In this document: one piece after another, positions 1-64,000 of the stretch
How positions within the stretch are numbered: the stretch's first letter is position 1
Layout of the letters: each line of letters begins with the position of its first letter
Assembly (NCBI GenBank): GCA_020723285.1
Contig: DYJE01000009.1
Location: 62,001-126,000 of the forward strand
Origin: Desulforapulum autotrophicum
Lineage (GTDB): Bacteria > Desulfobacterota > Desulfobacteria > Desulfobacterales > Desulfolunaceae
Direction of reading: 5' to 3'
Length of the DNA stretch: 64,000 bases
Translations under genes and position numbers: made by a program
Notes under the pieces: generated by a model
Databases searched by the model: none
What the model saw: only the letters and a program-made list of their open reading frames with translations
What the model was told of the DNA's origin: nothing

Positions 1-2
1 TC

Positions 3-608
3 AGGGCCCTGCCCAAGCTCGAAGGCACAGTGCATGTGAACATGGCTCTGATCATCAAGTTCATGCCCAATTTCTTTTTCAATCCGGCAGAATATCCCGA
101 AATTCCGCGCCGCGACGACGCCAAAAACGATGACTTCCTGTTCCGTCAGGGTGCCACCAAAGGCCTGGGTCAGACCCAGTTCCATGATTACAACATCGCC
201 TATTCCAAATACGATCTGCCCAACATCCGGATTTTCCGTGAACAGATCGAGGCGTTCAAGGAGTTCATGATGGTGTCACTGGCATCGATGAAATCCCAGA
301 GCGACGACATCGATTTCCTCCTCAACGTGGGCGAGCTGTTCACTCTGGTGGCTTACGGCCAGCTTATCCTCGAAAACAAGGGGATTTACGCCATTGAAGA
401 CGACATCACCGAGCAGATCTTCGATTTCATTATCCGGGATTTCTCCAAATTCGCCCTTCAGATCTACAGCAAGAAAATCGCCACCGAAGAACAGCAGGCC
501 ATGTGCATGAAAATGATCCGGCGGCCGGTGGTGGACGACGCCCGCTACAACCGGGTCTGGGAAAACCATGTCTATGCCGTGAAAGGAACCTATGCCATGA
601 ATCCCTGA
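3..608 (+). CDS. Acyl-CoA dehydrogenase family protein, C-terminal part (5' end outside window)
   Basis: The reading frame is open from the first bases of the window, so the gene starts upstream and only about 201 C-terminal residues are visible. It begins with an LPKLEGTVHVN motif followed by a mostly helical region (residues about 70-190) with no signal peptide or membrane segment. This looks like the C-terminal helical domain of the large acyl-CoA dehydrogenases common in sulfate-reducing deltaproteobacteria, which oxidise acyl-CoA to enoyl-CoA with FAD and pass electrons to ETF. The flavin-binding and catalytic base regions are outside the window, so substrate class cannot be stated. A strong hairpin terminator follows the stop by about 25 bases, so this is the end of its transcript. 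Confidence 0.65.
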   Translation, partial: RALPKLEGTVHVNMALIIKFMPNFFFNPAEYPEIPRRDDAKNDDFLFRQGATKGLGQTQFHDYNIAYSKYDLPNIRIFREQIEAFKEFMMVSLASMKSQSDDIDFLLNVGELFTLVAYGQLILENKGIYAIEDDITEQIFDFIIRDFSKFALQIYSKKIATEEQQAMCMKMIRRPVVDDARYNRVWENHVYAVKGTYAMNP

Positions 609-634
609 GGGTTCGTGACACAGGCTGAAAAATG

Positions 635-670
635 AAAAAGGCGGTCGTCGTAGGGGGCGACCGCCTTTTT
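635..670. terminator. Bidirectional intrinsic terminator
   Basis: A 10-13 bp stem (AAAAAGGCGGTCG paired with CGACCGCCTTTTT) has an A-run on the left and a T-run on the right. It can therefore end transcripts from the acyl-CoA dehydrogenase on the plus strand and from the RHH/PIN module on the minus strand. Confidence 0.9.
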
Positions 671-674
671 GACG

Positions 675-911
675 TTACAGTCTGTCTTTTTCTTCCGGCT
701 CGGTATCGGGAACCTTGTTGAGGACCGTCAGAAACCGGTGAACATCCCCTCGCTTCGCCCGTTGGGCAAGATAGCTTTCCGTCATCAATGCCGCCATTTT
801 TTCCGCCGCAGCGGAAGCGATGAACTGATTGATGGACATTCCTTCTTCTTTTGTCAGCTGCCTGATTTTTTCATGAAGAGAATTTGGCAGGCGCAAACTG
901 AGAGTACTCAT
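675..911 (-). CDS. Ribbon-helix-helix antitoxin, CopG/HicB-like (78 aa)
   Basis: A 78-residue protein whose first 45 residues have the RHH pattern: a short strand (STLSLRLP), then helix, turn and helix (HEKIRQLTKEEGMSINQFI). RHH proteins bind operator DNA as dimers, and the C-terminal tail would wrap the partner toxin. The start codon overlaps the stop of the upstream PIN gene as ATGA, so the two are translationally coupled. It should neutralise that PIN nuclease and repress the operon. The order is toxin first, antitoxin second, the reverse of classical vapBC. The pairing is inferred from overlap and family. Confidence 0.8.
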   Translation of the reverse strand: MSTLSLRLPNSLHEKIRQLTKEEGMSINQFIASAAAEKMAALMTESYLAQRAKRGDVHRFLTVLNKVPDTEPEEKDRL

Positions 912-1327
912 GACAAGATCCCCATTTCGATTAAAAATTCCCTTGGATCCAAGAGCTTTAAGCCGAATCGGTCGATGCCCTTGAAATCACTTTTGTTGTA
1001 TGTGATGATTGCATCACAGGCCGAAGCCACGGCGGCTTCAAGGATATGATCATCAAACGGATCCGGCAAAAATGGACGCCATAAATAATAAATATCCTGA
1101 TGCTCCGATGCTTCGCAAAAATAATCAATCACATCATCGATATCATCCGGTGTTATCGCCGCAGGTAAGACCATCCGTTTTAAGACAGCTTCGTATTCCA
1201 CCACCAGCGGCACTGAAACAACAGGGGTGAAATATTTTTGAGGAAGCATTGAAATCAGCTTAAATGAGGCCCCTCGCCGTGATTTCAAGGCGGAAACCAG
1301 AACATTGGTATCGATGATGATCTTCAT
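908..1327 (-). CDS. PIN-domain toxin, COG1569 type (139 aa)
   Basis: The N-terminus MKIIIDTNVLVSAL is the PIN start strand with the first catalytic Asp. A central acidic residue lies in PLVVEYEAVL, and the C-terminal acidic cluster is in DPFDDHILEAAVAS, followed by ITYNKSDF. These make up the metal-binding site of PIN ribonucleases. The ORF could begin four codons earlier at 1339, but ATG at 1327 immediately precedes the conserved strand and is preferred. The protein would be an mRNA or tRNA endonuclease held in check by the RHH protein encoded just downstream, with which it overlaps by 4 bp. Known members of this PIN subfamily are usually next to such RHH genes. Confidence 0.85.
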   Translation of the reverse strand: MKIIIDTNVLVSALKSRRGASFKLISMLPQKYFTPVVSVPLVVEYEAVLKRMVLPAAITPDDIDDVIDYFCEASEHQDIYYLWRPFLPDPFDDHILEAAVASACDAIITYNKSDFKGIDRFGLKLLDPREFLIEMGILS

Positions 1328-1525
1328 ACGGTATTGCATATCATACCATTATTGTTTTCGTCAAAACAATTTCTGATTTGTAATCTTATGGAAAATGGTT
1401 TATAACGCGCGAAAAATGGGGCTTTTCGCAAGACCAGTTCACCAGGGGATACCGGGATTGAAAACCGTCGAAAAAAACATGAAATCCGTCAATGCCGAAC
1501 GAAAAACACCGTCGGGGGCCTTCCC

Positions 1526-2521
1526 ATGGTGAAAGGGTTTAAATGGGCGGCCATCATCGCGGTTCTCGCTGTTTGTGCCGACATCCTGGTCACTTTCGTA
1601 TATCCCGATGTCTCCTTGTTGAAGAAACACAACCCCCGGACCACGGCGTTTATGGAGTACAGGAAAAAACAGTGGGCCGAAGAGGGGCTCTCCAAAACCA
1701 TCGACCATAGGTGGGTCCGGCTGAAACGCGTGTCACCGTATCTGGTGAAGGCGGTGATCATTGGCGAGGACGACAAGTTCTGGAAACACGAGGGGTTTGA
1801 TTTCGACGCCATGAAAAAAGCCCTGGAAAAAGACATTGCCGAGGGGAAGCTTAAAGCCGGGGGCTCGTCCATCAGCCAGCAGCTGGCAAAAAACCTGTAC
1901 CTTTCCCCGTCGAAAAATCCTTTGCGGAAAATCAAGGAAGCGATTCTCACCTGGAGGATCGAAAAGGCCCTTTCAAAAAAACGGATCATGGAGATCTACA
2001 TCAACGTGGCGGAATGGGGTGACGGCGTTTTCGGCATCGAGGCCGCCGCCCGGCACCATTATGGAAAGCGGGCCAGAAACCTCAGCGCCCAGGAAGCGGT
2101 GCGCCTGGCCAGCGTGCTGCCCAACCCCATCGTGTTCGACCCCAAGAGCACCACGGGTTATGTGAAAAAACGGTCCAGGGCCATTTACCGGGTCATGCGC
2201 AGGCGGGGCATCGTGATCCCCGAATACGAAGAGGTGATGAACGCCCCTGAGGAAAAGACCGAGGAGATGCCTGTTGATATCCTGGGGCTGGGTCTTGAGG
2301 GGGAAAGCGTTCCCGAGACGACAGATTCCTTTGAAACAGGGGAAACGTCAGAACCGTCTGCCGTCACGCCCTCCGGGGAAAACACAGTCATGGACGAAAA
2401 GTCGGCCCAGCCCGACCCGTCGCATGTCGAACCGGCCGAAAACCCGGAATCGCCTTCCGGGACGGATCAAGCTTCACCGCCACAGGAAGGCGCGGCAGCC
2501 GATAAACCGGTCGGAGAATAA
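1526..2521 (+). CDS. mtgA: Monofunctional biosynthetic peptidoglycan transglycosylase MtgA (331 aa)
   Basis: A glycosyltransferase-51 protein that polymerises lipid II into glycan strands in the periplasm. An N-terminal membrane anchor spans residues 8-24. Family signatures follow in order: EDDKFWKHEG at 81-90 with catalytic Glu81, GGSSISQQLAKNL at 112-124, RKIKEAILTWRIEKALSK, and IYINVAEWGDGVFGIEAAA. No transpeptidase domain follows, so it is monofunctional. At 331 residues it is about 90 longer than E. coli MtgA. The extra C-terminal part (about 240-331) is low-complexity and rich in Glu, Pro, Ser and Thr, probably disordered in the periplasm. It is an isolated plus-strand gene converging on glpX. 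Confidence 0.95.
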   Translation: MVKGFKWAAIIAVLAVCADILVTFVYPDVSLLKKHNPRTTAFMEYRKKQWAEEGLSKTIDHRWVRLKRVSPYLVKAVIIGEDDKFWKHEGFDFDAMKKALEKDIAEGKLKAGGSSISQQLAKNLYLSPSKNPLRKIKEAILTWRIEKALSKKRIMEIYINVAEWGDGVFGIEAAARHHYGKRARNLSAQEAVRLASVLPNPIVFDPKSTTGYVKKRSRAIYRVMRRRGIVIPEYEEVMNAPEEKTEEMPVDILGLGLEGESVPETTDSFETGETSEPSAVTPSGENTVMDEKSAQPDPSHVEPAENPESPSGTDQASPPQEGAAADKPVGE

Positions 2522-2623
2522 AAGGTTCCCGGCAACTGAAAGAATGTTTTGTGGACGGCCTCAACATCCCTGTGGCCATGGGATATTCATGACCCACTTC
2601 AACGCGCACCGACCCTGTGTTTT

Positions 2624-3592
2624 TTACCTGAGATCCCGGTGTTCGTCATTCACATGGTATGACTCGATGAACCGGATGGTTCTTGTCTTTCCGTTCAGCA
2701 CCAGGGAATGGGAATAGGCGCCTTTGGCGTGGTATTTGACACCTTTCAAAAAGGTCCCGCCGGAAATGCCGGTGGCGGCGAAGAACACGTCGCTGCTTTT
2801 CACCAGGGTTTCCACGGTGAACACCTGGGAGAGATCGGCCCCGTGGGCAAGAACGGCGTTTCGTTCGGCGTCGCTCTGGGGATCGAGGCGGGCGTACATC
2901 TGGCCGCCCAGGGCGCGGATGGCGCAGGCTGAAAGGACGCCTTCGGGGGTTCCGCCGGTTCCCATCATCACGTCCACGTCGGCCCTTGGGCTCACAGCCA
3001 TGAGGGAGCCGGCCACATCGCCGTCGGTGTGCATCTGGATGCAGGCCCCGGTTTTCCTTATGTCTTCGATCAGCTGCTTGTGGCGGGGTTTGTCAAGAAC
3101 GAACACCACCAGTTCATCCACGTTTTTTCCAAGGGCCCTGGCGATGTGGCGGAGGTTGTCCTCAACCGGGGCGTCGATATCCACCACGTTCCGGGCTTCC
3201 TGGGGCACCACGATTTTTTTCATGTAGAAGCTGGGGCCGGGGTCGTGCATGGTTCCGGCGGGGCTCGCCCCCACCACGGCAATGGCGTTGGGGCGGCCCA
3301 GGGCCAGGAGGTTGGTTCCTTCCACCGGGTCGATGGCCAGATCAAGGGCCAGGCCTTTCCCGCTGCCCACCCGTTCACCGTTGTACAGCATGGGGGCATT
3401 GTCCTTTTCCCCTTCACCGATGATCACGGTGCCGTCGATGTCGATGGCTGAAAAACCACGGCGCATGGCGTCCACCGCCGCGCCGTCGCCTTCTTCCTTT
3501 TTCCCTTTGCCCAGAAATTTTCCGGCGGCCAGGGCCGCTGTTTCGGTGACCCGCACCAGATTCAGGGCCAGGTTTCTAAAATGCTGTTCCAT
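2624..3592 (-). CDS. glpX: Class II fructose-1,6-bisphosphatase GlpX (322 aa)
   Basis: Hydrolyses fructose-1,6-bisphosphate to fructose-6-phosphate in gluconeogenesis. GlpX signatures are clear: GEGEKDNAPMLYNGE, the metal-binding DPVEGTNLLALG, ASPAGTMHDPG and GTGGTPEGVLSACAIRALGG. Length matches the family. Two candidate ATGs are six bases apart. The second (3592) is chosen because GGGGAG lies six bases upstream of it, whereas for the first (3598) the same sequence would abut the start codon. The 5' end overlaps the recX 3' end by 17 bases, so recX and glpX are likely co-transcribed. Together with gap and tpiA 18 kb away it points to a working gluconeogenic route. Confidence 0.95.
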   Translation of the reverse strand: MEQHFRNLALNLVRVTETAALAAGKFLGKGKKEEGDGAAVDAMRRGFSAIDIDGTVIIGEGEKDNAPMLYNGERVGSGKGLALDLAIDPVEGTNLLALGRPNAIAVVGASPAGTMHDPGPSFYMKKIVVPQEARNVVDIDAPVEDNLRHIARALGKNVDELVVFVLDKPRHKQLIEDIRKTGACIQMHTDGDVAGSLMAVSPRADVDVMMGTGGTPEGVLSACAIRALGGQMYARLDPQSDAERNAVLAHGADLSQVFTVETLVKSSDVFFAATGISGGTFLKGVKYHAKGAYSHSLVLNGKTRTIRFIESYHVNDEHRDLR

Positions 3593-4217
3593 CGTCATCT
3601 CCCCTTTGCATGGACAAAGCCCGGTCGGTGATTTCCCGTGTGGTTTCGTAGGAAAAACCCCGCTGGCTCAAAAATCCGTAAATTTTTTTTCGAAGGTCGT
3701 CCGGCGCAAGCTTTTGCCAGAGCCCCAGTTTTTTTTTCACGGCATCGAAGGCCGCGTTCGTTTCATCGTATCCGTCCAGATTTTCGTCGATCAGGTCTTC
3801 AGCCACCCCTTTTTCAAGGAGTTCCTGACGAAGGGCGTAAGACCCTTTGGGGTTCACCCGTTTCCGGCTTTCCACCCACATGTCCGTGAAATCCTTGTCG
3901 TTTAAAAACCTGTTTTCCATAAGCCGGGTCAGCGTTGCCGTCCGGCAGGACGGTGAAAATCGCTTGCCTTTGAGGTACCGCTCCATTTCCGCAAAGCTCC
4001 TGGCCCGGTAACCCAGATACCGAAGGGCCAGGTTGTACGCCCGTTCCAGCTCATCCTCCTCGGTGAGGCGGCGGACCGTGTCCTCGTCAATCTCCTGGCC
4101 TTCCACCAGCCGGGCGGCGATAAAGGGGCTTAAGGAAAAGGCGTAACTGTCGTCCAGATACACGCTGATCCGCTGTTTGTTTTTTTTCTGGACCATCAGG
4201 TCCGTGACGGTTTTCAC
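3576..4217 (-). CDS. recX: Regulatory protein RecX (213 aa)
   Basis: RecX binds within RecA filaments and limits their growth. The sequence shows the three-helix repeats of the family: RAYNLALRYLGYRARSFAEM early, then LTRLMENRFLNDKDFTDMWVES in the middle, then GSYALRQELLEKGVAEDLID. An N-terminal strand-rich part (residues 1-55) precedes them. The start at 4217 is GTG; an ATG eight codons in is possible. It lies six bases after trmO and overlaps glpX, so trmO-recX-glpX form a tight minus-strand group. recA itself is not in the window. Confidence 0.9.
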   Translation of the reverse strand: MKTVTDLMVQKKNKQRISVYLDDSYAFSLSPFIAARLVEGQEIDEDTVRRLTEEDELERAYNLALRYLGYRARSFAEMERYLKGKRFSPSCRTATLTRLMENRFLNDKDFTDMWVESRKRVNPKGSYALRQELLEKGVAEDLIDENLDGYDETNAAFDAVKKKLGLWQKLAPDDLRKKIYGFLSQRGFSYETTREITDRALSMQRGDDDGTAF

Positions 4218-4222
4218 TTATT

Positions 4223-4936
4223 TTACCCCAGACTGTCCAGGGAATGAACCCGGATGGTTTTTCCCTCAACCGACCATTTCACGTCCACATCGAAAATTTT
4301 TATGCCAAACACCGAAGAGTCTTCGGTTTGGGTCTGGCTATAATACGCGGGCCGTGGATCGTTTTCAAGCATGCGGATGATGACGGTGCGGATTTCCGGA
4401 TACGCACGCTCTTTTTGAACGACCGTTTTTTCAGCAGCATCGGAGAATATCACGGAAAAAAGGGGCCGGGGAGCGTCGGCGGCGTAACCGCCGGTGGCTG
4501 TTTCGATGATGTCCGAATAGGGCAGGTAGGGTTTGATGTCCAGCACCGGGGTGCAGTCCAGGAGATCCCCCCCCCTTATGTGGAGAACCGGGGCGTTGTT
4601 TTTGATTTCAATGCGCTCAAGGGCCACGGCGGAAAGGCCGATGGCATTGGGCCGGAACGGCGACCGGGACGCGAACACCCCCACTTTTCTGTTGCCGCCC
4701 AGGCGCGGGGGGCGCACCATGACCGGCCAGTTTTCCGTCATGGCCTGGTGAAACACGAAAACCAGCCAGATGTGGGAAAAACGCTCCAGTTCCTTTACCG
4801 CGTCGACCCGTGCGAATTCAGGTTCGAACACCAGCGTGGCCGGGGCCTCCCTGATCAGCCCCGCCTGTCTGGGAATGCCGAATTTTTCCTTGTAGCAGCT
4901 GTGGATGGTGGCGATGGCCTTGAAGGTGAAATCCAT
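4223..4936 (-). CDS. trmO: tRNA (N6-threonylcarbamoyl-A37) N6-methyltransferase TrmO (237 aa)
   Basis: TrmO (older names TsaA, YaeB) methylates t6A37 in tRNA-Thr using S-adenosylmethionine. Recognisable elements are the N-terminal strand ending in FKAIATIHSCYKEKFGIPRQ, then FSHIWLVFVFHQ, the SAM-site block GVFASRSPFRPNAIGLSAV, and LLDCTPVLDIKPYLPYSD. The frame is open 56 codons further upstream, but that stretch has no family similarity. ATG at 4936 is preceded by TGAGGT at ribosome-binding distance. The protein has the fused C-terminal domain seen in E. coli TrmO. It is first in the trmO-recX-glpX group. Confidence 0.93.
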   Translation of the reverse strand: MDFTFKAIATIHSCYKEKFGIPRQAGLIREAPATLVFEPEFARVDAVKELERFSHIWLVFVFHQAMTENWPVMVRPPRLGGNRKVGVFASRSPFRPNAIGLSAVALERIEIKNNAPVLHIRGGDLLDCTPVLDIKPYLPYSDIIETATGGYAADAPRPLFSVIFSDAAEKTVVQKERAYPEIRTVIIRMLENDPRPAYYSQTQTEDSSVFGIKIFDVDVKWSVEGKTIRVHSLDSLG

Positions 4937-5173
4937 GGTGACCTCAGGGGTTAAGTGAACGCGTCCTGTCCTTTTCGCCACATGCATGTGAAAACAAAAG
5001 AACAAGGGAATACGGGCAATAAAACAGAAATCCGAAGTGAATGGCAACATAAAAATGATGCAACGGCATGCTTGGACGAGAACTCCGTGAACTGTGTATT
5101 CCATTAAAAAGGGAAACCATGGACGATTCCATGTTGACTACGGTTTTTTGATTATAAATAATCGCATAAACTC

Positions 5174-5188
5174 ATTCTTTATAAGAAT
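5174..5188. promoter_or_regulatory. Possible operator of the relB/yoeB-like module
   Basis: The inverted repeat ATTCTT-tat-AAGAAT sits just before the antitoxin ribosome-binding site (GGAGAGG), about 15 bases upstream of the start codon. A TTGACT hexamer lies at 5134-5139. Antitoxins of this class normally repress their own operon through such palindromes. This is inference from position and symmetry. Confidence 0.4.
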
Positions 5189-5202
5189 CTTGGAGAGGTC
5201 CT

Positions 5203-5406
5203 ATGGAAAACATCCAGTATATATCCGATCAGCATAACCGGATCACAGGGGTGATTGTTCCCATTGAGCTTTGGAAAGAGCTGCAATCGGAAAAGGAAAC
5301 GGCTTATCTGCTCAAGAGCGCAACGATGAAAAAACGTCTGATCAAGTCCAAAAGCAACAAGGAGGGCATTCCGCTTGACGAAGCCTGCCAGAAACTTGGA
5401 ATTTGA
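5203..5406 (+). CDS. Phd/YefM- or RelB-like antitoxin (67 aa)
   Basis: A short protein directly upstream of a YoeB-type toxin frame. The N-terminal MENIQYISDQHNRITGVIVP resembles the strand-rich DNA-binding start of antitoxins of the Phd/YefM superfamily. The charged C-terminal tail ending in DEACQKLGI would bind the toxin. A good ribosome-binding site (GGAGAGG) precedes the ATG. The toxin frame starts inside its last codons, so the two are coupled. Family membership rests partly on the neighbour, because the protein is short. Confidence 0.7.
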   Translation: MENIQYISDQHNRITGVIVPIELWKELQSEKETAYLLKSATMKKRLIKSKSNKEGIPLDEACQKLGI

Positions 5407-5643
5407 TATTGCCGGATTTGAAGACCTTTCATGGTGGATTGAAACAGATAGAAAAAAGCCTTGCGTATTGTCAAGCTCATCAAGGAAATCCAGAAAAATC
5501 CCTTCGAGGGGACGGGAAAACCTGAAATGCTCAAGCATGAGCTGGCCGGTTGCTGGTCACGCCGGATAGATCAGGAACACAGGGTGGTCTATCAGGTGTT
5601 TGAGGACAAAATCAGGATTCTCGCCTGCCGGTATCATTATTGA
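5396..5643 (+). CDS. yoeB: YoeB/Txe-family toxin, in two frames joined by a -1 shift
   Basis: The C-terminal 61 residues, from ALRIVKLIKEIQKNPFEGTG to ACRYHY, are unmistakably YoeB, the ribosome-dependent mRNA endonuclease. The expected N-terminus (EFDIAGFEDLSWWIETDRKK, after a TTG start at 5396) is encoded in a different frame. The frames meet exactly at A AAA AAG (5452-5458). A -1 slip there gives DRKK followed by ALRIV, restoring a continuous 82-residue protein against about 84 for typical YoeB. Either this is a true programmed frameshift or the toxin was inactivated by a one-base loss. The TTG start overlaps the antitoxin by 11 bases. The 3' end overlaps the convergent membrane-protein gene. 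Confidence 0.75.
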
Positions 5644-6007
5644 TACGCAGTTCACATTTTTTAAATGTGGTGAACACCGCAACGGGGATCAATCCTCCGA
5701 GACTTCCCGCAGCAAAGGACAGTAGGCCGGAAAGAAACATCATCAGGATGGTTTTGTAATGAAACCGGTAGCCTTTCCTAATCCCGATGGCCAGGGCAAG
5801 CACATTGGTGCCGATGAACGCCACCGCTTTGCCGATATGCATGGCGGTCATCTTGCTGGCTTCCGCGCTTGCAGGTTTGAAAAGCGTGAAGGCCCCCAGG
5901 GAGATCATCAGACCCATGACCATGAAGGTTACCAGAAACGCCACATAGAACCCAAGGGCCTGCAAGCCGCTGCGCTCCATTTCAAAGTCGAACAGTTCAG
6001 AAAGCAT
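5612..6007 (-). CDS. Small membrane protein of unknown function (131 aa)
   Basis: The family is not recognised. Residues about 18-40 (FYVAFLVTFMVMGLMISLGA) and further hydrophobic stretches near 60-75 and 85-112 (ILMMFLSGLLSFAAGSLGGL) indicate three or four membrane helices. There is no signal peptide cleavage site and there are no obvious catalytic residues. It converges on the yoeB-like gene and their 3' ends overlap by 32 bases. It could be an integral membrane component with a missing partner, but nothing in the context says which. Confidence 0.6.
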   Translation of the reverse strand: MLSELFDFEMERSGLQALGFYVAFLVTFMVMGLMISLGAFTLFKPASAEASKMTAMHIGKAVAFIGTNVLALAIGIRKGYRFHYKTILMMFLSGLLSFAAGSLGGLIPVAVFTTFKKCELRINNDTGRRES

Positions 6008-6084
6008 GGTGGGAGAATCCTTTCAAATCGTGATTCGTGACAGCTCAGAGGCCGGTGGGCTGTTCCTTTGGATCAGGACCGAAT

Positions 6085-6411
6085 TCAATCCAAAGCCCCT
6101 TGTTTGTCACGTGGAATTATTTCGCATGTTCTGTATACAAACTCCGGGTCCAGGTCAACACCACAATCCCACTCGATGGTGTCGAAGGACACCCTTACCC
6201 TTTGAAAGGCATTCGGATCTTTTATCTTCTTGAAAACGCCGAATTCAAGCATGGGTTTGATGTCGAGGCGGCCGTTTTCCCCATTGTCAAAAACGACGGA
6301 CAGAATGTGATCCTCGGGCACCGTGTCGATGAGATCGAGGGTCCTGCCGGATATCCTGTCTTCGGGCGTACCTCCGGCAATCCACAGCAGGGCGCAGGTG
6401 TCCAGTATCAT
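6085..6411 (-). CDS. PIN-domain fragment fused to a DUF2442 protein (108 aa)
   Basis: The first 30 residues (MILDTCALLWIAGG onward) are the opening strand and helix of a VapC-type PIN domain with its first Asp. The rest, from DHILSVVFDNGENGRLDIKP through KIKDPNAFQRVRV to DCGVDLDPEFVY, matches the DUF2442 family, small proteins often found near toxin-antitoxin genes. The PIN part lacks the other acidic residues, so nuclease activity is not expected. The gene appears to be a deletion scar joining a toxin start to the end of a neighbouring gene. The ATG overlaps the stop of a short upstream frame (6408-6488) that looks like the tail of the lost antitoxin. Confidence 0.7.
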   Translation of the reverse strand: MILDTCALLWIAGGTPEDRISGRTLDLIDTVPEDHILSVVFDNGENGRLDIKPMLEFGVFKKIKDPNAFQRVRVSFDTIEWDCGVDLDPEFVYRTCEIIPRDKQGALD

Positions 6412-6488
6412 TCCATCGCGCCCCATTCGTCATCAGACATATCTTCCGTCGGGTCATAATTGATCCGGATATGGCTCATCACAGGGTT
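6408..6488 (-). pseudogene. Likely antitoxin C-terminal remnant
   Basis: A 26-codon frame starting MNPVMSHIRINYD and ending MSDDEWGAME, whose stop overlaps the PIN-DUF2442 start in the ATGA manner typical of vapBC pairs. It is too short to carry a DNA-binding domain. It is read as what remains of the cognate antitoxin after deletion. The call rests on the overlap and position only. Confidence 0.4.
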
Positions 6489-6578
6489 CATGTGACGTTG
6501 ATATAGCCAAAATTCCAGGAATAGTGTAATCTGACCGTGTTTTATATCATTTACCTTGAAATTCCCGGGCGCTGGATC

Positions 6579-6932
6579 ATGACCAAAGACGACCTGTTCG
6601 ACATGATAAAGAACGATCATCTGTTCTGGAGCTATGATGTGAAGTCGGGCTGCGATGTCAGCGACGAGCTTCTGATCGAACATGTTCTGATTTATTCCGA
6701 TGTGGACGTGATTCATGCGCTTTTTTTGGTGTACGGGAACGATCGTGTGCGGCGGGTCTGGGAACGGCGTATCGTGCCGGACAGCCGGTACAAACGGTTG
6801 AATGTCTATCTGGGCAGGATTTTTTTTGACATTGAAGATATCGGAGTTTTCATCCATGAAAAAACAGCCGCTCACAGCCGATATGAAACGCTTAAACAGC
6901 TTGACCGGGAACGCGAAAACCCTTCTTCATGA
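6579..6932 (+). CDS. DUF6922-like partner of AbiEii nucleotidyltransferase (117 aa)
   Basis: A short acidic protein beginning MTKDDLFDMIKNDHLFWSYD, with a middle part (IEHVLIYSDVDVIHALFLVY) resembling small DUF6922-type proteins that precede AbiEii genes. These are presumed antitoxins, although direct evidence varies by system. ATG at 6579 is preferred over the 14-codon upstream extension because it begins the conserved part. It overlaps the nucleotidyltransferase gene by 77 bases in another frame, so the two must be co-translated. Confidence 0.6.
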   Translation: MTKDDLFDMIKNDHLFWSYDVKSGCDVSDELLIEHVLIYSDVDVIHALFLVYGNDRVRRVWERRIVPDSRYKRLNVYLGRIFFDIEDIGVFIHEKTAAHSRYETLKQLDRERENPSS

Positions 6933-7530
6933 ACTGTCAGGCTTCGATTTTCTTGATGATCTGGTTTTTGTCGGGGGATCGGCAATCAGCGTTTACCTGA
7001 GTCATCGTTTGAGCGAGGATCTTGATTTTTTTTCGCCTTACCCTGTTTTAAGGACGGAAGAAATCCTCGGACAAATCCGTAAGGCTTTTCCCGATCAGTT
7101 CAGCATGAGGTACATGGATGACAGCCATCTTGACCTTGTCATCCAGTCGGTGAACGTCACGTTTTCGGCCAACAGATGGAAAAGGTTCGGTGAAACGGAA
7201 ACGCTTAAAGGCCATGTCCGCATCGCCCCCCTTGATATTCTTGCTGCCATGAAGATCAATACCCTTTTTTTACGGGCCAAATTCAGGGATTACTATGACG
7301 TTTATGTGATCAACAAAGATGTTTATCCTCTTTCCGTCATGTTTGAGTTGTTCAAAAAGTGCCTGCCGGAAATGAATAAAAAATTGTTTCAGGCCGCCCT
7401 GGTGTACACCGACGACATTGAGGAAGACAATATCTGCCATCTCAAGCCTTTGTATCCGGTGAGTCTTTCGGATATCCGGAAACATTTTGAAAGGGAAATC
7501 AAGGGGTGGATTTTTTCTCAGATAGGATAG
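6856..7530 (+). CDS. AbiEii/AbiGii-family nucleotidyltransferase toxin (224 aa)
   Basis: The nucleotidyltransferase signature FVGGSAISVYLSHRLSEDLD (residues about 36-55) contains the GGS loop and the acidic D-x-D pair (SEDLDFF) that bind metal and nucleotide. Further family features are a conserved IAPLDILAAMKINTLFLRAKFRDYYDVY block near residue 125, with RAKFRDYYD typical of the family. AbiEii toxins modify RNA using NTPs (GTP in the studied AbiE, CTP on tRNA in the related MenT). ATG at 6856 fits domain length; ATG at 6883 is possible. The partner gene overlaps upstream. Substrate here is unknown. Confidence 0.85.
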   Translation: MKKQPLTADMKRLNSLTGNAKTLLHELSGFDFLDDLVFVGGSAISVYLSHRLSEDLDFFSPYPVLRTEEILGQIRKAFPDQFSMRYMDDSHLDLVIQSVNVTFSANRWKRFGETETLKGHVRIAPLDILAAMKINTLFLRAKFRDYYDVYVINKDVYPLSVMFELFKKCLPEMNKKLFQAALVYTDDIEEDNICHLKPLYPVSLSDIRKHFEREIKGWIFSQIG

Positions 7531-7685
7531 AACAGGAGGTCGGTTGAGAATAGTCATTCAAAATCAGCTGTGATCTCCTGCGCCGTCTGTTCAGCATTCG
7601 GTGTTTAGAAAAACATTGACACCACCACACAACCGGTCCCCCCACCTTTAAAGGACGGGGTCATTATTTATCCGCCCATAATAAA

Positions 7686-7720
7686 CCTGTCTCCCTCAGC
7701 GTCATGCGAAGGGAGGCAGG
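7686..7720 (-). terminator. Candidate terminator hairpin of the thiolase transcript
   Basis: An 11-bp stem (CCTGTCTCCCT with AGGGAGGCAGG, one G-T pair) lies 18 bases after the stop of the thiolase gene on the minus strand. The following minus-strand sequence is TTTATTAT rather than a pure T-run, so termination is probable but not certain. Confidence 0.5.
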
Positions 7721-7737
7721 CTTGTCAGATCAGAAAA

Positions 7738-8943
7738 TTACACGTTCCGTGTCCACAGTGACGCAATGGCCGGACCGGTGCCCACGCAGAGGGACGCGCC
7801 GCCCACGGTGAGGTTCAGGCGTTCCATTTCGTAGTACAGGCTCACGATGATACGAAGGGCCGAGCAGCCCACGGGATGGCCCAGAGCGATACCGGAACCG
7901 TTGTGGTTGACCTTGTCCATGGTGAGATCCATGCCGTGTTCTTCCTTGAGCATGCGGCCCACGCCGATGAACTGGGCGGCGAAGGCTTCGTTGATTTCCC
8001 AGTATTCCACCTGGTCGAAGGTCATGCCGGCCTGTTTCAGGCATTTGGGAATGGCCACGGCAGGGCCGAGTCCCATGATTTCAGGGGCCACACCGGCGCA
8101 GGCGGTGCCCAGGAGCTTCATCAGGGGTTTTACGCCCAGTTCTTTGGCTTTGTCCTCGCTCATCAGGATCACTGCGGCTGCGCCGTCGTTGATGCCGGAG
8201 GCGTTGGCCGCGGTGACCACACCGTCTTTCTTGAACACGGGTTTCAGTTTGCCCAGAGACTCCATGGTGCTGTTGGGAATGGGGTGTTCGTCGGTGTCGA
8301 AAACGGTGGGACCTTTGCGTCCGGGGATTTCAAAGGGTACGATTTCCCGTTTGAAATGACCGGCGGCGATGGCGTCAAGGGCGCGGGTATGGCTGGTCAG
8401 GGCCAGCTGGTCGCATTCTTCGCGGGTGATGCCGTATTTGACCGCCACGTTTTCAGCGGTGGTTCCCATGTGGCCGCCGGCCAGTTCATCCACCAGACCG
8501 TCATGGAGCATGCTGTCCTCGATGGTGCCCTGGCCCATGCGGTATCCGGCTCTGGCTTTGGGCAGAATGTAGGGCGCGTTGGTCATGCTTTCCACGCCCA
8601 CCACCAGGCTGATGTCCGATTTGCCCAGCATGATGCTGTGGGCGGCGATTTCAAGGGCTCTCATGCCGGAGCCGCAGTTCTGGTTGATGAGAACGGCGTT
8701 GCTCACATCGGAAAGGCCGATGCGTTTGGACACCTGTCGGGCCGGGAGCGAGCCCTGAAGTCCGGGCAGGCACTGGCCCATGACGATTTCGTCGATGGTT
8801 TCAACGTCGATACCGGCGCGTTTCACGGCTTCCTTGCCCACGGCAATGGCCAGATCCCGTGCAGAGGTGTCTTTGAGGGTGCCGAAGAATTTTCCGATGG
8901 CCGTGCGGCAGGCGCTGACCATCACCACGTTTTTAATTGTCAT
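7738..8943 (-). CDS. Acetyl-CoA acetyltransferase / thiolase (401 aa)
   Basis: A thiolase that either condenses two acetyl-CoA or cleaves 3-ketoacyl-CoA in the last step of beta-oxidation. Active-site residues are present: nucleophile Cys90 in NQNCGSGMRAL, the NEAFAAQ motif, the His in LGHPVGCSALR, and the second Cys in ASLCVGTG near the C-terminus. In the last motif the usual GGGMG is replaced by VGTGPA. Length matches the family. It is last in a minus-strand series after the peptide-binding protein gene, 71 bases away. Substrate chain length cannot be told from sequence. Confidence 0.92.
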   Translation of the reverse strand: MTIKNVVMVSACRTAIGKFFGTLKDTSARDLAIAVGKEAVKRAGIDVETIDEIVMGQCLPGLQGSLPARQVSKRIGLSDVSNAVLINQNCGSGMRALEIAAHSIMLGKSDISLVVGVESMTNAPYILPKARAGYRMGQGTIEDSMLHDGLVDELAGGHMGTTAENVAVKYGITREECDQLALTSHTRALDAIAAGHFKREIVPFEIPGRKGPTVFDTDEHPIPNSTMESLGKLKPVFKKDGVVTAANASGINDGAAAVILMSEDKAKELGVKPLMKLLGTACAGVAPEIMGLGPAVAIPKCLKQAGMTFDQVEYWEINEAFAAQFIGVGRMLKEEHGMDLTMDKVNHNGSGIALGHPVGCSALRIIVSLYYEMERLNLTVGGASLCVGTGPAIASLWTRNV

Positions 8944-9014
8944 GAATGTTTTCCTCCTGTGTGAAAATAAAAAATATAATAAAACAAAACCGTTGTATTT
9001 TTTTGATTCGGGAC

Positions 9015-10787
9015 TTATTTCCTGAACACCTCGTCGAACACCACCGAAGCTTTTTTGGGCGGCAGAGCTTTTTTGTTTTTGACGGCATCGGAAAGATCAG
9101 CCTCGGCATCGGGATCGATCCACCAGTATCCGTAGGCGCTGCTTTCCCGGCCGTATTTTGAGAGAACCGTCCTTGGGGTTCCGAATTTGTTCCAGTACAG
9201 AAGCCGGGTGTAGTTGATGTTCCACAAAAGCACGTAAGGGGTTTCCTCGCAGAGAATCCGGTCGATTTTACGGACGATGTCGTTTCGCTTGTTCACGTCG
9301 AAAATGCTTTTCTGGGCTTCGATGAGGCGGTCCACGTCCTTGTTCTTGAAGCCGGTGATGTTGTTGCTGCCTTTCCGGTCCGCTTCCTTTCCGAGCCACA
9401 TGCTTTCAGGGTCTTTAAAAACCCCGGCGCTCCAGGCGGCCCAGGTCATCTGGTAGTTGAAGCTGTCCATGTCCTTGGCCCAGGCGGCCCAGTCCTTTTT
9501 GTCGGCCACAAGCTCGATACCCGCGTCTTTCAGGTCTTCGGCGTAGATGGCGAGAAATTTGTCCGTGGTGGGGTCCCGTGTGAGGAATTTGAAGGACAGC
9601 ACCTTGCCGCCTTTTTCAAGAAGCCCGGTTTTGGGATTGACCTTGAAACCCGCTTCTTTCAGAAGGTTGCGGGCTTTTTTCTTGTCCATTTCGATCTGGG
9701 GATTGGGGCAGGGATTCTTTTTCGAATAAAGGTCTTCATAATAGGAGCGGTGGAGAAAATACTGGTCGTACATGATGGTGTGGTTCATCTTCCGCCGGTC
9801 CAGCAACAGGGCCATGGCTTTTCTCACCTTCACGTCGTTGAAGGGGAAGGTCCGCATGTTCATGGCAAAACCCTGGAAACCGATGGGCTGGGAGTTCACG
9901 ACCTTCTGTTTCACGATGCGGTTCGATGTGAACAGATCTCCGCCGGTTTCGTTGACCCAGATCCTTGACGTGTACACCGGGTACAGGTCGATCTGGCCTT
10001 TCTTGAATGCTTCGAAGGCGTTGTTCTGGTCGGCGTAGAACCTGAATTTGAGGATGTCGAAGTTGCCCGTGCCTCTGACGTTGACGGCGTCCTTGTTCCA
10101 CCAGTCCTTCCGGCGCTCAAGGGTGGTGTATATGCCCTCCTTGATTTCACCCAGCTTGTAAAGACCGGACACCACCGGGAATTCGAAGTTGATCTTGTTG
10201 AAATCCATCGACGCGTAGGCGTGTTTGGGCAGGATCTGGAATCCTCCGCAGGCCCCCAGGTTTTCCCAGTGGATGTTTTTGGCCGTGAATCGTATGGTCT
10301 TTTTATCCACGATGACGGGGGATGCAAAGCGCTCCAGGCTGACTTTGTGGGGGCCGGTCATGTTTTTCGGATTGACGATGGCGTCGAAGGTCCATTTCAC
10401 GTCTTCTGCCGTGATGGGTTTGCCGTCGCTCCACCTGGCCTTGTCGCTGATGTGGAACGTGAAGGATTTCTTATCGTCTGAAAGGGTCCAGCGGTCGGCG
10501 ATGCCCGGTTCGTACTCTAAGGAGATGCCGTTCAGGGAAATCAGGGTTTCGTACATGGCCCCGAAAATTTCCGCGGAAAGGGCGTTGTTGTCCAGATAGT
10601 AGTTGAAGCTTTTAGGGTACTGGCCGCCGTAGATGGACAGGGTTCCGCCTTTTTCCGCGTCACGGCTGGCAATGGGGTCGGGAACCGGTTTGTAGCCTTT
10701 TGGGGGGAAACGTTCTTCAGCCTGCGCAGTGCCTATGAAGGCGGCCAAAATCAGGAGAAGGATTGAACGCAGCATGTTTTTTTTCAT
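9015..10787 (-). CDS. Family 5 extracellular solute-binding protein (590 aa)
   Basis: A periplasmic binding protein of the oligopeptide/dipeptide type. An N-terminal signal peptide (hydrophobic LRSILLLILAAFIGTAQA, cleavage after AQA) has no lipobox. The family features ISLEYEPGIADRWTLSDD, FHISDKARWSDGKPITAEDV and VRKAMALLLDRRKM are in the expected places. Length is typical of longer members, such as YejA-like proteins. No permease or ATPase gene is adjacent, so its transporter must be encoded elsewhere. It sits 67 bases after dapB and 71 before the thiolase on the same strand. Confidence 0.9.
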   Translation of the reverse strand: MKKNMLRSILLLILAAFIGTAQAEERFPPKGYKPVPDPIASRDAEKGGTLSIYGGQYPKSFNYYLDNNALSAEIFGAMYETLISLNGISLEYEPGIADRWTLSDDKKSFTFHISDKARWSDGKPITAEDVKWTFDAIVNPKNMTGPHKVSLERFASPVIVDKKTIRFTAKNIHWENLGACGGFQILPKHAYASMDFNKINFEFPVVSGLYKLGEIKEGIYTTLERRKDWWNKDAVNVRGTGNFDILKFRFYADQNNAFEAFKKGQIDLYPVYTSRIWVNETGGDLFTSNRIVKQKVVNSQPIGFQGFAMNMRTFPFNDVKVRKAMALLLDRRKMNHTIMYDQYFLHRSYYEDLYSKKNPCPNPQIEMDKKKARNLLKEAGFKVNPKTGLLEKGGKVLSFKFLTRDPTTDKFLAIYAEDLKDAGIELVADKKDWAAWAKDMDSFNYQMTWAAWSAGVFKDPESMWLGKEADRKGSNNITGFKNKDVDRLIEAQKSIFDVNKRNDIVRKIDRILCEETPYVLLWNINYTRLLYWNKFGTPRTVLSKYGRESSAYGYWWIDPDAEADLSDAVKNKKALPPKKASVVFDEVFRK

Positions 10788-10854
10788 GAAACGGCTCCAA
10801 TAATCAAAGTGAGTCTGTCATTTGCCGGATTGAAGGGCGGCTGGTCCCGTCTGA

Positions 10855-11685
10855 TCAGTTGTTTTTCAGGACATCGATCATGGAATACACCCGGCCCTTC
10901 ACGCCTTCCTGGATTTTTCCGTAAAGGTAGGCCACCGCGTCCAGGGTCCCTTCGCCGTATATTTCGCGCCCGCTGATGTTGTGGGTGATGGCGAAGCGTG
11001 TGGTTTTATCGGCAGAGTCCAGGGTGTAGGTGTGCCAGCCGTGGCCATCCAGATATTCATCCGGAACGCCCCAGATGTTTTTCTGCCGTTCGGGGTCACG
11101 TTCCATTTGGATGTCGTCTTCGGTGAATGAGACGCCCAGGCGGTTGAAGTAGCCGATCATGGCTTTGGCCGTGCCGCTGGTGTCCGCTTTCCAGCTCTGG
11201 TGGCTTTCCCTGGCGTCCATGGTGTAGCCGGTGAACAGGCCGGGGAAGTTCTCGGCCGCGTACTCCATCATGGCCATGAGTCCCACGATCTGTTTGGCCA
11301 TGTTGGGGGAGATGACCGCCGGGATCGCCGAGGCGATGACGCAGTCGTGCATGGCTTTTCGGTCGCCACCGGTGGTGCCCATGACAAAGGGCAGGCTGTG
11401 GGTGCAGTAGAATTCCGTGTTGGCGTTCACCGCCGTGGGATGGGTGTAGTCCACGGTGATGAAAAGACCCTCGGTTTCGATGAGCTGCGACACGGAGGCA
11501 GCTCGGTCGCCGGGTTTGATCAGGATGAATGGCACCCCGTTCACGGTGTGGCTGTCTTTACCGATATCCGGTCCGGTCAGTGAATAGGGCAGTACGGTGA
11601 AACGCGGATCTTCAAGGGCGTGACGGCAGATGATTTCGGCCACGTTGCCCGGCAGTCCGTTGATCATGAGTTTTATTCTGTTCAT
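10855..11685 (-). CDS. dapB: 4-hydroxy-tetrahydrodipicolinate reductase, plant-type DapB (276 aa)
   Basis: Reduces hydroxy-tetrahydrodipicolinate with NAD(P)H in lysine and diaminopimelate synthesis. The N-terminal Rossmann start is MINGLPGNVAEIICRHA. FVMGTTGGDR and the C-terminal domain motif RESHQSWKADTSGTAKAM match the plant-like DapB branch, where SHQ-K-DTSGTAK replaces the bacterial HHR-K-DAPSGTA. FGLPYS-type dimer regions are not assessed. The divergence from classical DapB is real, but the catalytic His and Lys positions appear conserved. It lies between the MurU-AmgK and peptide-binding genes, with gaps of 58 and 67 bases. Confidence 0.8.
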   Translation of the reverse strand: MNRIKLMINGLPGNVAEIICRHALEDPRFTVLPYSLTGPDIGKDSHTVNGVPFILIKPGDRAASVSQLIETEGLFITVDYTHPTAVNANTEFYCTHSLPFVMGTTGGDRKAMHDCVIASAIPAVISPNMAKQIVGLMAMMEYAAENFPGLFTGYTMDARESHQSWKADTSGTAKAMIGYFNRLGVSFTEDDIQMERDPERQKNIWGVPDEYLDGHGWHTYTLDSADKTTRFAITHNISGREIYGEGTLDAVAYLYGKIQEGVKGRVYSMIDVLKNN

Positions 11686-11743
11686 AGCGTGTCGTGTCCT
11701 TAAGGTGTGGTCATAAAAAAACGTGGATAAATTAGCCCAGGAT

Positions 11744-13414
11744 TCAGATTTTATCTACGATTTTTTTGAGTTTTTTGAAGAGTTTGTCATCGATCCGGCT
11801 GATGTGGTGCTTGAGGTTCGACACGGCTTTCGGGATATGGGCTTCGAACTGTGTTTTCCCTTTGACCCGGCTTAAGAATCCGAAGGCCCCCAGCATCTGG
11901 AGATTCCGGGTGATTTTGAGGTACTTGTAGCTTTCCATGAACTCCGGCACATCCACGGGCTTCAGGTCTTTGTAGATGTCGATGAACTCGGCGGCCAGCT
12001 TGTCCTGGAGTTCCCTTGGCAAATCGGTGTAGGGGTCGATGAGAAGGGACGCCAGGTCGTACTGCACCGGTCCCAGCCTTCCTGCCTGGAAATCGATGAA
12101 CCAGCAGCGGCCGCCCTTGACCATGATGTTCCGGCTCTGGAAATCCCGGTGCATGAACCCGTCTGAGGCGTACATGAGGGCGTGGTCGGCCAGGATGGAA
12201 AATTCATCCGATAACTCTGAGGCGTCGGCCGGTAAGCCAAGATAGCCTTTGACAAAGGCGTCGAAGAAATAACGGCATTCCCGTTCCGTGATCAGGGTTT
12301 TGTCGTAATGCCCGGTCTGAAAGGCCCATTCGGTTTTGAAACTCTTGGCCCCTTTGACACTCATCCGGGCCAGGTTTTTCAAGGCGTCACGGTAAAGAGG
12401 CAGGGCTTCGGCATGGCCCGACTGTTTGACCACGGTTTCAAGGTGGATGTCCCCCAGATCCTCCAGATACACGTGACCGGCAAACCGGTCGCCCCAGTAT
12501 ATTTTGGGGACCGGAACGCCTTTGGACAAAAGGTGGCGGCCGATGCGTTCGAAGGATGCGGCTTCGCAGACCGGGGCGTTCATGGTGATGCCGTGGTCCG
12601 AAAGGATCATGGAGTCGCCCTGGTTTTCAAGTCGGTAAAACGCCCGGTCCGATCCGTCGCCGGACAGATGCCTGACGGCCACGGGTTCCACGGTCTTCCG
12701 GTCGAATATCATCCGGAACAGCGTGGGGGCGGTGTTTTCCATGCATACGGCGCTGTATTTGTCCGGGCTGCCCATGTCCCGCCAGTACGGGGCTTTGAGC
12801 ACCAGGGCCTTGACCGGTGTTTTTTCAGCGATAAGCCGTCTGTAAAGATCGATGCTGCTGGACGGGCCTTCGGGAATGAGGTCGATCACACCGGGGTCAA
12901 TGACCTGAACGCCGGTGAAGGCCAGGACACTGGCCGCTTCCGCCGGGGTTTCTTTTAAGTGAAAACCCAGAATGCGGTGGTCCTTGTCCACGGTGACGTT
13001 GTTGAACTCGGGGCAGTCGTGAAGCACCAGGGTCACGGGGCCGCCGTGGCCTTTATGAAACGCGAAGACCCCGGCGTAATCCATGTCGGTGATGATGTCG
13101 CCGTTCACCACCATGAAGGGCCCGTCATCGAAAAAATGGCGGACATTGCGGATGGCCCCGCCTGTTTCAAGAATCTCCGGCTCATGGCAGGTGCTGACCG
13201 GGATACCGAACCTTCGGGTTTTCACAAAAGCTTCGATCTGATCGTGAAGGTGATGGGTGTTGACCATCACACCTGTGCATCCGCCGCTGGCAAGCTGCCG
13301 GAGGGTCCGTTCGAGAAAGGTTTCCCCGTTCAGGGGGAACAGGGGTTTGGGCAGGGTTTCAGTGTAGGGTTTCAGCCGTGTCCCGAAACCTGCGGCAAGA
13401 ACTAAGGCTTTCAT
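11744..13414 (-). CDS. Bifunctional MurNAc-1-P uridylyltransferase / amino sugar kinase, MurU-AmgK fusion (556 aa)
   Basis: Residues 1 to about 230 are a sugar-phosphate nucleotidyltransferase (LAAGFGTRLKPYTETLPKPL, then VVNGDIITDMDYAGVF), of the MurU type. Residues about 245-540 are an aminoglycoside-phosphotransferase-like kinase: GSDRAFYRLE as the nucleotide loop, HRDFQSRNIM as the catalytic loop, and WFIDFQAGRLGPVQYDLASLL as the metal site, of the AmgK type. In Pseudomonas these are separate enzymes converting MurNAc via MurNAc-1-P to UDP-MurNAc, which bypasses MurA and lowers fosfomycin sensitivity. Here they form one chain in the order MurU-AmgK. A NamZ-like muramidase gene at 17.5 kb could supply MurNAc. 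It lies 28 bases after plsB. Confidence 0.8.
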   Translation of the reverse strand: MKALVLAAGFGTRLKPYTETLPKPLFPLNGETFLERTLRQLASGGCTGVMVNTHHLHDQIEAFVKTRRFGIPVSTCHEPEILETGGAIRNVRHFFDDGPFMVVNGDIITDMDYAGVFAFHKGHGGPVTLVLHDCPEFNNVTVDKDHRILGFHLKETPAEAASVLAFTGVQVIDPGVIDLIPEGPSSSIDLYRRLIAEKTPVKALVLKAPYWRDMGSPDKYSAVCMENTAPTLFRMIFDRKTVEPVAVRHLSGDGSDRAFYRLENQGDSMILSDHGITMNAPVCEAASFERIGRHLLSKGVPVPKIYWGDRFAGHVYLEDLGDIHLETVVKQSGHAEALPLYRDALKNLARMSVKGAKSFKTEWAFQTGHYDKTLITERECRYFFDAFVKGYLGLPADASELSDEFSILADHALMYASDGFMHRDFQSRNIMVKGGRCWFIDFQAGRLGPVQYDLASLLIDPYTDLPRELQDKLAAEFIDIYKDLKPVDVPEFMESYKYLKITRNLQMLGAFGFLSRVKGKTQFEAHIPKAVSNLKHHISRIDDKLFKKLKKIVDKI

Positions 13415-13442
13415 GGTTCACATCGTTTCAAATGGGTCACGA

Positions 13443-16097
13443 TCAATCGCCGATGATGGCGATGTATCCTTCGAGGGTTTCAAAATAATGGCGGATTTTG
13501 TCCTCCGCCGCCACTTCGCCGAGACCCTTTTGATTGAAATAGGTGAGGGCGTTTTTGTAACTGATTTCGGACAGGGATTCGGGCAGTTCGATCTCATGGT
13601 TCTTGAACATCCGCCGTCCGATGCTCTGGACTTTTTTCACGTCGGCCTTGCTGTCCGCTTCACGTTCGGGGTGGCGTTTGAAGAAGTGGAGCACCACCAG
13701 ATACGATTCCAGGTAGGTTTTGAGGAAGCTGGCGAAACAGTTGAGCTTTCTGTATCCTTCCGTGGTGATGTTGTATGTTTCAGGGAGCGTGTCGTGGGGT
13801 GTGAGGATTCCGTCGTTGATGAAAGCCTTGATGTCTTTCCGGATATAAAATTCCGGCGGTGTTTCACGGTCGTAGGTGAATTCGTTGTCGAACATGTGCA
13901 TCAGCACCGTATACGTGTCGATAAGGTCCGAATGCTTGAACTGAAAGGCTTTGCGCTCAAGGATCCCTAAAGAGGTGTAAGCTGCCGATATGAAAAAGTT
14001 GATGCAGGTGTTTTTATAATAACCCAGGAGAGGCCGCTTGCCGAAGTTGATTTTGTAAATGGTTTTTGCCGTGAGTTCCGTTTCCTCGTCGGCGTTGATG
14101 TCGATGAACTTCCGCCGGATGTAGTTTTCGATGACGCTGTGAATGGGCCGGTCGTTTTTCTGGAGCAGGGTTTCCGAAAGCCGGATGTCCTGGGACTTGA
14201 GATAGTTGATGTACATGGTGACATCGGTCATCAGGTGTTCGTGGGAAAACCGTTTTTTGGGGCTGTTCAGGATGGCTCCCGCAACGATGCCGTAGGGTGT
14301 GGCCAGTGACACTTTCTTAATGGACTGAACCAGCCGGTATCCCATGGCTTTGCACAGATCGGCGTGTTCGGTCCGGTTCTGGTGATAGAAATCAAGGCCG
14401 TTGTCATCGAGGTATGTTTTGAGGGATATGGGTTCGTGAAAATTGACGTACACCTTGCCGTATCTTTTTTTCAGGAACCGTCTTGCCTTGAGGATCTGGC
14501 CCACGCTTTCCGGCTCCTTTTCCCCGCCTTCCACTTCGTGGAGGTAGGCGTCTTCTTCGAGAACCCGGTCATAGCCGAAGAAAACGGGCACGAAGAGCAG
14601 GTCATCACAGGCTTTTTCCCTGAAGGCGTCGACGAGGATGGACAGGAGACCGAATTTGGGGGGCAGGAGTTTACCGGTGCGGCTCCGTGTCCCTTCGATG
14701 AACAGTTCGATGTTGAATCCTTCGGACAACAGCTTTTTCATGTATTCGGAAAAGATCTTCGAGTACAGTTCCGCGCCTTTGAAGGTCCTTCGCATGAAAA
14801 ACGCGCCTCCGCCCCTGAAAATGGTGCCCATGGGCCAGAATGACAGGTTTTTTCCGGCGGCGATGTGGGGGCAGGGCATGTTGTTGATGTGGAAGATGTA
14901 CGAAAGAATCAGGTAATCCAGGTGGCTTTTATGGCAGGGGACCAGAACGAGCGGGGCTTTGATGGACATTTCCTTGACTTTTTCAAGGCCTTCGTGATCC
15001 ACGGAAATGCCTTCGAAAAGGGTTCTGAACAGCCAGTCCAGTGTGATTTTAAAAGCCGTGATCCATTTGTGGCTGTAATTTGCAGCGATTTCCTCCAGGT
15101 AGGCGTCGGCGTTTTTGTTGACGTCCCGGATGCTGAGATTTTCCTTTTCGGCGTGGGCGGTGAGAAAATCCTGAACCGGTTTGCTGGTGAGAATGGTTTC
15201 TTTAAGCTCCTCGCGGGATTTGAGAACTGGGCCGGTGATGGTCTGGCGGTGACGGTTGATGCGGGTGACCAGTTCCCGTCTGACCAGGGCCGCCTGTTCG
15301 TGAGCGGAAAGCCCCGAAAATTCTGTGCGGCTCAGGCATTCTTTGAGTGAAAGTGGATCCATGAGTTCGGCAAAGCTGTTTTTCGATCCGTTCAGAAGGG
15401 TCCACAGTCGCCGCAGTTTGCCCGGCCGTTCCTGGGTCCCGAAGATCAGCTCCGCAATGGACATTTTCATCTTGATGGGTTTGGGGCTGAAGAAAATCAT
15501 TTCCGGCACGATGAAGATGGACCGATCCGTTGTTTTCTGGAGATCGATGAGAAGACGGATGGGATCGCCCTTGTCCTTCACGAACCGTTCATAGAAAGAT
15601 TCTTTCCCGATGAGGGTCATCATGGCGGACCTGTTGCTGGTCAGAAGCTGGGTGTTCATATGGCCGTTTTCAAACGGGTCCGGGAACCTGAAGTGACGCA
15701 GGGTGTAGTGAACCTGGGAGTAGATGATCTTGAACAGGTGCATGGCCGGCTGCCAGATGATGAACCGGTGGTCGAACCCCAGGGTGGGATAAGGGAGACC
15801 CAGAGGTTGGAAACGAGTGAAAAAGAAAAGATATTCGAAATGGCTCCTGTATTTCGAGGCATAGACGATGATGCTGTCCTGGGGAAGGTTCCTGATCTTG
15901 TCAAGCTGTCTGGGATTGAAAGCGATGTTCCTGAACAGGAAATTCCGTATGGCTGAAGACACAACGCCGGATTTAACGGGAAGATGGGATGAATAATGCA
16001 CGTCAGGAGAACGAAGGTTTTTGATCAATGCATTTTTCGTCCGTCCTGCCCAGCCGATCATGGCATCTTTTATGGACGTTTTCAGGTTTGTTTTCAT
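13443..16097 (-). CDS. plsB: Glycerol-3-phosphate 1-O-acyltransferase PlsB (884 aa)
   Basis: Acylates glycerol-3-phosphate at position 1, the first step of phospholipid synthesis at the inner membrane. The acyltransferase motifs are clear: PCHKSHLDYLILSY (HX4D), then GAFFMRRTF, FIEGTRSRTGKLLPPK and FVPVFFGYDRVLE. ATG at 16097 is chosen; the frame is open 14 codons upstream, but a purine-rich site precedes this ATG. E. coli PlsB has 807 residues, and the extra length is distributed over the N- and C-terminal parts. It heads a minus-strand series with MurU-AmgK, DapB, the peptide-binding protein and thiolase, all with short gaps. Confidence 0.95.
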   Translation of the reverse strand: MKTNLKTSIKDAMIGWAGRTKNALIKNLRSPDVHYSSHLPVKSGVVSSAIRNFLFRNIAFNPRQLDKIRNLPQDSIIVYASKYRSHFEYLFFFTRFQPLGLPYPTLGFDHRFIIWQPAMHLFKIIYSQVHYTLRHFRFPDPFENGHMNTQLLTSNRSAMMTLIGKESFYERFVKDKGDPIRLLIDLQKTTDRSIFIVPEMIFFSPKPIKMKMSIAELIFGTQERPGKLRRLWTLLNGSKNSFAELMDPLSLKECLSRTEFSGLSAHEQAALVRRELVTRINRHRQTITGPVLKSREELKETILTSKPVQDFLTAHAEKENLSIRDVNKNADAYLEEIAANYSHKWITAFKITLDWLFRTLFEGISVDHEGLEKVKEMSIKAPLVLVPCHKSHLDYLILSYIFHINNMPCPHIAAGKNLSFWPMGTIFRGGGAFFMRRTFKGAELYSKIFSEYMKKLLSEGFNIELFIEGTRSRTGKLLPPKFGLLSILVDAFREKACDDLLFVPVFFGYDRVLEEDAYLHEVEGGEKEPESVGQILKARRFLKKRYGKVYVNFHEPISLKTYLDDNGLDFYHQNRTEHADLCKAMGYRLVQSIKKVSLATPYGIVAGAILNSPKKRFSHEHLMTDVTMYINYLKSQDIRLSETLLQKNDRPIHSVIENYIRRKFIDINADEETELTAKTIYKINFGKRPLLGYYKNTCINFFISAAYTSLGILERKAFQFKHSDLIDTYTVLMHMFDNEFTYDRETPPEFYIRKDIKAFINDGILTPHDTLPETYNITTEGYRKLNCFASFLKTYLESYLVVLHFFKRHPEREADSKADVKKVQSIGRRMFKNHEIELPESLSEISYKNALTYFNQKGLGEVAAEDKIRHYFETLEGYIAIIGD

Positions 16098-16549
16098 GGT
16101 TTTCTCACAGGGTATGATGCCGGGGGCCCGGATTGACAACGGCCCTCCGGTGACGGTTAAAGGTCATGGTGCACAGGGACTCGGAGCGGCCGGGCATGGA
16201 GGAGAATCTCCCGAAAGGTTGTGCATGCGATAATTCCATGGAAGGGATGCGCCTTATACCCGAAGCCCAGAAAATTGGTTTTTTTAAGAAAAAGCCGTTG
16301 AAATTAAGGTCAGACATAAATAATATAGTTTACTGCCAAGCGCAAGACCAAAGCCATGTATTTTTTAACATGCTGAATTTCCGTTACAATATGTAAAATC
16401 AAAAATATGGGGGCCATGTTTTTTTTAAGTTGCGTTGGTTGAACCATTATGGTAGCTTCCCATGATTAAATTGCTCCGAAAACGATGATCCCTCTTGCCG
16501 GGGAATAAAATTAAAAAAATTGACGAATTTAAGCTAAAGGAGGAAGTTT
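16098..16549. other. Intergenic region between divergent plsB and a small membrane protein gene
   Basis: About 450 bases, AT-rich between 16260 and 16420. It must hold the divergent promoters of plsB and the small gene at 16550. No convincing -35/-10 pair, RNA gene or repeat was picked out. The strong ribosome-binding site AAAGGAGGAAG lies at 16536-16546. Confidence 0.6.
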
Positions 16550-16762
16550 ATGAAGACATTGATTGGTGGCGCTATTGCAGCTACTTTGGGTTTGATCGGT
16601 ATTGCAGTCTGGTTTGGTCCGCTGATGCAGCTTCTTGCCGGCACCGTTCCTTCGGTTCTTCTCGTGGGCGGTCTTCTGGCCCTTTACCTGGGTTTTGACG
16701 AACTCAAGGATTCCTGGAAAAAATCAGACGAAGAAACCAAGGAAGCCGAAGCCAAGGAATAG
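16550..16762 (+). CDS. Small membrane protein (70 aa)
   Basis: Preceded by an excellent Shine-Dalgarno sequence (AAAGGAGG) and followed by an intrinsic terminator, so it is a real single-gene transcript. Two hydrophobic helices span about residues 4-25 (IGGAIAATLGLIGIAVWFGP) and 30-48 (TVPSVLLVGGLLALYLGF). They are followed by a charged tail rich in Lys and Glu. The family is not recognised. Small, highly translated membrane proteins of this shape are often stress or envelope proteins, but no function can be assigned. Confidence 0.75.
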   Translation: MKTLIGGAIAATLGLIGIAVWFGPLMQLLAGTVPSVLLVGGLLALYLGFDELKDSWKKSDEETKEAEAKE

Positions 16763-16794
16763 GCTGTTTTATATATTCCGCAAAAAATGTTCGA

Positions 16795-16828
16795 TAAAAG
16801 CCTTGCAGTGTTGTGCAGGGCTTTTTTA
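16795..16828. terminator. Intrinsic terminator
   Basis: The stem AGCCTTGCA / TGCAGGGCT (one G-T pair) with a short loop is followed by TTTTTT on the plus strand and preceded by AAAA. It ends the small membrane protein transcript and overlaps the last codon of the convergent RNase HI gene. Confidence 0.85.
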
Positions 16829-17494
16829 TTTTCCCGGTTTTTTGATGGCAGAAGTGGCCAGCTTGTCAGCCCGTTCATTGCCTTCCACCCCTTTATGCCC
16901 CTCCACTTTGATAAATGTGAGGCGGGGAAAGCGTTTCATCAGGGCACGGATGGATTCCACCAGCTCCTGGTTTTTCTGGGCTTTGTGGTTTTTAGCCAGA
17001 AGCCCCAGGGCGTAGCTGCTGTCCGAGTATATCCGCACAGGAATTTCGGGTTTCTTGATTTCCGACAGGGCCACATGAATGGCCATGAGTTCGGCGATGT
17101 TGTTGGTGGCTTCCCCGATGTACCGTGAAATTTCACGTTCGTGGGCTCCGTAACGGAGCAGAACGCCAACTCCCGAAGGGCCTGGGTTGCCCGATGACGC
17201 CCCGTCGGTGAACGCATGGATCACACCTTCGTCGTAATGACTTTCTTCCTGGACTGTTTCAATGGTGCGAGGCGTTGCCCCCGGCTTTTTACGACCGCCT
17301 GCCGTTCTGTTTTCCGGCGTGTCCGCAAGAAGACTGTCCGGATGGACACGGTACTCGTAGTCCTGCTTCAGGTTGTATTTGATCAGAACTTTGCCGTTTT
17401 CAAGGGCAAGGTTTCCCTCATCGTCCGTGGCGGCCCAGACTTTGTTGCCCTTGAAATTCATCCGTTTAAAGTTCGGGTTTTGTGAATCGGTCAT
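16826..17494 (-). CDS. rnhA: Ribonuclease HI with N-terminal extension (222 aa)
   Basis: Degrades the RNA strand of RNA-DNA hybrids. The RNase H fold is in the C-terminal two thirds with its acidic residues: Asp in FTDGASSGNPGPSG, Glu in NNIAELMAI, Asp in IYSDSSYALG, and the final EGHKGVEGNERADKLA. An N-terminal segment of about 80 residues (NFKGNKVWAATDDEGNLALE and onward) is not part of the classical domain and is not the viroplasmin type; its role is unknown. ATG at 17494 is used, although a TTG at 17506 would give an overlap with the upstream muramidase stop. It is translated right after that gene. Confidence 0.92.
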   Translation of the reverse strand: MTDSQNPNFKRMNFKGNKVWAATDDEGNLALENGKVLIKYNLKQDYEYRVHPDSLLADTPENRTAGGRKKPGATPRTIETVQEESHYDEGVIHAFTDGASSGNPGPSGVGVLLRYGAHEREISRYIGEATNNIAELMAIHVALSEIKKPEIPVRIYSDSSYALGLLAKNHKAQKNQELVESIRALMKRFPRLTFIKVEGHKGVEGNERADKLATSAIKKPGK

Positions 17495-17502
17495 GGCGTG
17501 CG

Positions 17503-18678
17503 TCAATCGTATAGATGGAAAGTGGATTTGAGTCGTGTGTAACGGTCTAAACCTTCCCGGTATGATGCCATGACGGCGGTCAGGTCTTCCATGGCGGAAA
17601 GTCGTTCTCGCAAACGGGAATCCCCCAGAATCAGGTCCATGGGTTTTTTTTCGAACTCGTATTCGTATGGCGGTTCTTTCCAGGCGAATTCCTTTCCGCC
17701 TTCGGCGATGAACGCCTGAAGAAGGGCCAGTGACGTCAGATACGGTTCGTAATCATCGAGGTTCGTGATATGCAGCTGGAACCCCCGACATGTACGGCCC
17801 TGGAATTTGTTCGACGTGGGTTCAAAGGCCACGGGCCTCAGATGAACGCCTTTCAGATGGTCCGGGTTCATCCGATTCAGCATGGATTCCGGATCGGCGT
17901 AGGGTGCGCCCACATATTCAAAGGGCTGTGTGGTGCCCCGTCCTTCCGAAATCATCGCCCCTTCAAAAATCACCTGTCCCGGATACACATACGATGAAAC
18001 GGGTGTGGGCAGATTGGGGGAGGGCGCGACCCAGGGAAGGCCGGTGTCGTGGTAGTACATGGCGCGGCTCCAGCCGGTCATGGGAACGATTTCGAGATCG
18101 CAGCCGATAGCGAAATGCTCGTTGAAAAGCCGGGCCAGTTCACCCATGGTCAGGCCGTGACGCATGGGAATGGGGTAGCGGCCCACGAAGGAGGCGAAAG
18201 CTTCGTTGAGGATATTGCCCTCGGTCCGGAGACCGCCCACGGGGTTGGGTCTGTCCAGAATCACAATCTTTTTTCCGTATTCCCTGGCCGCTTCCATGCA
18301 GTATGACACCGTGTACATGAACGTGTAGACACGGGTTCCCACGTCCTGGAGATCCACCAGGAGAACGTCGATGCCGTCCATCATCTTTTCAAGGGGTTTC
18401 CGGGTTTCACCGTAAAGACTGTAGACGGGGATGCCAAGGTCTTTGTCGGTCATGTGGTCGGACTCGATCATGTTGTCCTGCTTGTCGGCGTAAAACCCGT
18501 GCTGGGGAGAGAAAAGGGCGGTGAGCTGGCCTTTGAACGCCGTGTTCACCAGTTTTTTTGCATGGTTGAAGTGGCGATTCACCGATGCAGGGTTTGCCAG
18601 AAGACCGAGCCGTTTTTTCTTCACAAATTCCGGAGGATGGCCGATGATATTTTCAAGGCCTGTTTTTACGTTGCCCAC
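17503..18678 (-). CDS. DUF1343 exo-beta-N-acetylmuramidase, NamZ-like (391 aa)
   Basis: DUF1343 proteins include NamZ, which removes terminal MurNAc from peptidoglycan fragments. Family blocks are visible: KKRLGLLANPASVN near the start, LFSPQHGFYADKQDNM, IPVYSLYGETRKP, DVLLVDLQDVGTRVYTFMYT, LDRPNPVGG and WVAPSPNLPTP. The start is taken as GTG at 18678, because GAGAGG lies six bases upstream and the family similarity begins there; the open frame extends 54 codons further. No signal peptide is seen with this start, so the enzyme may be cytoplasmic. It is a plausible MurNAc source for the MurU-AmgK enzyme. Confidence 0.85.
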   Translation of the reverse strand: MGNVKTGLENIIGHPPEFVKKKRLGLLANPASVNRHFNHAKKLVNTAFKGQLTALFSPQHGFYADKQDNMIESDHMTDKDLGIPVYSLYGETRKPLEKMMDGIDVLLVDLQDVGTRVYTFMYTVSYCMEAAREYGKKIVILDRPNPVGGLRTEGNILNEAFASFVGRYPIPMRHGLTMGELARLFNEHFAIGCDLEIVPMTGWSRAMYYHDTGLPWVAPSPNLPTPVSSYVYPGQVIFEGAMISEGRGTTQPFEYVGAPYADPESMLNRMNPDHLKGVHLRPVAFEPTSNKFQGRTCRGFQLHITNLDDYEPYLTSLALLQAFIAEGGKEFAWKEPPYEYEFEKKPMDLILGDSRLRERLSAMEDLTAVMASYREGLDRYTRLKSTFHLYD

Positions 18679-18861
18679 GCTTTGCCTCTCGTTTGAAATA
18701 TGGGTTTTTCGTATGGGTTTCTTTTCGAAAGCGAAATCAAGAAAGCACCATACCAGCCGTTGGATGAAATGTGAAGTCAAAGCTTGCAGCAGGTTTACAA
18801 TGATGGAGTGTGTTGTTATACTTGTAAACGAAATGATCAAGAACCAACAGGCTTTCCTTTG

Positions 18862-19053
18862 TCAGTCTTTCAACGCCGTTTCCTTGTTTTGAAAAAGAAG
18901 ACATTTTTTTCCTGAATTTTTGAAAACAGCGACGGACGGCATGTCTTTACTTTTAAAGCCCATGGCCCGACAGCCGTGAGGGTGCCGGGCTTCCCAGGTT
19001 ATATAGTAGAACACGCATTTCCGGCAAATGGGGTGGGGATCTTTCTCGCTCAT
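18862..19053 (-). CDS. Small Cys-rich protein (63 aa)
   Basis: A short protein with a metal-binding look: ICRKCVFYYITWEARHPHGC, then FKSKDMPSVAVFKNSGKKCL. Four Cys residues and two His could bind zinc. Proteins with the same C-x-x-C, W, P-x-GC and FKS-P-x-x-V pattern occur in Geobacter-type genomes with no experimental function; some are labelled uracil-DNA glycosylase, which this sequence does not support. ATG at 19053 is chosen because the upstream extension has no such pattern. Confidence 0.65.
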   Translation of the reverse strand: MSEKDPHPICRKCVFYYITWEARHPHGCRAMGFKSKDMPSVAVFKNSGKKCLLFQNKETALKD

Positions 19054-19179
19054 GTTTAAACCGGATGTTGGGGTTACAGGGATGTCCGGATTCAATCCGG
19101 CGATTCCGGGCGACCGAATACGATAAAAAACACGAAGAAGATACTTCATTTTTACGTTAAGGATCAAGAAAGAAACGTT

Positions 19180-21042
19180 ATGATTCGTAAAACGCTGATG
19201 GGGAATAAAGAGAGGTTTCTGGAGTATAACGAGATCCGAAAGGGTCTTTTTACCGAATACTCCCCACGGGACAGCGAGCTGATTTTATACCTTTTACCCT
19301 GGCTTCTCAGCGTCAACCGGCCCGAGTGCCCTGGGTATATCCAGGGAGAGGGCAATGTCTTCACCGTCTGCCATGTGGAGACCGACAAGGAAATCAAACG
19401 GCGGGAAGATCAGTTCAAGGACATGTTCGGCATAACGGAAAGGGGGTCCCTTCTGATTCCGAAAGGGGAATACCCTATTGAAGGCGTGTACTCCATCGGG
19501 AGTGTCGGAACCATCAGTCAGACGTTTGACTCGGATTGCGACATCTGGGTCTGTTATGATCTGGCGAAAATCGGGCTTGATATGGTTATTCCACTGAAGA
19601 GGAAGCTCCAGCTGATAAAAAACTGGTATGCCAGAAACTGCCGCATCCCTGTGCATTTCTTTCCGCTGGACCGGGACGATATCATGAACTGCCGATTCGG
19701 GTCGGTGGATGATCAGAGTTCCGGCAGCACCCAGACCCATGTCCTCAAAGAGGAGTTTTACAGGACCTGTGTGGTGATCTGCGGGCGGATACCTTTGTGG
19801 TGGGTGTGTTACGATACACGAAAAAAACACACATACGAGGATTTCCTGGCCGAAACGGCAAGTCATGCCATGTGGTCGGATATTTTCATCGACATGGGCA
19901 ACCTTGAAAACGTGGAGGAAAGCGAGTATTTTGGTGCCGCTTTGTGGCAGCTCAACAAAGCTCTTGAAAAACCCCTCAAATCCATCATCAAGATGCTTCT
20001 GCTCAAGATGCAGCTCGATGCCCTGAACGAAGAACTGGTCTGCCACAAATTCCGTCAGCATATCATGATCAAGAAATACGAAAACATGATTCCCGACCCC
20101 AGCGTGGTTTCCATGATATTCATCATGAGTTACTATCAGGGGCGACATGACCAGGCCACGATCATGTTTATCAAAGAATGCTTTTATCTGCGATGCGGCA
20201 TGAAAGCCTACAGTGTCATTCATCCTTCCCGAAAGCAGCTGGGAGATATCTTTGTGAATCAGGTTGCCATTGACCGTTCCACCCGGGAACGGCTGGACCG
20301 CTTCGCGGCCTGGGATCTTGAATCCCAGATCGCATTCGGCAAACAGCTTTTCACGCTTCTGATTCATATTTACAGGGATATTGCCAAGACCCATTCAGGG
20401 GTTGCCACCCTGATCGACCGTGAAGACCTTACGGTGATCGGGCGGAAAATTCAGGCGTTTTACGAAGAAAAAGATCATAAGGTGTCGGTGCTTCCAAGGG
20501 TCATGGACAAGCTCAACACGTCGGGTCTGACGTTCCATCTGGAATCGGACATGTGGCATGTCCATTCCGGGGTTGCGAAAGGCGGGCATCTTGTGTCCCA
20601 TGCCGACATTCTTTACGCCATCACATTCATTGTGAAAAATGATCTTTTTGACCCGGTGAGGACTCACATGCTGCCCAACAGCTCCAGTGTGTCACTGCCG
20701 GAAATTCAGCAGGTGGCGGTCAAGATCCGGGACTTCATCCATTTGAGCAGCTCTGGGAACCGCAGGGACTATTTAAAAAAGGAAGTGGTCACACGGATGC
20801 TTGTGGTGGTGAGTTTTGAAGATGAAGCCTGGGAAAAGTCGACGACCAACCTCGGGGTGATCTACAAGACAAGCTGGGGGGATGTTTACGTGCGCCGGTT
20901 TCATTCGGAACGGAGATTCAAGGAGTTTATCCAGAAATCGGGATGCCGGGACAATCGGGTGCCTGTGGATGTGTACCTTCAGAAGCGGTGTATCAATTAT
21001 CCTGTTATTCTGGCTCAGGTGAAGGGCTTGATCAAAGACTAA
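19180..21042 (+). CDS. cyaA: Class I adenylate cyclase (620 aa)
   Basis: Makes cAMP from ATP. The nucleotidyltransferase signature of the class, GSVGTISQTFDSDCDIWVCYD (about residues 107-127), is intact with its paired Asp residues. The family's YYQGRHDQATIMFIKECFYL-like and LESQIAFGKQLF segments follow. It is 620 residues against about 850 for E. coli CyaA, so the glucose-sensitive C-terminal regulatory part appears shortened or different. It is a single gene, transcribed away from the small Cys-rich gene and ended by a strong terminator. Class I cyclases are best known in gammaproteobacteria. Confidence 0.85.
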   Translation: MIRKTLMGNKERFLEYNEIRKGLFTEYSPRDSELILYLLPWLLSVNRPECPGYIQGEGNVFTVCHVETDKEIKRREDQFKDMFGITERGSLLIPKGEYPIEGVYSIGSVGTISQTFDSDCDIWVCYDLAKIGLDMVIPLKRKLQLIKNWYARNCRIPVHFFPLDRDDIMNCRFGSVDDQSSGSTQTHVLKEEFYRTCVVICGRIPLWWVCYDTRKKHTYEDFLAETASHAMWSDIFIDMGNLENVEESEYFGAALWQLNKALEKPLKSIIKMLLLKMQLDALNEELVCHKFRQHIMIKKYENMIPDPSVVSMIFIMSYYQGRHDQATIMFIKECFYLRCGMKAYSVIHPSRKQLGDIFVNQVAIDRSTRERLDRFAAWDLESQIAFGKQLFTLLIHIYRDIAKTHSGVATLIDREDLTVIGRKIQAFYEEKDHKVSVLPRVMDKLNTSGLTFHLESDMWHVHSGVAKGGHLVSHADILYAITFIVKNDLFDPVRTHMLPNSSSVSLPEIQQVAVKIRDFIHLSSSGNRRDYLKKEVVTRMLVVVSFEDEAWEKSTTNLGVIYKTSWGDVYVRRFHSERRFKEFIQKSGCRDNRVPVDVYLQKRCINYPVILAQVKGLIKD

Positions 21043-21065
21043 TTTGAAGCAGCGGAATTCGGGAT

Positions 21066-21100
21066 GAAAAAAAGGCCGCATGATTTCATGCGGCCTTTTC
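21066..21100. terminator. Bidirectional intrinsic terminator
   Basis: The stem AAAGGCCGCATGA / TCATGCGGCCTTT has A- and T-runs on its two sides. It ends both the adenylate cyclase transcript and the minus-strand tRNA-Leu transcript that approach from either side. Confidence 0.93.
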
Positions 21101-21106
21101 TATAGA

Positions 21107-21191
21107 TGGTGCCGAAGGTGAGACTTGAACTCACACGGGTCTCCCCACACGGCCCTCAACCGTGCGCGTCTACCAATTCCACCACTTCGGC
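21107..21191 (-). tRNA. tRNA-Leu (anticodon GAG)
   Basis: Read on the minus strand, the acceptor stem GCCGAAG pairs with CTTCGGC. The D-arm contains GGAATTGGTAGAC. The anticodon stem CACGG/CCGTG carries loop TTGAGGG, giving anticodon GAG for CUC and CUU codons. A long variable arm (class II) and a GTTCAAG T-loop follow. CCA is encoded at 21107-21109. It follows secG on the same strand. Confidence 0.97.
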
Positions 21192-21213
21192 GTAAAAACT
21201 CTGTTGTGCTGAC

Positions 21214-21630
21214 TTAAGGCGTTTTATTGCCTTCGGGCGCTGCTGCGGGTGCGGCAGGGGCTTTGTCAGCTTCTGGTGCGGCAGGCACTGATTTTTCAGT
21301 GTCCGTCGCTTCCATGGGTGCTGCTTTTTGTGCGTCCGCCTTGGGAGCGGCCGGTTCAGAGACGGGAGCCACTTCTTCCATGACGGACGGGGCTTCCTTG
21401 ACTTTTCCGGAACTGTAGGCCAGGAACAGGGAGGTGAGCATGAACACGATGGCGATTCCCGTGGTGACTTTACTGAGAACCGTCGTGGCACCTGTTGTTC
21501 CAAACAGAGCCTGGCCTCCGGCACCTCCCATGGAGGCTCCGATATCCGCACCTTTACCGGCCTGAAGAAGAACGATCAGAATCAGGGCAATGCAGGCCAG
21601 TACATGTAATATTACAACTAAAAAGGTCAT
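21214..21630 (-). CDS. secG: Preprotein translocase subunit SecG (138 aa)
   Basis: SecG stabilises the SecYEG channel in the inner membrane. The first helix (FLVVILHVLACIALILIVLL), the conserved QAGKGADIGASMGGAGGQALFG loop and the second helix (IAIVFMLTSLFLAY) are in order. After residue 75 there is a long tail of Ala, Pro and Glu, making it longer than the usual 75-110 residues. It lies 12 bases after tpiA and is followed by tRNA-Leu, a common arrangement in bacteria. Confidence 0.95.
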   Translation of the reverse strand: MTFLVVILHVLACIALILIVLLQAGKGADIGASMGGAGGQALFGTTGATTVLSKVTTGIAIVFMLTSLFLAYSSGKVKEAPSVMEEVAPVSEPAAPKADAQKAAPMEATDTEKSVPAAPEADKAPAAPAAAPEGNKTP

Positions 21631-21641
21631 AGAACCAATCG

Positions 21642-22400
21642 TTAATGTTGATATCGGATAATATCGTTGAACGTTTCCGCCGAAAGACTGGCACCGCCGA
21701 CCAGCGCGCCGTCCACATCGTCGAGCTTCATCAGTTCTGAGATGTTGGCGGGTTTGACGCTGCCACCGTAAATGATCCGGATGTTATCTGCAAAAACGTT
21801 TCCGAACATTGCGGCGATTTGTTTTCTGAGAAACGCATGAACTTCTTGAACCTGAGCGGGGGTGGCTGTTTTTCCTGTGCCAATGGCCCATACAGGTTCG
21901 TAGGCGATCACAAGTTCCTTCAGTGCGTCAGAGCCGAGTCCTTTTAACCCGTCTTTCATCTGTTTGTCAAGCACATTCATCGTTTTTTCTTCGTCCCGCT
22001 CATTTTCCGTTTCACCGATGCAGAATACGGGAACAAGGCTGTGTTTGACTGCGCATCCGATGCGCCGGTTCACGGTTTCGTCGGTTTCCCCGAAATACTG
22101 CCGGCGTTCCGAATGACCGATGAGCACATGGGTGCAGCCGCAGGCCCTGAGCATGGACGGGGATATTTCTCCGGTGAACGCGCCTTCCTCCTCCCAGTGA
22201 AGATTCTGGGCACCCAGGGAGATGACGCTTCCCTTCAAGATCTGAGCCACAGGCGCAAGGGACGTGAACGACGGAGCGATCATGATGTCCACGTCCGTGA
22301 CGCCGCTGACGAGGTCCGAAAGACGGGTGGCCGTCTCTGACGCCTCGGTCCAGGTCTTGTACATTTTCCAGTTGCCGGCGATGAGGGGGCGTCTAGACAT
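21642..22400 (-). CDS. tpiA: Triosephosphate isomerase (252 aa)
   Basis: Interconverts dihydroxyacetone phosphate and glyceraldehyde-3-phosphate. AGNWKMYKT contains the catalytic Lys, VLIGHSERRQYFGE contains the catalytic His, and VIAYEPVWAIGTGKTATP contains the catalytic Glu. The phosphate-binding end IIYGGSVKPANISEL and DGALVGGASL follow. Length is normal, and a GGAGG site precedes the ATG. It lies between gap (7 bases) and secG (12 bases), so gap-tpiA-secG form an operon. Confidence 0.98.
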   Translation of the reverse strand: MSRRPLIAGNWKMYKTWTEASETATRLSDLVSGVTDVDIMIAPSFTSLAPVAQILKGSVISLGAQNLHWEEEGAFTGEISPSMLRACGCTHVLIGHSERRQYFGETDETVNRRIGCAVKHSLVPVFCIGETENERDEEKTMNVLDKQMKDGLKGLGSDALKELVIAYEPVWAIGTGKTATPAQVQEVHAFLRKQIAAMFGNVFADNIRIIYGGSVKPANISELMKLDDVDGALVGGASLSAETFNDIIRYQH

Positions 22401-22407
22401 AAGCCTC

Positions 22408-23412
22408 CTAAAGCTTCGAGCCGATAAGGGCGGCCAGCTCGACCATGCGTGTGGAATAGCCCACTTCGTTGTCGTACCAGGACATCACTTTGATGAGGTT
22501 GCCTACGGCGTCTGTGCAGGGGGCATCCACGATGGACGACAGCGGAGAGCCGTTGAAATCCGATGAAACAAGGGGCAGGTTGGAATAGCCGAGAATACCT
22601 TTGAGCGGACCTTCGGCAGCGGCTTTCAGCACGTCGTTGATGTCCGCCACGGTGAGCCCGCTTTTTTCAACCGAGGCCACAAGATCCACGATGGACACGT
22701 TGGGTGTGGGAACGCGCAATGACAGTCCGTTCAGTTTGCCTTTCAGTTCGGGAAGAACCAGGGCCACGGCTTTGGCGGCACCTGTTGTGGTGGGCACCAT
22801 GGAAAGGGCGGCGGCTCTGGCACGGCGCAGGTCTTTATGAGGCGCGTCCAGAATCATCTGGTCGCCGGTGTACGAGTGAACGGTGGTCATGAGTCCGCTG
22901 ACGATGCCGAAATTCTCGTGAATCACTTTGGCGATAGGTGCCAGACAGTTGGTGGTGCACGAGGCGTTGGAGATGATGTTGTGGTTTTTGGGGTCGTAAG
23001 CATCCTGATTCACGCCGAGAACGATGGTGACATCGGGATTGGTGGCCGGGGCGGAGATGATGACTTTTTTCGCGCCAGCGGCAAGGTGTTTGGACGCGCT
23101 GTCCCTGTCTCTGAACCGGCCGGTGCATTCGGCCACGATATCCACACCTTCCTGTTTCCAGGGAAGTTCTTCGGGATTGCGGATCGCGGTGACGGCAATG
23201 CTTTTCCCGTTGACTTCAATGGAGTTCTCACCGGCTTCCACAGTCATGGGAAAGCGGCCGTGGACGGAGTCATACGAAAGAAGATGGGCGATTGTTTTGG
23301 TGTCCGTGAGATCGTTGATGGCGACCACGTCCACGTCAGGATGCTGAAGAGCGGCTTTGAAAACAACCCTTCCAATTCTACCGAAACCGTTGATACCCAG
23401 TTTTACAGCCAT
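22408..23412 (-). CDS. gap: Type I glyceraldehyde-3-phosphate dehydrogenase (334 aa)
   Basis: Oxidises glyceraldehyde-3-phosphate with phosphate and NAD(P), or runs in reverse in gluconeogenesis. The Rossmann start GINGFGRIGRVVFKAA, the catalytic Cys in SNASCTTNCLAP, the catalytic His in TTVHSYTGDQ, and SWYDNEVGYSTRMVEL near the end are all present. Length is typical. The start is preceded by GGAGG. It is the first gene of gap-tpiA-secG. Confidence 0.98.
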   Translation of the reverse strand: MAVKLGINGFGRIGRVVFKAALQHPDVDVVAINDLTDTKTIAHLLSYDSVHGRFPMTVEAGENSIEVNGKSIAVTAIRNPEELPWKQEGVDIVAECTGRFRDRDSASKHLAAGAKKVIISAPATNPDVTIVLGVNQDAYDPKNHNIISNASCTTNCLAPIAKVIHENFGIVSGLMTTVHSYTGDQMILDAPHKDLRRARAAALSMVPTTTGAAKAVALVLPELKGKLNGLSLRVPTPNVSIVDLVASVEKSGLTVADINDVLKAAAEGPLKGILGYSNLPLVSSDFNGSPLSSIVDAPCTDAVGNLIKVMSWYDNEVGYSTRMVELAALIGSKL

Positions 23413-23696
23413 TGTTTTACCTCCACGTTGCTCGTGTGTACGGAATCTAAAAAAAAGGCCTGAACAGACTATGACACCCCGTCTTACGTTCCGTCATGGT
23501 TTTTTTCAGGAGTTACATTTCATGATTTCAGATGGTGTGCATGGAACCATGGAAAAACATATCAGGAACCTTTTAAATCAAGGCAGGTATCTTGTCAAGA
23601 ACGTATCTATTATTAGAAACAGGTATTGGAAACAGGCGGGTGATGGTAAACCAGGGCCGTCTTTTTCGGCTCTGTGAAGAGCCGGTGGAACTCCTG

Positions 23697-25541
23697 TCAG
23701 ATCATGGCCCGAATACGGGATTCCAGGTCCGGATCTTTCAGTTTCTTTTTCACCATGAGCTTCAGGCAGTCTTTGACAAGGCCGGGGTTGGCGGATTTGT
23801 TTTTCTTAAGAAGACTGGCCAGGTCGTAGAAATTGGCTTCCTCGATCGCTCCGGACCCGAGCTGTTTTTTGATTTCATTGAAATTGGCGGTATCCGGAGA
23901 AAACTGCATGAAAGTCTGGATGGCACTGCGCTGCACGTTCCGGTCCTTATCCCTGAAAAGGGGGAGCATGCGCCGACGTACATCGGAGGTTTCGGTTTTT
24001 CTGAGAGCCATGGCCGCTTCGGCCCGGATTCGGGAGGACGGATTTCCGAGGAAGTCCGTGAGCCGTGGGTTGTTTTCGAACATCCCCGCGTTTCCAAGGG
24101 CCGCGATGTACTCCCCCCGTTCGTCCGGGGTTTTTGCGGCATCGATTTTGGCCAGAATCCGCCGGTTCAGGGAGAGTGCCCGCTTCTTTTCACTCCGGGT
24201 GTAGAATTTGTGGATGCAGGCCCCGAAGGCATGAGCCGCGGCGTAACTTTCATAGCCGCGACGGCCGGTCATGAGGCCGGAAAGGAAGTCCACCGTGGCG
24301 GCGGTGGGTTTCACGTCCATGAATGAAAAATTCTGGATGAAAACCCCGTACTGGGGATCTTTCCGCACGGCGGGATCGGACAGAATCCGCCGCATGGCGT
24401 TCTGGGCGCTTTCCGTTCCGGCCGCAGAAAGGAGGTTCATGGTGAGGGTCCGTTCGCCGGAGGTTCTTTGATTGTTCAGTCCGAATTCCGCCAGGCGGTT
24501 CGCCGCCGCCGGATGGAGTTTCACAAGGCCGCTGCTTCGGTAGAACATGGCGTTGTTGGCCCGGTTGTCTTTCCCGTCCGGCCTGAACTGCCGGATCCAG
24601 TTCTCCATGTCTTCATACAACAGATCGTTGACCTGTTTGGCCAGAAGTTCCCGGTTCTGAGTGGGATCTGAAATCGCATCTCCCGGATAGACCGTGAGCA
24701 TGGCGTTCAGTGATTTTTCATTGAAGGTGCCGGGATCGAATGCGCCAGATCCTGTCATCCGCACCGTCAGCGACTTTTTGACGTCGAGAATGGTTTTGTT
24801 GTCGGCCGGAGATGTGACAAGGCTTCGTTCGTTTTTTTCGATCTCCTCGATGAACCCGCCGGGATTCAGCAGAATTCTGTCCGTACCCTGGATAGTCTGA
24901 TGATCTTTCGGGTCGATGAGGCCGGGATAGTCGTAATTGCTTCTGGTTTTCATCAGTTCGATGCGGTTGGCCTTGCCTTTTTTCAGGCGGTAATCCACGT
25001 TTCCTTTGCCGTGCTGGTTGATTTCACGGCTGGTCCAGCGGTTCTTGTTTTCCCGCACCGACACCTGGATTTCCTGGGCCGCCGTGATCATGAACGACTT
25101 GAACACCTGGGAGGTTTTGGGAGGGAAACGGAACCGTTTGATGTCGTTGTTGCCGTCAACGCAGACGAACACTTCCTGTTTTCTGTAACGCCCGATGAAC
25201 TGATCTGGGCTGTCGAACACCCGGTGACCGTTCATGCCGAACCGGCTGGTCCGAACAGCGTCAAAGGAAAGGCTGTACACGTTTTCATCGCCGACGCTGC
25301 CGTAATCCTTCACCCGGAGATCCCCGTCAAAGTCGAGGGTGGACATGAACGTGGCGGCCCCGCCGGTTTTCCGGCCCAGCCTGCTGGGAAAAAGGGTGGT
25401 GGTGTTTTCATCCTGATACGTGAAACGGTAGGTGCGGTAGACTCCTTTTTTTGAAACAAGAAGCGGAGCGGCCTGGCTGTACGGCAAAATGATCAGGGTG
25501 GTCAGTAAGAAAAGGAGAGTGACGGCTGCCTGGTTTTTCAT
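23697..25541 (-). CDS. Exported HEAT-repeat protein, vitellogenin-like lipid-transfer candidate (614 aa)
   Basis: A signal peptide (AAVTLLFLLTTLIILPYSQA) is followed by a strand-rich region (residues about 30-260) and then helical repeats from about 330 to the end; LGNPSSRIRAEAAMALRK and FRDKDRNVQRSAIQTFMQ are HEAT repeats. The strand region has the order seen in the N-terminal barrel of large lipid transfer proteins: YRTYRFTYQD, FDGDLRVKDYGS, VFKSFMITAAQEIQV, then W..REIN.HGKGNVDYRLKK. The call is by pattern only and unproven. ATG at 25541 is chosen at the start of the signal peptide. No partner gene is adjacent. Confidence 0.6.
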   Translation of the reverse strand: MKNQAAVTLLFLLTTLIILPYSQAAPLLVSKKGVYRTYRFTYQDENTTTLFPSRLGRKTGGAATFMSTLDFDGDLRVKDYGSVGDENVYSLSFDAVRTSRFGMNGHRVFDSPDQFIGRYRKQEVFVCVDGNNDIKRFRFPPKTSQVFKSFMITAAQEIQVSVRENKNRWTSREINQHGKGNVDYRLKKGKANRIELMKTRSNYDYPGLIDPKDHQTIQGTDRILLNPGGFIEEIEKNERSLVTSPADNKTILDVKKSLTVRMTGSGAFDPGTFNEKSLNAMLTVYPGDAISDPTQNRELLAKQVNDLLYEDMENWIRQFRPDGKDNRANNAMFYRSSGLVKLHPAAANRLAEFGLNNQRTSGERTLTMNLLSAAGTESAQNAMRRILSDPAVRKDPQYGVFIQNFSFMDVKPTAATVDFLSGLMTGRRGYESYAAAHAFGACIHKFYTRSEKKRALSLNRRILAKIDAAKTPDERGEYIAALGNAGMFENNPRLTDFLGNPSSRIRAEAAMALRKTETSDVRRRMLPLFRDKDRNVQRSAIQTFMQFSPDTANFNEIKKQLGSGAIEEANFYDLASLLKKNKSANPGLVKDCLKLMVKKKLKDPDLESRIRAMI

Positions 25542-25626
25542 GGTTACTGGGTCCATGTCGATTTTTTTAGGGTTTTTACACAGTCGAAGTCTGAATCCGG
25601 GTCTTCAACAGGCGATTCGATGGGTT

Positions 25627-26028
25627 TCAAGGAGCAGCATACTTCGCAAGAATTATCCCCGGAATATAAGAAAAATGTCTGGCCGCTGTCATCAGGCTGT
25701 ATCCATGTTGAAAGGCAACGGCTGCGATCCATATATCGTTCGTGGGGATCGGTGTCCCTTCTTTCTTGAGATTGTTCAGGATGGATGCGTAAAATTCCGC
25801 TGTGTCACCGTCAATAGGATGAACCCTGACCCGTGGAGAATCCAGAAACAGCCCGAGTTCTACCTTGTTTTCAGCTTCGCGGTTTCCACCTTTGAATCCC
25901 GAATACAATTCTCCGATGCTTATCGCAGATATCCCGATAATGTCTATCTGTCTCAAGGCATTCACGACCCATGATTCGCCCCGCATGGCCGATGAATAGA
26001 TATTGGTATCAATCAATACTTTTCTCAT
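25627..26028 (-). CDS. vapC: VapC-type PIN-domain toxin (133 aa)
   Basis: The PIN motif VLIDTNIYSSAMRG has the first Asp, AISIGELYSGFKGG has the conserved Glu, and IPTNDIWIAAVAFQHG has the third acidic residue. The usual fourth acidic or Asn position in L-T-x-N/D-HF reads LMTAARHF, so the metal site may be weakened. VapC proteins cut tRNA or rRNA. It overlaps the antitoxin gene by 20 bases, which is the normal vapBC arrangement. Confidence 0.85.
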   Translation of the reverse strand: MRKVLIDTNIYSSAMRGESWVVNALRQIDIIGISAISIGELYSGFKGGNREAENKVELGLFLDSPRVRVHPIDGDTAEFYASILNNLKKEGTPIPTNDIWIAAVAFQHGYSLMTAARHFSYIPGIILAKYAAP

Positions 26029-26290
26029 TTCCAGAGATCCTGATCAATGACACGTCCTGGTCGATCTTGTTTTGAATGCGGTTGTATTCGTCATCAGACC
26101 ATTTACCGAACAGGCCATCCATATCATTGTAGATACGGGAGTACTTTTTCTCTTTTTCAATTCCGAGTCCGAGATTTTTTCTGATGAATTCGAGGATCAG
26201 TTGATTGACGCTTTTTCCCTGATCCGCCGCCGCATTTTTTAGCCTATCGGCTGTTTCAGGATCGACTCCCCTGATTGTGACTGCTTTCAT
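26009..26290 (-). CDS. FitA/VapB-like ribbon-helix-helix antitoxin (93 aa)
   Basis: It begins MKAVTIRGVDPETADRLKNAA, the strand and first helix of an RHH protein, then QGKSVNQLILEFIRK as the second helix. The remaining 45 residues would clamp the toxin. The ATG at 26290 has GGAGG five bases upstream, better than the ATG four codons earlier. It precedes vapC and overlaps it. A perfect palindrome sits about 28 bases upstream of its start. Confidence 0.85.
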   Translation of the reverse strand: MKAVTIRGVDPETADRLKNAAADQGKSVNQLILEFIRKNLGLGIEKEKKYSRIYNDMDGLFGKWSDDEYNRIQNKIDQDVSLIRISGNEKSID

Positions 26291-26317
26291 ATATTCCTCC
26301 ATATGATATCACTTGAC

Positions 26318-26334
26318 GATGTCATTATGACATC
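26318..26334. promoter_or_regulatory. Probable VapBC operator
   Basis: GATGTCAT-t-ATGACATC is a perfect 8+1+8 palindrome just upstream of the antitoxin ribosome-binding site. RHH antitoxins such as FitA bind inverted repeats of this size, so it is likely the autoregulatory site. Confidence 0.6.
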
Positions 26335-26409
26335 ATCATATAGACATGATTCTGTAATGTCAATAATACCACCTTCGTCACCGGGAGTTCGTCCCATCGT
26401 CTCACTCTC

Positions 26410-29400
26410 TCACGGCATGGGTTCAAGCGCCAGCGTTCCCGTAACCCACTTCAGCGTCACCTGGGCCACCAGATATTCCCGGCGCGCTCTGGCCAGATTC
26501 CCACGGGCTTCTTTCAGCGCCAGCTGGGTATCCTGGACGTCCAGGTTTGTTTTCACGCCGTGGACAAATCCTTTTTCAGCCATGGCCACCAGACGTTCGG
26601 CCTGGGTGACGACGCCTTCCAGGGCTTTGAGGATCTCACCGGCTTCCTTGAGGGCGCTCAACGATTCTTCGGTCTGGAGACGGATCAGGTCTTTCAGTTT
26701 TTCCGCCTGAAGTTCCATGGTGGACAGATCACTGCGGCTCTGAGCCACTTTTCCCCGTGTCTTCATGCCGTCGAAAAAGGGGAAGGACATCACCACGGCG
26801 GCTTTGGACACTTCGCCGTCGGCCTTGTTCGTCTCAACATCGAGATGACGCCATCCGTAGGACCCCATAAGATCGATGCGGGGCTTGTCCATGGAGTTGT
26901 AAACGGTGATGGCCTCCTTCTGCATGCCGATCTTGTTTTTCAGCTCCAGGAGTTCGGGGCGGTTGGCAAGGGCTTTTTCAAGGGATTCGCCGGAATCGGG
27001 GACCTCCCCCGGTGCGGCATCAAGTTCCCCTTTGACATCAAAGGTTTTGCCTTCAAGGCAGATCAGCACCCCCAGCCGCTCTTTCGAGATGGTGATGAGG
27101 TTTTCCGTTCGAATGACGTCTGGCCGGGCGTTGGACACGGAAACATCGGCCGACAGGACATCGTAATCCGTGGCCGTTCCTGCGGCGAATTTCCGTTTTG
27201 CTTCGTCCAGGTGACGCTGCTTCTGGTCCAGGTTGGAAACGGCGATGTCATGGAGCTCCCGGGCGAGAAGGGCGTCGTAGAACGCCGCGCTCACGTCTCT
27301 GGCCACAGCCTGACGGTGAAGGTTCATTTCGTCGTCGGCTGTTTTGAGGCCGATTTTCGCCGCCCGGATGGCCGCTCCGATCTGGCCCCAGGTGAACAGG
27401 GGCTGGGACACGGTCAACTCACCGCCGTAGTATTTCTGGGTGGTTGGAATCATGGGGGAAATGGCCGTCTGGGTTTCGTCGGTGCTTCGACCCATGGACG
27501 CCCCAAGGCTCAGTTTGGGCAGGGCCGCTGAACGTTCTTCCACATACCGTCCTTCCACCAGAGCACGGTAGGCCACCGCCATCTTGATGTCCTTGTTCTG
27601 GTCTGCCGCCAGTTTCAGGGCATCCTGAAGGCTGAGGATTCTTCCTTCTTCGGCTTTGACAGAGCCAGGAGAAAGAAAAAGGGCTGCGGCGGCAATCAGC
27701 ACAATCAGGGTGTGGACTGTACCATGTCCCCCGTTGTCCGAATCCCATTTTTTCCGGAGCCAGCCGCCAAAGTCGTCCAACAGCGTGTAAACCACGGGCA
27801 CCACCAGAAGGGTGAGCAGGGTGGAGGTGATCAGGCCGCCGATGACGGCCCGGCCCATGGGGGCACGCATTTCTGCACCCGCACCCAGGCCCAGGGCCAG
27901 GGGCAGCATGCCGAAGATCATGGCAAGGGTGGTCATCATGATGGGTCTGAGCCGTGTCCGCCCTGCGGTGATGACGGCGGTGCGGCGGTCCATGCCTTCG
28001 CCCCTCAGGATTTTCGTGTAGTCCACAAGAAGGATGGCGTTTTTCGTCACAAGCCCCATGAGCATGATGAGGCCGATGAGGGACATGATGTTCACAGCGT
28101 CACCGGTGACTTTCAGCATGGCCGCCATGCCCACCAGGGACAGGGGCAGGGAGAACATGATCGAAAAGGGCTCGATGAACGATTCGAACTGGGCCGCGAG
28201 GATCAGGTACACGAAAATGACGGCCATGAGCAGGGCTTCAGCCATGTACATGAACGATTCCACCATGTCTTCGGCTTCTCCTGAAAACACCAGCTGGTAA
28301 CCGGCGTCCATGGAAAGACCGTCCGCGATGGCCTTGATTTCCTTCATGGCCGTTCCCATGTCCAGATTTTCCGCAAGGTTTGTTGAAATTTTCACTTCAC
28401 GGATCAGGTCCCTCCGGTTGATTTCGGAAGGGGTGGCACCGATTTCGTAATCCACCAGATTCCCCAGCTGGATCAGGGCCGAACCGGTCTGGTTTCTCAC
28501 GGACAGTCTGAGCCGTTCCACCTGGGCCGGATCCTGGCGCAGGTCCTCGGGCAGGCGGACGCGCACGTCCACGGCGTCTCCGTCCTCGTCTTCGTAAGTT
28601 GTCGACGCTTCACCGCCCACCAGGGCACCCACGGTCCTTACAATGGCTCCGGTGTTGACCCCGGCGTCCATGGCCCGTTCCCGGTTGACCAGCAGCCGGT
28701 ATTCCGGCGTGTCGTCTTCCATGGACACTTCCAGGTCGATGATGCCGTCGATTTTGTACATCTCGTTTTTGATCAGCGCCCCGTAATGCTTCAGCCGGTC
28801 GATGTTTTCACCCCGGACACTGAACTCGATTTTTTTGGTGCCGTGCAGACGCCCCACTTCCACAATGGCGGGGACGATTCCGGGAATATCCTGGAGTTTT
28901 TTCCTCACCGCCGTTTCGATCTGGCGCTGGGATCTCAGGCGTTCGTTTTTCTCCTTGAGTTTCACGTAGACATGGCCGTCACGCACCGTCCCCGAGTCGC
29001 CGGAGCCGATGGTGGAATAGGTGTGCTGGATTTCCGGGAATTCCTTGAGCATTGCGAGGATCGCTTCCACACGTTTTTTCGTTTCGTTGACAGAGGCATC
29101 CGGCGCTGTTTTAAGGTCGATCTGGAATTCGGACCGGTCGTATGTCTGCATGAACGAGGACGGCAGGGTCGCGAAGATGGCGAGGCCGCAGAAAAAGACA
29201 GCGGTGGCCAGAACCACGATGGTGATCCGGTGATCCAGGGCCCAGGCGATGATGCCTTTGTAGCGGTCCGCTGTCCGGTCGAACCAGTCGTTGAACACGT
29301 CCAGCATCCGGGCGATGAAATGCCGTTTGCCCTTGCGCTCGATGTCCGGGTCCACCCATCGGGACGACAGCATGGGGTCCAGAGTGAAGGACACCAGGAG

Positions 29401-30819
29401 GGACACGAGGACGGCGAAGGTCACCGTGATGCCGAACTGGAAGAAGAAACGGCCGACGATGCCTTTCATATAAGCCACAGGCACGAACACCGCCACGATG
29501 GAAAAGGTGGTGGCCAGAACCGCGAGGCCGATTTCGCTGGTGCCGTCACGGGCCGCCTTGAAATGGTCCTTGCCCATTTCAAGATGGCGCACGATGTTTT
29601 CCCGGACCACGATGGCATCGTCGATGAGCATCCCGATGGCGAGAGACAGGGCCATAAGGGTCATGACGTTCAATGTCATGCCCATGAAGTTCATCACGAT
29701 GAACGAGGAAATGACGGAAATGGGGAGGGTCAAGCCTGTGATCACCGTGCTTCGCCAGGAATTCAAGAACAGGAACACGATGAGGATGGTGAGGACTCCG
29801 CCCTCGATCATGGTTTTCTGAACGTCGTGAACCGAATCCCGGATCATGATGGAGCCGTCCCGGACCACAGTCATGGTGACGCCCTCGGGCAGGTCCTGCT
29901 GGATTTTTCCCACGATTTTTTTCACCGAATCCACCACGTCCACAGTGTTGGCCCCGGACTGTTTCAGGATGTCCAGACCCACGGCCGGAACTCCGTTCAC
30001 CAGGGCCACGGTGCGCTGTTCCTCGATGCTGTCTTTCACGTCCGCCACTTCGTCAAGGGTGATGGGGCGGCTGTCTTTTTCGCCGATGACCATGGTTTTG
30101 AACTGCTCCACCATGTCCGGCTTGCCCGACACCCGCAAGGGGTATTCCGAATCCCCGCGCTTCAGTCGCCCCAGGGGCGTGTTGACGTTTTCACTCTGGA
30201 GACCGCCGATGACCTGGTCCACGCCCATGCCCAGGGATTCCAGTTTGGCCGGGTTGATGTCCACGGCCACTTCACGTTTCAGAAGGCCCACCAGGTTGAC
30301 CTTACCCACGCCGGAGATGCTTTCGATGCGGCGTTTGACCTTTTTTTCCACCAGGGTGGACAGTTCCCTGGGCGGCATGGTGTCGGACCTGACCGCCAGG
30401 GAGACAATGGGCATGTTGGCGAAATCCAGTTTCTGGATGATGGGTTCGTCAATGGCTTTGGGAAGATCCCCGCGGATGCCGCTGACTTTGGCCCGCACAT
30501 CCTGGGCCGCGTCGTCCACCCGGACTTCCAGGCGGAACTCCACCACCACGGTGGACACGCTTTCACGGGAAATGGACATGACGTGCTTGACGCCGGAAAT
30601 GGGGTTCACCGCTTCTTCGATGCGCTTGGTGACTTCGCGCTCCACAGTTTCAGGGGAGGCCCCCTCGTAAACCGTGACGATGGACACCACGGGGATTTCA
30701 ACATCGGGGTACATGTCCACGGACAGGCGGCGGTAGGAGAAAAGACCCAGAGCCACCAGGGTCAGCATCATCACGGTGGCGAGAACAGGACGCTTGATGG
30801 AAAGATCGGAAAGGAACAT
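26410..30819 (-). CDS. RND efflux pump fused to a TolC-family outer membrane channel (1469 aa)
   Basis: Residues 1 to about 1030 are a complete HAE1-type RND transporter: N-terminal KRPVLATVMMLTLVALGLFS, paired Asp in GMLIDDAIVVREN (proton relay), and the final helices ending VVPVVYTLLDDFGGWLRKKW. A hydrophobic stretch at 1037-1056 (TLIVLIAAAALFLSPGSVKA) looks like a signal peptide with a VKA cleavage site. Residues 1057-1469 are a TolC-type outer membrane factor (LSLQDALKLAADQN, then TVSQPLFTWGQIGAAIRAAK, then AQVTLKWVTGTL). No stop separates them. Cleavage inside the chain would release both parts. The adaptor gene lies 3 bases upstream. Exported substrate is unknown. Confidence 0.88.
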   Translation of the reverse strand: MFLSDLSIKRPVLATVMMLTLVALGLFSYRRLSVDMYPDVEIPVVSIVTVYEGASPETVEREVTKRIEEAVNPISGVKHVMSISRESVSTVVVEFRLEVRVDDAAQDVRAKVSGIRGDLPKAIDEPIIQKLDFANMPIVSLAVRSDTMPPRELSTLVEKKVKRRIESISGVGKVNLVGLLKREVAVDINPAKLESLGMGVDQVIGGLQSENVNTPLGRLKRGDSEYPLRVSGKPDMVEQFKTMVIGEKDSRPITLDEVADVKDSIEEQRTVALVNGVPAVGLDILKQSGANTVDVVDSVKKIVGKIQQDLPEGVTMTVVRDGSIMIRDSVHDVQKTMIEGGVLTILIVFLFLNSWRSTVITGLTLPISVISSFIVMNFMGMTLNVMTLMALSLAIGMLIDDAIVVRENIVRHLEMGKDHFKAARDGTSEIGLAVLATTFSIVAVFVPVAYMKGIVGRFFFQFGITVTFAVLVSLLVSFTLDPMLSSRWVDPDIERKGKRHFIARMLDVFNDWFDRTADRYKGIIAWALDHRITIVVLATAVFFCGLAIFATLPSSFMQTYDRSEFQIDLKTAPDASVNETKKRVEAILAMLKEFPEIQHTYSTIGSGDSGTVRDGHVYVKLKEKNERLRSQRQIETAVRKKLQDIPGIVPAIVEVGRLHGTKKIEFSVRGENIDRLKHYGALIKNEMYKIDGIIDLEVSMEDDTPEYRLLVNRERAMDAGVNTGAIVRTVGALVGGEASTTYEDEDGDAVDVRVRLPEDLRQDPAQVERLRLSVRNQTGSALIQLGNLVDYEIGATPSEINRRDLIREVKISTNLAENLDMGTAMKEIKAIADGLSMDAGYQLVFSGEAEDMVESFMYMAEALLMAVIFVYLILAAQFESFIEPFSIMFSLPLSLVGMAAMLKVTGDAVNIMSLIGLIMLMGLVTKNAILLVDYTKILRGEGMDRRTAVITAGRTRLRPIMMTTLAMIFGMLPLALGLGAGAEMRAPMGRAVIGGLITSTLLTLLVVPVVYTLLDDFGGWLRKKWDSDNGGHGTVHTLIVLIAAAALFLSPGSVKAEEGRILSLQDALKLAADQNKDIKMAVAYRALVEGRYVEERSAALPKLSLGASMGRSTDETQTAISPMIPTTQKYYGGELTVSQPLFTWGQIGAAIRAAKIGLKTADDEMNLHRQAVARDVSAAFYDALLARELHDIAVSNLDQKQRHLDEAKRKFAAGTATDYDVLSADVSVSNARPDVIRTENLITISKERLGVLICLEGKTFDVKGELDAAPGEVPDSGESLEKALANRPELLELKNKIGMQKEAITVYNSMDKPRIDLMGSYGWRHLDVETNKADGEVSKAAVVMSFPFFDGMKTRGKVAQSRSDLSTMELQAEKLKDLIRLQTEESLSALKEAGEILKALEGVVTQAERLVAMAEKGFVHGVKTNLDVQDTQLALKEARGNLARARREYLVAQVTLKWVTGTLALEPMP

Positions 30820-30822
30820 GGG

Positions 30823-31974
30823 TTATTGACCCCCGTTCTTACGGACTTTGTCACCTTCCTTGATGTTGAAGCCTCCCCGGAGGATGATTTCGTCTCCGGG
30901 TTTGAGTCCTGAGGGGATCTCCACGTTGTCCGCCTGGACCAGCCCCACATTCACGTTTTTCTTCCGTGCCACCCCGTTGTCCGCAAGGAGGATTTCCGCC
31001 TGTTTTTTCTCCACATTCCAGTTGACCAGGGCGTTTCTGGGAACCTGGATCACCTGATCGCGGTGACCGGTGACGATCTGGCCCTTGACGAAAAGTCCGC
31101 CTTTAAGGGTTTCCGAATCGTTACGGACTTCGGCGATAACTTTCACCGACCGGTCGCCTTCACTGACCACGGGGTTGATGTATTTGAGTTTGCCTGAAAA
31201 CGTCTTGCCGGGGAAGGCGTCGGTGGTGAACCGCAGTTCAAGGCCGGGTTTCAGGAAACGCATGAACCGCGACGGCACGGTGACGGTGAGATCCAGCGTG
31301 CGGTTGTCCACGATTTTAAAAAGGGGACGGTCCGTGGCCAGATCGCCCTGGTTGATTTTCCGTTCGGCCACCACACCGTCGATGGGCGAAGTGATCACGT
31401 TTTTCGAATACCGCAGTTTGGCCTGGGCCAGATCCTGCTGGGCCGTGGTCAGGCGCGCCACCACCGATGCTTTCCGGGCCAGAGCCGCGTCTTTTTCCGT
31501 TCCCGCCTCATCCACGCTCTGGGATGTGGCAAGACCCGATTCCTTCAGCTGAAGTACCCGATTGTATTCACGCTCCGCCCGGCTGACCGCCACGTTGGCC
31601 TGGAGCAGGTTGGCCTTTTCCATGTCCACCGCCGCTTTCGCCTTGTTCAGCATGGCCTGGGGTTCACGGGTGTCCAGGGACAGGAGGGGGTCGCCTTTTT
31701 TCACGCGCACCCATTCGCTCACATGAACGTCCCTCACCACTCCGCCGTACTCGGCTTTCACATCGGTCTGGATTTTGGGCGAAAGCGTTCCCACCACGTC
31801 CACGGTGTCCGCCATGGCTGAAAATTCAATAGTCATGGTTTCCACGGCCACAGGCGGTTTCGCAGATTTGGAAGGTTCGTTTCCGGCTTCTGTGGCCCGG
31901 TGCTTGAAAAGCATGAATCCGACGATGGTGATGCATGTCATGACGATGATGACGAACGGTTTTTTACTGCGCAT
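30823..31974 (-). CDS. RND efflux periplasmic adaptor subunit (383 aa)
   Basis: A membrane-fusion protein linking inner membrane pump and outer membrane channel. A single N-terminal anchor (VIIVMTCITIVGFMLF) is followed by a lipoyl half (DVKAEYGGVVRDVHVSEW), a long hairpin of Ala, Lys and Glu (about residues 95-165), the second lipoyl half (VITSPIDGVVAERKINQGDL) and barrel domains. ATG at 31974 has AGGGGA eight bases upstream; a TTG seven codons earlier is less likely. It is first in the two-gene efflux operon. Confidence 0.92.
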   Translation of the reverse strand: MRSKKPFVIIVMTCITIVGFMLFKHRATEAGNEPSKSAKPPVAVETMTIEFSAMADTVDVVGTLSPKIQTDVKAEYGGVVRDVHVSEWVRVKKGDPLLSLDTREPQAMLNKAKAAVDMEKANLLQANVAVSRAEREYNRVLQLKESGLATSQSVDEAGTEKDAALARKASVVARLTTAQQDLAQAKLRYSKNVITSPIDGVVAERKINQGDLATDRPLFKIVDNRTLDLTVTVPSRFMRFLKPGLELRFTTDAFPGKTFSGKLKYINPVVSEGDRSVKVIAEVRNDSETLKGGLFVKGQIVTGHRDQVIQVPRNALVNWNVEKKQAEILLADNGVARKKNVNVGLVQADNVEIPSGLKPGDEIILRGGFNIKEGDKVRKNGGQ

Positions 31975-32518
31975 GGTTGATTCCCCTGTTTTCAAAGCTC
32001 TTGATGCGAACGCGCCAAAGAACGCCGTTCATGATTTCGGTTGAAATGAACGGCGTCAGCCCAATTCCGGAAGGATTCCGATGATTGAAATCTTTTCACT
32101 CTTAACATTTAAGTATGTCCCTTGAAATCGATGGGTCATAATATGAATGAATGTTCGTATTGTCAAATCAAATCATCTGGATTTTGTGTCCGTGGATAGG
32201 GGTAAGACGAATAAACGGTAAGGTTTCTTTTGTTTATGACATAAATTGTAAAAGACCGTTTGCCACACAGGTGGGAATGGTGGCTGACGACTACCGCAGG
32301 GTCCGCTATGACTCAAACCCAAAACCGCTAAGGGAAACTCAATCCACTATCTGTATTCATATTTCCATCTGGTCGTTTACGCGATTTTTTTGACCCGATT
32401 CATTATTTTATCAGGAAAAGAATTTTCGAATACTGGAGCTGGATACGTTAGGGAAAGACGAATCCCAGAGATTCACCGATGAGAGGGCGAAATATGTTTT
32501 GTGAGGCTGTACTGACAT
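31975..32518. other. Intergenic region upstream of the efflux operon
   Basis: About 540 bases holding the efflux promoter and palindrome (32138-32166). The remainder (32170-32518) shows no coding frame with a ribosome-binding site, no RNA gene and no repeat that I could identify. Confidence 0.6.
32138..32166 (-). promoter_or_regulatory. Sigma-70-type promoter with operator-like palindrome
   Basis: On the minus strand TTGACA (32166-32161) and TATTAT (32143-32138) are separated by exactly 17 bases. The spacer is covered by the inverted repeat AATATGAA-tgaatg-TTCGTATT (32140-32161, one mismatch), the kind of site TetR-type repressors use on efflux genes. It would drive the adaptor and RND-TolC genes with a leader of about 155 bases. 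No repressor gene is adjacent. Confidence 0.65.
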
Positions 32519-33316
32519 CTAATAATACAGGGACACACCGGCGAAAGGCCCCTGAAGCACCTCCTCCGCTGCTTCGATTCGCTCATATCCGAGACTTAAG
32601 GAAATGAACTTGTGCACATAGGAGACGGAGCCGCAAAAATCCGCGATGTCATTACCGTTGATGTTGCTCCAGGTGGGTACGAACCTCAAACTCACGTTGG
32701 GATGGGGTGAGATGGTGACGGGAAACGTGACGGATGGCCCGCTGTTCCGGCTCTCACCCTGGAGGGCCACGGAGCCGATACCGGCATCCACTTCAAATGC
32801 GCTGCTGCCAGAAACCCTGTAAAGCCCGTGGACATAGGTCAGGGTCAGGCTGTCGTCAGGTGAATCCTCCCGGAAACGGATGCTGCGAAACTGAATCCCG
32901 AAAGGGCCGTATCCGGCTTCGATCCGGCCTTCCACACCCTCGATATCGGACTCTATTAAGTGGTAAAGGCCCTCGGCTCTTAAATACGGAAGCTCCGGCG
33001 AACCGGCGTCGCGGCGCTGGACGTCTTTGAATTCAGGGGCTGTCGAACCATTGATCCGGGCAAGACTCAGATGGCCCCCATGCGCTATCGCATCGAAAAT
33101 TCCGGCGAACACGACGTTGAACATTTCTCCGAAGAATGCGTCCCAAAAGCCGGTTTCCTCGTCCTCATCATCGTCATGATGGCTTGATTCACGGTATGTG
33201 GTCTTGTTTTTTGTGGAGGCCTTTTCAAAATCATCGAGCTGGCCCGCCGTTACGGCGTATGAAAAGGTGAATGTAAACGCCAGAACGAGAAAAACACCAA
33301 GCCCTGCTTTCATCAT
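32519..33316 (-). CDS. Putative exported outer-membrane protein (265 aa)
   Basis: Not recognised as a named family. A signal peptide (AGLGVFLVLAFTFTFSYAVTAG) begins at the ATG at 33316. An acidic stretch (HHDDDEDEE) follows near residue 50. The second half has alternating strands (GIQFRSIRF, SLTLTYVHGLYRV, NVSLRFVPTW, ISLSLGYERI) and ends with aromatic residues (GVSLYY), which suggests a beta-barrel. An upstream start at 33442 is possible, but would bury the signal peptide. No ribosome-binding site is obvious. Confidence 0.55.
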   Translation of the reverse strand: MMKAGLGVFLVLAFTFTFSYAVTAGQLDDFEKASTKNKTTYRESSHHDDDEDEETGFWDAFFGEMFNVVFAGIFDAIAHGGHLSLARINGSTAPEFKDVQRRDAGSPELPYLRAEGLYHLIESDIEGVEGRIEAGYGPFGIQFRSIRFREDSPDDSLTLTYVHGLYRVSGSSAFEVDAGIGSVALQGESRNSGPSVTFPVTISPHPNVSLRFVPTWSNINGNDIADFCGSVSYVHKFISLSLGYERIEAAEEVLQGPFAGVSLYY

Positions 33317-33571
33317 CGATCGAATATAAACACGACAACCCTCAACCGTGAAAATCATCTGCTGACGCCTGTTGCCGCGCTGCGTGATGGGGCGCGGATA
33401 TAACATGGACTCTGTATATGCGATATTTATCATGAATATCATTTAGATGTCATTGATACGGTTGTCAATAATCAAGGTCGGATTGAACATCATTATCAAG
33501 GCCAGGCAAACCTTCAATGAATAAATTAATCGGTAGACCCTTGTATTTCTTTGTTACTACAATAAAACCAA

Positions 33572-33669
33572 GATTATTGAATTCGACCTGGCCAAAAACC
33601 AGAGGAACATAGAAGAGAGGGTTTTCTTTCGAGAAGGCCAACAAACGAGCGGTGAAGCTTTATGAATAA
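33572..33669 (+). pseudogene. BrnT-type toxin remnant
   Basis: One frame reads EFDLAKNQRNIEE, matching the BrnT start (FDPAKN..N). A second frame of the same strand reads SFEKANKRAVKLYE then stop, matching the BrnT end (ARKANRREVKLYE). The middle of the toxin is missing and the frames do not join. BrnT is a RelE-fold RNase. Confidence 0.55.
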
Positions 33670-33733
33670 AAAACCATTGATCAGTGAAGACGGAGAAGCC
33701 CGGGAGATTACAGCCGAAGATACCGAAAATTGA
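33662..33733 (+). pseudogene. BrnA-type antitoxin N-terminal remnant
   Basis: A 23-residue frame, MNKKPLISEDGEAREITAED onward, matches the first residues of BrnA-like antitoxins and begins inside the end of the BrnT remnant, as in intact brnTA operons. It then stops, and the DNA-binding part is absent. Confidence 0.55.
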
Positions 33734-33775
33734 TGATATTTTGAAACGCCATGTCAAAAGGCAACGGAAACAAAA

Positions 33776-33812
33776 TTAAAAAGGCTTACAGAGAATACTG
33801 TAAGCCTTTTTT
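33776..33812. terminator. Intrinsic terminator
   Basis: The stem AAAAAGGCTTACAG / CTGTAAGCCTTTTTT closes a 6-base loop. It lies immediately downstream of tRNA-Thr on the minus strand and could act in both directions. Confidence 0.85.
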
Positions 33813-33816
33813 GTTC

Positions 33817-33892
33817 TGGAGCCGATGGGCGGATTCGAACCGCCGGCTTGCTGATTACGAATCAGCTACTCTACCAGCTGAGTTACATCGGC
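33817..33892 (-). tRNA. tRNA-Thr (anticodon CGT)
   Basis: Minus-strand reading: acceptor GCCGATG with CATCGGC, D-arm with AGCTGGTAGAG, anticodon stem CTGAT/ATCAG around loop TCGTA giving CGT (codon ACG), and T-arm GGTTCGAATCC. CCA is encoded at 33817-33819. Confidence 0.97.
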
Positions 33893-34061
33893 GAAAACGT
33901 TCTTCGATTTACTGCGAATGGCGATCAAAATCAAGTCAAAAAACCGATTTGAATCCTGTTTTATTCGGCGGCTTTTTGTTATGATGCCCTCCCGTTCAGG
34001 ATCGAAGGGGCGGGTGGTTTGCCGTTCGTTGGGCTTATCGAAGTTTATTAAGGCAGGGTTC

Positions 34062-34952
34062 ATGGCGTTCATATCAAAAAGATGGTTTCCCGTGGTGTGT
34101 CTGGTGCTTGCCATGTTTCTCTGGGGCGGCTCGTTCATCGCCCTCAAGATCGCGTTCAGGACTTACGACCCCATGGTGGTGATTTTCGGGCGCATGCTGG
34201 TGGCCAGTGTGTGTTTTCTTCTGTTTTTCAGACGGTTGAAGGGTGAGGCCATCGCAGGCGGTGAGTGGAAGGGCATCCTGGTCATGGGGTTTTTCGAGCC
34301 CTGCCTGTATTTTGTTTTTGAGGCGAGGGCCATTGAAAACACCACGGCGTCCCAGGCCGGGATGATCACGGCCATGCTTCCGCTGATGGTGGCCCTTGCG
34401 GCGGTGTTTATTCTGAAAGAGCGCCTTCACCTGCGGACCCTTTTCGGGTTTCTGGTCGCTGTTGCCGGGGCTGTGCTTTTAAGCGTCACGGGCCAGAAAC
34501 CCACGGCCAGCGCACCCAACGCCGCCCTGGGGAATTTTTTCGAGTTCCTCGCCATGGTGTCGGCCACAGGCTACACCATCAGCTTGAAAAAACTGTCTGA
34601 AAGGCATTCCGCTTTTTTTCTCACGGCGGTTCAGGCCTTGATCGGGGCGGTTTTTTTCGGAGCTCTCCTTTTCCTTCCCGGAACAAAACTGCCGGATCAT
34701 GTGGACATTCCTGCCCTGGTGGCCGTGGGCTATCTGGGGGCCATTGTCACCATGGGGGCCTATTTCCTTTACAACTATGGCGTCAGCCGGATGCCCGCAA
34801 GCAGGGCCAGCGCCTTTGTCAACCTCATCCCCGTTTTTACCCTGACCCTGGGATGGATGATACTCGGGGAAACGTTCACGTCCATGCAGTTCGCGGCGTC
34901 GGGGCTGATCTTTCTCGGGGTGCTTCTGAGCCAGAAAGGGGTGGAGGAATAG
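34062..34952 (+). CDS. DMT-family transporter, EamA domains (296 aa)
   Basis: Ten hydrophobic helices in two EamA repeats, beginning FPVVCLVLAMFLWGGSFIAL. The second repeat contains GYTISLKKLSERHSAFFLTA and ends ILGETFTSMQFAASGLIFLGVLL. Such proteins export amino acids or other metabolites, or have unknown cargo. ATG at 34062 is chosen because the first transmembrane segment starts 9 residues later, and the 48-codon extension is not membrane-like. It ends one base before the convergent helicase gene. Confidence 0.9.
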   Translation: MAFISKRWFPVVCLVLAMFLWGGSFIALKIAFRTYDPMVVIFGRMLVASVCFLLFFRRLKGEAIAGGEWKGILVMGFFEPCLYFVFEARAIENTTASQAGMITAMLPLMVALAAVFILKERLHLRTLFGFLVAVAGAVLLSVTGQKPTASAPNAALGNFFEFLAMVSATGYTISLKKLSERHSAFFLTAVQALIGAVFFGALLFLPGTKLPDHVDIPALVAVGYLGAIVTMGAYFLYNYGVSRMPASRASAFVNLIPVFTLTLGWMILGETFTSMQFAASGLIFLGVLLSQKGVEE

Positions 34953-37900
34953 TCAGAACAGACTGAGCTGAACCGGCTTTTTCTGCTTGTCCAGGTTTGA
35001 GAAACCGGACACTTCAAAGCGCAGAAGCTTACGGTCGATGTCTTCGATGAAGGGGGACATGTCGGCGGGGGCTGTTTTTCCGAAGCGTGTCCTTGTTTTT
35101 GAAAAGGAAAGAAAAAGAAAATCCCTGGCCCGGGTCATGGCCACGTAAAACAGGCGGCGCTCTTCGTCAGGGTCGTCGCAGTGGATACCGTCCCGGGCAT
35201 AGGGGATCATGCCCTTTTCACAACCCGCCACAAATACCACCTTGAATTCCAGGCCTTTGGCTGCGTGCATGGTCATGACGGTCACGGTTTCGGCGTTGAA
35301 ATCGTAAAGATCCTGATCTTCGGCCATGTGAAGGGTTTTAAGAAAATCCGCCGTGTCGGTTCCAAAGGGCCTGGCCATGGAGAGCAGGTGTTGAAATGAC
35401 TCCCGGTATTTTTTACCCTCCAGCGTTTTTTCAAGTTCCGGCAAACCTTTCACCATGTGCCGGATCTGCCGGGTGACGGAAAGGGGACGGAGGTCTTCGG
35501 CTTTCAAGGGCATCTCCGGGGTCTCGGCGTTCAGATATTTTTTGAGCATACGGTGGTCAAGGGACGACAAAGGCCAGCCGCTGGCTGTTTTCAGCAGGGC
35601 GGCCACGGCGGCAATGGGCGGATGGGACAGAAAACTCTCGCGGTTCGCATGGCGGCATGGGATTCCGCCCTTGTCCAGCATCTCCGCGATCAGCCTGCCC
35701 TGGGCTGCGGTTCGGGTGAGGATGGCGAAATCGGAAAAACTCAAGGTTTCATCGCCGAGCATATTCCGGGTATGAAAATCCAGGGAGTGGAAACCGGTGC
35801 CGCCCATCATCTGCTCGATGCGTTTTCCCATGGCCACGGCCTCCGCTTTTTCGGAAGGGTTTTCAAGGACCGTGATGGACGCCCGCTCCTCGATGCCGGA
35901 CCAGAGCCTGCCCCGGGGCATTCCACCGGGATTGGGCTGAGGCTCCATCATCCGGCTTGAAGCGGAAAGGATGTTCTCGGCGGATCGGTAGTTCTGGGTG
36001 AGCCGGATCACCTGGGCTTCGGGGTAATCGGTTTGAAACCGGTTGAAATATCGGCTGTCCGAGCCTCTGAAACCGTAAATGGCCTGGTCCGGATCGCCGA
36101 TGACGCAGATGTCCGAAGATCCGGTCGACAGGGCGCGGATCAGGCGGTACTGGGCGAAATTCAGATCCTGGTATTCGTCGACGAACACGTAAGGGAAACG
36201 CCGCTGAACCCTGTCCCGTTCATCCGGGTCCGATTCCAGCCGTAAGACCGCGAGGAAAATCAGATCATCGAAATCCAGAAGGCGTTCCTCGGTGAGGAGT
36301 CTCTGGTAATGGCCGTAAACGCTTGAGAACCTACCGGTTTCCGCATCAGTCAGGCCGGGCAGGGCTGACAGGTCGTCACAGGGGCCCAGGATGTTCTGTT
36401 TGGCGGTTTCGATGAGATTCGCCGTTTTTCTGATCAGGGATTTCACCGCTTTTTCCCCTGTGGCTTCAAGGGCTTTTCGGATCAGGTCGTCCTTAAGGCT
36501 GTCGTCCGCCAGGGAAAAATCCGTCATGTTTTCCGCCGTCGCCTGCAACAGGCCGTGGCAGAACCCGTGGATGGTGCTGGCTTTGGGGAGCTGCGCCACA
36601 CCGGGAAGTTTTTGTTTCAACCGCTCTTTCATCTCGGACGCGGCCCGGGTGGTGAAGGTGATGGCCAGGATCTGGACCGGTTTCGCCTTTTTATCTTCGA
36701 TGAGACGGACAATCCGCCGGGTGAGGGTGTGGGTTTTGCCTGTTCCGGGACCGGCCACGATGATAAGGGGCCCTCTCTCATGGTTTACGGCCTTTTCCTG
36801 AAGGGGGTTTAGGGCGCCGGTTACTTTTCGGGAATGGGCACAGGCTTTGGGAGCCGCCTGGGGAACGATGCCCCGGCCTTTGACGGTGCCCGCTTTGATG
36901 TAGCCTTCCCTTGCCAAATCCGGGTCCAGGAAGGAAAACATCATGTTTTGCCCCAGCAGCTCTTCCTTTTCGTCTTCGGTGAAAATCTTGATGACCCCGA
37001 ATTCCCCGTCGTATCCGGGCTGGATATGGAGGGCATGGTTCCTGATCCGCTGAATGGCTTCGGAAAGGAGCGGGATTTTTGCGGTATCGATGTCGGATAG
37101 CGGCATGTCGGTCAGAATGGCAAGCTCGGGTCCCAGCCGGGCGAGGGCCGTGTCCCGGAGTTCTTTCACCCGTTTGCTCTGGGGGCCGCATCCCGTGATT
37201 TCGGCCAGCACTTCATCGAAAGGGATGATGCTCCGGTACGGGTGATGCACGGCGGGTTTCTCGCCTTCCGGCCGGTCCGCCAGCTGGAGAACCCGGTAAT
37301 TGACACCCAGGGTGAGGGGATTGCCGCATTCGGGGCATAGCCCCTTGGCCCGGACCGACTGGTCGGGACTCAGGTTGACCTGGCATTTCCGGTGCCCGTC
37401 GTGGTGGTATTTGCCTTCTTCGGGGAAAAATTCAAGCGTCCCCAGAAAGTCCTGGGACCCCTTGTTTTTCAGGGCGGATTTCATGGCCGCGTAAGACAGG
37501 GCTGTGTCGAAGAGGTTGGCTTCCCGCCCCAGCTTGGCCGGGGAATGGGCGTCGGAATTGGACACCAGGGTTAGCCGGTCCAGGAAGGACACCCGGTGGT
37601 TCATGGGCGGGTCCGAGGACAGGCCGGTTTCCACGGCGAAAATTTCCGGGCTTAAATCCCCGAAGCATTCGGCAAGGGTGTCGAAGCCGGACCGCGAACC
37701 CAGCAGGGAAAACCAGGGCGTCCAGATGTGGGCGGGAATCATGAAGGCCCGGTCGTCGGTTTCCAAAAGAATTTCAAGGAGGTTCCGGGCGTCAAGCCCC
37801 AGGATCGGCCGTCCGTCCGAGGCGATGTTTCCGATGGCGGCCAGTTTCAGGTTGAACCGTTCCGCCGAGTCGAAGTCCGCGAAATACACCAGGTTGTGGT

Positions 37901-38219
37901 TTTTCCGGGTACGGCCGTCTTTTTTGTAAATGGAGCTGATTTCCGAAGACAGGATGAAACGCACGTCACCCCGGCATGAGGGGGGAAGCTGCGATTCGAG
38001 CCGGGTTTCAATGTCCGGTTTCAGCCGGAACAGTCCGTCCTCGGCTTCGACGAGTTTTTCCTTCAGTTCACGAAACCACAAAGGATGGGTGGAATCCCCG
38101 GTGGAAAGAACGGTGATGCCTTTTTTTCGCGCCTCCACGAACAGGTTTTCAAGGTCCAGGTTTTTGGCCGTGGCCCGTGAATATTTGGAATGGATGTGAA
38201 GATCCGCGATGTATGTCAT
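34953..38219 (-). CDS. Endonuclease Q-like PHP domain fused to UvrD/Rep helicase (1088 aa)
   Basis: Residues 1 to about 420 resemble endonuclease Q, which nicks DNA 5' of deaminated bases. PHP metal motifs are DLHIHSKYS (6-14), a His in PAHIWTPWFS (162-171) and NSDAHS (221-226). Zinc-type Cys residues are at 279, 295 and 298 (CPECGNPLTLGV). Residues about 465-1088 are a superfamily 1 helicase: AGPGTGKTHTLT (489-500), VFVDEYQDL, GDPDQAIYGFRGSD, LTQNYRS, then MHAAKGLEFKVVF and LFYVAMTRA. The single chain suggests coupled lesion nicking and unwinding. It is a single gene, and its 3' end abuts the EamA gene. Confidence 0.85.
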   Translation of the reverse strand: MTYIADLHIHSKYSRATAKNLDLENLFVEARKKGITVLSTGDSTHPLWFRELKEKLVEAEDGLFRLKPDIETRLESQLPPSCRGDVRFILSSEISSIYKKDGRTRKNHNLVYFADFDSAERFNLKLAAIGNIASDGRPILGLDARNLLEILLETDDRAFMIPAHIWTPWFSLLGSRSGFDTLAECFGDLSPEIFAVETGLSSDPPMNHRVSFLDRLTLVSNSDAHSPAKLGREANLFDTALSYAAMKSALKNKGSQDFLGTLEFFPEEGKYHHDGHRKCQVNLSPDQSVRAKGLCPECGNPLTLGVNYRVLQLADRPEGEKPAVHHPYRSIIPFDEVLAEITGCGPQSKRVKELRDTALARLGPELAILTDMPLSDIDTAKIPLLSEAIQRIRNHALHIQPGYDGEFGVIKIFTEDEKEELLGQNMMFSFLDPDLAREGYIKAGTVKGRGIVPQAAPKACAHSRKVTGALNPLQEKAVNHERGPLIIVAGPGTGKTHTLTRRIVRLIEDKKAKPVQILAITFTTRAASEMKERLKQKLPGVAQLPKASTIHGFCHGLLQATAENMTDFSLADDSLKDDLIRKALEATGEKAVKSLIRKTANLIETAKQNILGPCDDLSALPGLTDAETGRFSSVYGHYQRLLTEERLLDFDDLIFLAVLRLESDPDERDRVQRRFPYVFVDEYQDLNFAQYRLIRALSTGSSDICVIGDPDQAIYGFRGSDSRYFNRFQTDYPEAQVIRLTQNYRSAENILSASSRMMEPQPNPGGMPRGRLWSGIEERASITVLENPSEKAEAVAMGKRIEQMMGGTGFHSLDFHTRNMLGDETLSFSDFAILTRTAAQGRLIAEMLDKGGIPCRHANRESFLSHPPIAAVAALLKTASGWPLSSLDHRMLKKYLNAETPEMPLKAEDLRPLSVTRQIRHMVKGLPELEKTLEGKKYRESFQHLLSMARPFGTDTADFLKTLHMAEDQDLYDFNAETVTVMTMHAAKGLEFKVVFVAGCEKGMIPYARDGIHCDDPDEERRLFYVAMTRARDFLFLSFSKTRTRFGKTAPADMSPFIEDIDRKLLRFEVSGFSNLDKQKKPVQLSLF

Positions 38220-38353
38220 GGTTTCCTTTGATCCGTTTCAGATTTGTTCAATCGTGTTCAATCCTGATTGATTCAACGTTTTAAAACCATGACCGGGTCA
38301 AGTCAACATCAAAGGAAAAAAGTCGGCGAAGTGCATCTTTCTGGGGTGGGTCA

Positions 38354-38717
38354 GGCCTCCGGCGGCCCTTCCGGGGCACTGCCGTCAGGCTTAAGGCAAT
38401 CATCAGTTTTTTTGCCCCAACGGGGCATTATCATAAAAGCCCAGGGTTGCGGTGAAAGCCGCTACCCTGGGATATTTCCGATGATGATATTCAACGCCAA
38501 CGGGGTTGCGTATCATAACCATGAATCGTCTATATACGGACACAACCCCTTTGGGGTTGAGGTGGTTTACCGGCGAACCCAGGGTTGCGGCGTTGCCGCA
38601 ACCCTGGGCTATGATACGAAATCCCGTTGGGATTCGATACAGCCCGTAGGATGGGCAAAGTCGAAAACGTGCCCATCTCTTAAGTCAACAGCAATGCCCG
38701 GCAGGCCGCCGGAGGCC
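38354..38717. repeat. Palindromic repeat cluster with 14-bp inverted ends
   Basis: GGCCTCCGGCGGCC at 38354-38367 is the inverse of GGCCGCCGGAGGCC at 38704-38717. Between them are several palindromes: CCAGGGTTGCGG near 38440, a strong GGGTTGCGG / CCGCAACCC hairpin near 38582-38608, CAACCCCTTTGGGGTTG near 38543, and a GATGGGCA / TGCCCATC pair near 38650-38677. It looks like a REP- or MITE-like intergenic element, not a gene; the long open frame across it has no protein features. Confidence 0.65.
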
Positions 38718-38734
38718 AAGAAAACAAATCACGA

Positions 38735-39874
38735 TTAAAGCATTTCGATAAACGCCTGGATGCGGACCCTCAACTGTTCGGTGTCCGAATCGGAGTAATC
38801 GGTTTCAAGGTGGAGCATGGGCAGACCGTGGGCGTCTTTCAGATGTTTTTCCACGCTGAAGGATTCCACGTTGTAGGTGTGGCAGGCCTGCCAGGTGAGG
38901 TCCACCACGCCGTCCACCTTGAAATCCCGGATCATGCGGTCAAGAAGCTCCAGCCGTCCGGTGTTGGGGCTCATCACCGAGCAGGGAATGGACAGGTACT
39001 GGCGGGCCAGGACGTCCAGGCGGTCGCCTTCCTTTTCCACGGTGAACACCTGCTTGTACCCGGTGCAGTTTTCAAAACCCACCACGCTTGCGCCGCTTTC
39101 TTCAAGGATCTTGGCCACCTTGTCCGATCCCACGCCCATGGGCACCCCGGAAATGAGGATTCTGGGGGTTTTCGCGGTGTAGGGGCTTTCGCCATTTTCA
39201 GCAAGGGCTTTGTAGTGGTCGACCATGGTGTTCATCAAGCCGATGCCTTTTTCCTTGTCCGCCAGGAAACCCACTTTGAACAGGATGTTGATCAGCTCAC
39301 TGCCTTTGATGGGCGAGGGCTTGATCTGGGCGAGATCCATCACGGCTTTTTTGGCGTCGCGCTCGCGGTTGAGAAGGTCGATGGCCGCGTCGATGCGTTC
39401 GGTGGTGATTTCAACGCCGGTCACCGCCTCGATTTCCTCTTTCATGATCCGCACTTCGTCGAGCCAGGGCGCGAGGGATTTTTCCACATTCTGGTTCTGG
39501 GGAAGCTGAAGGACGTGGACCTTCTTGTACTGTTGCATCAGCTCGAACATCTTCTTTTTTCCGTCGCAGGTGGTGTCTGCCACGATCATGTCGGAAAAGC
39601 GGAAAAAAGGACAGGTGTTCAGGGCCGCGAAGCCGTAACTGCTTTTGATCAGCGGACAGAGGTTCCGGGGAAGCACCTCTTCGGCGGCGGCCACGGGATC
39701 GTTTTTCGTGCCGCACAGGGGAAGGGGAATGGCACCGGCTGCCACGATGAGTTCCACGGGGGAGTAGAGGCAGTAACAGCCGATGGCTTTGCGTCCGTCC
39801 TTTTTATAATTCTCGATGTCGATGACGTTCTGTTCGAACGCCTGCTGCAATGTGTTCATCAGATCCTGGCTCAT
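38735..39874 (-). CDS. Double-cubane-cluster reductase, YjiM-like (379 aa)
   Basis: It belongs to the 2-hydroxyacyl-CoA dehydratase D-component family, the YjiM branch. Conserved cysteine blocks match that branch: LPRNLCPLIKSSYGF, NTCPFFRFSDM, ADTTCDGKKKM, GFENCTGYKQ, WQACHTYNVES, and the ending ETDYSDSDTEQL. Relatives carry two linked 4Fe4S clusters and reduce small molecules, such as acetylene in vitro, using electrons from an ATP-dependent activator. The physiological substrate is unknown. ATG at 39874 is chosen; the long open extension upstream is in the activase gene. It lies 5 bases after the activase. Confidence 0.85.
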   Translation of the reverse strand: MSQDLMNTLQQAFEQNVIDIENYKKDGRKAIGCYCLYSPVELIVAAGAIPLPLCGTKNDPVAAAEEVLPRNLCPLIKSSYGFAALNTCPFFRFSDMIVADTTCDGKKKMFELMQQYKKVHVLQLPQNQNVEKSLAPWLDEVRIMKEEIEAVTGVEITTERIDAAIDLLNRERDAKKAVMDLAQIKPSPIKGSELINILFKVGFLADKEKGIGLMNTMVDHYKALAENGESPYTAKTPRILISGVPMGVGSDKVAKILEESGASVVGFENCTGYKQVFTVEKEGDRLDVLARQYLSIPCSVMSPNTGRLELLDRMIRDFKVDGVVDLTWQACHTYNVESFSVEKHLKDAHGLPMLHLETDYSDSDTEQLRVRIQAFIEML

Positions 39875-39879
39875 GTGTT

Positions 39880-40632
39880 TCACCTCATCATTTCGTGTGC
39901 GATTAAGGCCGCGCCCAAAGCTCCGGCCATGTGGGGTTCGGAAGGCACGAGGACGTCCCTTCCCGTCAGTTGTTCGAGAAAGCGGACCATGCACGGATTG
40001 TTGGCCACTCCGCCGGTAAAGACCACGGGCCCGTCGTCCGACACGCGCTTCAGCATGGACATGGCCCTTCGAACCACCGAGCTGTGGAGCCCCCGTGCGA
40101 TTTTCAGCCGGTCCTCCCCGCGGGCGAGAAGGGATGTGACCTCGGATTCGGCGAATACCGTGCACATGCTGTTGATGGGCAGCTCGTCGTCCGCCGTCAT
40201 GGCCGCGCCGCCGAATTCCTCGATGGTAAAGCCCAGGGACCGTGCCATGATTTCGAGAAATTTGCCGGTACCGGCGGCGCAGCGGTCGTTCATTTCGAAT
40301 TTGGTCACTTTTCCCGCGCCGTTGGTCCGTATCACCTTGCTGTCCTGGCCGCCGATGTCCAGAATGGTTCCGGCATCGGGAAACAGGTGGTAGGCCCCCC
40401 GTGCGTGGGCTTTGATTTCGGTGACGGTGTCGCCCTCGAAGGCGATTTCGAACAGGTTCCGCCCGTAGCCCGTGGCCACGATGCGGTCAAAAGCCACTTT
40501 GTCCATGAGCTTCCCGGCAACACCCATGGGATCGAAACCCGAATCGGCCGTCCGGGCTTCGATGATCCCGCTGTTGTCAAGGATCACCAGTTCGATGGAC
40601 CGTGAGCCGATATCGATTCCTGCTGCGCGCAT
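39880..40632 (-). CDS. Acyl-CoA dehydratase-type activase, YjiL/HgdC-like (250 aa)
   Basis: An ATPase of the ASKHA fold that injects electrons into the reductase. GIDIGSRSIELVIL is the first phosphate loop, ILDIGGQDSKVI the second, and VFTGGVANNPCM the adenosine motif. CAAGTGKFLE carries one Cys ligand of the dimer-bridging 4Fe4S cluster, and the second is in NNPCMVRFLE. Length is typical. It is first in a two-gene operon with the reductase and is oxygen-sensitive in characterised relatives. Confidence 0.9.
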   Translation of the reverse strand: MRAAGIDIGSRSIELVILDNSGIIEARTADSGFDPMGVAGKLMDKVAFDRIVATGYGRNLFEIAFEGDTVTEIKAHARGAYHLFPDAGTILDIGGQDSKVIRTNGAGKVTKFEMNDRCAAGTGKFLEIMARSLGFTIEEFGGAAMTADDELPINSMCTVFAESEVTSLLARGEDRLKIARGLHSSVVRRAMSMLKRVSDDGPVVFTGGVANNPCMVRFLEQLTGRDVLVPSEPHMAGALGAALIAHEMMR

Positions 40633-40935
40633 GATTCACTCCTTATTTTAAGATCAAGGCCTTATCTGGTAATGGATCATGCGGAACGTTGTCAAAATGA
40701 TAATCCGAATATGGGGTTTGGGTGTGATTGAGAGAATCTATGATCGATGGTGTTCACCGATGATGATATTTCCCCTTAAAATCAGTAGTCGGGCCGAGGG
40801 TACGCGGTGTGCTCATAATGGAATGATTCGGAACGGATTTTTGGCAACCTCGATAATTTTTTTGCTTTGACAGCCCAGGGGAAAAAGGATTACTTTGATA
40901 AAAAGTAATGCAATTTTCAAATGAGGTTAAAAATC
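40633..40935. other. Intergenic region with divergent transcription starts
   Basis: About 300 bases between the activase and the AbrB-like antitoxin. A TTGACA hexamer at about 40877 with a weak TACTTT 18 bases on could be the antitoxin promoter. No other feature is seen. Confidence 0.4.
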
Positions 40936-41190
40936 ATGATTACGGAAACGGTCAAAATAACCAGCAAGGGCCAGATCACCATCCCCAAGGCGATCAGGAA
41001 ACGACTGCAATCCACAGCCGTTTTTTTCGAAGTGGTCAACGAGGATATTGTGGTGAGGCCGGTCAAGGATGCGGCGGGCTCTTTAAGCGCCTATGCGAAA
41101 AACGCGGAGCCTTCGTTATACGGTCCATCCATGAAAGAACAGGCGTGGGAAGAGGGGGTCCATGAAAAGTTCGGTAAAACATCTTCCTGA
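40936..41190 (+). CDS. AbrB/MazE-type antitoxin (84 aa)
   Basis: The swapped-hairpin DNA-binding domain is recognisable in TVKITSKGQITIPKAIRKRL. The C-terminal part (residues 45-84) would bind the PIN toxin that follows. ATG at 40936 is used because the domain begins within a few residues; TGAGGT lies upstream. It overlaps vapC by 29 bases. A degenerate copy of its 3' end lies at 42372-42446. Confidence 0.88.
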   Translation: MITETVKITSKGQITIPKAIRKRLQSTAVFFEVVNEDIVVRPVKDAAGSLSAYAKNAEPSLYGPSMKEQAWEEGVHEKFGKTSS

Positions 41191-41572
41191 CACGAACGTC
41201 ATCATCCGGTATTTCATCCGGGATGACGAGGCGCTTTACGACCGGGCCAAGGCGTTTTTTGACGACGTCCGGGACGGGGTGAAGAAAACGGTTGTCCTTG
41301 AAAGCGTCGTGGCCGAATGTGTGTACGTCCTGACGAAAATATACAAGGTTCCGCGGGAGGCTTCGGCTGAGAGCCTGGTCATCCTGCTGCGTTACAAGGG
41401 AATCGTGAATGACGACAAGGAGCATCTGATCAACGCTCTTACACTGTTTGCCCGGAGCTGGATGGATATCGTGGACTGCATCCTCTGTGTGAAATCAGCG
41501 GGAGACGGTTCGGCTCTGATGTCATTTGACGGACAGTTGAACAAAGCCAGCCTGGCCATGATCAGGACGTGA
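41162..41572 (+). CDS. vapC: PIN-domain toxin, VapC-type (136 aa)
   Basis: PDTNVIIRYFIRDD holds the first Asp, VLESVVAECVYVL the Glu, and WMDIVDCILCVKS the third acidic residue; the C-terminal SFDGQLNK carries the last Asp. It is a putative site-specific RNase paired with the AbrB-type antitoxin upstream, a common pairing for this PIN subgroup. Confidence 0.85.
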   Translation: MKSSVKHLPDTNVIIRYFIRDDEALYDRAKAFFDDVRDGVKKTVVLESVVAECVYVLTKIYKVPREASAESLVILLRYKGIVNDDKEHLINALTLFARSWMDIVDCILCVKSAGDGSALMSFDGQLNKASLAMIRT

Positions 41573-41872
41573 GGCATTCAAACCATGATCTTACGTTGAA
41601 TTGTTTCACACTTTATACTTATCGTGTAACCAGGTAAAGGGAGGCCCTCCATATCTACAGGCCGAGAGGGAACGGGGGGAGGATTGGGGGCGAGACATTG
41701 CGAAGGTTTGGGATTCGATGAGGGTTGACGGGGGATACGGAAGGGTTGTATCACGAAGCGACGGTTCAGGTTTGATTGCGAGGGAACCCACAACGAATGA
41801 TGAAAGGTGACGTGGGTCTCGCCACGCCACTTTCATATAGATCTGAGAAAGGCTCTGTTTAAGCAGGACACG
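41573..41872. other. Intergenic region before the decayed Schlafen-type gene
   Basis: About 300 bases, purine-rich on the plus strand between 41636 and 41740. A small hairpin (GTGGGTCTCGCCAC) lies near 41813. No coding frame or RNA gene is supported. Confidence 0.4.
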
Positions 41873-42370
41873 ATGGATAGTTTCTGGGAAGCCCCGGAGT
41901 CACGGCGGATCGAGTTCAAAGAGACCTTTCCCGAGGGTGAGGCTGTGACCCGGTCTGTCATCGCCTTTGCGAACGGAGCCGGTGGTCGGCTGGTATTCGG
42001 CATCAAGGATTTTCCGCGCCGTGTCACAGGGATTCCTGATCATCAAGAGAAATATCTCCCTGTCTTCCATGCATCTATGAAGCATTTGATCCTGTAATTC
42101 CGAGAGGATGCCTGTCTGTTTCAGGTCCAGTTTGTCAAAACGTCGATGACTCGGTCGGATGGGATGGCTGGGCAGAGTCAAATGATTTTGATGAACAGAT
42201 CATGGCGGTGCTTGAAGCCGGGCCTTTATCGAAAAAGGAACTGGCCGAACGCCTGGGTCTCGACCAGATCACCGGGCATCTGAACAGAGCGGTTAAGCGA
42301 CTGGTCACGTCCGGACGGCTTCGATACACGATTCCCGATAAGCCCATTCCCGTCTCCAGAAGTATGAAAC
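41873..42370 (+). pseudogene. Decayed Schlafen AlbA_2 / helicase-like regulator
   Basis: The N-terminal frame (MDSFWEAPESRRIEFKETFP, then FANGAGGRLVFGIKD) matches the start of AlbA_2-domain proteins. The frame then breaks near 42040-42080, and another frame continues as EAFDPVIP. About 300 residues are then missing, and the C-terminal winged-helix part appears (AVLEAGPLSKKELAERLGLD, then HLNRAVKRL and YTIPDKP). A second shift near 42352 gives RLQKYE. The gene is dead, with one large deletion and at least two frameshifts. Intact relatives are about 450-500 residues. Confidence 0.75.
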
Positions 42371-42371
42371 A

Positions 42372-42446
42372 GTCAAGGATGCGGCGGTTTTTTAAACGCC
42401 TATGCGAAAAACGCAGAGCTGTCTTTATCCGGTGAATCCATGAAAG
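42372..42446 (+). pseudogene. Degenerate second copy of the AbrB antitoxin 3' end
   Basis: About 75 bases from GTCAAGGATGCGGCGG to CCATGAAAG align closely with 41062-41137 inside the intact antitoxin gene, with scattered changes and one missing base that breaks the frame. It abuts the end of the Schlafen-type remnant. Confidence 0.7.
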
Positions 42447-42530
42447 TAAAGGTCTGTGAACGGTCGTTTATATGAAAGAAGCGGCTGAAACTCAGAAAAA
42501 ATACCTGAATCCGTTTTCCGGCTCCCAACC

Positions 42531-42789
42531 TGTCATTCCGGGCGGTCTCCAACATGACGGAGCGTTTGAGCTGCTTCGGACCCGGTAAAATCTACAGGTT
42601 CGAAACACGAAGCCGACCCGGAATCCATGCCCACGTTTACGGCGATGTTGGAACCTATTTCAGCCACAACCCTTTTCGCCCAGGCGGAGGTGGATTCCGG
42701 GTCGGCTTCGGAATTCCGGCGTCACGGTTTGCTGTGGCGGTAAGAAAGAAAAAGTGGGTGTCGCCGTGCGGAAACCGCCCGTAATGACA
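42531..42789. repeat. Nested inverted-repeat element
   Basis: Outer arms TGTCATTCCGGGCGGTCTCC (42531-42550) and its near-perfect inverse at 42770-42789 (18 of 20) enclose inner arms AAGCCGACCCGGAATCCA (42610-42627) and its perfect inverse at 42691-42708. The roughly 260-base unit is non-coding and resembles a mobile or recombining intergenic element. Confidence 0.7.
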
Positions 42790-42895
42790 AGGGCGGGGAC
42801 CTTACAAGCATCTTTCATGCGTCGTTGTGGGCTTTGCCATTTGGCCGGCTCATGGCCGAAATTTTGACGAGGCCAGAAAGAGCCTGAGGTCTTAT

Positions 42896-42936
42896 AAAAA
42901 GCTATCGGTATCGTGTTCGAAAGCGATACTGATAGC
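42896..42936 (-). terminator. Intrinsic terminator of the MBL hydrolase transcript
   Basis: Minus-strand reading gives GCTATCAGTATCG, a 10-base loop, CGATACCGATAGC (12 of 13 pairs), then TTTTTATAAG. It is about 100 bases after the MBL stop codon. Confidence 0.75.
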
Positions 42937-43037
42937 GATGGTTAAAATACATGCCCATGTAACACGCGATGACCTTGAATCTATCGTTTATAGATCCCCA
43001 GGTCAGGCGAAAGCTCGAACTACCGCATAAACCCCAC

Positions 43038-43868
43038 TTAACAACCTCCGCAGAGCGTTTCCCTGATGGATGAAACCAGATGACCTGAGGAGAACTGGCC
43101 GCCGGTGAGGTCCCTGAAGGGGGTTTCGCCGCCGAAAAGGTGTGTGACCATGGCGTCCACGGACAGTCCGGTGTCCGTCATCGCCTTCACACGGTCGGTC
43201 AGGCGCTTCAGGTAGTTGATGCAATCGGTCAGGGCTTTTCGTCCCTGGGGCAGGATTTTTCCTACGGAGGTGAACAGAATCAGCTCGGGGCAGGGCAGGG
43301 CAAGGATGCGTTCCATGCTGCCCATGATGTCACGGATGTTTTCTTCGGGCCGGATGAATTTGGGATGTTCCCGGGCGAAAAGGTCGCCGGTGAAGCACCA
43401 GCCCGTTTGCAGTTCCACGAGGCAGATGTGGTCCGGTGAATGGCCGGGCGTTTCAATGACATGGAACGTGTGACCGGGTGTTTCGAGGGCGACCGGCAGG
43501 GATTTGACCTGTGTGGGGACGGGATAACCCCAGACAAACTCCTGGTAGGGATAAAGAACGTTGCGTTTTCCGATGAGAGGCAGGGCGTCACGGTGGGCCA
43601 GGATGTCCACGGCAAACCGGGTCATCAGCTCGTGGTTTCCGCCCACATGGTCTTCGTGGTAATGGGTGTTGACGACGAGGCGGAGGTCACGCCCGGCCAG
43701 ATGATCTCCAAGCTCGATGGCGGTGTGGCTGCATCCAGTATCGACGAGAAGGCCGTCCACCAGGTAGGCGGCAACCCAGTACACGGGTTTTCCGTCCACC
43801 GCGCGGCTCATCCGGATCTGGTGGATCTGTTCCTTACTATCGGTTATGAAATCTGTGGTTTCAATCAT
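43038..43868 (-). CDS. MBL-fold metallo-hydrolase (276 aa)
   Basis: A metallo-beta-lactamase-fold enzyme. The metal motif NTHYHEDHVGGNHEL gives HxHxDH, a further His lies in ETPGHSPDHI, and an Asp in WCFTGDLFAREH. The fold covers residues 30-220, with a helical tail of about 50 residues. Substrate is not indicated; hydrolysis of thioesters or of a drug-like ester are options. The gene has a strong AAGGAGGAACC site and an operator shared with the adjacent marR gene, so it is probably induced by the MarR ligand. Confidence 0.85.
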   Translation of the reverse strand: MIETTDFITDSKEQIHQIRMSRAVDGKPVYWVAAYLVDGLLVDTGCSHTAIELGDHLAGRDLRLVVNTHYHEDHVGGNHELMTRFAVDILAHRDALPLIGKRNVLYPYQEFVWGYPVPTQVKSLPVALETPGHTFHVIETPGHSPDHICLVELQTGWCFTGDLFAREHPKFIRPEENIRDIMGSMERILALPCPELILFTSVGKILPQGRKALTDCINYLKRLTDRVKAMTDTGLSVDAMVTHLFGGETPFRDLTGGQFSSGHLVSSIRETLCGGC

Positions 43869-43880
43869 GGTTCCTCCTTA

Positions 43881-43898
43881 TGGTTTTGTGCAAAACTA
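43881..43898. promoter_or_regulatory. MarR operator upstream of the MBL gene
   Basis: TGGTTTTGTGCAAAACTA is an imperfect palindrome, and in reverse it matches the site before marR (44346-44363) at 16 of 18 bases. It sits 13 bases before the MBL start codon. Confidence 0.7.
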
Positions 43899-43914
43899 TT
43901 CATGCAAAAAAAAT

Positions 43915-44343
43915 TTACAGGTTATGGCTGATCCGGTCCAACAGCTCGAACAGCGTCTTTTTTTCGTCCTCAGAAAATCCCCGGAACAGGCGCTCGTTCA
44001 TGGTCGCCGAAATTCCGTAAAGAACCGGCTTCAGGTCCATGGCCGCCGGGGTAAGGGACAGGTTCGTGAACCGTGCGTCTTTCATGGTTTTTTCCTTGGT
44101 GATGTACCCTTCCCGTTCCAGACGGTTGATCAGCGAAGAAATGGTGGACTTGTCCTTGACGGTATGACCCGCCAACTCCTGGAGGGTCATGGGGCCTTTC
44201 CGCTCCAGGACGAACAGGATATCCCCGTAGGACGGCGCGAGGTTCTCGATGCCTTTACGCCGGAGTTCGGACCGGAGGAATCGGAACAGTTTCTGCCGGA
44301 TGCCGGTGATGGTGTAGAGAAAGGTGTTGGTGTTCAGGGTCAT
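43915..44343 (-). CDS. MarR-family transcriptional regulator (142 aa)
   Basis: A winged-helix regulator: the recognition part lies in GPMTLQELAGHTVKDKSTISSLINRLEREG (split here as GPMTLQELAGHTVKDKSTIS and SLINRLEREG), and the wing is YITKEKTMKDARFTNLSLT. Helices at both ends form the dimer. ATG at 44343 is used. It precedes the MBL gene by 46 bases. Two copies of the same palindrome mark both promoters, so it likely represses itself and the MBL gene until a ligand binds. Confidence 0.9.
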   Translation of the reverse strand: MTLNTNTFLYTITGIRQKLFRFLRSELRRKGIENLAPSYGDILFVLERKGPMTLQELAGHTVKDKSTISSLINRLEREGYITKEKTMKDARFTNLSLTPAAMDLKPVLYGISATMNERLFRGFSEDEKKTLFELLDRISHNL

Positions 44344-44345
44344 AA

Positions 44346-44381
44346 TAGTTTTGTATAAAACCACTCGGGCTGAGTTGTCAA
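44346..44381 (-). promoter_or_regulatory. marR promoter with overlapping operator
   Basis: Minus strand: TTGACA (44381-44376), 18-base spacer, TATACA (44357-44352) inside the operator TAGTTTTGTATAAAACCA (44346-44363). The -10 ends only 8 bases before the ATG, so transcription would begin at or next to the start codon. Confidence 0.6.
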
Positions 44382-44412
44382 TATTTTTGAACACAGCCGG
44401 ATGGAACGTGTT

Positions 44413-45318
44413 TTACGGTTTTTCGGGTCTGGTGGTTTTAGACGGCAAGGCGGAAACCACCATGCCCGTGAGAATGAGAAGCGCTCCGGCGACACCTTTG
44501 ACACCCAGACGTTCCCCGCTGACCACGTAGGCGGTGATGGCGGCGAACACCGGCTCCATGCAGAAGATGACAGCGGTGGTGGCGGGGGGAATGTAGCGCT
44601 GCATGGTGGTCTGGACAAGAAAGGCGAAGATGGTGGCGAACAGGACGCAGATCACCAGGGCTTTGACAATGCCGGGATAGTAGACGAATACGGGATCTCC
44701 GGCGGCAACGGCGGTGAAAAAGCTGAGAAGGCCGATGACGCCGATCTGGATGGCCGTGAGCCAGTATGTGTCGCAGACTCCGGCGTAGTCTCCGGTGTAG
44801 ATGATGTGAACGGCGATGAACACCGCGCAGACAAAGCCAAGGACATCTCCGGTGTTGAAACGAAGCCCCCCGGCGTTGCCCGTGCAGAGGAGGAACAGAC
44901 CGCCGAAGGCCAGAAGCGAGGACAGTATGACGGACAGGCGAAGTCCCTGTTTGAAGAAAACAGCGGAAATCAAAGGGACGAGGACCACGTTGAGGCCGGT
45001 TAAAAATCCCGTGTTCGAGGCCGAGGTGTAGCGCAAGGACAGGGTTTGAAAAGCGAATCCGCAGAAAAGAAGGACGCCGAGAACAAGGCCTCCATTGAAT
45101 GTCCTCAGATTCAGTTTTCTCCCCTTGAACGATAAAGGCAAAAGAAGCAGGAGAAACGCGATGGAAAACCGCTGGGCCAGAAACACGAACACCGGGGCCT
45201 TGCCTATGGCGTCCTTTACCGTGACAAAGGTCACGCCCCAGAAAAATGTGGCGGCGATGAGAAGCCCGGCGGCGGCGATTTTTTTTGCCCGAAGGGAAGA
45301 TAAAATCATTTCAACCAT
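44413..45318 (-). CDS. DMT-family transporter, EamA domains (301 aa)
   Basis: Ten hydrophobic helices in two EamA halves, starting AAAGLLIAATFFWGVTFVTV and with AVIFCMEPVFAAITAYVVSG near the end, the signature of the second half. It is likely a metabolite or drug exporter at the inner membrane. It lies upstream of marR on the same strand with a 69-base gap that contains the marR promoter, so the two are probably separate units. Confidence 0.9.
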   Translation of the reverse strand: MVEMILSSLRAKKIAAAGLLIAATFFWGVTFVTVKDAIGKAPVFVFLAQRFSIAFLLLLLPLSFKGRKLNLRTFNGGLVLGVLLFCGFAFQTLSLRYTSASNTGFLTGLNVVLVPLISAVFFKQGLRLSVILSSLLAFGGLFLLCTGNAGGLRFNTGDVLGFVCAVFIAVHIIYTGDYAGVCDTYWLTAIQIGVIGLLSFFTAVAAGDPVFVYYPGIVKALVICVLFATIFAFLVQTTMQRYIPPATTAVIFCMEPVFAAITAYVVSGERLGVKGVAGALLILTGMVVSALPSKTTRPEKP

Positions 45319-45481
45319 AAAAGCAATGTGTTATACATGTTGAACTTCACTAAACAGGCGGCAACTATACACGGCGGCCCGGACGAACTCAAATAAAAAA
45401 ATCCGTTTTTTTGTTTGACAATAAAACGGTGTATGGTCCATGATCCGATCCCGGATTCAACCCAACATTAAGGAGAAAAAG

Positions 45482-46234
45482 ATGAAATGTTTTAAGACAC
45501 TTGTAAAATGTATCGTGTGCGCGTTCCTGGTTTTCAGCCCTGTTGTTTCAGGTGCGGTTGAAAAAGAAATGATTGTCACAGTTGCCTCGGACGCCACATG
45601 GCCCCCCATGGAAATGATTGACGCCAACAAACATCTGGTGGGTTTCGATATTGACTACATGAACGCCGTGGCCAAGGAAGCGGGATTCAAGGTCATCATC
45701 CACAATACGGCCTGGGACGGGATTTTCGCAGGGCTTGCCGCAGGCAAATACGACGCGGTGATCTCTTCCGTGACCATCAACGATAAACGCAAAGAAACCC
45801 TGGATTTTTCAGAACCCTACATCAACGCGGGTCAGGTTCTCGTTCTGCCCAAGGCCGCGAAAGCCAAAGTTCTGGCCGATATGAAAAGCAAAAAAGTCGG
45901 CGCCCAGATCGGGACCACCGGCGCGTTTGAAATCAACAAGGTCAAAGGCGTGACCATGAAATCCTACGACGAACTGGGGCTGGCTTTTGAAGACATGGCC
46001 GCAGGCCGCATCGACGGCATTGTCTGCGATACACCCATCGCCGCCAACTACGCCCTCCAGAAAGCCGAATACAAAGGCAAATTCAAGATCGCGGGCCAGC
46101 CCTTCACCACCGAAGTGTACGGCATCGCCGTCAAAAAAGGCAACAAGAAGCTTGTGGACCTGATCAACAAAGGGATCAAGGCCGTGAAAGCCAAGGGGAT
46201 CGACAAGAAGCTTGAAACCAAGTGGCTGAAATAG
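45482..46234 (+). CDS. Polar amino-acid ABC transporter substrate-binding protein (250 aa)
   Basis: A family 3 periplasmic binding protein. A signal peptide (KTLVKCIVCAFLVFSPVVSG) is followed by VASDATWPPMEMIDANKHLV, DIDYMNAVAKEAGFKV, DAVISSVTINDKRKETLDFS and GTTGAFEINKVKG, all in the expected order. AAGGAGAAAAAG precedes the ATG at 45482. It is first in a three-gene transporter operon. Ligand is likely a polar or basic amino acid. Confidence 0.93.
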   Translation: MKCFKTLVKCIVCAFLVFSPVVSGAVEKEMIVTVASDATWPPMEMIDANKHLVGFDIDYMNAVAKEAGFKVIIHNTAWDGIFAGLAAGKYDAVISSVTINDKRKETLDFSEPYINAGQVLVLPKAAKAKVLADMKSKKVGAQIGTTGAFEINKVKGVTMKSYDELGLAFEDMAAGRIDGIVCDTPIAANYALQKAEYKGKFKIAGQPFTTEVYGIAVKKGNKKLVDLINKGIKAVKAKGIDKKLETKWLK

Positions 46235-46273
46235 ATTTTCACTTAACACAAGCGTCAGGAAAGGCCTTTTTCC

Positions 46274-47062
46274 ATGCCCGAAACAAACCAAACCAAACGG
46301 GCGCGCATTGATGTATCCGAAGGCGGAGCCATTCCACGGAAAAGCGACAAAGGTCTCTTTACCGCGTGGCGGGTCGCTTTTATCGGGGCTATCACGTGCG
46401 TCATCTGTCTGATCCGTTTCAAGCCCGATCCGTATTATAAAATCTCCGTGTTCCTTCTGGACGGGGTCGTCGTCACGTTCAAAGTGACCCTCATGTCCAT
46501 TGTTCTGGCTTTGTTCATCGGACTCATCGCAGGACTGGGACGGATTTCAAAAAATGCCCTGATCAACGGCATCGCCTCCCTCTATGTGGAAGTGATCCGG
46601 GGAATTCCCCTCCTGGTCCAGCTGTTTTACATCTATTATGCCCTGGGCCGGGTGGTGCAGCTTTCGGACATCACCTGCGCGGTGATTTCCATGTCCATCT
46701 GCTACGGAGCCTATATCGCCGAAATTTTCCGGGCGGGCATTGAGGCCGTTCCCAACGGCCAGACCGAAGCGGCGCGGTCTCTGGGCATGACGCCGTACCA
46801 GACCATGCGCCACGTGATTTTGCCCCAGGCGGTGAAAACCATACTGCCACCGGTGGGCAACGAGTTTGTGGCCCTTTTGAAAGACTCCTCGCTGGTGTCC
46901 ATCCTCGCCGTGTCCGACCTTCTGAGACGGGGAAGGGAGTATGCCTCGGAAAGTTTCAACTATTTCGAAGCCTACACCATGGTGGCCCTGGCCTACCTGA
47001 TCATCACACTCATCCTGTCCAAACTGGTGGGCATCATGGAGGAAAAAATCAATGTCGACTGA
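46274..47062 (+). CDS. Amino-acid ABC transporter permease (262 aa)
   Basis: A HisM/GlnP-type permease. Membrane helices surround [20 protein letters not shown], and the ATPase-contact loop [20 protein letters not shown] is the EAA motif. An N-terminal extension of about 35 hydrophilic residues precedes the first helix. It overlaps the ATPase gene by 11 bases. Confidence 0.93.
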
Positions 47063-47792
47063 TCAGGTGATTGTAAAAATCGAGCGTGTCAGCCGGTCTT
47101 TCGGACATTTCAAGGCCATTTCCGATGTATCCCTGGACGTGTACGACGGAGAAAAGCTGGTGATCATCGGCCCCAGCGGTTCGGGAAAAAGCACCCTGCT
47201 CCGCTTCATCAACCTTCTGGAGCGGACAGACCAGGGCCGGATCGTCGTGGACGGCATCGACCTCAGCGATCCCCACGCGGACATCAACAAATTGCGGGAA
47301 GAGGTGGGCATGGTATTCCAGTCCTTTAACCTGTTCCCCCATAAAACCGTGCTGGAAAACGTCAATCTGGCCCAGCTCATCGTCCGCAAGCGTTCCTTGA
47401 AGGAAGCGACGGACATCTCAACCGAGCTGCTCAGGAAAGTGGACATGCTGGACAAGGTCAACGAGTATCCGGGAAGGCTGTCCGGCGGCCAGCAGCAGCG
47501 AGTGGCCATTGCTCGGGCTCTTGCCATGAAGCCGAAAATTCTTCTGTTCGACGAGCCCACCTCGGCCCTGGACCCTGAAATGACCGGCGAAGTTCTGGCG
47601 GTCATGAAAAAACTGGCGGTGGAAGGCATGACCATGATCGTGGTGACCCACGAAATGGGGTTCGCCCGTGAAGTGGCGGACCGCATCATTTTCATGGATT
47701 CGGGCCGGATCGTGGAACAGGGAAAACCCGATCACTTTTTTGGTCATACGGAAAACGAACGGGCACGGGCGTTTCTGGATAAAATACTGTAA
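47052..47792 (+). CDS. Amino-acid ABC transporter ATP-binding protein (246 aa)
   Basis: A GlnQ/HisP-type ATPase: Walker [11 protein letters not shown]-loop in [15 protein letters not shown], signature [15 protein letters not shown], Walker [14 protein letters not shown], and His switch VVTHEMGF. It completes the binding-protein, permease and ATPase set. Confidence 0.96.
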
Positions 47793-48397
47793 TAAGACCG
47801 TTTCTAAACGTTGCTTTCACGCGAAGGGTGGTAGCCTGCCCGATCTTCAGCGCGACGGAAACGGCATGGAAGGCCCATGCGCCCGTGTTTTGTCATATGA
47901 ACCGGGCGTTTTTTTCTTATCCCAGCTCGCATGATCACCCCCGTTCAGGCCGATCTCTTCTGTTTTTAAGGCTCACACTTTATATTCATCACATGGACCC
48001 CAGTATTTTCTTAATTCCTTTTTCATTGAGCTGTTACTGGTTCATTTCCGGATGGATATTCAGCCGTTCATGGTTGCATAGTAATTGCCGTGATTCCGGA
48101 GATTTTCAGCTCCTTCAGCGAGTAAACCGTCCTGTTGAGGGCCATGAACTAATAATTGACACTAACACTCTGCTTTGATAGTTTATTCCAACAGTGAAAA
48201 AAGACAAGGCAGCTATTTTCGTTCCAATCCCGAGTTTTAACGGTATATTAATGGTGTTGAGGATGCGGCCCGGCATCCTGAATCATCGTGTTCCGATAGA
48301 CATAGGAATTACTCATGATGGGTTTTTCCGGCATGAATCCGGGTCGTTTATCGCTTAAATATGACATCGAGGCCTTTCAGAAAGGAATGTGGTGACC
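47793..48397. other. Intergenic region
   Basis: About 600 bases. A possible terminator (CGCCCG / CGGGCG with a 17-base loop and seven T at 47880-47915) follows the ABC operon. A TTGACA (48156-48161) with a weak TAGTTT 17 bases on may be the promoter of the next gene. No coding frame is supported. Confidence 0.5.
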
Positions 48398-50641
48398 ATG
48401 GATATCGAAGTTGGAGGACAGATACAGGGTATTTCGTTGGGTTCTTTTCTTCAGATCGTTCATATGGATAAAACCACATGCACGCTGAAAATCTATTCCA
48501 ATGACGATATCGGCTACCTTTACCTCAAGGACGGCGCGCTGGTGGCTGCGGAAACGGGTCACCTGGCCAATGTGGAGGCCGCGTATGAAATTCTGAGCTG
48601 GAACAAGACGGTGATCATCATCGACAATGCCCCGATTCCCAATCAGAATATCAAGCTTTCTCTGATGAGCATTCTCATGGAGGGTCTGAGGAGAAAAGAC
48701 GAGAAAAACGCCCAGATGGGCACCGAGGTTGAGGAGGTGGAACGAAAGGAACTGGAGATTGAGTTCGATCCGGACACCTACCAGAGCAAGGATGATCAGA
48801 TCGCGTCCCAGTTCGTGGTCACACCGGCCAGAAGTGAGGAACAACCCCAGTTGCCCGATGATTCTGAACGAACGGAAAAACCCCTGAAGATGGCGGACAA
48901 AGCCCCGGTGTCCGTGCCGCCTTTTCTGCCGGATCTTCCGGTGGACGCCATTCCCGAGGATGATGAATCGGGATCCGGCGCTGCAGGTGCGGCGGATTCG
49001 GATATGGACACACCGTTTTTTGAAGGTGAAGACGAACGGATTTCAGGGCAGAAAGTGTCCCTTTTCGCCAGAATCAAGCGTATGGGGCTTGCCATCGGCG
49101 TGGCCGCGGTGCTGATATTCGGTGGTCTTCACCTGTACGGCATTTATCTCGGCAAATCCAATTACAACAGGGTCATCGATCAGGTGAAATCCCAGAAAGA
49201 CCTGGAAACCATGAAAAGCGTTCTGGGCACCTACATCAACTCCCAGGACGACAGCAATCCCTATCTGCCCGACGCCATTTCCAAAATGAACGACCTCAAT
49301 GATCTCATCAAAGTTGAAAACAGCATCCGGGCGCTGTCTCTGGACGACAACTACAAAGCCAAGGCTCTGGGACAGTATGACGGTTTTCTATCCGAGCGGC
49401 GAGGCACCTTTCTGGAGGATTACGTCAAGGAAAAAGAGGCCGAAATCCCCAAAAGCCTGGAGGCGTATGAATTCAAAAAGCTTGCTGTCATCGAAAAACG
49501 AAGCCGCAGCGAACGCATGAAAGCGTACAAGGAATTTTTGATGGCGTATCCTGAATCCAAAAACATCCAGGTTGTCAAAAATCTCATATCCGCACTGTCC
49601 GACGAATCATACGCGGAACTGACCCAGGAATACCAGGCCTGCGCAGGAGCCGGGCGATGGGATTCCTGTGTCCGCTTGAGTGATGCGTTTATCAGGGATT
49701 TTTCCGATGATGCCCGTATCTCGACCGTCATGGAAAGCCGGAAAAAAATGGCGGATCAGATGGAACTTGAACGGTTGAAGGCCAAGTCCGTGGCCATGGG
49801 CTTCGAACAGGCCAAAAAAATGTTCATCGACTACATGGCCGACAATCCCGAAGCCACCATTAAAAAAGAACTCAGGGACCAGATCGGCATGTTGAACCAG
49901 AAAATCGAGCTTCAGGCCAAATGGGAGGAAACCGCCTCATATTGCCGGAACACCCAGATTGACGTTTCCCAGCGGATCCGGGAACTCAAGGATTATATGG
50001 ACAGGGACAATGTGGGCATGTACAAGCGAGAAGCCGATGCCATGCTGCGCGATCTCAAACGGGAAGAGCGCCTGGGGCAGGCCCGGATGGCGGAATATCT
50101 CCGGGAAAGGGAGGAAAAGGAACAGTACGCTCGGGTTCAGGCTGAACGTGATCGCGTTCTTCAGGAACGTGAACGCCTTCGTCAGAACGAATCCCGGCGT
50201 AAGGCCAGGGATCAGAAGCTGGGTGAGGAATCCCGAAGAATGGCCAAAATGCTGGGGGATTCCGGCGGCCGGTTCAGGGCCAACTCGGACAAGACGGTCA
50301 CCGACACACGGACAGGCCTGACATGGTGCATGGTGGATTCGTATGGTTCTGAAGGAAACTGCATGGATTTCGACAGCGCCAGGGATTTTGTCAGGAGTCT
50401 GAACACCGGCGGTTACAGGGACTGGCGTCTGCCGGATTCCGGTGAGCTGGCCATGCTGTACAACAGCCGGCCCTATTATCCTTCAAGCGGAGCGTCATGG
50501 TACTGGACACTGAGGTCGTCGTCCGAATCCTGGAACGCCAGTGACCGTGCCGCAGTGTTTTACCCCGACAGAAAGGATGAATTCGAGCAGGTGTTCAAAA
50601 ACAAGAGCGACTGCGGTTACGTTCACGCCGTGCGTCCCTGA
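48398..50641 (+). CDS. DUF4388 / Lcl-domain membrane protein (747 aa)
   Basis: Residues about 1-105 form a DUF4388 domain (GQIQGISLGSFLQIVHMDKT, then YLKDGALVAAETG), common in deltaproteobacterial signalling proteins. An acidic linker leads to one membrane helix near residues 232-252 (MGLAIGVAAVLIFGGLHLYG). A long coiled, charged region (about 270-620) with RER and EKE runs follows. The last 110 residues are a DUF1566/Lcl domain (DTRTGLTWCM, GGYRDWRLPDSGELAMLYN). The DUF4388 part would be cytoplasmic and the rest periplasmic. ATG at 48398 is used; GTG at 48389 or 48392 is possible. A PilZ gene follows. Confidence 0.85.
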   Translation: MDIEVGGQIQGISLGSFLQIVHMDKTTCTLKIYSNDDIGYLYLKDGALVAAETGHLANVEAAYEILSWNKTVIIIDNAPIPNQNIKLSLMSILMEGLRRKDEKNAQMGTEVEEVERKELEIEFDPDTYQSKDDQIASQFVVTPARSEEQPQLPDDSERTEKPLKMADKAPVSVPPFLPDLPVDAIPEDDESGSGAAGAADSDMDTPFFEGEDERISGQKVSLFARIKRMGLAIGVAAVLIFGGLHLYGIYLGKSNYNRVIDQVKSQKDLETMKSVLGTYINSQDDSNPYLPDAISKMNDLNDLIKVENSIRALSLDDNYKAKALGQYDGFLSERRGTFLEDYVKEKEAEIPKSLEAYEFKKLAVIEKRSRSERMKAYKEFLMAYPESKNIQVVKNLISALSDESYAELTQEYQACAGAGRWDSCVRLSDAFIRDFSDDARISTVMESRKKMADQMELERLKAKSVAMGFEQAKKMFIDYMADNPEATIKKELRDQIGMLNQKIELQAKWEETASYCRNTQIDVSQRIRELKDYMDRDNVGMYKREADAMLRDLKREERLGQARMAEYLREREEKEQYARVQAERDRVLQERERLRQNESRRKARDQKLGEESRRMAKMLGDSGGRFRANSDKTVTDTRTGLTWCMVDSYGSEGNCMDFDSARDFVRSLNTGGYRDWRLPDSGELAMLYNSRPYYPSSGASWYWTLRSSSESWNASDRAAVFYPDRKDEFEQVFKNKSDCGYVHAVRP

Positions 50642-50706
50642 TTTGATGACGTTGATCTGCTGTTTCTGATAAGCAACAAGACAAAGGTGCAAGGTTTTTT
50701 TGATAT

Positions 50707-51057
50707 ATGGAAAACAAACAAAGAAAGAACACCCGGAACAAAGTCTGGCCTGAAACAGAAGTTCATGTGAAATTCAGAGACAAATCGGCCCTCAATTCCA
50801 ACAGCATCATGAGTTTCAAAGCCGGTGTGGACAACCTCGGTTCCAACGGCATGTTCATCAAAACCGAAGAAATCGTGGCCACCGGAACGGAGGTGGAACT
50901 TAAAATCGATTTCAATCCCGGCGGCCGTCCCCCCATATTCCTCCATGCCGAGGGTTCCGTGGTTCGCCTTGAAAAAAACGGCTTCGCCGTCATGTTCACC
51001 AACATCAACGTCAAACATCTGGGCGAGTGTATCATGGCCAAATTGAATGCCAGATAA
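50707..51057 (+). CDS. PilZ-domain protein (116 aa)
   Basis: A single PilZ domain, the usual c-di-GMP receptor. The N-terminal RKNTR is a possible RxxxR ligand motif, and DNLGSNGMFIKT takes the place of the DxSxxG motif with Asp, Ser and Gly in register. Strands continue to AEGSVVRLEKNGFAVMFTNI. Its proximity to the DUF4388 and PKD genes suggests a role in surface behaviour. Confidence 0.8.
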   Translation: MENKQRKNTRNKVWPETEVHVKFRDKSALNSNSIMSFKAGVDNLGSNGMFIKTEEIVATGTEVELKIDFNPGGRPPIFLHAEGSVVRLEKNGFAVMFTNINVKHLGECIMAKLNAR

Positions 51058-51501
51058 TGACTGCACCGGTCTTGCTACAACGTGGCTAAATAAAACGAAC
51101 CCTGTTCATGAATGTTACAACAAATGGTTGACAAGTGCCTCTGAAAAGGATATTTCGAAATTGTTTGGTAACAAATCATGAGTTTTCGTATTGGGAGCAT
51201 GACAAGGAACATGTGCCGTCATTCTGCATGTATTCCCCCTGCTCTGTCTTTTCAGCCTTGATTTTTTGGGCTCCACCAAACCCGTTATAAGCAGCGAAAT
51301 CATCCCTGAACGTTATGTGCTAAAATGAAATGATTTTATTATTTCAGGCGCATGGCTTTGCTGCGGTCTTACCCATCCTCCGTTTCAAGGGGCGACAATA
51401 CCAGACATCACCAAAAGACTGTTTGCCGGAAGGCTAAGCCTTCCAGGTGTATGCTTTTTTTTACTCAAATTTCATAATGGATTTGACATGGAGGGGATAT
51501 G
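51058..51501. other. Leader region of the PKD lipoprotein gene
   Basis: About 440 bases. An extended -10-like TGCTAAAAT ends at 51326. A hairpin GGAAGGCT-a-AGCCTTCC (51428-51444), followed after about 9 bases by eight T, could attenuate transcription. I could not match it to a known riboswitch class. Nothing else is seen. Confidence 0.4.
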
Positions 51502-54500
51502 ATGAATCGTTTCATGTTGGGCTTAATTATCCGAATGGTTCTGGCTATGTCGGTTGCGGGTTTGATCGCAGGATGCGGAAGCAGCGGGGGTGGAGGCGGG
51601 GGAGGAACGACCGCACCGGCTCTGGAAGGATCGATCGTTTCCCCTTCCGGGCCTTTGACCGTCGCGTCGGGAGCGGCAGTGGATTTTCAGGCTTCAGTCC
51701 AAGGCGGAACATCGCCCTACACGTTCACATGGGATTTCGGAGACGGCTCCCCCGATTCAAGTCTGGAAGATCCGGGGAACAAGACCTACGGGTCGGCCGG
51801 GACGTATACCGTGATCTTTACGGTGACGGATTCCGCCGGTGCTAAAGTTGAAAAAACGGTGACGGTGACGGTGTCTGAGAACGACACGAATCCTTCGGGA
51901 AATATTGTTCTGCCATCCGGGAATATCACGATCATTGCAGGGCAATCCGTCCGGTTTTCAGGGGCCGCATCCGGAGGGAACGCCCCCCTTGCGTATCTGT
52001 GGAATTTCAATGGAGGAGCGGCCAATGCCGTAACCCTTGATCCCGGCAATGTGACATTTTTGAATCCCGGGATATACACCGTGACCTTTACCGTCACCGA
52101 TGCCGACGGTGACACCGCCAACGGTGGAACACGCACGGTGACGGTGCTTGCGGACACCCAGCCCACGGCGGGCATTTCAAGTCCAGGCGGCAATACGTCC
52201 ATCGTGGCCGGTCAGTCCGTCAACTTCACAGGGACGGCGTCCGGGGGAAACAGTCCTTTGATTTACGCCTGGAATTTCGGCGGCGGTGCTGCGAACTCCA
52301 CGGCCCTTAATCCGGGGCAGGTGACTTTTGCCACAGCCGGGACTTACACGGTCACATTCTCCGTCACCGATGCGGACGGAGACAAGGTCACGGGTGGAAC
52401 GAGGACCATCACCGTTGCCGCAGACACCCGGCCCACCGTTGCCATTGTCACGCCGGCGGCCAACACCACCGTTATCGCGGGGCAGTCGGTCAGTTTTTCT
52501 GCAACGGCCACCGGCGGTAACGGAACGCTGACCTATCAATGGAATTTCGGAGGGGGGGCGACAAATGTAACGACCCTCAGTCCCGTCCAGGTCACCTTTG
52601 CCATTGCCGGAACGTACACCGCGACCTTCACCGCCACGGACAGCGACAACGACAGTTCAAATGCCACCCGAACCATCACGGTCGTCGCCGACACCCAGCC
52701 TGTGGCCTCCATCACCGCACCCACGGCCGCCCGGACCATCGTGGCCGGTCAGTCCGTCGCGTTTACCGGTTCGGCGGCAGGGGGCAACGCCCCTCTATCC
52801 TATCGATGGGATTTCGGGGGCGGGGCATCAAACGCCACGGTTCTCAGTCCGGGCAATGTGGTGTTCAATACCGCCGGGACCTATACTGTCGGTTTTACAG
52901 TTACCGATGCCGATGGTGACGCTGTGAGCGGAGGAACCCGGACGGTCACCGTGGAACCGGATACGATACCCGCATGCTCCATCGCATCACCGGCAGGTCC
53001 GGTCACTCTGATCGCCGGGCAATCGGTGAATTTCGAAGGCAGTGCGTCAGGGGGTAATCCCCAGTTGACGTATTCCTGGAATTTCGGTGGGGGCGCGGCC
53101 AATTCCACCGTGTTGAGCCCAGGGAATGTTGTGTTCCAGGCGGCGGGAACCTACACGGTGAGCTTCAGTACCCGTGATGCGGATGGCGATACCGTCAGCG
53201 GCGGCACGCGAACCGTCAGCGTGGTTCCCGATCTCAGGCCCACAGTGTCCATCACGTCTCCGACAGCTGCGCGATCCATCGTGGCCGGGCAGAGCGTGTC
53301 GTTTACAGGTACGGCCACGGGGGGCAACGAACCCTTGACGTATCTGTGGAATTTCGGCGGGGGGGCGGCCAATGCCACCGTCACCAGCCCAGGCAGTGTG
53401 ACGTTCAATACGCCGGGGGTCTACACTGTGACGTTTACGGCCACCGACGTGGACGGCGATACGGTCAGCGGCGGAACACGGACCGTCACCGTTGCGGAAG
53501 ATCTCCAGCCCACGGCTGCCGTGTCTGCCCCGGCGGCAGAGACCCTCACCCTCATTGCCGGTCAGTTTGCCAACTTTCAGGCGTCGGCTTCGGGAGGCAA
53601 TGCGCCCCTGACCTATGCCTGGAATTTCGGCGGCGGAGCGGTCAATTCCACGGTGCTGAACCCCGGCAACGTGACGTTCGCAACGGCGGGGACCTACACG
53701 GTGAGCTTCTCGGTCACAGATACCGACGGTGACACGGTTTCCGGCGGGACACGAACCGTCACGGTGCTGGAGGATCTCCAGCCCGTGGCAAGCATCCTGA
53801 CCCCGGACAGTGCGGCCAGTATCGTGGCCGGTCAGGCCGTGAATTTTACTTGCACGGCGTCGGGCGGCAATGAACCTCTGACTTACCGCTGGACTTTCGG
53901 CAGCGGAGCAGCCGTTTCCACACTGAAAGATCCCGGTCCGGTGACGTTCGCCACAGCGGGGATCTACACGGCCATCCTCACCGTCACCGACGTTGATGGC
54001 GATGTGGTTTCCGGCGGGACACGGACCATCACCGTGGCGGTGGACACCCTGCCCACGGCGTCCATTCCCTCTCCGTCGGCGGATGTGACCGTTGTGGCAG
54101 GGCAGTCCGTCAATTTTGCGGGCTCCGCGACCAGCGGCAACGCGCCTCTTTCCTGGAGCTGGAACTTTAACGGCGGTGCGGGAAATGTGACGGTGGAGGA
54201 TCCCGGCGCGGTGGTTTTTGCCAGCGCCGGAACCTTTGCCGTGGCCTTGACTGTCACGGATCTTGACGGCGACACCAGTACGGCCAACCGGACCGTCACG
54301 GTCGAGCCGGACACCCAGCCTTCGGCAACCCTTGCAAGCCCCGGCGGCGACATCACCCTGATCGCCGGTCAGAGCGCGACATTCGAGACAACGGTGGCCG
54401 GCGGCAATCTGCCCCTGGTCCATCAGTGGAATTTTGGCGGCGGCGCGGCCGGTTCCACTGTTGAAGATCCCGGTGCCGTTATGTTCAGTACGGCGGGAAC

Positions 54501-56865
54501 CTATACGGTCACGTATACGGTGACGGACCGCGACGGAGACACGGACACAAAGACCGTCACGGTCACGGTGGCACCGGACACCCTGCCTGTGGCGTCCATT
54601 GTGGAACCCTCGGGCAACGTGCGGATCAACGCCGGTGAAACAGTGAACTTCGAAGGCTCGGTCACATCAGGAAACCCCGGCTACACCTATGTCTGGCATT
54701 TCGGAGCCGGCATTCCCGACACCCCGGACGAAGCGCCGGGCGACATCCGGTTCGACACCGAAGGCACCTTCGTGGTCACCTTCACCGTCACCGACGCCGA
54801 CGGTGACACCGCAACCGATACGGTCACCGTGACCGTGATGACCGGCACCCAGATCTATTCCTATGATTTCGAAGCAGGTTGGGACCGCTGGTACTCTGAC
54901 AATGGGATCTGGGAAGTGGGTACGCCGAACTATTCAAGTGGGCCCGCAACGGCATATGGTGGAAACCAGTGCGGTGGCACTGTGTTGACTGGAAACTACC
55001 CTGGAAGCGGAAGCAGTCGTCTTGTTAGCCCATCCATTGTTTTACCCGCCATTAATGCTGGAGAAGTGATTTATATGCGTTTTTGGCAGTGGTTTGCTTA
55101 TGGTGGATACGATGCAGGGTATGTCCAGGTGTCTGAGGAGACATCACCTGGGGTATGGAGTTCATGGTCGAATCTATCAAGCTACTCAGGTTCGGGCGGA
55201 GTTTGGACGAACGCTCAGGTTAGTTTGTCTGCATATGCGGCCAAGAAGATTCGTGTTGCGTTTTATTTGAGCAATAGCGGTAATTATGGATATGTCGGGC
55301 CGGGCTGGTATGTGGATGATATTTCGATTTTTGTCGGGCAAGGAGTAGTTCTTGGCCATGATGATACATATACAGCTGATTTTGAAAATGGTTTTGGGGG
55401 CTGGTACGTCAATAACGGCGCATGGCAATTGGGTTTGCCTACATCAGGGCCTAACGGTGTATTCAATGGCGCTCAATGTGCTGGCACAGTGCTCGGAGGG
55501 AATTATCCCAGTGATGCGAGCAGCTATCTGATAAGCCCAACAATTATTCTTCCAGCTACCAATGCCGGAGAAGAAATTTATATGCGTTTTTGGCAATGGT
55601 TTGCTTATGGCGGATACGATGCAGGGTATGTCCAGGTGTCTGAGGAGACATCACCTGGGACATGGAGTTCATGGTCGAATCTATCAGGCTATTCTGGTTC
55701 GGGTGGAGTTTGGACGAACGCTCAGGTTGATTTATCTGCATATGCGGGGAAGAAGATTCGTATCGCGTTTTATTTGAGCAATAGCGGTAATTATGGATAT
55801 GTCGGGCCGGGCTGGTATGTGGATGATATTTCGATTTTTGTCGGGCAAGGAGTAGTTCTTGGCCATGATGATACATATACAGCTGATTTTGAAAATGGTT
55901 TTGGGGGCTGGTACGTCAATAACGGCGCATGGCAATTGGGTTTGCCTACATCAGGGCCTAACGGTGTATTCAATGGCGCTCAATGTGCTGGCACAGTGCT
56001 CGGAGGGAATTATCCCAGTGATGCGAGCAGCTATCTGATAAGCCCAACAATTATTCTTCCAGCTACCAATGCCGGAGAAGAAATTTATATGCGTTTTTGG
56101 CAATGGTTTGCTTATGGCGGATACGATGCAGGGTATGTCCAGGTGTCTGAGGAGACATCACCTGGGACATGGAGTTCATGGTCGAATCTATCAGGCTATT
56201 CTGGTTCGGGTGGAGTTTGGACGAACGCTCAGGTTGATTTATCTGCATATGCGGGGAAGAAGATTCGTATCGCGTTTTATTTGAGCAATAGCGGTAATTA
56301 TGGATATGTCGGGCCGGGCTGGTATGTGGATGATATTTCGATATTTGTCGGACAAGGAGTGATCATGAAGCATGATGAGGCTTACATTGCTGGCTTTGAA
56401 AACGGCTTCGAAGGATGGTTCGTTTATAATGGATCTTGGGAAGTTGGAACTCCGACTGCCGGGCCAGTCGGAGCTTATAGCGGATCGGATTGCGCTGGAA
56501 CTGTATTGGCTGGGAACTACCCGAGTGATGCGAGCAGTTATCTTATGAGCCCAACTATTGTTCTTCCAACGATTGAGGCTGATGAAGAACTTGTTTTACG
56601 CTTCTGGCACTGGTTTGCATTTGGCGGATACGATTACGGTATAGTTCAAATCTGTGAAGAAACTTCTCCAGGAGTATGGAGTAGCTGGAATTCTTTAGCC
56701 AGTTATTCAAGTTCTGGCGGAGGTGTATGGTCCTATCCACTTGTTGACTTGTCAGCTTATGCTGGAAAGAAAGTTCGAATTGCTTACTATTTAAGTAATA
56801 GTGGTAATTATGGCTACGTCGGTCTCGGCTGGTACATCGACGACATTGCCATCCAGATACGTTAG
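51502..56865 (+). CDS. Giant PKD-repeat lipoprotein with C-terminal tandem domains (1787 aa)
   Basis: A lipoprotein signal with lipobox LIAGC is followed by a Gly tract. Twelve PKD-type repeats of about 90 residues then run to residue about 1115; each contains a version of IVAGQSVNFTGTASGGN, then WNFGGGA, then a GTYTVTFTVTDADGD end. The last about 670 residues are four copies of a 169-residue aromatic-rich, jelly-roll-like domain (WEVGTP, YMRFWQWFAYGGYDAG, GPGWYVDDISIF). Copies two and three are identical in DNA. PKD repeats are extracellular spacers, and the end domains probably bind glycans or protein. The C-terminal DNA is AT-rich compared with the PKD part. No PEP-CTERM signal is present. 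Confidence 0.88.
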   Translation: MNRFMLGLIIRMVLAMSVAGLIAGCGSSGGGGGGGTTAPALEGSIVSPSGPLTVASGAAVDFQASVQGGTSPYTFTWDFGDGSPDSSLEDPGNKTYGSAGTYTVIFTVTDSAGAKVEKTVTVTVSENDTNPSGNIVLPSGNITIIAGQSVRFSGAASGGNAPLAYLWNFNGGAANAVTLDPGNVTFLNPGIYTVTFTVTDADGDTANGGTRTVTVLADTQPTAGISSPGGNTSIVAGQSVNFTGTASGGNSPLIYAWNFGGGAANSTALNPGQVTFATAGTYTVTFSVTDADGDKVTGGTRTITVAADTRPTVAIVTPAANTTVIAGQSVSFSATATGGNGTLTYQWNFGGGATNVTTLSPVQVTFAIAGTYTATFTATDSDNDSSNATRTITVVADTQPVASITAPTAARTIVAGQSVAFTGSAAGGNAPLSYRWDFGGGASNATVLSPGNVVFNTAGTYTVGFTVTDADGDAVSGGTRTVTVEPDTIPACSIASPAGPVTLIAGQSVNFEGSASGGNPQLTYSWNFGGGAANSTVLSPGNVVFQAAGTYTVSFSTRDADGDTVSGGTRTVSVVPDLRPTVSITSPTAARSIVAGQSVSFTGTATGGNEPLTYLWNFGGGAANATVTSPGSVTFNTPGVYTVTFTATDVDGDTVSGGTRTVTVAEDLQPTAAVSAPAAETLTLIAGQFANFQASASGGNAPLTYAWNFGGGAVNSTVLNPGNVTFATAGTYTVSFSVTDTDGDTVSGGTRTVTVLEDLQPVASILTPDSAASIVAGQAVNFTCTASGGNEPLTYRWTFGSGAAVSTLKDPGPVTFATAGIYTAILTVTDVDGDVVSGGTRTITVAVDTLPTASIPSPSADVTVVAGQSVNFAGSATSGNAPLSWSWNFNGGAGNVTVEDPGAVVFASAGTFAVALTVTDLDGDTSTANRTVTVEPDTQPSATLASPGGDITLIAGQSATFETTVAGGNLPLVHQWNFGGGAAGSTVEDPGAVMFSTAGTYTVTYTVTDRDGDTDTKTVTVTVAPDTLPVASIVEPSGNVRINAGETVNFEGSVTSGNPGYTYVWHFGAGIPDTPDEAPGDIRFDTEGTFVVTFTVTDADGDTATDTVTVTVMTGTQIYSYDFEAGWDRWYSDNGIWEVGTPNYSSGPATAYGGNQCGGTVLTGNYPGSGSSRLVSPSIVLPAINAGEVIYMRFWQWFAYGGYDAGYVQVSEETSPGVWSSWSNLSSYSGSGGVWTNAQVSLSAYAAKKIRVAFYLSNSGNYGYVGPGWYVDDISIFVGQGVVLGHDDTYTADFENGFGGWYVNNGAWQLGLPTSGPNGVFNGAQCAGTVLGGNYPSDASSYLISPTIILPATNAGEEIYMRFWQWFAYGGYDAGYVQVSEETSPGTWSSWSNLSGYSGSGGVWTNAQVDLSAYAGKKIRIAFYLSNSGNYGYVGPGWYVDDISIFVGQGVVLGHDDTYTADFENGFGGWYVNNGAWQLGLPTSGPNGVFNGAQCAGTVLGGNYPSDASSYLISPTIILPATNAGEEIYMRFWQWFAYGGYDAGYVQVSEETSPGTWSSWSNLSGYSGSGGVWTNAQVDLSAYAGKKIRIAFYLSNSGNYGYVGPGWYVDDISIFVGQGVIMKHDEAYIAGFENGFEGWFVYNGSWEVGTPTAGPVGAYSGSDCAGTVLAGNYPSDASSYLMSPTIVLPTIEADEELVLRFWHWFAFGGYDYGIVQICEETSPGVWSSWNSLASYSSSGGGVWSYPLVDLSAYAGKKVRIAYYLSNSGNYGYVGLGWYIDDIAIQIR
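54850..56865 (+). repeat. Four tandem 507-bp domain repeats, two of them identical
   Basis: Unit copies begin near 54855, 55362, 55869 and 56376. From about 55259 to 55835 the sequence is identical to the sequence 507 bases later, far longer identity than with copies one and four. This indicates very recent duplication or gene conversion. Confidence 0.85.
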
Positions 56866-56882
56866 CGGGTGAGCATGCACTG

Positions 56883-56917
56883 GCCCTCTCCGGATTTGTC
56901 TGCCGGAGAGGGCAAAA
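56883..56917. other. Intergenic mRNA hairpin
   Basis: GCCCTCTCCGG and CCGGAGAGGGC form an 11-bp stem with a 9-base loop between the PKD and PEP-CTERM genes. It is followed by A's, not T's, so it is not a terminator on the plus strand. It may protect or separate the mRNA halves. Confidence 0.6.
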
Positions 56918-56942
56918 AAACTACAAAACAAAGGGGGAAAAA

Positions 56943-57596
56943 ATGAAAAAAGCAGCATGGATGATGGTGCTCTTACTATGCTTTTCCAGTTCAGCGTTCG
57001 CTTTGCTGATGGGGGGCACTTACGGGGTGGATGGAAGTCAGCCCGGAACGTGGATGCAGGACTGGACCACAACGCCCCACAGCGGGGTCACGTCGGGCAT
57101 CGTCGGGTACAACGGGTCTTCCATGGCCACGGTGAACGGAACCTGGGCCGCCACTTCCGACCGCATCCCCACATCCGGTTATTACACCATCGGGGATATC
57201 ACGTACCTCGATATATACCGGACCTATTCGGGGACTGGTTCGATCATGGCGGACGGCGACAGTTACAGTACGATTTATGATTATGAGGCCTGGTATACCA
57301 CCCGTTACGACGCGCTGACCGGACGGTATCTCGGGGGAACCCAGCTGTTGATTCATTTGACCGGAACAGCCACGGATGGCATGGACACCTTCTCGTTTTT
57401 CTGCGAATTGAACCATCTGGAAACTTTTTTTAATCAGAATAACCATGGGGGAATCGTGACCGGGGGGTTTATGAATGTCACAGCCCTGACACATCCGTCA
57501 AATCCGGTTCCTGAACCCGCCACCTTGTTTTTGCTTGGGTCGGGCCTGACGGGGCTGATGGGATTGAAGAGGAGAAAGAACGCCCGGAACGTCTGA
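56943..57596 (+). CDS. PEP-CTERM sorted protein (217 aa)
   Basis: A signal peptide (AAWMMVLLLCFSSSAFA) begins the protein. The C-terminus is a PEP-CTERM sorting signal: VPEPATLFLLGSGLTGLMGL, then RRKNAR. The exosortase system recognises this signal and releases the protein toward the surface or polymer matrix. The middle is a strand-rich domain of unknown family. It follows the PKD lipoprotein by 77 bases with a GGGGGAAAAA site before its start. Exosortase itself is not in the window. Confidence 0.85.
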   Translation: MKKAAWMMVLLLCFSSSAFALLMGGTYGVDGSQPGTWMQDWTTTPHSGVTSGIVGYNGSSMATVNGTWAATSDRIPTSGYYTIGDITYLDIYRTYSGTGSIMADGDSYSTIYDYEAWYTTRYDALTGRYLGGTQLLIHLTGTATDGMDTFSFFCELNHLETFFNQNNHGGIVTGGFMNVTALTHPSNPVPEPATLFLLGSGLTGLMGLKRRKNARNV

Positions 57597-57750
57597 AAAA
57601 CCGAACAGCCTGAGGGGTAAGTAAACCGGTACTCTGTAAATGAAATGACGGTTTCATGTTTTGATATCCAAACGACATGAGAAGACAGGCGTCAGCTGTC
57701 ATCATGCGTTGTGGTTTCCCGCCTCAGGAGGGCGGCCCAAGACCGTTATT

Positions 57751-57784
57751 AAAAAAGCCGCCACATGCGATGGCGGCTTTTTTT
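57751..57784. terminator. Bidirectional intrinsic terminator
   Basis: AAAAAAGCCGCCA / TGGCGGCTTTTTTT with a 7-base loop. It ends the PKD to PEP-CTERM transcription unit within the roughly 300-base gap before the next gene; the rest of that gap holds nothing I can identify. Confidence 0.9.
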
Positions 57785-57904
57785 ATTCCATGGGGCGATA
57801 TTCTCCGCCCTTTTATTTCAGTGTGAAGTGTGCTTTTATTCATGGACCGCATGGGTCGTTTTGACGTCCAGGCGCTGGTTTTTTTCTAACAGGGTGCGGA
57901 AACC

Positions 57905-59905
57905 ATGAAGCTGAATCGCCATATCCGGCCATGCGCCGGAGATTTTTTGAAGCATATCCAATCGCTGACGGAGCCGGGGGCTCTTTTGATCCTCCGGGAG
58001 ATCGTGGGGTGGCTGAGGCCGGAAGCCCCGCTTTCTGAACTGGCGGGGCCGGAAGTGGACGGTCGCATACGGGAACTCTGCGGGGCGTTTGATGAAAACG
58101 AGGGGGTGAGGCAGAGGATAGCCGAAAGCCTTCGCGGGTGGTTGTGGGAGGCCGGGCTTTTTTCTTCGCTGACATCGGTGGGCATTCTGCCCCGCAAAGG
58201 ATTCCATCGGGAGCTGGGCCGCCGCCTTTACGAAAAGATCAATCCCCCGCCACGAGACATAAACGATCTGGCGGATATGTTCGCCCTGGTGTTTAGGCAA
58301 CGCCACGACGGAGACTGGGTCGTTGCGGTTTCGGGGTCGTCGTGGATTCAGCTGTTCATGGCTATATGGATTCCGCCTGGCGGGGATCTTCGTTCCCTGA
58401 TGAACCGGGCCAGGGACGAACTGCTTTACGCCCTGGAGCTGCTGTCGATCTGGGTGGCGGCGGAAGAGCTAGAGCCTGATCTGGTCCGGCTGGACCCGCG
58501 GCTGAAAACCCGGGAATCCCCATTTGTGGCGTTTCAGCGTGAGGTGGCGGCCTTTGTCCGGGGCTGCGAGGTCTGGCGGGATACCGAGAACGAAACATGG
58601 CCCGACGACGCCCATGTCCGTGTTCTGCTGGAGCAGTGCGCGGGTGAAATCGTATTTTTCAGACGGCGCTCGGTCAGTCACGGCACATCCATCGCCACCA
58701 CCTATCTTCTGGAACGGCTGGAACAGACCCTCCAGCGTATCACGGTTATTCTGGACATCATCGACCTGACCGACTTGGAAAGGAGCGTCCACAGCAGTCT
58801 GGAACTGTTTCGGGATCTGGTTGAGGCCACCACCCAGCGAAACAGTGTCCGGGATCTCTGGCGTCAGAACATACGGCTGTTGTCGCGGACCGTCACGGAA
58901 AACGTCAGCGATCACGGCGAACATTACATCACACGGGACCGGAGTGAGTATTTCGCCATGCTCCGCTCCGCCGCCGGGGCCGGGCTGATCATTCCGTTCA
59001 TGGCTCTTCTCAAGATCCGGGCCGGTTCAGCCGACTTCGATCCGGCTGTGGAAACCCTGGTCTATTGCTTGATCTACGGACTGGGCTTTGTTTTCATCCA
59101 TCTCTTGGGGTTCACCATCGCCACCAAACAGCCCGCCATGACGGCGGCGAGATTTGCCAGCGCCGTGGAGAAAGAGGGGCGGGGCGGGGCCAATCCCGGT
59201 CCCCTAGCCCGGCTTCTGGTCCAGGTCGGCCGGTCCCAGTTTATCGCCATTGTGGGCAATGTGGCCGTGGCCCTTTCCCTTTCCATGCTTGTGGAAGCTG
59301 CGTTTCGTCATCTCTCAGGACAACCGCTTCTCGATGAGAGTCAGCGTCAATACCAGCTGACCGCCCTTTCGCCCTTTGCGGGCTTTGCCCTGTTTCACGC
59401 CGCCATCGCCGGGGTCTGGCTGTTTTTATCCGGTCTGATCGCGGGTTTTTTCGATAACCGGGCCGTCTACCTGTCCGCTGCGGAGAGGTTTCGTTACCAC
59501 CCCTTTGCTGTGCGGTTCCTGTCATCCCGTGTTCGGGAGAACATGGGCCGTTATCTGGCTGATCACTCCGGAGCCATCGCGGGGAATTTCCTGTTCGGAT
59601 GCATGCTGGGTGCCACCGGATACGCAGGCCGCGTGTTCGGCCTCAGTCTGGACATCCGGCATGTGGCGTTTTCCTCCGCGAATCTGGGATATTCGGGGGT
59701 TCAGGATCTGGGGCTGTTCATCCGCCTGTTCGCCTTTGTTCTGATGATCGGCATGGTCAACCTCGCGGTGAGTTTTTCCCTGGCCCTGTTTGTGGCCCTT
59801 AGAGCCCGTGGCGTCCGGATCCGAAGCTTGCGCCTGTTGCTGCGCGCTCTGGGGCGGGAAATCCGGCAACACCCTTTGTCTCTTATCTGGCCTCCCCGTG
59901 TCTGA
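57905..59905 (+). CDS. Gcr-type 'site-specific recombinase' family membrane protein (666 aa)
   Basis: It matches the family usually annotated as site-specific recombinase (Gcr). The N-terminal half is soluble and helical; blocks such as RLEQTLQRITVILDIIDL and VTENVSDHGEHYITRDRSEY are typical. The second half has five to six membrane helices, with HLLGFTIATKQPAMTAARFA between them. No recombinase catalytic residues are visible, so the family name probably misleads; an envelope role is more likely. The nearest start is ATG at 57905. It is a single gene. Confidence 0.8.
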   Translation: MKLNRHIRPCAGDFLKHIQSLTEPGALLILREIVGWLRPEAPLSELAGPEVDGRIRELCGAFDENEGVRQRIAESLRGWLWEAGLFSSLTSVGILPRKGFHRELGRRLYEKINPPPRDINDLADMFALVFRQRHDGDWVVAVSGSSWIQLFMAIWIPPGGDLRSLMNRARDELLYALELLSIWVAAEELEPDLVRLDPRLKTRESPFVAFQREVAAFVRGCEVWRDTENETWPDDAHVRVLLEQCAGEIVFFRRRSVSHGTSIATTYLLERLEQTLQRITVILDIIDLTDLERSVHSSLELFRDLVEATTQRNSVRDLWRQNIRLLSRTVTENVSDHGEHYITRDRSEYFAMLRSAAGAGLIIPFMALLKIRAGSADFDPAVETLVYCLIYGLGFVFIHLLGFTIATKQPAMTAARFASAVEKEGRGGANPGPLARLLVQVGRSQFIAIVGNVAVALSLSMLVEAAFRHLSGQPLLDESQRQYQLTALSPFAGFALFHAAIAGVWLFLSGLIAGFFDNRAVYLSAAERFRYHPFAVRFLSSRVRENMGRYLADHSGAIAGNFLFGCMLGATGYAGRVFGLSLDIRHVAFSSANLGYSGVQDLGLFIRLFAFVLMIGMVNLAVSFSLALFVALRARGVRIRSLRLLLRALGREIRQHPLSLIWPPRV

Positions 59906-59958
59906 AATGCTTTATAGCGGTTGTCAGATTAAAAATTCCGAAATGGAGTTATCCTTTA

Positions 59959-60000
59959 TTCGATGTTGGACGTTGGGCGTTGGATGTTCGATGTTCATTC
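59959..60000. repeat. Short heptad-like direct repeat tract
   Basis: A run of related units (TTCGATG, TTGGACG, TTGGGCG, TTGGATG, TTCGATG, TTCATTC) with a 7-base period lies in the gap between the Gcr-type gene and the DUF488 fragment. It is non-coding. Confidence 0.65.
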
Positions 60001-60062
60001 ATTTGCGCAATCGGAACAGATTTATGACAACCAATCTAACCGTTATGTCTGATATGGATCGG

Positions 60063-60290
60063 TCATTCGATTTCCGCACCCCGTTCCAAGAGAAGTTCCC
60101 GTAACACAGGCCGGTGGCACCGGTTTTCATCCTCACAGTAGCAGCCGATGGAGAAATGGGCGGTTTTCGACAACGCGGCGAGAAGGTCAAGGATTTTGGA
60201 GGCATCGGCTGCGCTCATTTCCTTCCTGAATTTTCGGGCGAAAGTCTTCCAGTCGGCCTCGCTGGCCGCTGTTTTTCCAAAGGCCATCAA
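60063..60290 (-). CDS. DUF488-like C-terminal fragment (75 aa)
   Basis: Residues 12-70 match the end of DUF488 proteins: WKTFARKFRKEM, then FSIGCYCEDENRCHRPVL with the conserved Cys and CHR. The usual N-terminal half is missing, since intact proteins have about 120-180 residues. It starts just after the NRDE gene stop. It is likely a truncated gene, though a short functional form cannot be excluded. Confidence 0.55.
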   Translation of the reverse strand: MMAFGKTAASEADWKTFARKFRKEMSAADASKILDLLAALSKTAHFSIGCYCEDENRCHRPVLRELLLERGAEIE

Positions 60291-60305
60291 TTCCGGGATT
60301 CATGA

Positions 60306-61061
60306 TTAACAGGTGAATAAAACATCGGAACCGGGTTTACCTGATGTATATGTCCTCTCGCGGAACGTGATTGTGCCGTCATGGGCCATGAGGATCACGG
60401 CGGACGACCGGGTACCGTAAGTGGGGCTCGTGATGAAAACGGACGACAGCATGCGTTCCCAGTCAAGGCCGATGCCGGTGTCGGGGAGCCGGTCGTCCGG
60501 CGGGGTCCAGGTGTCCCTGAGCATGTCGAACAGACGGTCGGTCCATGTGTCTTCGCTGTGTGAAAGGATGTCAGCCAGGGCTTTTTTACCCCGTTCGACT
60601 TTGGGCCAGGCTGTGTCGAGAAAGGCGTTGCAGAGGCCGTGGATGCCGGGTTTAACTGGCTGAAGGCCTTCCCCGAGATTTGAATAATAAAACAGGCTGT
60701 CGCGGTCTCCCGCAAGGATGTTGAAGCCGCTGTACAATGCGGCGAAAGAACGGATGGATTCAAGGTAGGCCCCCGGAGCATCGGCGTTTTCGAGATACCG
60801 TGAAACGAGCAGCCCTCTGGACGGCCCGTCTTTTTTTAACGCCCCAAGATTTCTGAAATTGGTCAGAGCCCCGATTTTTCCGTCTCTTGTCACGCCGAGC
60901 CAGGTGCCCAGGCTCCGTTCGTCCCGGCCCGCGAGAATACATGGGTTTTCCGGCCAGAAGTTTAGGGGGCTTGTGGGCCGTTCGTGGAATTCGTCGCGGT
61001 TGGCGGCGAGGATCAGGCGATAGCGCGGATGGTTCATGTAGGAAAACAAAATCAGACACAT
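60306..61061 (-). CDS. NRDE/TANGO2 family protein (251 aa)
   Basis: It starts MCLILFSYMNHPRYRLILAA followed by the family-naming NRDE and FHERPTSP. GRDERSLGTWLGVTRDGKIG, LTNFRN and SRGLLVSRYL follow, all hallmark blocks. The N-terminal Cys after Met could be a nucleophile, as in Ntn-type amidohydrolases, but activity is unknown. TANGO2 relatives have been linked to haem handling. It diverges from the thiolase gene. Confidence 0.9.
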   Translation of the reverse strand: MCLILFSYMNHPRYRLILAANRDEFHERPTSPLNFWPENPCILAGRDERSLGTWLGVTRDGKIGALTNFRNLGALKKDGPSRGLLVSRYLENADAPGAYLESIRSFAALYSGFNILAGDRDSLFYYSNLGEGLQPVKPGIHGLCNAFLDTAWPKVERGKKALADILSHSEDTWTDRLFDMLRDTWTPPDDRLPDTGIGLDWERMLSSVFITSPTYGTRSSAVILMAHDGTITFRERTYTSGKPGSDVLFTC

Positions 61062-61193
61062 ACTGTCACACCGGTTTTCGTCATTGTTTTTTTAACGGCT
61101 ATTTGGTAATCTTATGGACTGTTATTTAGCAGATTTTTTAATGATAACAAAGGTTTTATATATTCATTCACTTCAAATTTAAGGAGGGTTACC

Positions 61194-62480
61194 ATGAGAG
61201 AAGTTGTTATTGTTAGCGGTTCGAGAACAGCCGTGGGCGCGTTCGGCGGCGGTCTGAAAAGTGTGGAAGTGATCGATCTGGGCGCGGCGGTCATGCATGA
61301 AACGCTTAAAAAAATGAACCTTAAACCGGCGGTGAGCGATGAAATGAAAGCCATCGGCCCGGACGCCCTGAAAGACCAGGGTCAGGTCGATCTTGAGAAA
61401 AAAGCCATGGCCTGGGACGGCGCGGCCAAACCCATCGTCATCGATGAAATCATCATGGGCAACGTGCTCCAGGCCGCCAAAGGCCAGAACACCACTCGCC
61501 AGGCCATGATCAAAGCCGGTTTTCCCAAGGAAACCCCCGCGTTCACCATCAACAAAATCTGCGGTTCAGGCCTCAAAGCCATCGCCTTGGGTGCCAGCGC
61601 CATCATGGCCGGTGACGCCGACGTGGTCATCGCCGGCGGCCAGGAAAGCATGAGCAACGCGCCCATGGCCCTTCCCAACGCCCGCTGGGGTCACCGGATG
61701 GAACTCACCGGCGTGGGTCAGGTTTACGACCTCATGGTGTTCGACGGCCTTTATGAAATTTTTTACGGATACCACATGGGCATCACCGCTGAAAACATCG
61801 TCGAAAAATACAACATCACCCGCGAGGAACAGGACCAGCTGGCCCTTCTGAGCCATCAGCGCGCCATGGCCGCCATCAACAGCGGCGTGTTCAAGGATGA
61901 GATCGTGGACATCGTGATGAAATCCAGAAAAGGCGACACCGTGTTCAACGTGGATGAACGCCCCATGGAAACCACCCTTGAAAAACTCGCCGCCATGAAA
62001 CCGGCCTTCAAGAAAGACGGAAGCGTCACCGCCGGTAACGCCTCGGGCATTAACGACGGCGCGGCCTGCGTTCTGATGATGAGTGCTGAAAAAGCCAAGG
62101 AACTGGGCCTTGAGCCCATCGTGAAAATCAAAGCCTTTGCCAGCGGCGGTCTTGATCCGGCTTACATGGGTCTTGGACCTGTTCCCGCTGTCCGCAAAGT
62201 TCTCAAACGCACGGGCATGAAAATCGAAGACATCGACATGATCGAGCTGAACGAAGCGTTCGCGGCTCAGGCCATCGGCTGCATGAAAGAGCTGGGCATT
62301 CCCGTGGACAAACCCAATGAACTGGGCAGCGGCATTTCCATCGGTCACCCCATCGGCTGCACCGGTGCGCGTCAGATGGTGTCCGGCATGTACCATATGA
62401 AACGCAACGGCTACAAAACCGGTCTCATCTCCATGTGCATCGGCGGCGGTATGGGTATGGCCATGATCGTCGAGCGATAA
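61194..62480 (+). CDS. Acetyl-CoA acetyltransferase with an N-terminal insertion (428 aa)
   Basis: A thiolase with nucleophile Cys123 in NKICGSGLKAIALG, the NEAFAAQ motif, the His in IGHPIGCTGARQ, and the second Cys in SMCIGGGMGMAM. About 35 extra residues (43-80, including MAWDGAAKP) separate the first two parts of the fold, making it longer than the 390-400 typical. A strong AAGGAGGGT site precedes the ATG. It is a separate single gene ended by a strong terminator. It differs clearly from the thiolase at 7.7 kb, so the cell has at least two. Confidence 0.93.
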   Translation: MREVVIVSGSRTAVGAFGGGLKSVEVIDLGAAVMHETLKKMNLKPAVSDEMKAIGPDALKDQGQVDLEKKAMAWDGAAKPIVIDEIIMGNVLQAAKGQNTTRQAMIKAGFPKETPAFTINKICGSGLKAIALGASAIMAGDADVVIAGGQESMSNAPMALPNARWGHRMELTGVGQVYDLMVFDGLYEIFYGYHMGITAENIVEKYNITREEQDQLALLSHQRAMAAINSGVFKDEIVDIVMKSRKGDTVFNVDERPMETTLEKLAAMKPAFKKDGSVTAGNASGINDGAACVLMMSAEKAKELGLEPIVKIKAFASGGLDPAYMGLGPVPAVRKVLKRTGMKIEDIDMIELNEAFAAQAIGCMKELGIPVDKPNELGSGISIGHPIGCTGARQMVSGMYHMKRNGYKTGLISMCIGGGMGMAMIVER

Positions 62481-62498
62481 AATGTAACATGTCATACG

Positions 62499-62530
62499 GA
62501 CGCCGTCCTTTCCGGCGGCGTCTTTTTTTT
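62499..62530 (+). terminator. Intrinsic terminator of the thiolase transcript
   Basis: GACGCCG / CGGCGTC with a 10-base internal loop region is followed by eight T. It lies 19 bases after the stop codon. Confidence 0.92.
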
Positions 62531-62605
62531 ATCCGCAGTTCCGGTTCAAGGGCTGTGGAATGAACCGTCAAACGATTTGCATCAGGGGAGGGGAGGGGAG
62601 CAGGA

Positions 62606-63094
62606 ATGACGACGGATCAGGACATTGACAGAATCATGATGACGCTGACCATCATCTGGTTTGCGCTTTTCAGCGCTCTGGCTGCCTATGTGGCCATTGG
62701 TCTGTTATTTTTAAAGAATGTGACAGGACCCGTCTTGGACCCGTCGCAGTTCAACATCATCAAAATCGCCTTTTACGGTGTTTCACTGCCCGCTGTCATG
62801 GCCGCAGGTGTTTTCAAGCGGCGGGTTCTTGCGGGGAAGCTTGGAGCCAATCCGGCGAGGAAAACCGGTAACCCGGCGGCCCAGCGGTACATCTCCGCCG
62901 TGGTTCTGTCCCTCGGCATCTGCGAAATTCCCGCCATCAACGGTTTTATCCTTTACGTTTTAGGAAAAAACCAGCGGGACCTTCTTCTTCTCATCATGTT
63001 CTCCGCCGCCGCCATGCTGTACAACAAGCCCCGGCGGGAGGAATTCATGGCGGTTATCCAGGGGTTTTCCGACGGGGAAATCAAAGAAGGGTAA
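62606..63094 (+). CDS. Hypothetical membrane protein (162 aa)
   Basis: Not recognised. Four hydrophobic segments span about residues 14-36 (IIWFALFSALAAYVAIGLLF), 50-66, 94-116 and 124-140. A purine-rich GGGGAGGGGAGGGG tract serves as the ribosome-binding region. There are no catalytic motifs. Its neighbours (thiolase, toxin-antitoxin) give no clue. Confidence 0.65.
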   Translation: MTTDQDIDRIMMTLTIIWFALFSALAAYVAIGLLFLKNVTGPVLDPSQFNIIKIAFYGVSLPAVMAAGVFKRRVLAGKLGANPARKTGNPAAQRYISAVVLSLGICEIPAINGFILYVLGKNQRDLLLLIMFSAAAMLYNKPRREEFMAVIQGFSDGEIKEG

Positions 63095-63256
63095 GGCTGT
63101 GTTTGAGAAATGGCATGCATGAACGTATGTCGAATGTCTGGATTACTGTCACGAAAAACGTTTTGGTGGGCGGGGTTTATTAATCGCTTACAACTATGTG
63201 TTGCTTTCACGATACTTCTGGTTGTACAGTTAAAGATACAAACGGGAGGATGTAAA

Positions 63257-63538
63257 ATGAAAAAATTATCAAATATTGTACCTGTGAGTGACTTAAGACA
63301 GGATGCGGCTAAACTTTTGAAACAATTGCAAACCAATGAAGAACCCTTGATTATTACACAAAGAGGAAGGGCCAGCGCTGTAATGCTTGGGGTTGAGGCA
63401 TATGAAAAACTTGAACACGAAAAAGAAATATTACGTTTATTGGCAAAGGGCGAAAAGGAAATTGAAGCCGGTATTGGATATGATTTAGTTACGGTCCTTG
63501 CTGAAGCGGATGTTTTTTTAAATAAGGACTCCCTGTGA
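63257..63538 (+). CDS. Phd/YefM antitoxin (93 aa)
   Basis: MKKLSNIVPVSDLRQDAAKL, then EPLIITQRGRASAVMLGVEAY is the Phd/YefM fold that binds operator DNA. The Glu-rich tail binds the toxin. ATG at 63257 has GGGAGG upstream; the longer open frame has no fold. It overlaps relE by 4 bases. Confidence 0.88.
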   Translation: MKKLSNIVPVSDLRQDAAKLLKQLQTNEEPLIITQRGRASAVMLGVEAYEKLEHEKEILRLLAKGEKEIEAGIGYDLVTVLAEADVFLNKDSL

Positions 63539-63825
63539 AAATTCAATTCACACCAACGGCAAAAAAACAATTCCTCTCGGCTCTGTCATATATTCGTAGA
63601 GACAAACCTTCTGCCGCCGTCAATTTTCGTAATCGTGCTGAAAAAATTTTAAAAAGGCTTGAAGATTTTCCGGAGTCTGGAAGAATCATTCCAGAATTTT
63701 CGGACCTCTCTTACAGAGAGGTCATAATTCCTCCCTACCGGTTTTTTTACAAAATTAAAGCTGAGATTATCTGGGTGGTTGCTGTCTGGCATAGTGCTCA
63801 ACTTCCAAAAGAGCCAGTACACTAA
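63535..63825 (+). CDS. RelE/ParE-family toxin (96 aa)
   Basis: MKIQFTPTAKKQFLSALSYI, FRNRAEKILKRLEDFPESGR, SYREVIIPPYRFFYKI and VAVWHSAQLP have the ParE/RelE order of helix pair and strands. The GTG start overlaps the antitoxin stop (GTGA). Whether it targets mRNA on the ribosome or gyrase is not clear from sequence. Confidence 0.87.
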   Translation: MKIQFTPTAKKQFLSALSYIRRDKPSAAVNFRNRAEKILKRLEDFPESGRIIPEFSDLSYREVIIPPYRFFYKIKAEIIWVVAVWHSAQLPKEPVH

Positions 63826-64000
63826 CGCCAACAAGCCACTTGCAGCGGATCGGGTTTTAGCGCGCAGAGCATGGGATATTAGGGGGCGTTGTCGATAAAC
63901 GATTCGCTGAGGCCTCTGATCATGCTCGTTGAAAACAATCAATTGTTTTAAACTATTCTGTGCCGTCCGCAGAACACGAACAGGCCCTTGGTCCCGTCCG
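63826..64000. other. Window end, no supported gene
   Basis: About 175 bases after the relE gene. A 16-residue minus-strand frame running off the window could be the tail of a gene, but is too short to call. Confidence 0.4.

Follow-up and report, generated by a model that had tools for sequence, protein, structure and literature searches.

An endonuclease Q-like nuclease fused to a UvrD-like helicase, with a beta-clamp-type tail, in Desulforapulum autotrophicum

The window analyzed here, a 64,000-nucleotide stretch of a Desulforapulum autotrophicum contig, encodes a protein in which an endonuclease Q (EndoQ)-like nuclease is joined to a UvrD-like superfamily 1 helicase, and whose C-terminal end is QLSLF, a motif of the beta-clamp-binding type. 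The reading that we favor, with fair but far from complete confidence, is that the protein is anchored on the clamp and repairs deaminated bases and AP sites by nicking the DNA and unwinding it; nicking by the window protein, the direction of unwinding, clamp binding, and the downstream steps would all follow from its anatomy and from the genes with which it is associated.

Architecture and genomic setting of the fusion gene

The features of the gene and its product, all on the minus strand, are as follows (window coordinates).

34953..38219 (-), whole EndoQ-helicase fusion gene; 1088 aa, intact open frame, ATG start
36948..38219 (-), EndoQ part, residues 1-424; by sequence match, residue check, and fold match
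37326..37394 (-), zinc site H276, C279, C295, C298; by alignment
36936..36950 (-), internal QNMMF, residues 424-428; stands where stand-alone EndoQs have their C-terminal clamp-type motif
36822..36947 (-), linker, residues 425-466; predicted disordered
35001..36821 (-), UvrD-like SF1 helicase, residues 467-1073; by Pfam, motifs, and fold
36732..36755 (-), Walker A AGPGTGKT, residues 489-496; by alignment
36165..36179 (-), motif II DEYQD, residues 681-685; by alignment
34956..35000 (-), disordered tail, residues 1074-1088; by structure prediction
34956..34970 (-), QLSLF, residues 1084-1088, beta-clamp-binding-type motif; by motif pattern and conservation

The predicted structure (mean pLDDT 86.3, pTM 0.59) has two confident bodies, with the linker and the tail at pLDDT < 50, and its fold listing is populated by helicases and EndoQ. 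The pTM value leaves open the mutual arrangement of the two domains in the model. The fusion gene meets a convergent EamA transporter gene stop against stop, and it also lies beside genes for 2-hydroxyacyl-CoA dehydratase. Across 99 loci we found no widely shared neighbor genes; the commonest neighbor family is present in 14 of them, mostly in related Desulfobacula-type genomes.

Two other observations were made in the window. Upstream of the gene, at 38220-38735, several short palindromic or repeated stretches can be seen by eye, of the type GCAACCC...GGGTTGC and CCCCGTTGGGGC. Farther away, a single 1469-aa open frame at 26410-30819 (-) contains an AcrB-type RND pump (PF00873, 4-1014) and then an outer-membrane efflux domain (PF02321, best stretch 1278-1457), with a membrane-fusion protein gene upstream of it at 30823-31995; either pump and TolC are fused in the long frame, or two genes run together with no stop in between.

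The nuclease part has the fold and the residues of EndoQ

Residues 5-418 match Pyrococcus furiosus EndoQ (5zb8) with E = 5.6e-53, and the model of residues 1-424 superimposes on 5zb8_B by VIA-align with Z 46.7 and rmsd 2.8 over 388 aligned residues, an EndoQ fold over the whole length. A first-pass annotation, made from the letters alone, had proposed an EndoQ-like nuclease fused to a UvrD/Rep helicase, with comparison of a predicted structure to known EndoQ as a check and absence of the EndoQ-specific residues as a possible refutation; the identification is borne out on both counts. In Pfu numbering, H8, H10, E76, H84, H139, G169, S171, D193, and H195 are invariant in 64/64 fused rows, the window protein included, and likewise in all 32 stand-alone bacterial rows. 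They comprise the catalytic residues E76, H84, and H139 together with H8, H10, D193, and H195, and the base pocket formed by H139, G169, and S171; in the window protein the metal and catalytic residues are H8, H10, E93, H108, H164, D223, and H225, with G199 and S201 in the base pocket. The catalytic and pocket residues were taken from the accessible part of PMC8307549, with H8, H10, D193, and H195 added, and according to that source loss of E76, H84, or H139 abolishes activity. The EndoQ part probably nicks DNA beside deaminated bases.

The first-pass annotation described a PHP metal site and a Cys-rich part. No PHP model scores above cut-off in a Pfam scan of the window protein (PHP_C E = 0.081), so that the PHP assignment is based on alignment with EndoQ and on the fold. 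The zinc site does not read as four cysteines: it is His-Cys-Cys-Cys in all 96 bacterial rows (64 fused, 32 stand-alone), whereas the first ligand is Cys in Pyrococcus. Histidine is able to hold zinc. Compared with P. furiosus EndoQ (5zb8, 7k30-7k33), the window protein agrees in fold, PHP metal site, base pocket, and zinc-site place, but it differs in the ligand set, in having a helicase after the EndoQ core, and in that the conserved clamp-type motif stands after the helicase.

The NCBIfam model TIGR00375 matches residues 5-410 at 147.8 bits, below its curated cut-off of 326.6 bits, and by score the window protein falls outside that label. None of the 297 genomes of the window's phylum reaches the cut-off, versus 2 of 14 control genomes, yet 194 of the 297 match the model. 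The view that EndoQ is mainly archaeal and present in few bacteria, from which the first-pass annotation started, does not survive this count as far as the window's phylum is concerned.

The helicase part belongs to a distinct UvrD-like subfamily

Residues 465-1067 match UvrD-family helicases, and Pfam assigns the region to PF00580 (E = 1.6e-71) and PF13361 (E = 7e-41). The SF1A motifs I, Ia, II, III, IV, V, and VI are all present, as had been read from the sequence at first pass, and K495, T496, D681, E682, Q684, R718, R745, K988, and R1030 are invariant in 64/64 fused rows. By VIA-align, residues 467-1073 match Deinococcus UvrD with Z 47.5. Helicases of the UvrD type have 3'-5' polarity.

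The motifs and fold are shared with UvrD, PcrA, and Rep, but sequence comparison places the fusion helicase in a subfamily distinct from canonical UvrD, and it has a clamp-type end. A branch with support of 100 splits 81 fused and solo helicase rows from 14 canonical UvrD rows (14 of the 35 canonical rows were used, and seven solos were dropped). In a larger set, 36 non-fused, UvrD-type rows form one side of a branch with support of 96 and the fused rows and tested solos lie outside it; with midpoint rooting, the solos L112 and L198 come out nearer the canonical rows than the fused ones, and several long rows could not be placed (L121, L128, L199, and L202). The fused rows L024, L067, and L068, in which the Walker pattern was not found, were left out of the helicase trees. 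Two candidate peculiarities were considered and rejected. A shortened 2B domain as an activating change is not supported, the model aligning to UvrD across 467-1073; the 2B region is 79 to 173 residues long in 63/64 rows and 12 in the remaining one. A 'GG' loop is no subfamily signature, being present in 8/14 canonical rows and undecided in many.

A clamp-type motif ends the chain and a second lies between the domains

The beta-clamp-binding consensus is a QL[SD]LF-type peptide. The window protein carries such a peptide, QLSLF, in its disordered terminus, a feature that the first-pass annotation did not mention. Using a strict pattern, Q[LM]x[LMI][FLIM] inside the last 12 residues, we found the motif in 65/68 complete fused homologues (11 of 79 fused rows, incomplete or broken, were set aside) versus 1/431 other open reading frames of the same loci, these controls being mechanically called frames and not all genes. 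Fifteen of 20 further fused proteins and 18/32 stand-alone EndoQs also have it, and the relaxed pattern QxxLF is found near the end of 30/32 stand-alone EndoQs. Binding of QLSLF to the beta clamp would accord with this pattern of conservation.

A QxxLF-type motif is also present inside the chain, at the matching place in 39/94 fused rows (one genome, G213, was entered twice among the 94) and at an identical offset in 35 of them, compared with a mean of 3.8 and a maximum of 11 in 300 shuffles. It reads QNMMF in the window protein and is lost in the rows of genome family f49. The internal QNMMF is likely a fusion relic or a second clamp motif. Because stand-alone EndoQs end in the motif and the inner motif is retained in some fused rows, the fusion seems to have arisen from two genes that each had a clamp tag, with the end tag kept and the inner tag decaying; two clamp-type motifs, as in the window protein, are what such a joining leads one to expect.

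Clamp motifs in bacterial EndoQ were already known in 2016: the available text of PMC4858679 describes binding of archaeal EndoQ to PCNA by its C-terminus and C-terminal beta-clamp motifs in bacterial homologues. The present analysis adds that such a tag also stands behind the helicase and is conserved there. The window protein shares a C-terminal sliding-clamp tag with the archaeal EndoQ-PCNA partnership, but its tag ends a fusion, and the word helicase is absent from that text.

Distribution and origin of the fusion

The fusion is not a matter of chance, because 154 of the 168 candidate stretches in the genome collection encode a relative. The best 80 of the 168 carry titles of about ten phyla. 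Some come from isolates (Frankia, Goodfellowiella, Chitinophaga, Fodinibius, and Geminisphaera among them), and many of the rest from MAGs. Open frames of the TIGR00375 matches listed for the window's phylum fall into two size classes, roughly 410-515 and 870-1270 residues. A Bacteroidota sample of 148 genomes yields nine with a match, the chosen center among them, and all nine frames are of 1004-1163 residues.

In trees of the EndoQ part, the fused rows form a single clade within the stand-alone rows (support of 99 with 64 fused rows, and of 96 with 94, the set in which G213 is entered twice). When operon forms are included, the EndoQs of G125, G160, G071, G135, and G185 are placed next to the fused clade and L132 is unplaced, while that of locus L244 (genome G186) falls inside it. 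At L244 the EndoQ and helicase genes (387-1829 and 1833-3623) are four bases apart, and judging from the tree a fused gene probably split later to give this pair. Three fused homologues (L057, L062, and L078) read as two overlapping frames and are either frameshifted genes or assembly errors. No description of an EndoQ-helicase fusion was found in the literature searched, although the 2015 EndoQ paper refers to Desulfovibrio homologues, and its domain drawings of them may show it.

The helicase accompanies EndoQ as a fused, adjacent, or separate gene

Stand-alone bacterial EndoQs, for which members of the phylum were compared, agree with the window protein in all of the checked residues and, in 30/32, in having a QxxLF-type C-terminal motif; they differ in that their chain has no helicase, and at least 33 genomes have a separate helicase gene. 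Six genomes (G125, G160, G071, G135, G185, and G186) have adjacent split EndoQ and helicase genes. A clamp-type motif ends both genes in five of these pairs; in G186 the helicase alone has one, a near-variant. A profile built from four solo helicase copies was searched against the 297 genomes, a solo being a match that reaches model position 542 or beyond in a frame of fewer than 800 residues. Among the matches listed, 34 genomes have such a full-length match in a separate frame; one candidate (G234), whose gene runs off a contig end and whose tail is that of a fused relative, was set aside. All of the remaining 33 have an EndoQ match, versus 194/297 in the phylum (EndoQ frame lengths are not listed for G142 and G100). 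The Fisher p value is 3e-7, or 2e-6 without the four profile-seed genomes, over 13 genome families, and is too small, since genomes within one family are not independent. The relaxed motif ends 33/36 complete solo helicases and near-variants end the other three, versus 1/35 canonical UvrD-like proteins of the phylum.

Nuclease and helicase are not always found together. Just one stand-alone EndoQ out of the phylum's best 30 has the helicase next door (about 1.5 kb either side), and many EndoQ genomes, such as those of family f17, show no such helicase among the matches listed, so that EndoQ does not need it. Nonetheless, cooperation of nuclease and helicase gains independent support from the occurrence of one helicase subfamily in fused, adjacent, and separate arrangements. 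The teaming proposed in the first-pass annotation is strengthened in this respect.

Uracil glycosylases and the alternative double cut

The window's genome has two UDG-superfamily matches and one ExoIII, so the fusion gene is no substitute for UDG or ExoIII there. It has no EndoV match, and therefore the published EndoQ plus EndoV double cut is not open there. A survey for missing Ung partners, as had been suggested, has a mixed outcome. Among the genomes of fused loci picked from the best 80, 36/42 have UDG. In family f49 (G040, G076, G109, G138, G165, G190, G213, G235, G256, and G277), by contrast, 10/10 genomes carry one ExoIII and a fused frame, 1087-1298 residues in length, with UDG-superfamily matches in 0/10 and EndoV matches in 0/10; the survey covers UDG-superfamily matches, as distinct from HhH-type uracil glycosylases. 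A second EndoQ match in these genomes is an N-terminal piece of the same frame. The f49 EndoQ rows group with Mailhella (Desulfovibrionaceae; support of 98), of which three of four genomes have no UDG match and one has a weak match. General replacement of UDG by EndoQ was rejected for the phylum, the pattern holding for f49 only: EndoQ is present in 13/32 UDG-less genomes, which are partly incomplete assemblies, versus 181/265 UDG-bearing ones (p = 0.003), opposite to compensation.

A model for nick-and-unwind repair and its alternatives

The available text of PMC4357722 reports that EndoQ leaves a 5'-phosphate and a 3'-OH beside the lesion; the sources, as far as accessible, also describe an active EndoQ of B. 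pumilus and one EndoQ plus EndoV model in which a helicase step is drawn. In the model that we favor, the EndoQ part would flip out a deaminated base (uracil or hypoxanthine) or an AP site and make its cut immediately on the 5' side; one end would then be a 3'-OH and the other a 5'-phosphate end with the lesion. The tethered UvrD-like motor, moving 3'-5' on the strand that it holds, would load at the nick, the intact strand being the simplest choice, and displace the lesion-bearing strand, the step missing from EndoQ models. A polymerase would then extend the 3'-OH, a flap nuclease or exonuclease remove the displaced strand, and a ligase seal the nick. The need for these enzymes makes the 'self-contained repair route' of the first-pass annotation too strong a term. 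Through binding of the terminal QLSLF to the beta sliding clamp, the enzyme may be recruited to DNA that is freshly replicated or primed for repair, much as the PIP box recruits archaeal EndoQ through PCNA; the nick-and-unwind step would then take place beside a polymerase.

The same parts could be arranged in other ways. A clamp-bound motor traveling with or behind the fork might feed DNA to EndoQ, so that misincorporated dU in the new strand is nicked and the nicked strand unwound in the manner of mismatch repair; such nicks might in addition label the newly made strand. We regard such replication-coupled surveillance as rather unlikely: the clamp-type tail and the cutting of single-stranded DNA with U or Hx by EndoQ (PMC11354406, as accessible) suit it, but post-replicative repair fits the same anatomy. 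Comparably improbable is a fusion that is architectural only, in which EndoQ nicks alone and the helicase serves, for example, fork or transcription conflicts through a common clamp tether. The flexible linker, the existence of stand-alone EndoQs without a helicase, and the faster evolution of the helicase part (the EndoQ part is nearer the window protein in 63/63 homologues, with medians of 56% versus 37%) would be expected of it; the restriction of solo helicases to EndoQ genomes among the matches listed, with six adjacent pairs, argues otherwise. A role in defense against phages or plasmids whose DNA is modified or rich in uracil is very improbable. RTasHel and GajB models match the helicase core, and an antiviral role of Bacillus EndoQ is raised as a possibility in one review (PMC8307549, as accessible), but the model matches are limited to the core, as expected of any UvrD relative, 50,697 phage and 72,556 plasmid records contain no EndoQ-like protein, neighbor genes are not widely shared, and occurrence in 194/297 genomes is the prevalence of a housekeeping gene. 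GajA is absent from the five window proteins scanned around the gene.

Beyond clamp-anchored nick-and-unwind repair by the fusion itself, a wider extrapolation is tentative and, on balance, doubtful: that there is a general, glycosylase-free bacterial excision route on the replication clamp, in which the helicase is a dedicated EndoQ partner, whether fused, adjacent, or in trans, in which two clamp motifs might occupy the two pockets of the clamp dimer, with nuclease and motor on one ring, and in which the f49 fusion has replaced uracil-DNA glycosylase and EndoV.

Published EndoQ models require strand displacement or a second cut, and a chain of nuclease, motor, and clamp tag offers a concrete, testable answer. 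EndoQ is widespread in one bacterial phylum, where it goes unlabeled by an NCBIfam model whose cut-off is missed. Bacteria of the f49 type, with no detectable UDG but with the fusion, would provide a clean genetic test of glycosylase-free uracil repair, and the recurrence of the same nuclease and helicase pair as neighboring or separate genes elsewhere points to a poorly known bacterial DNA repair route.
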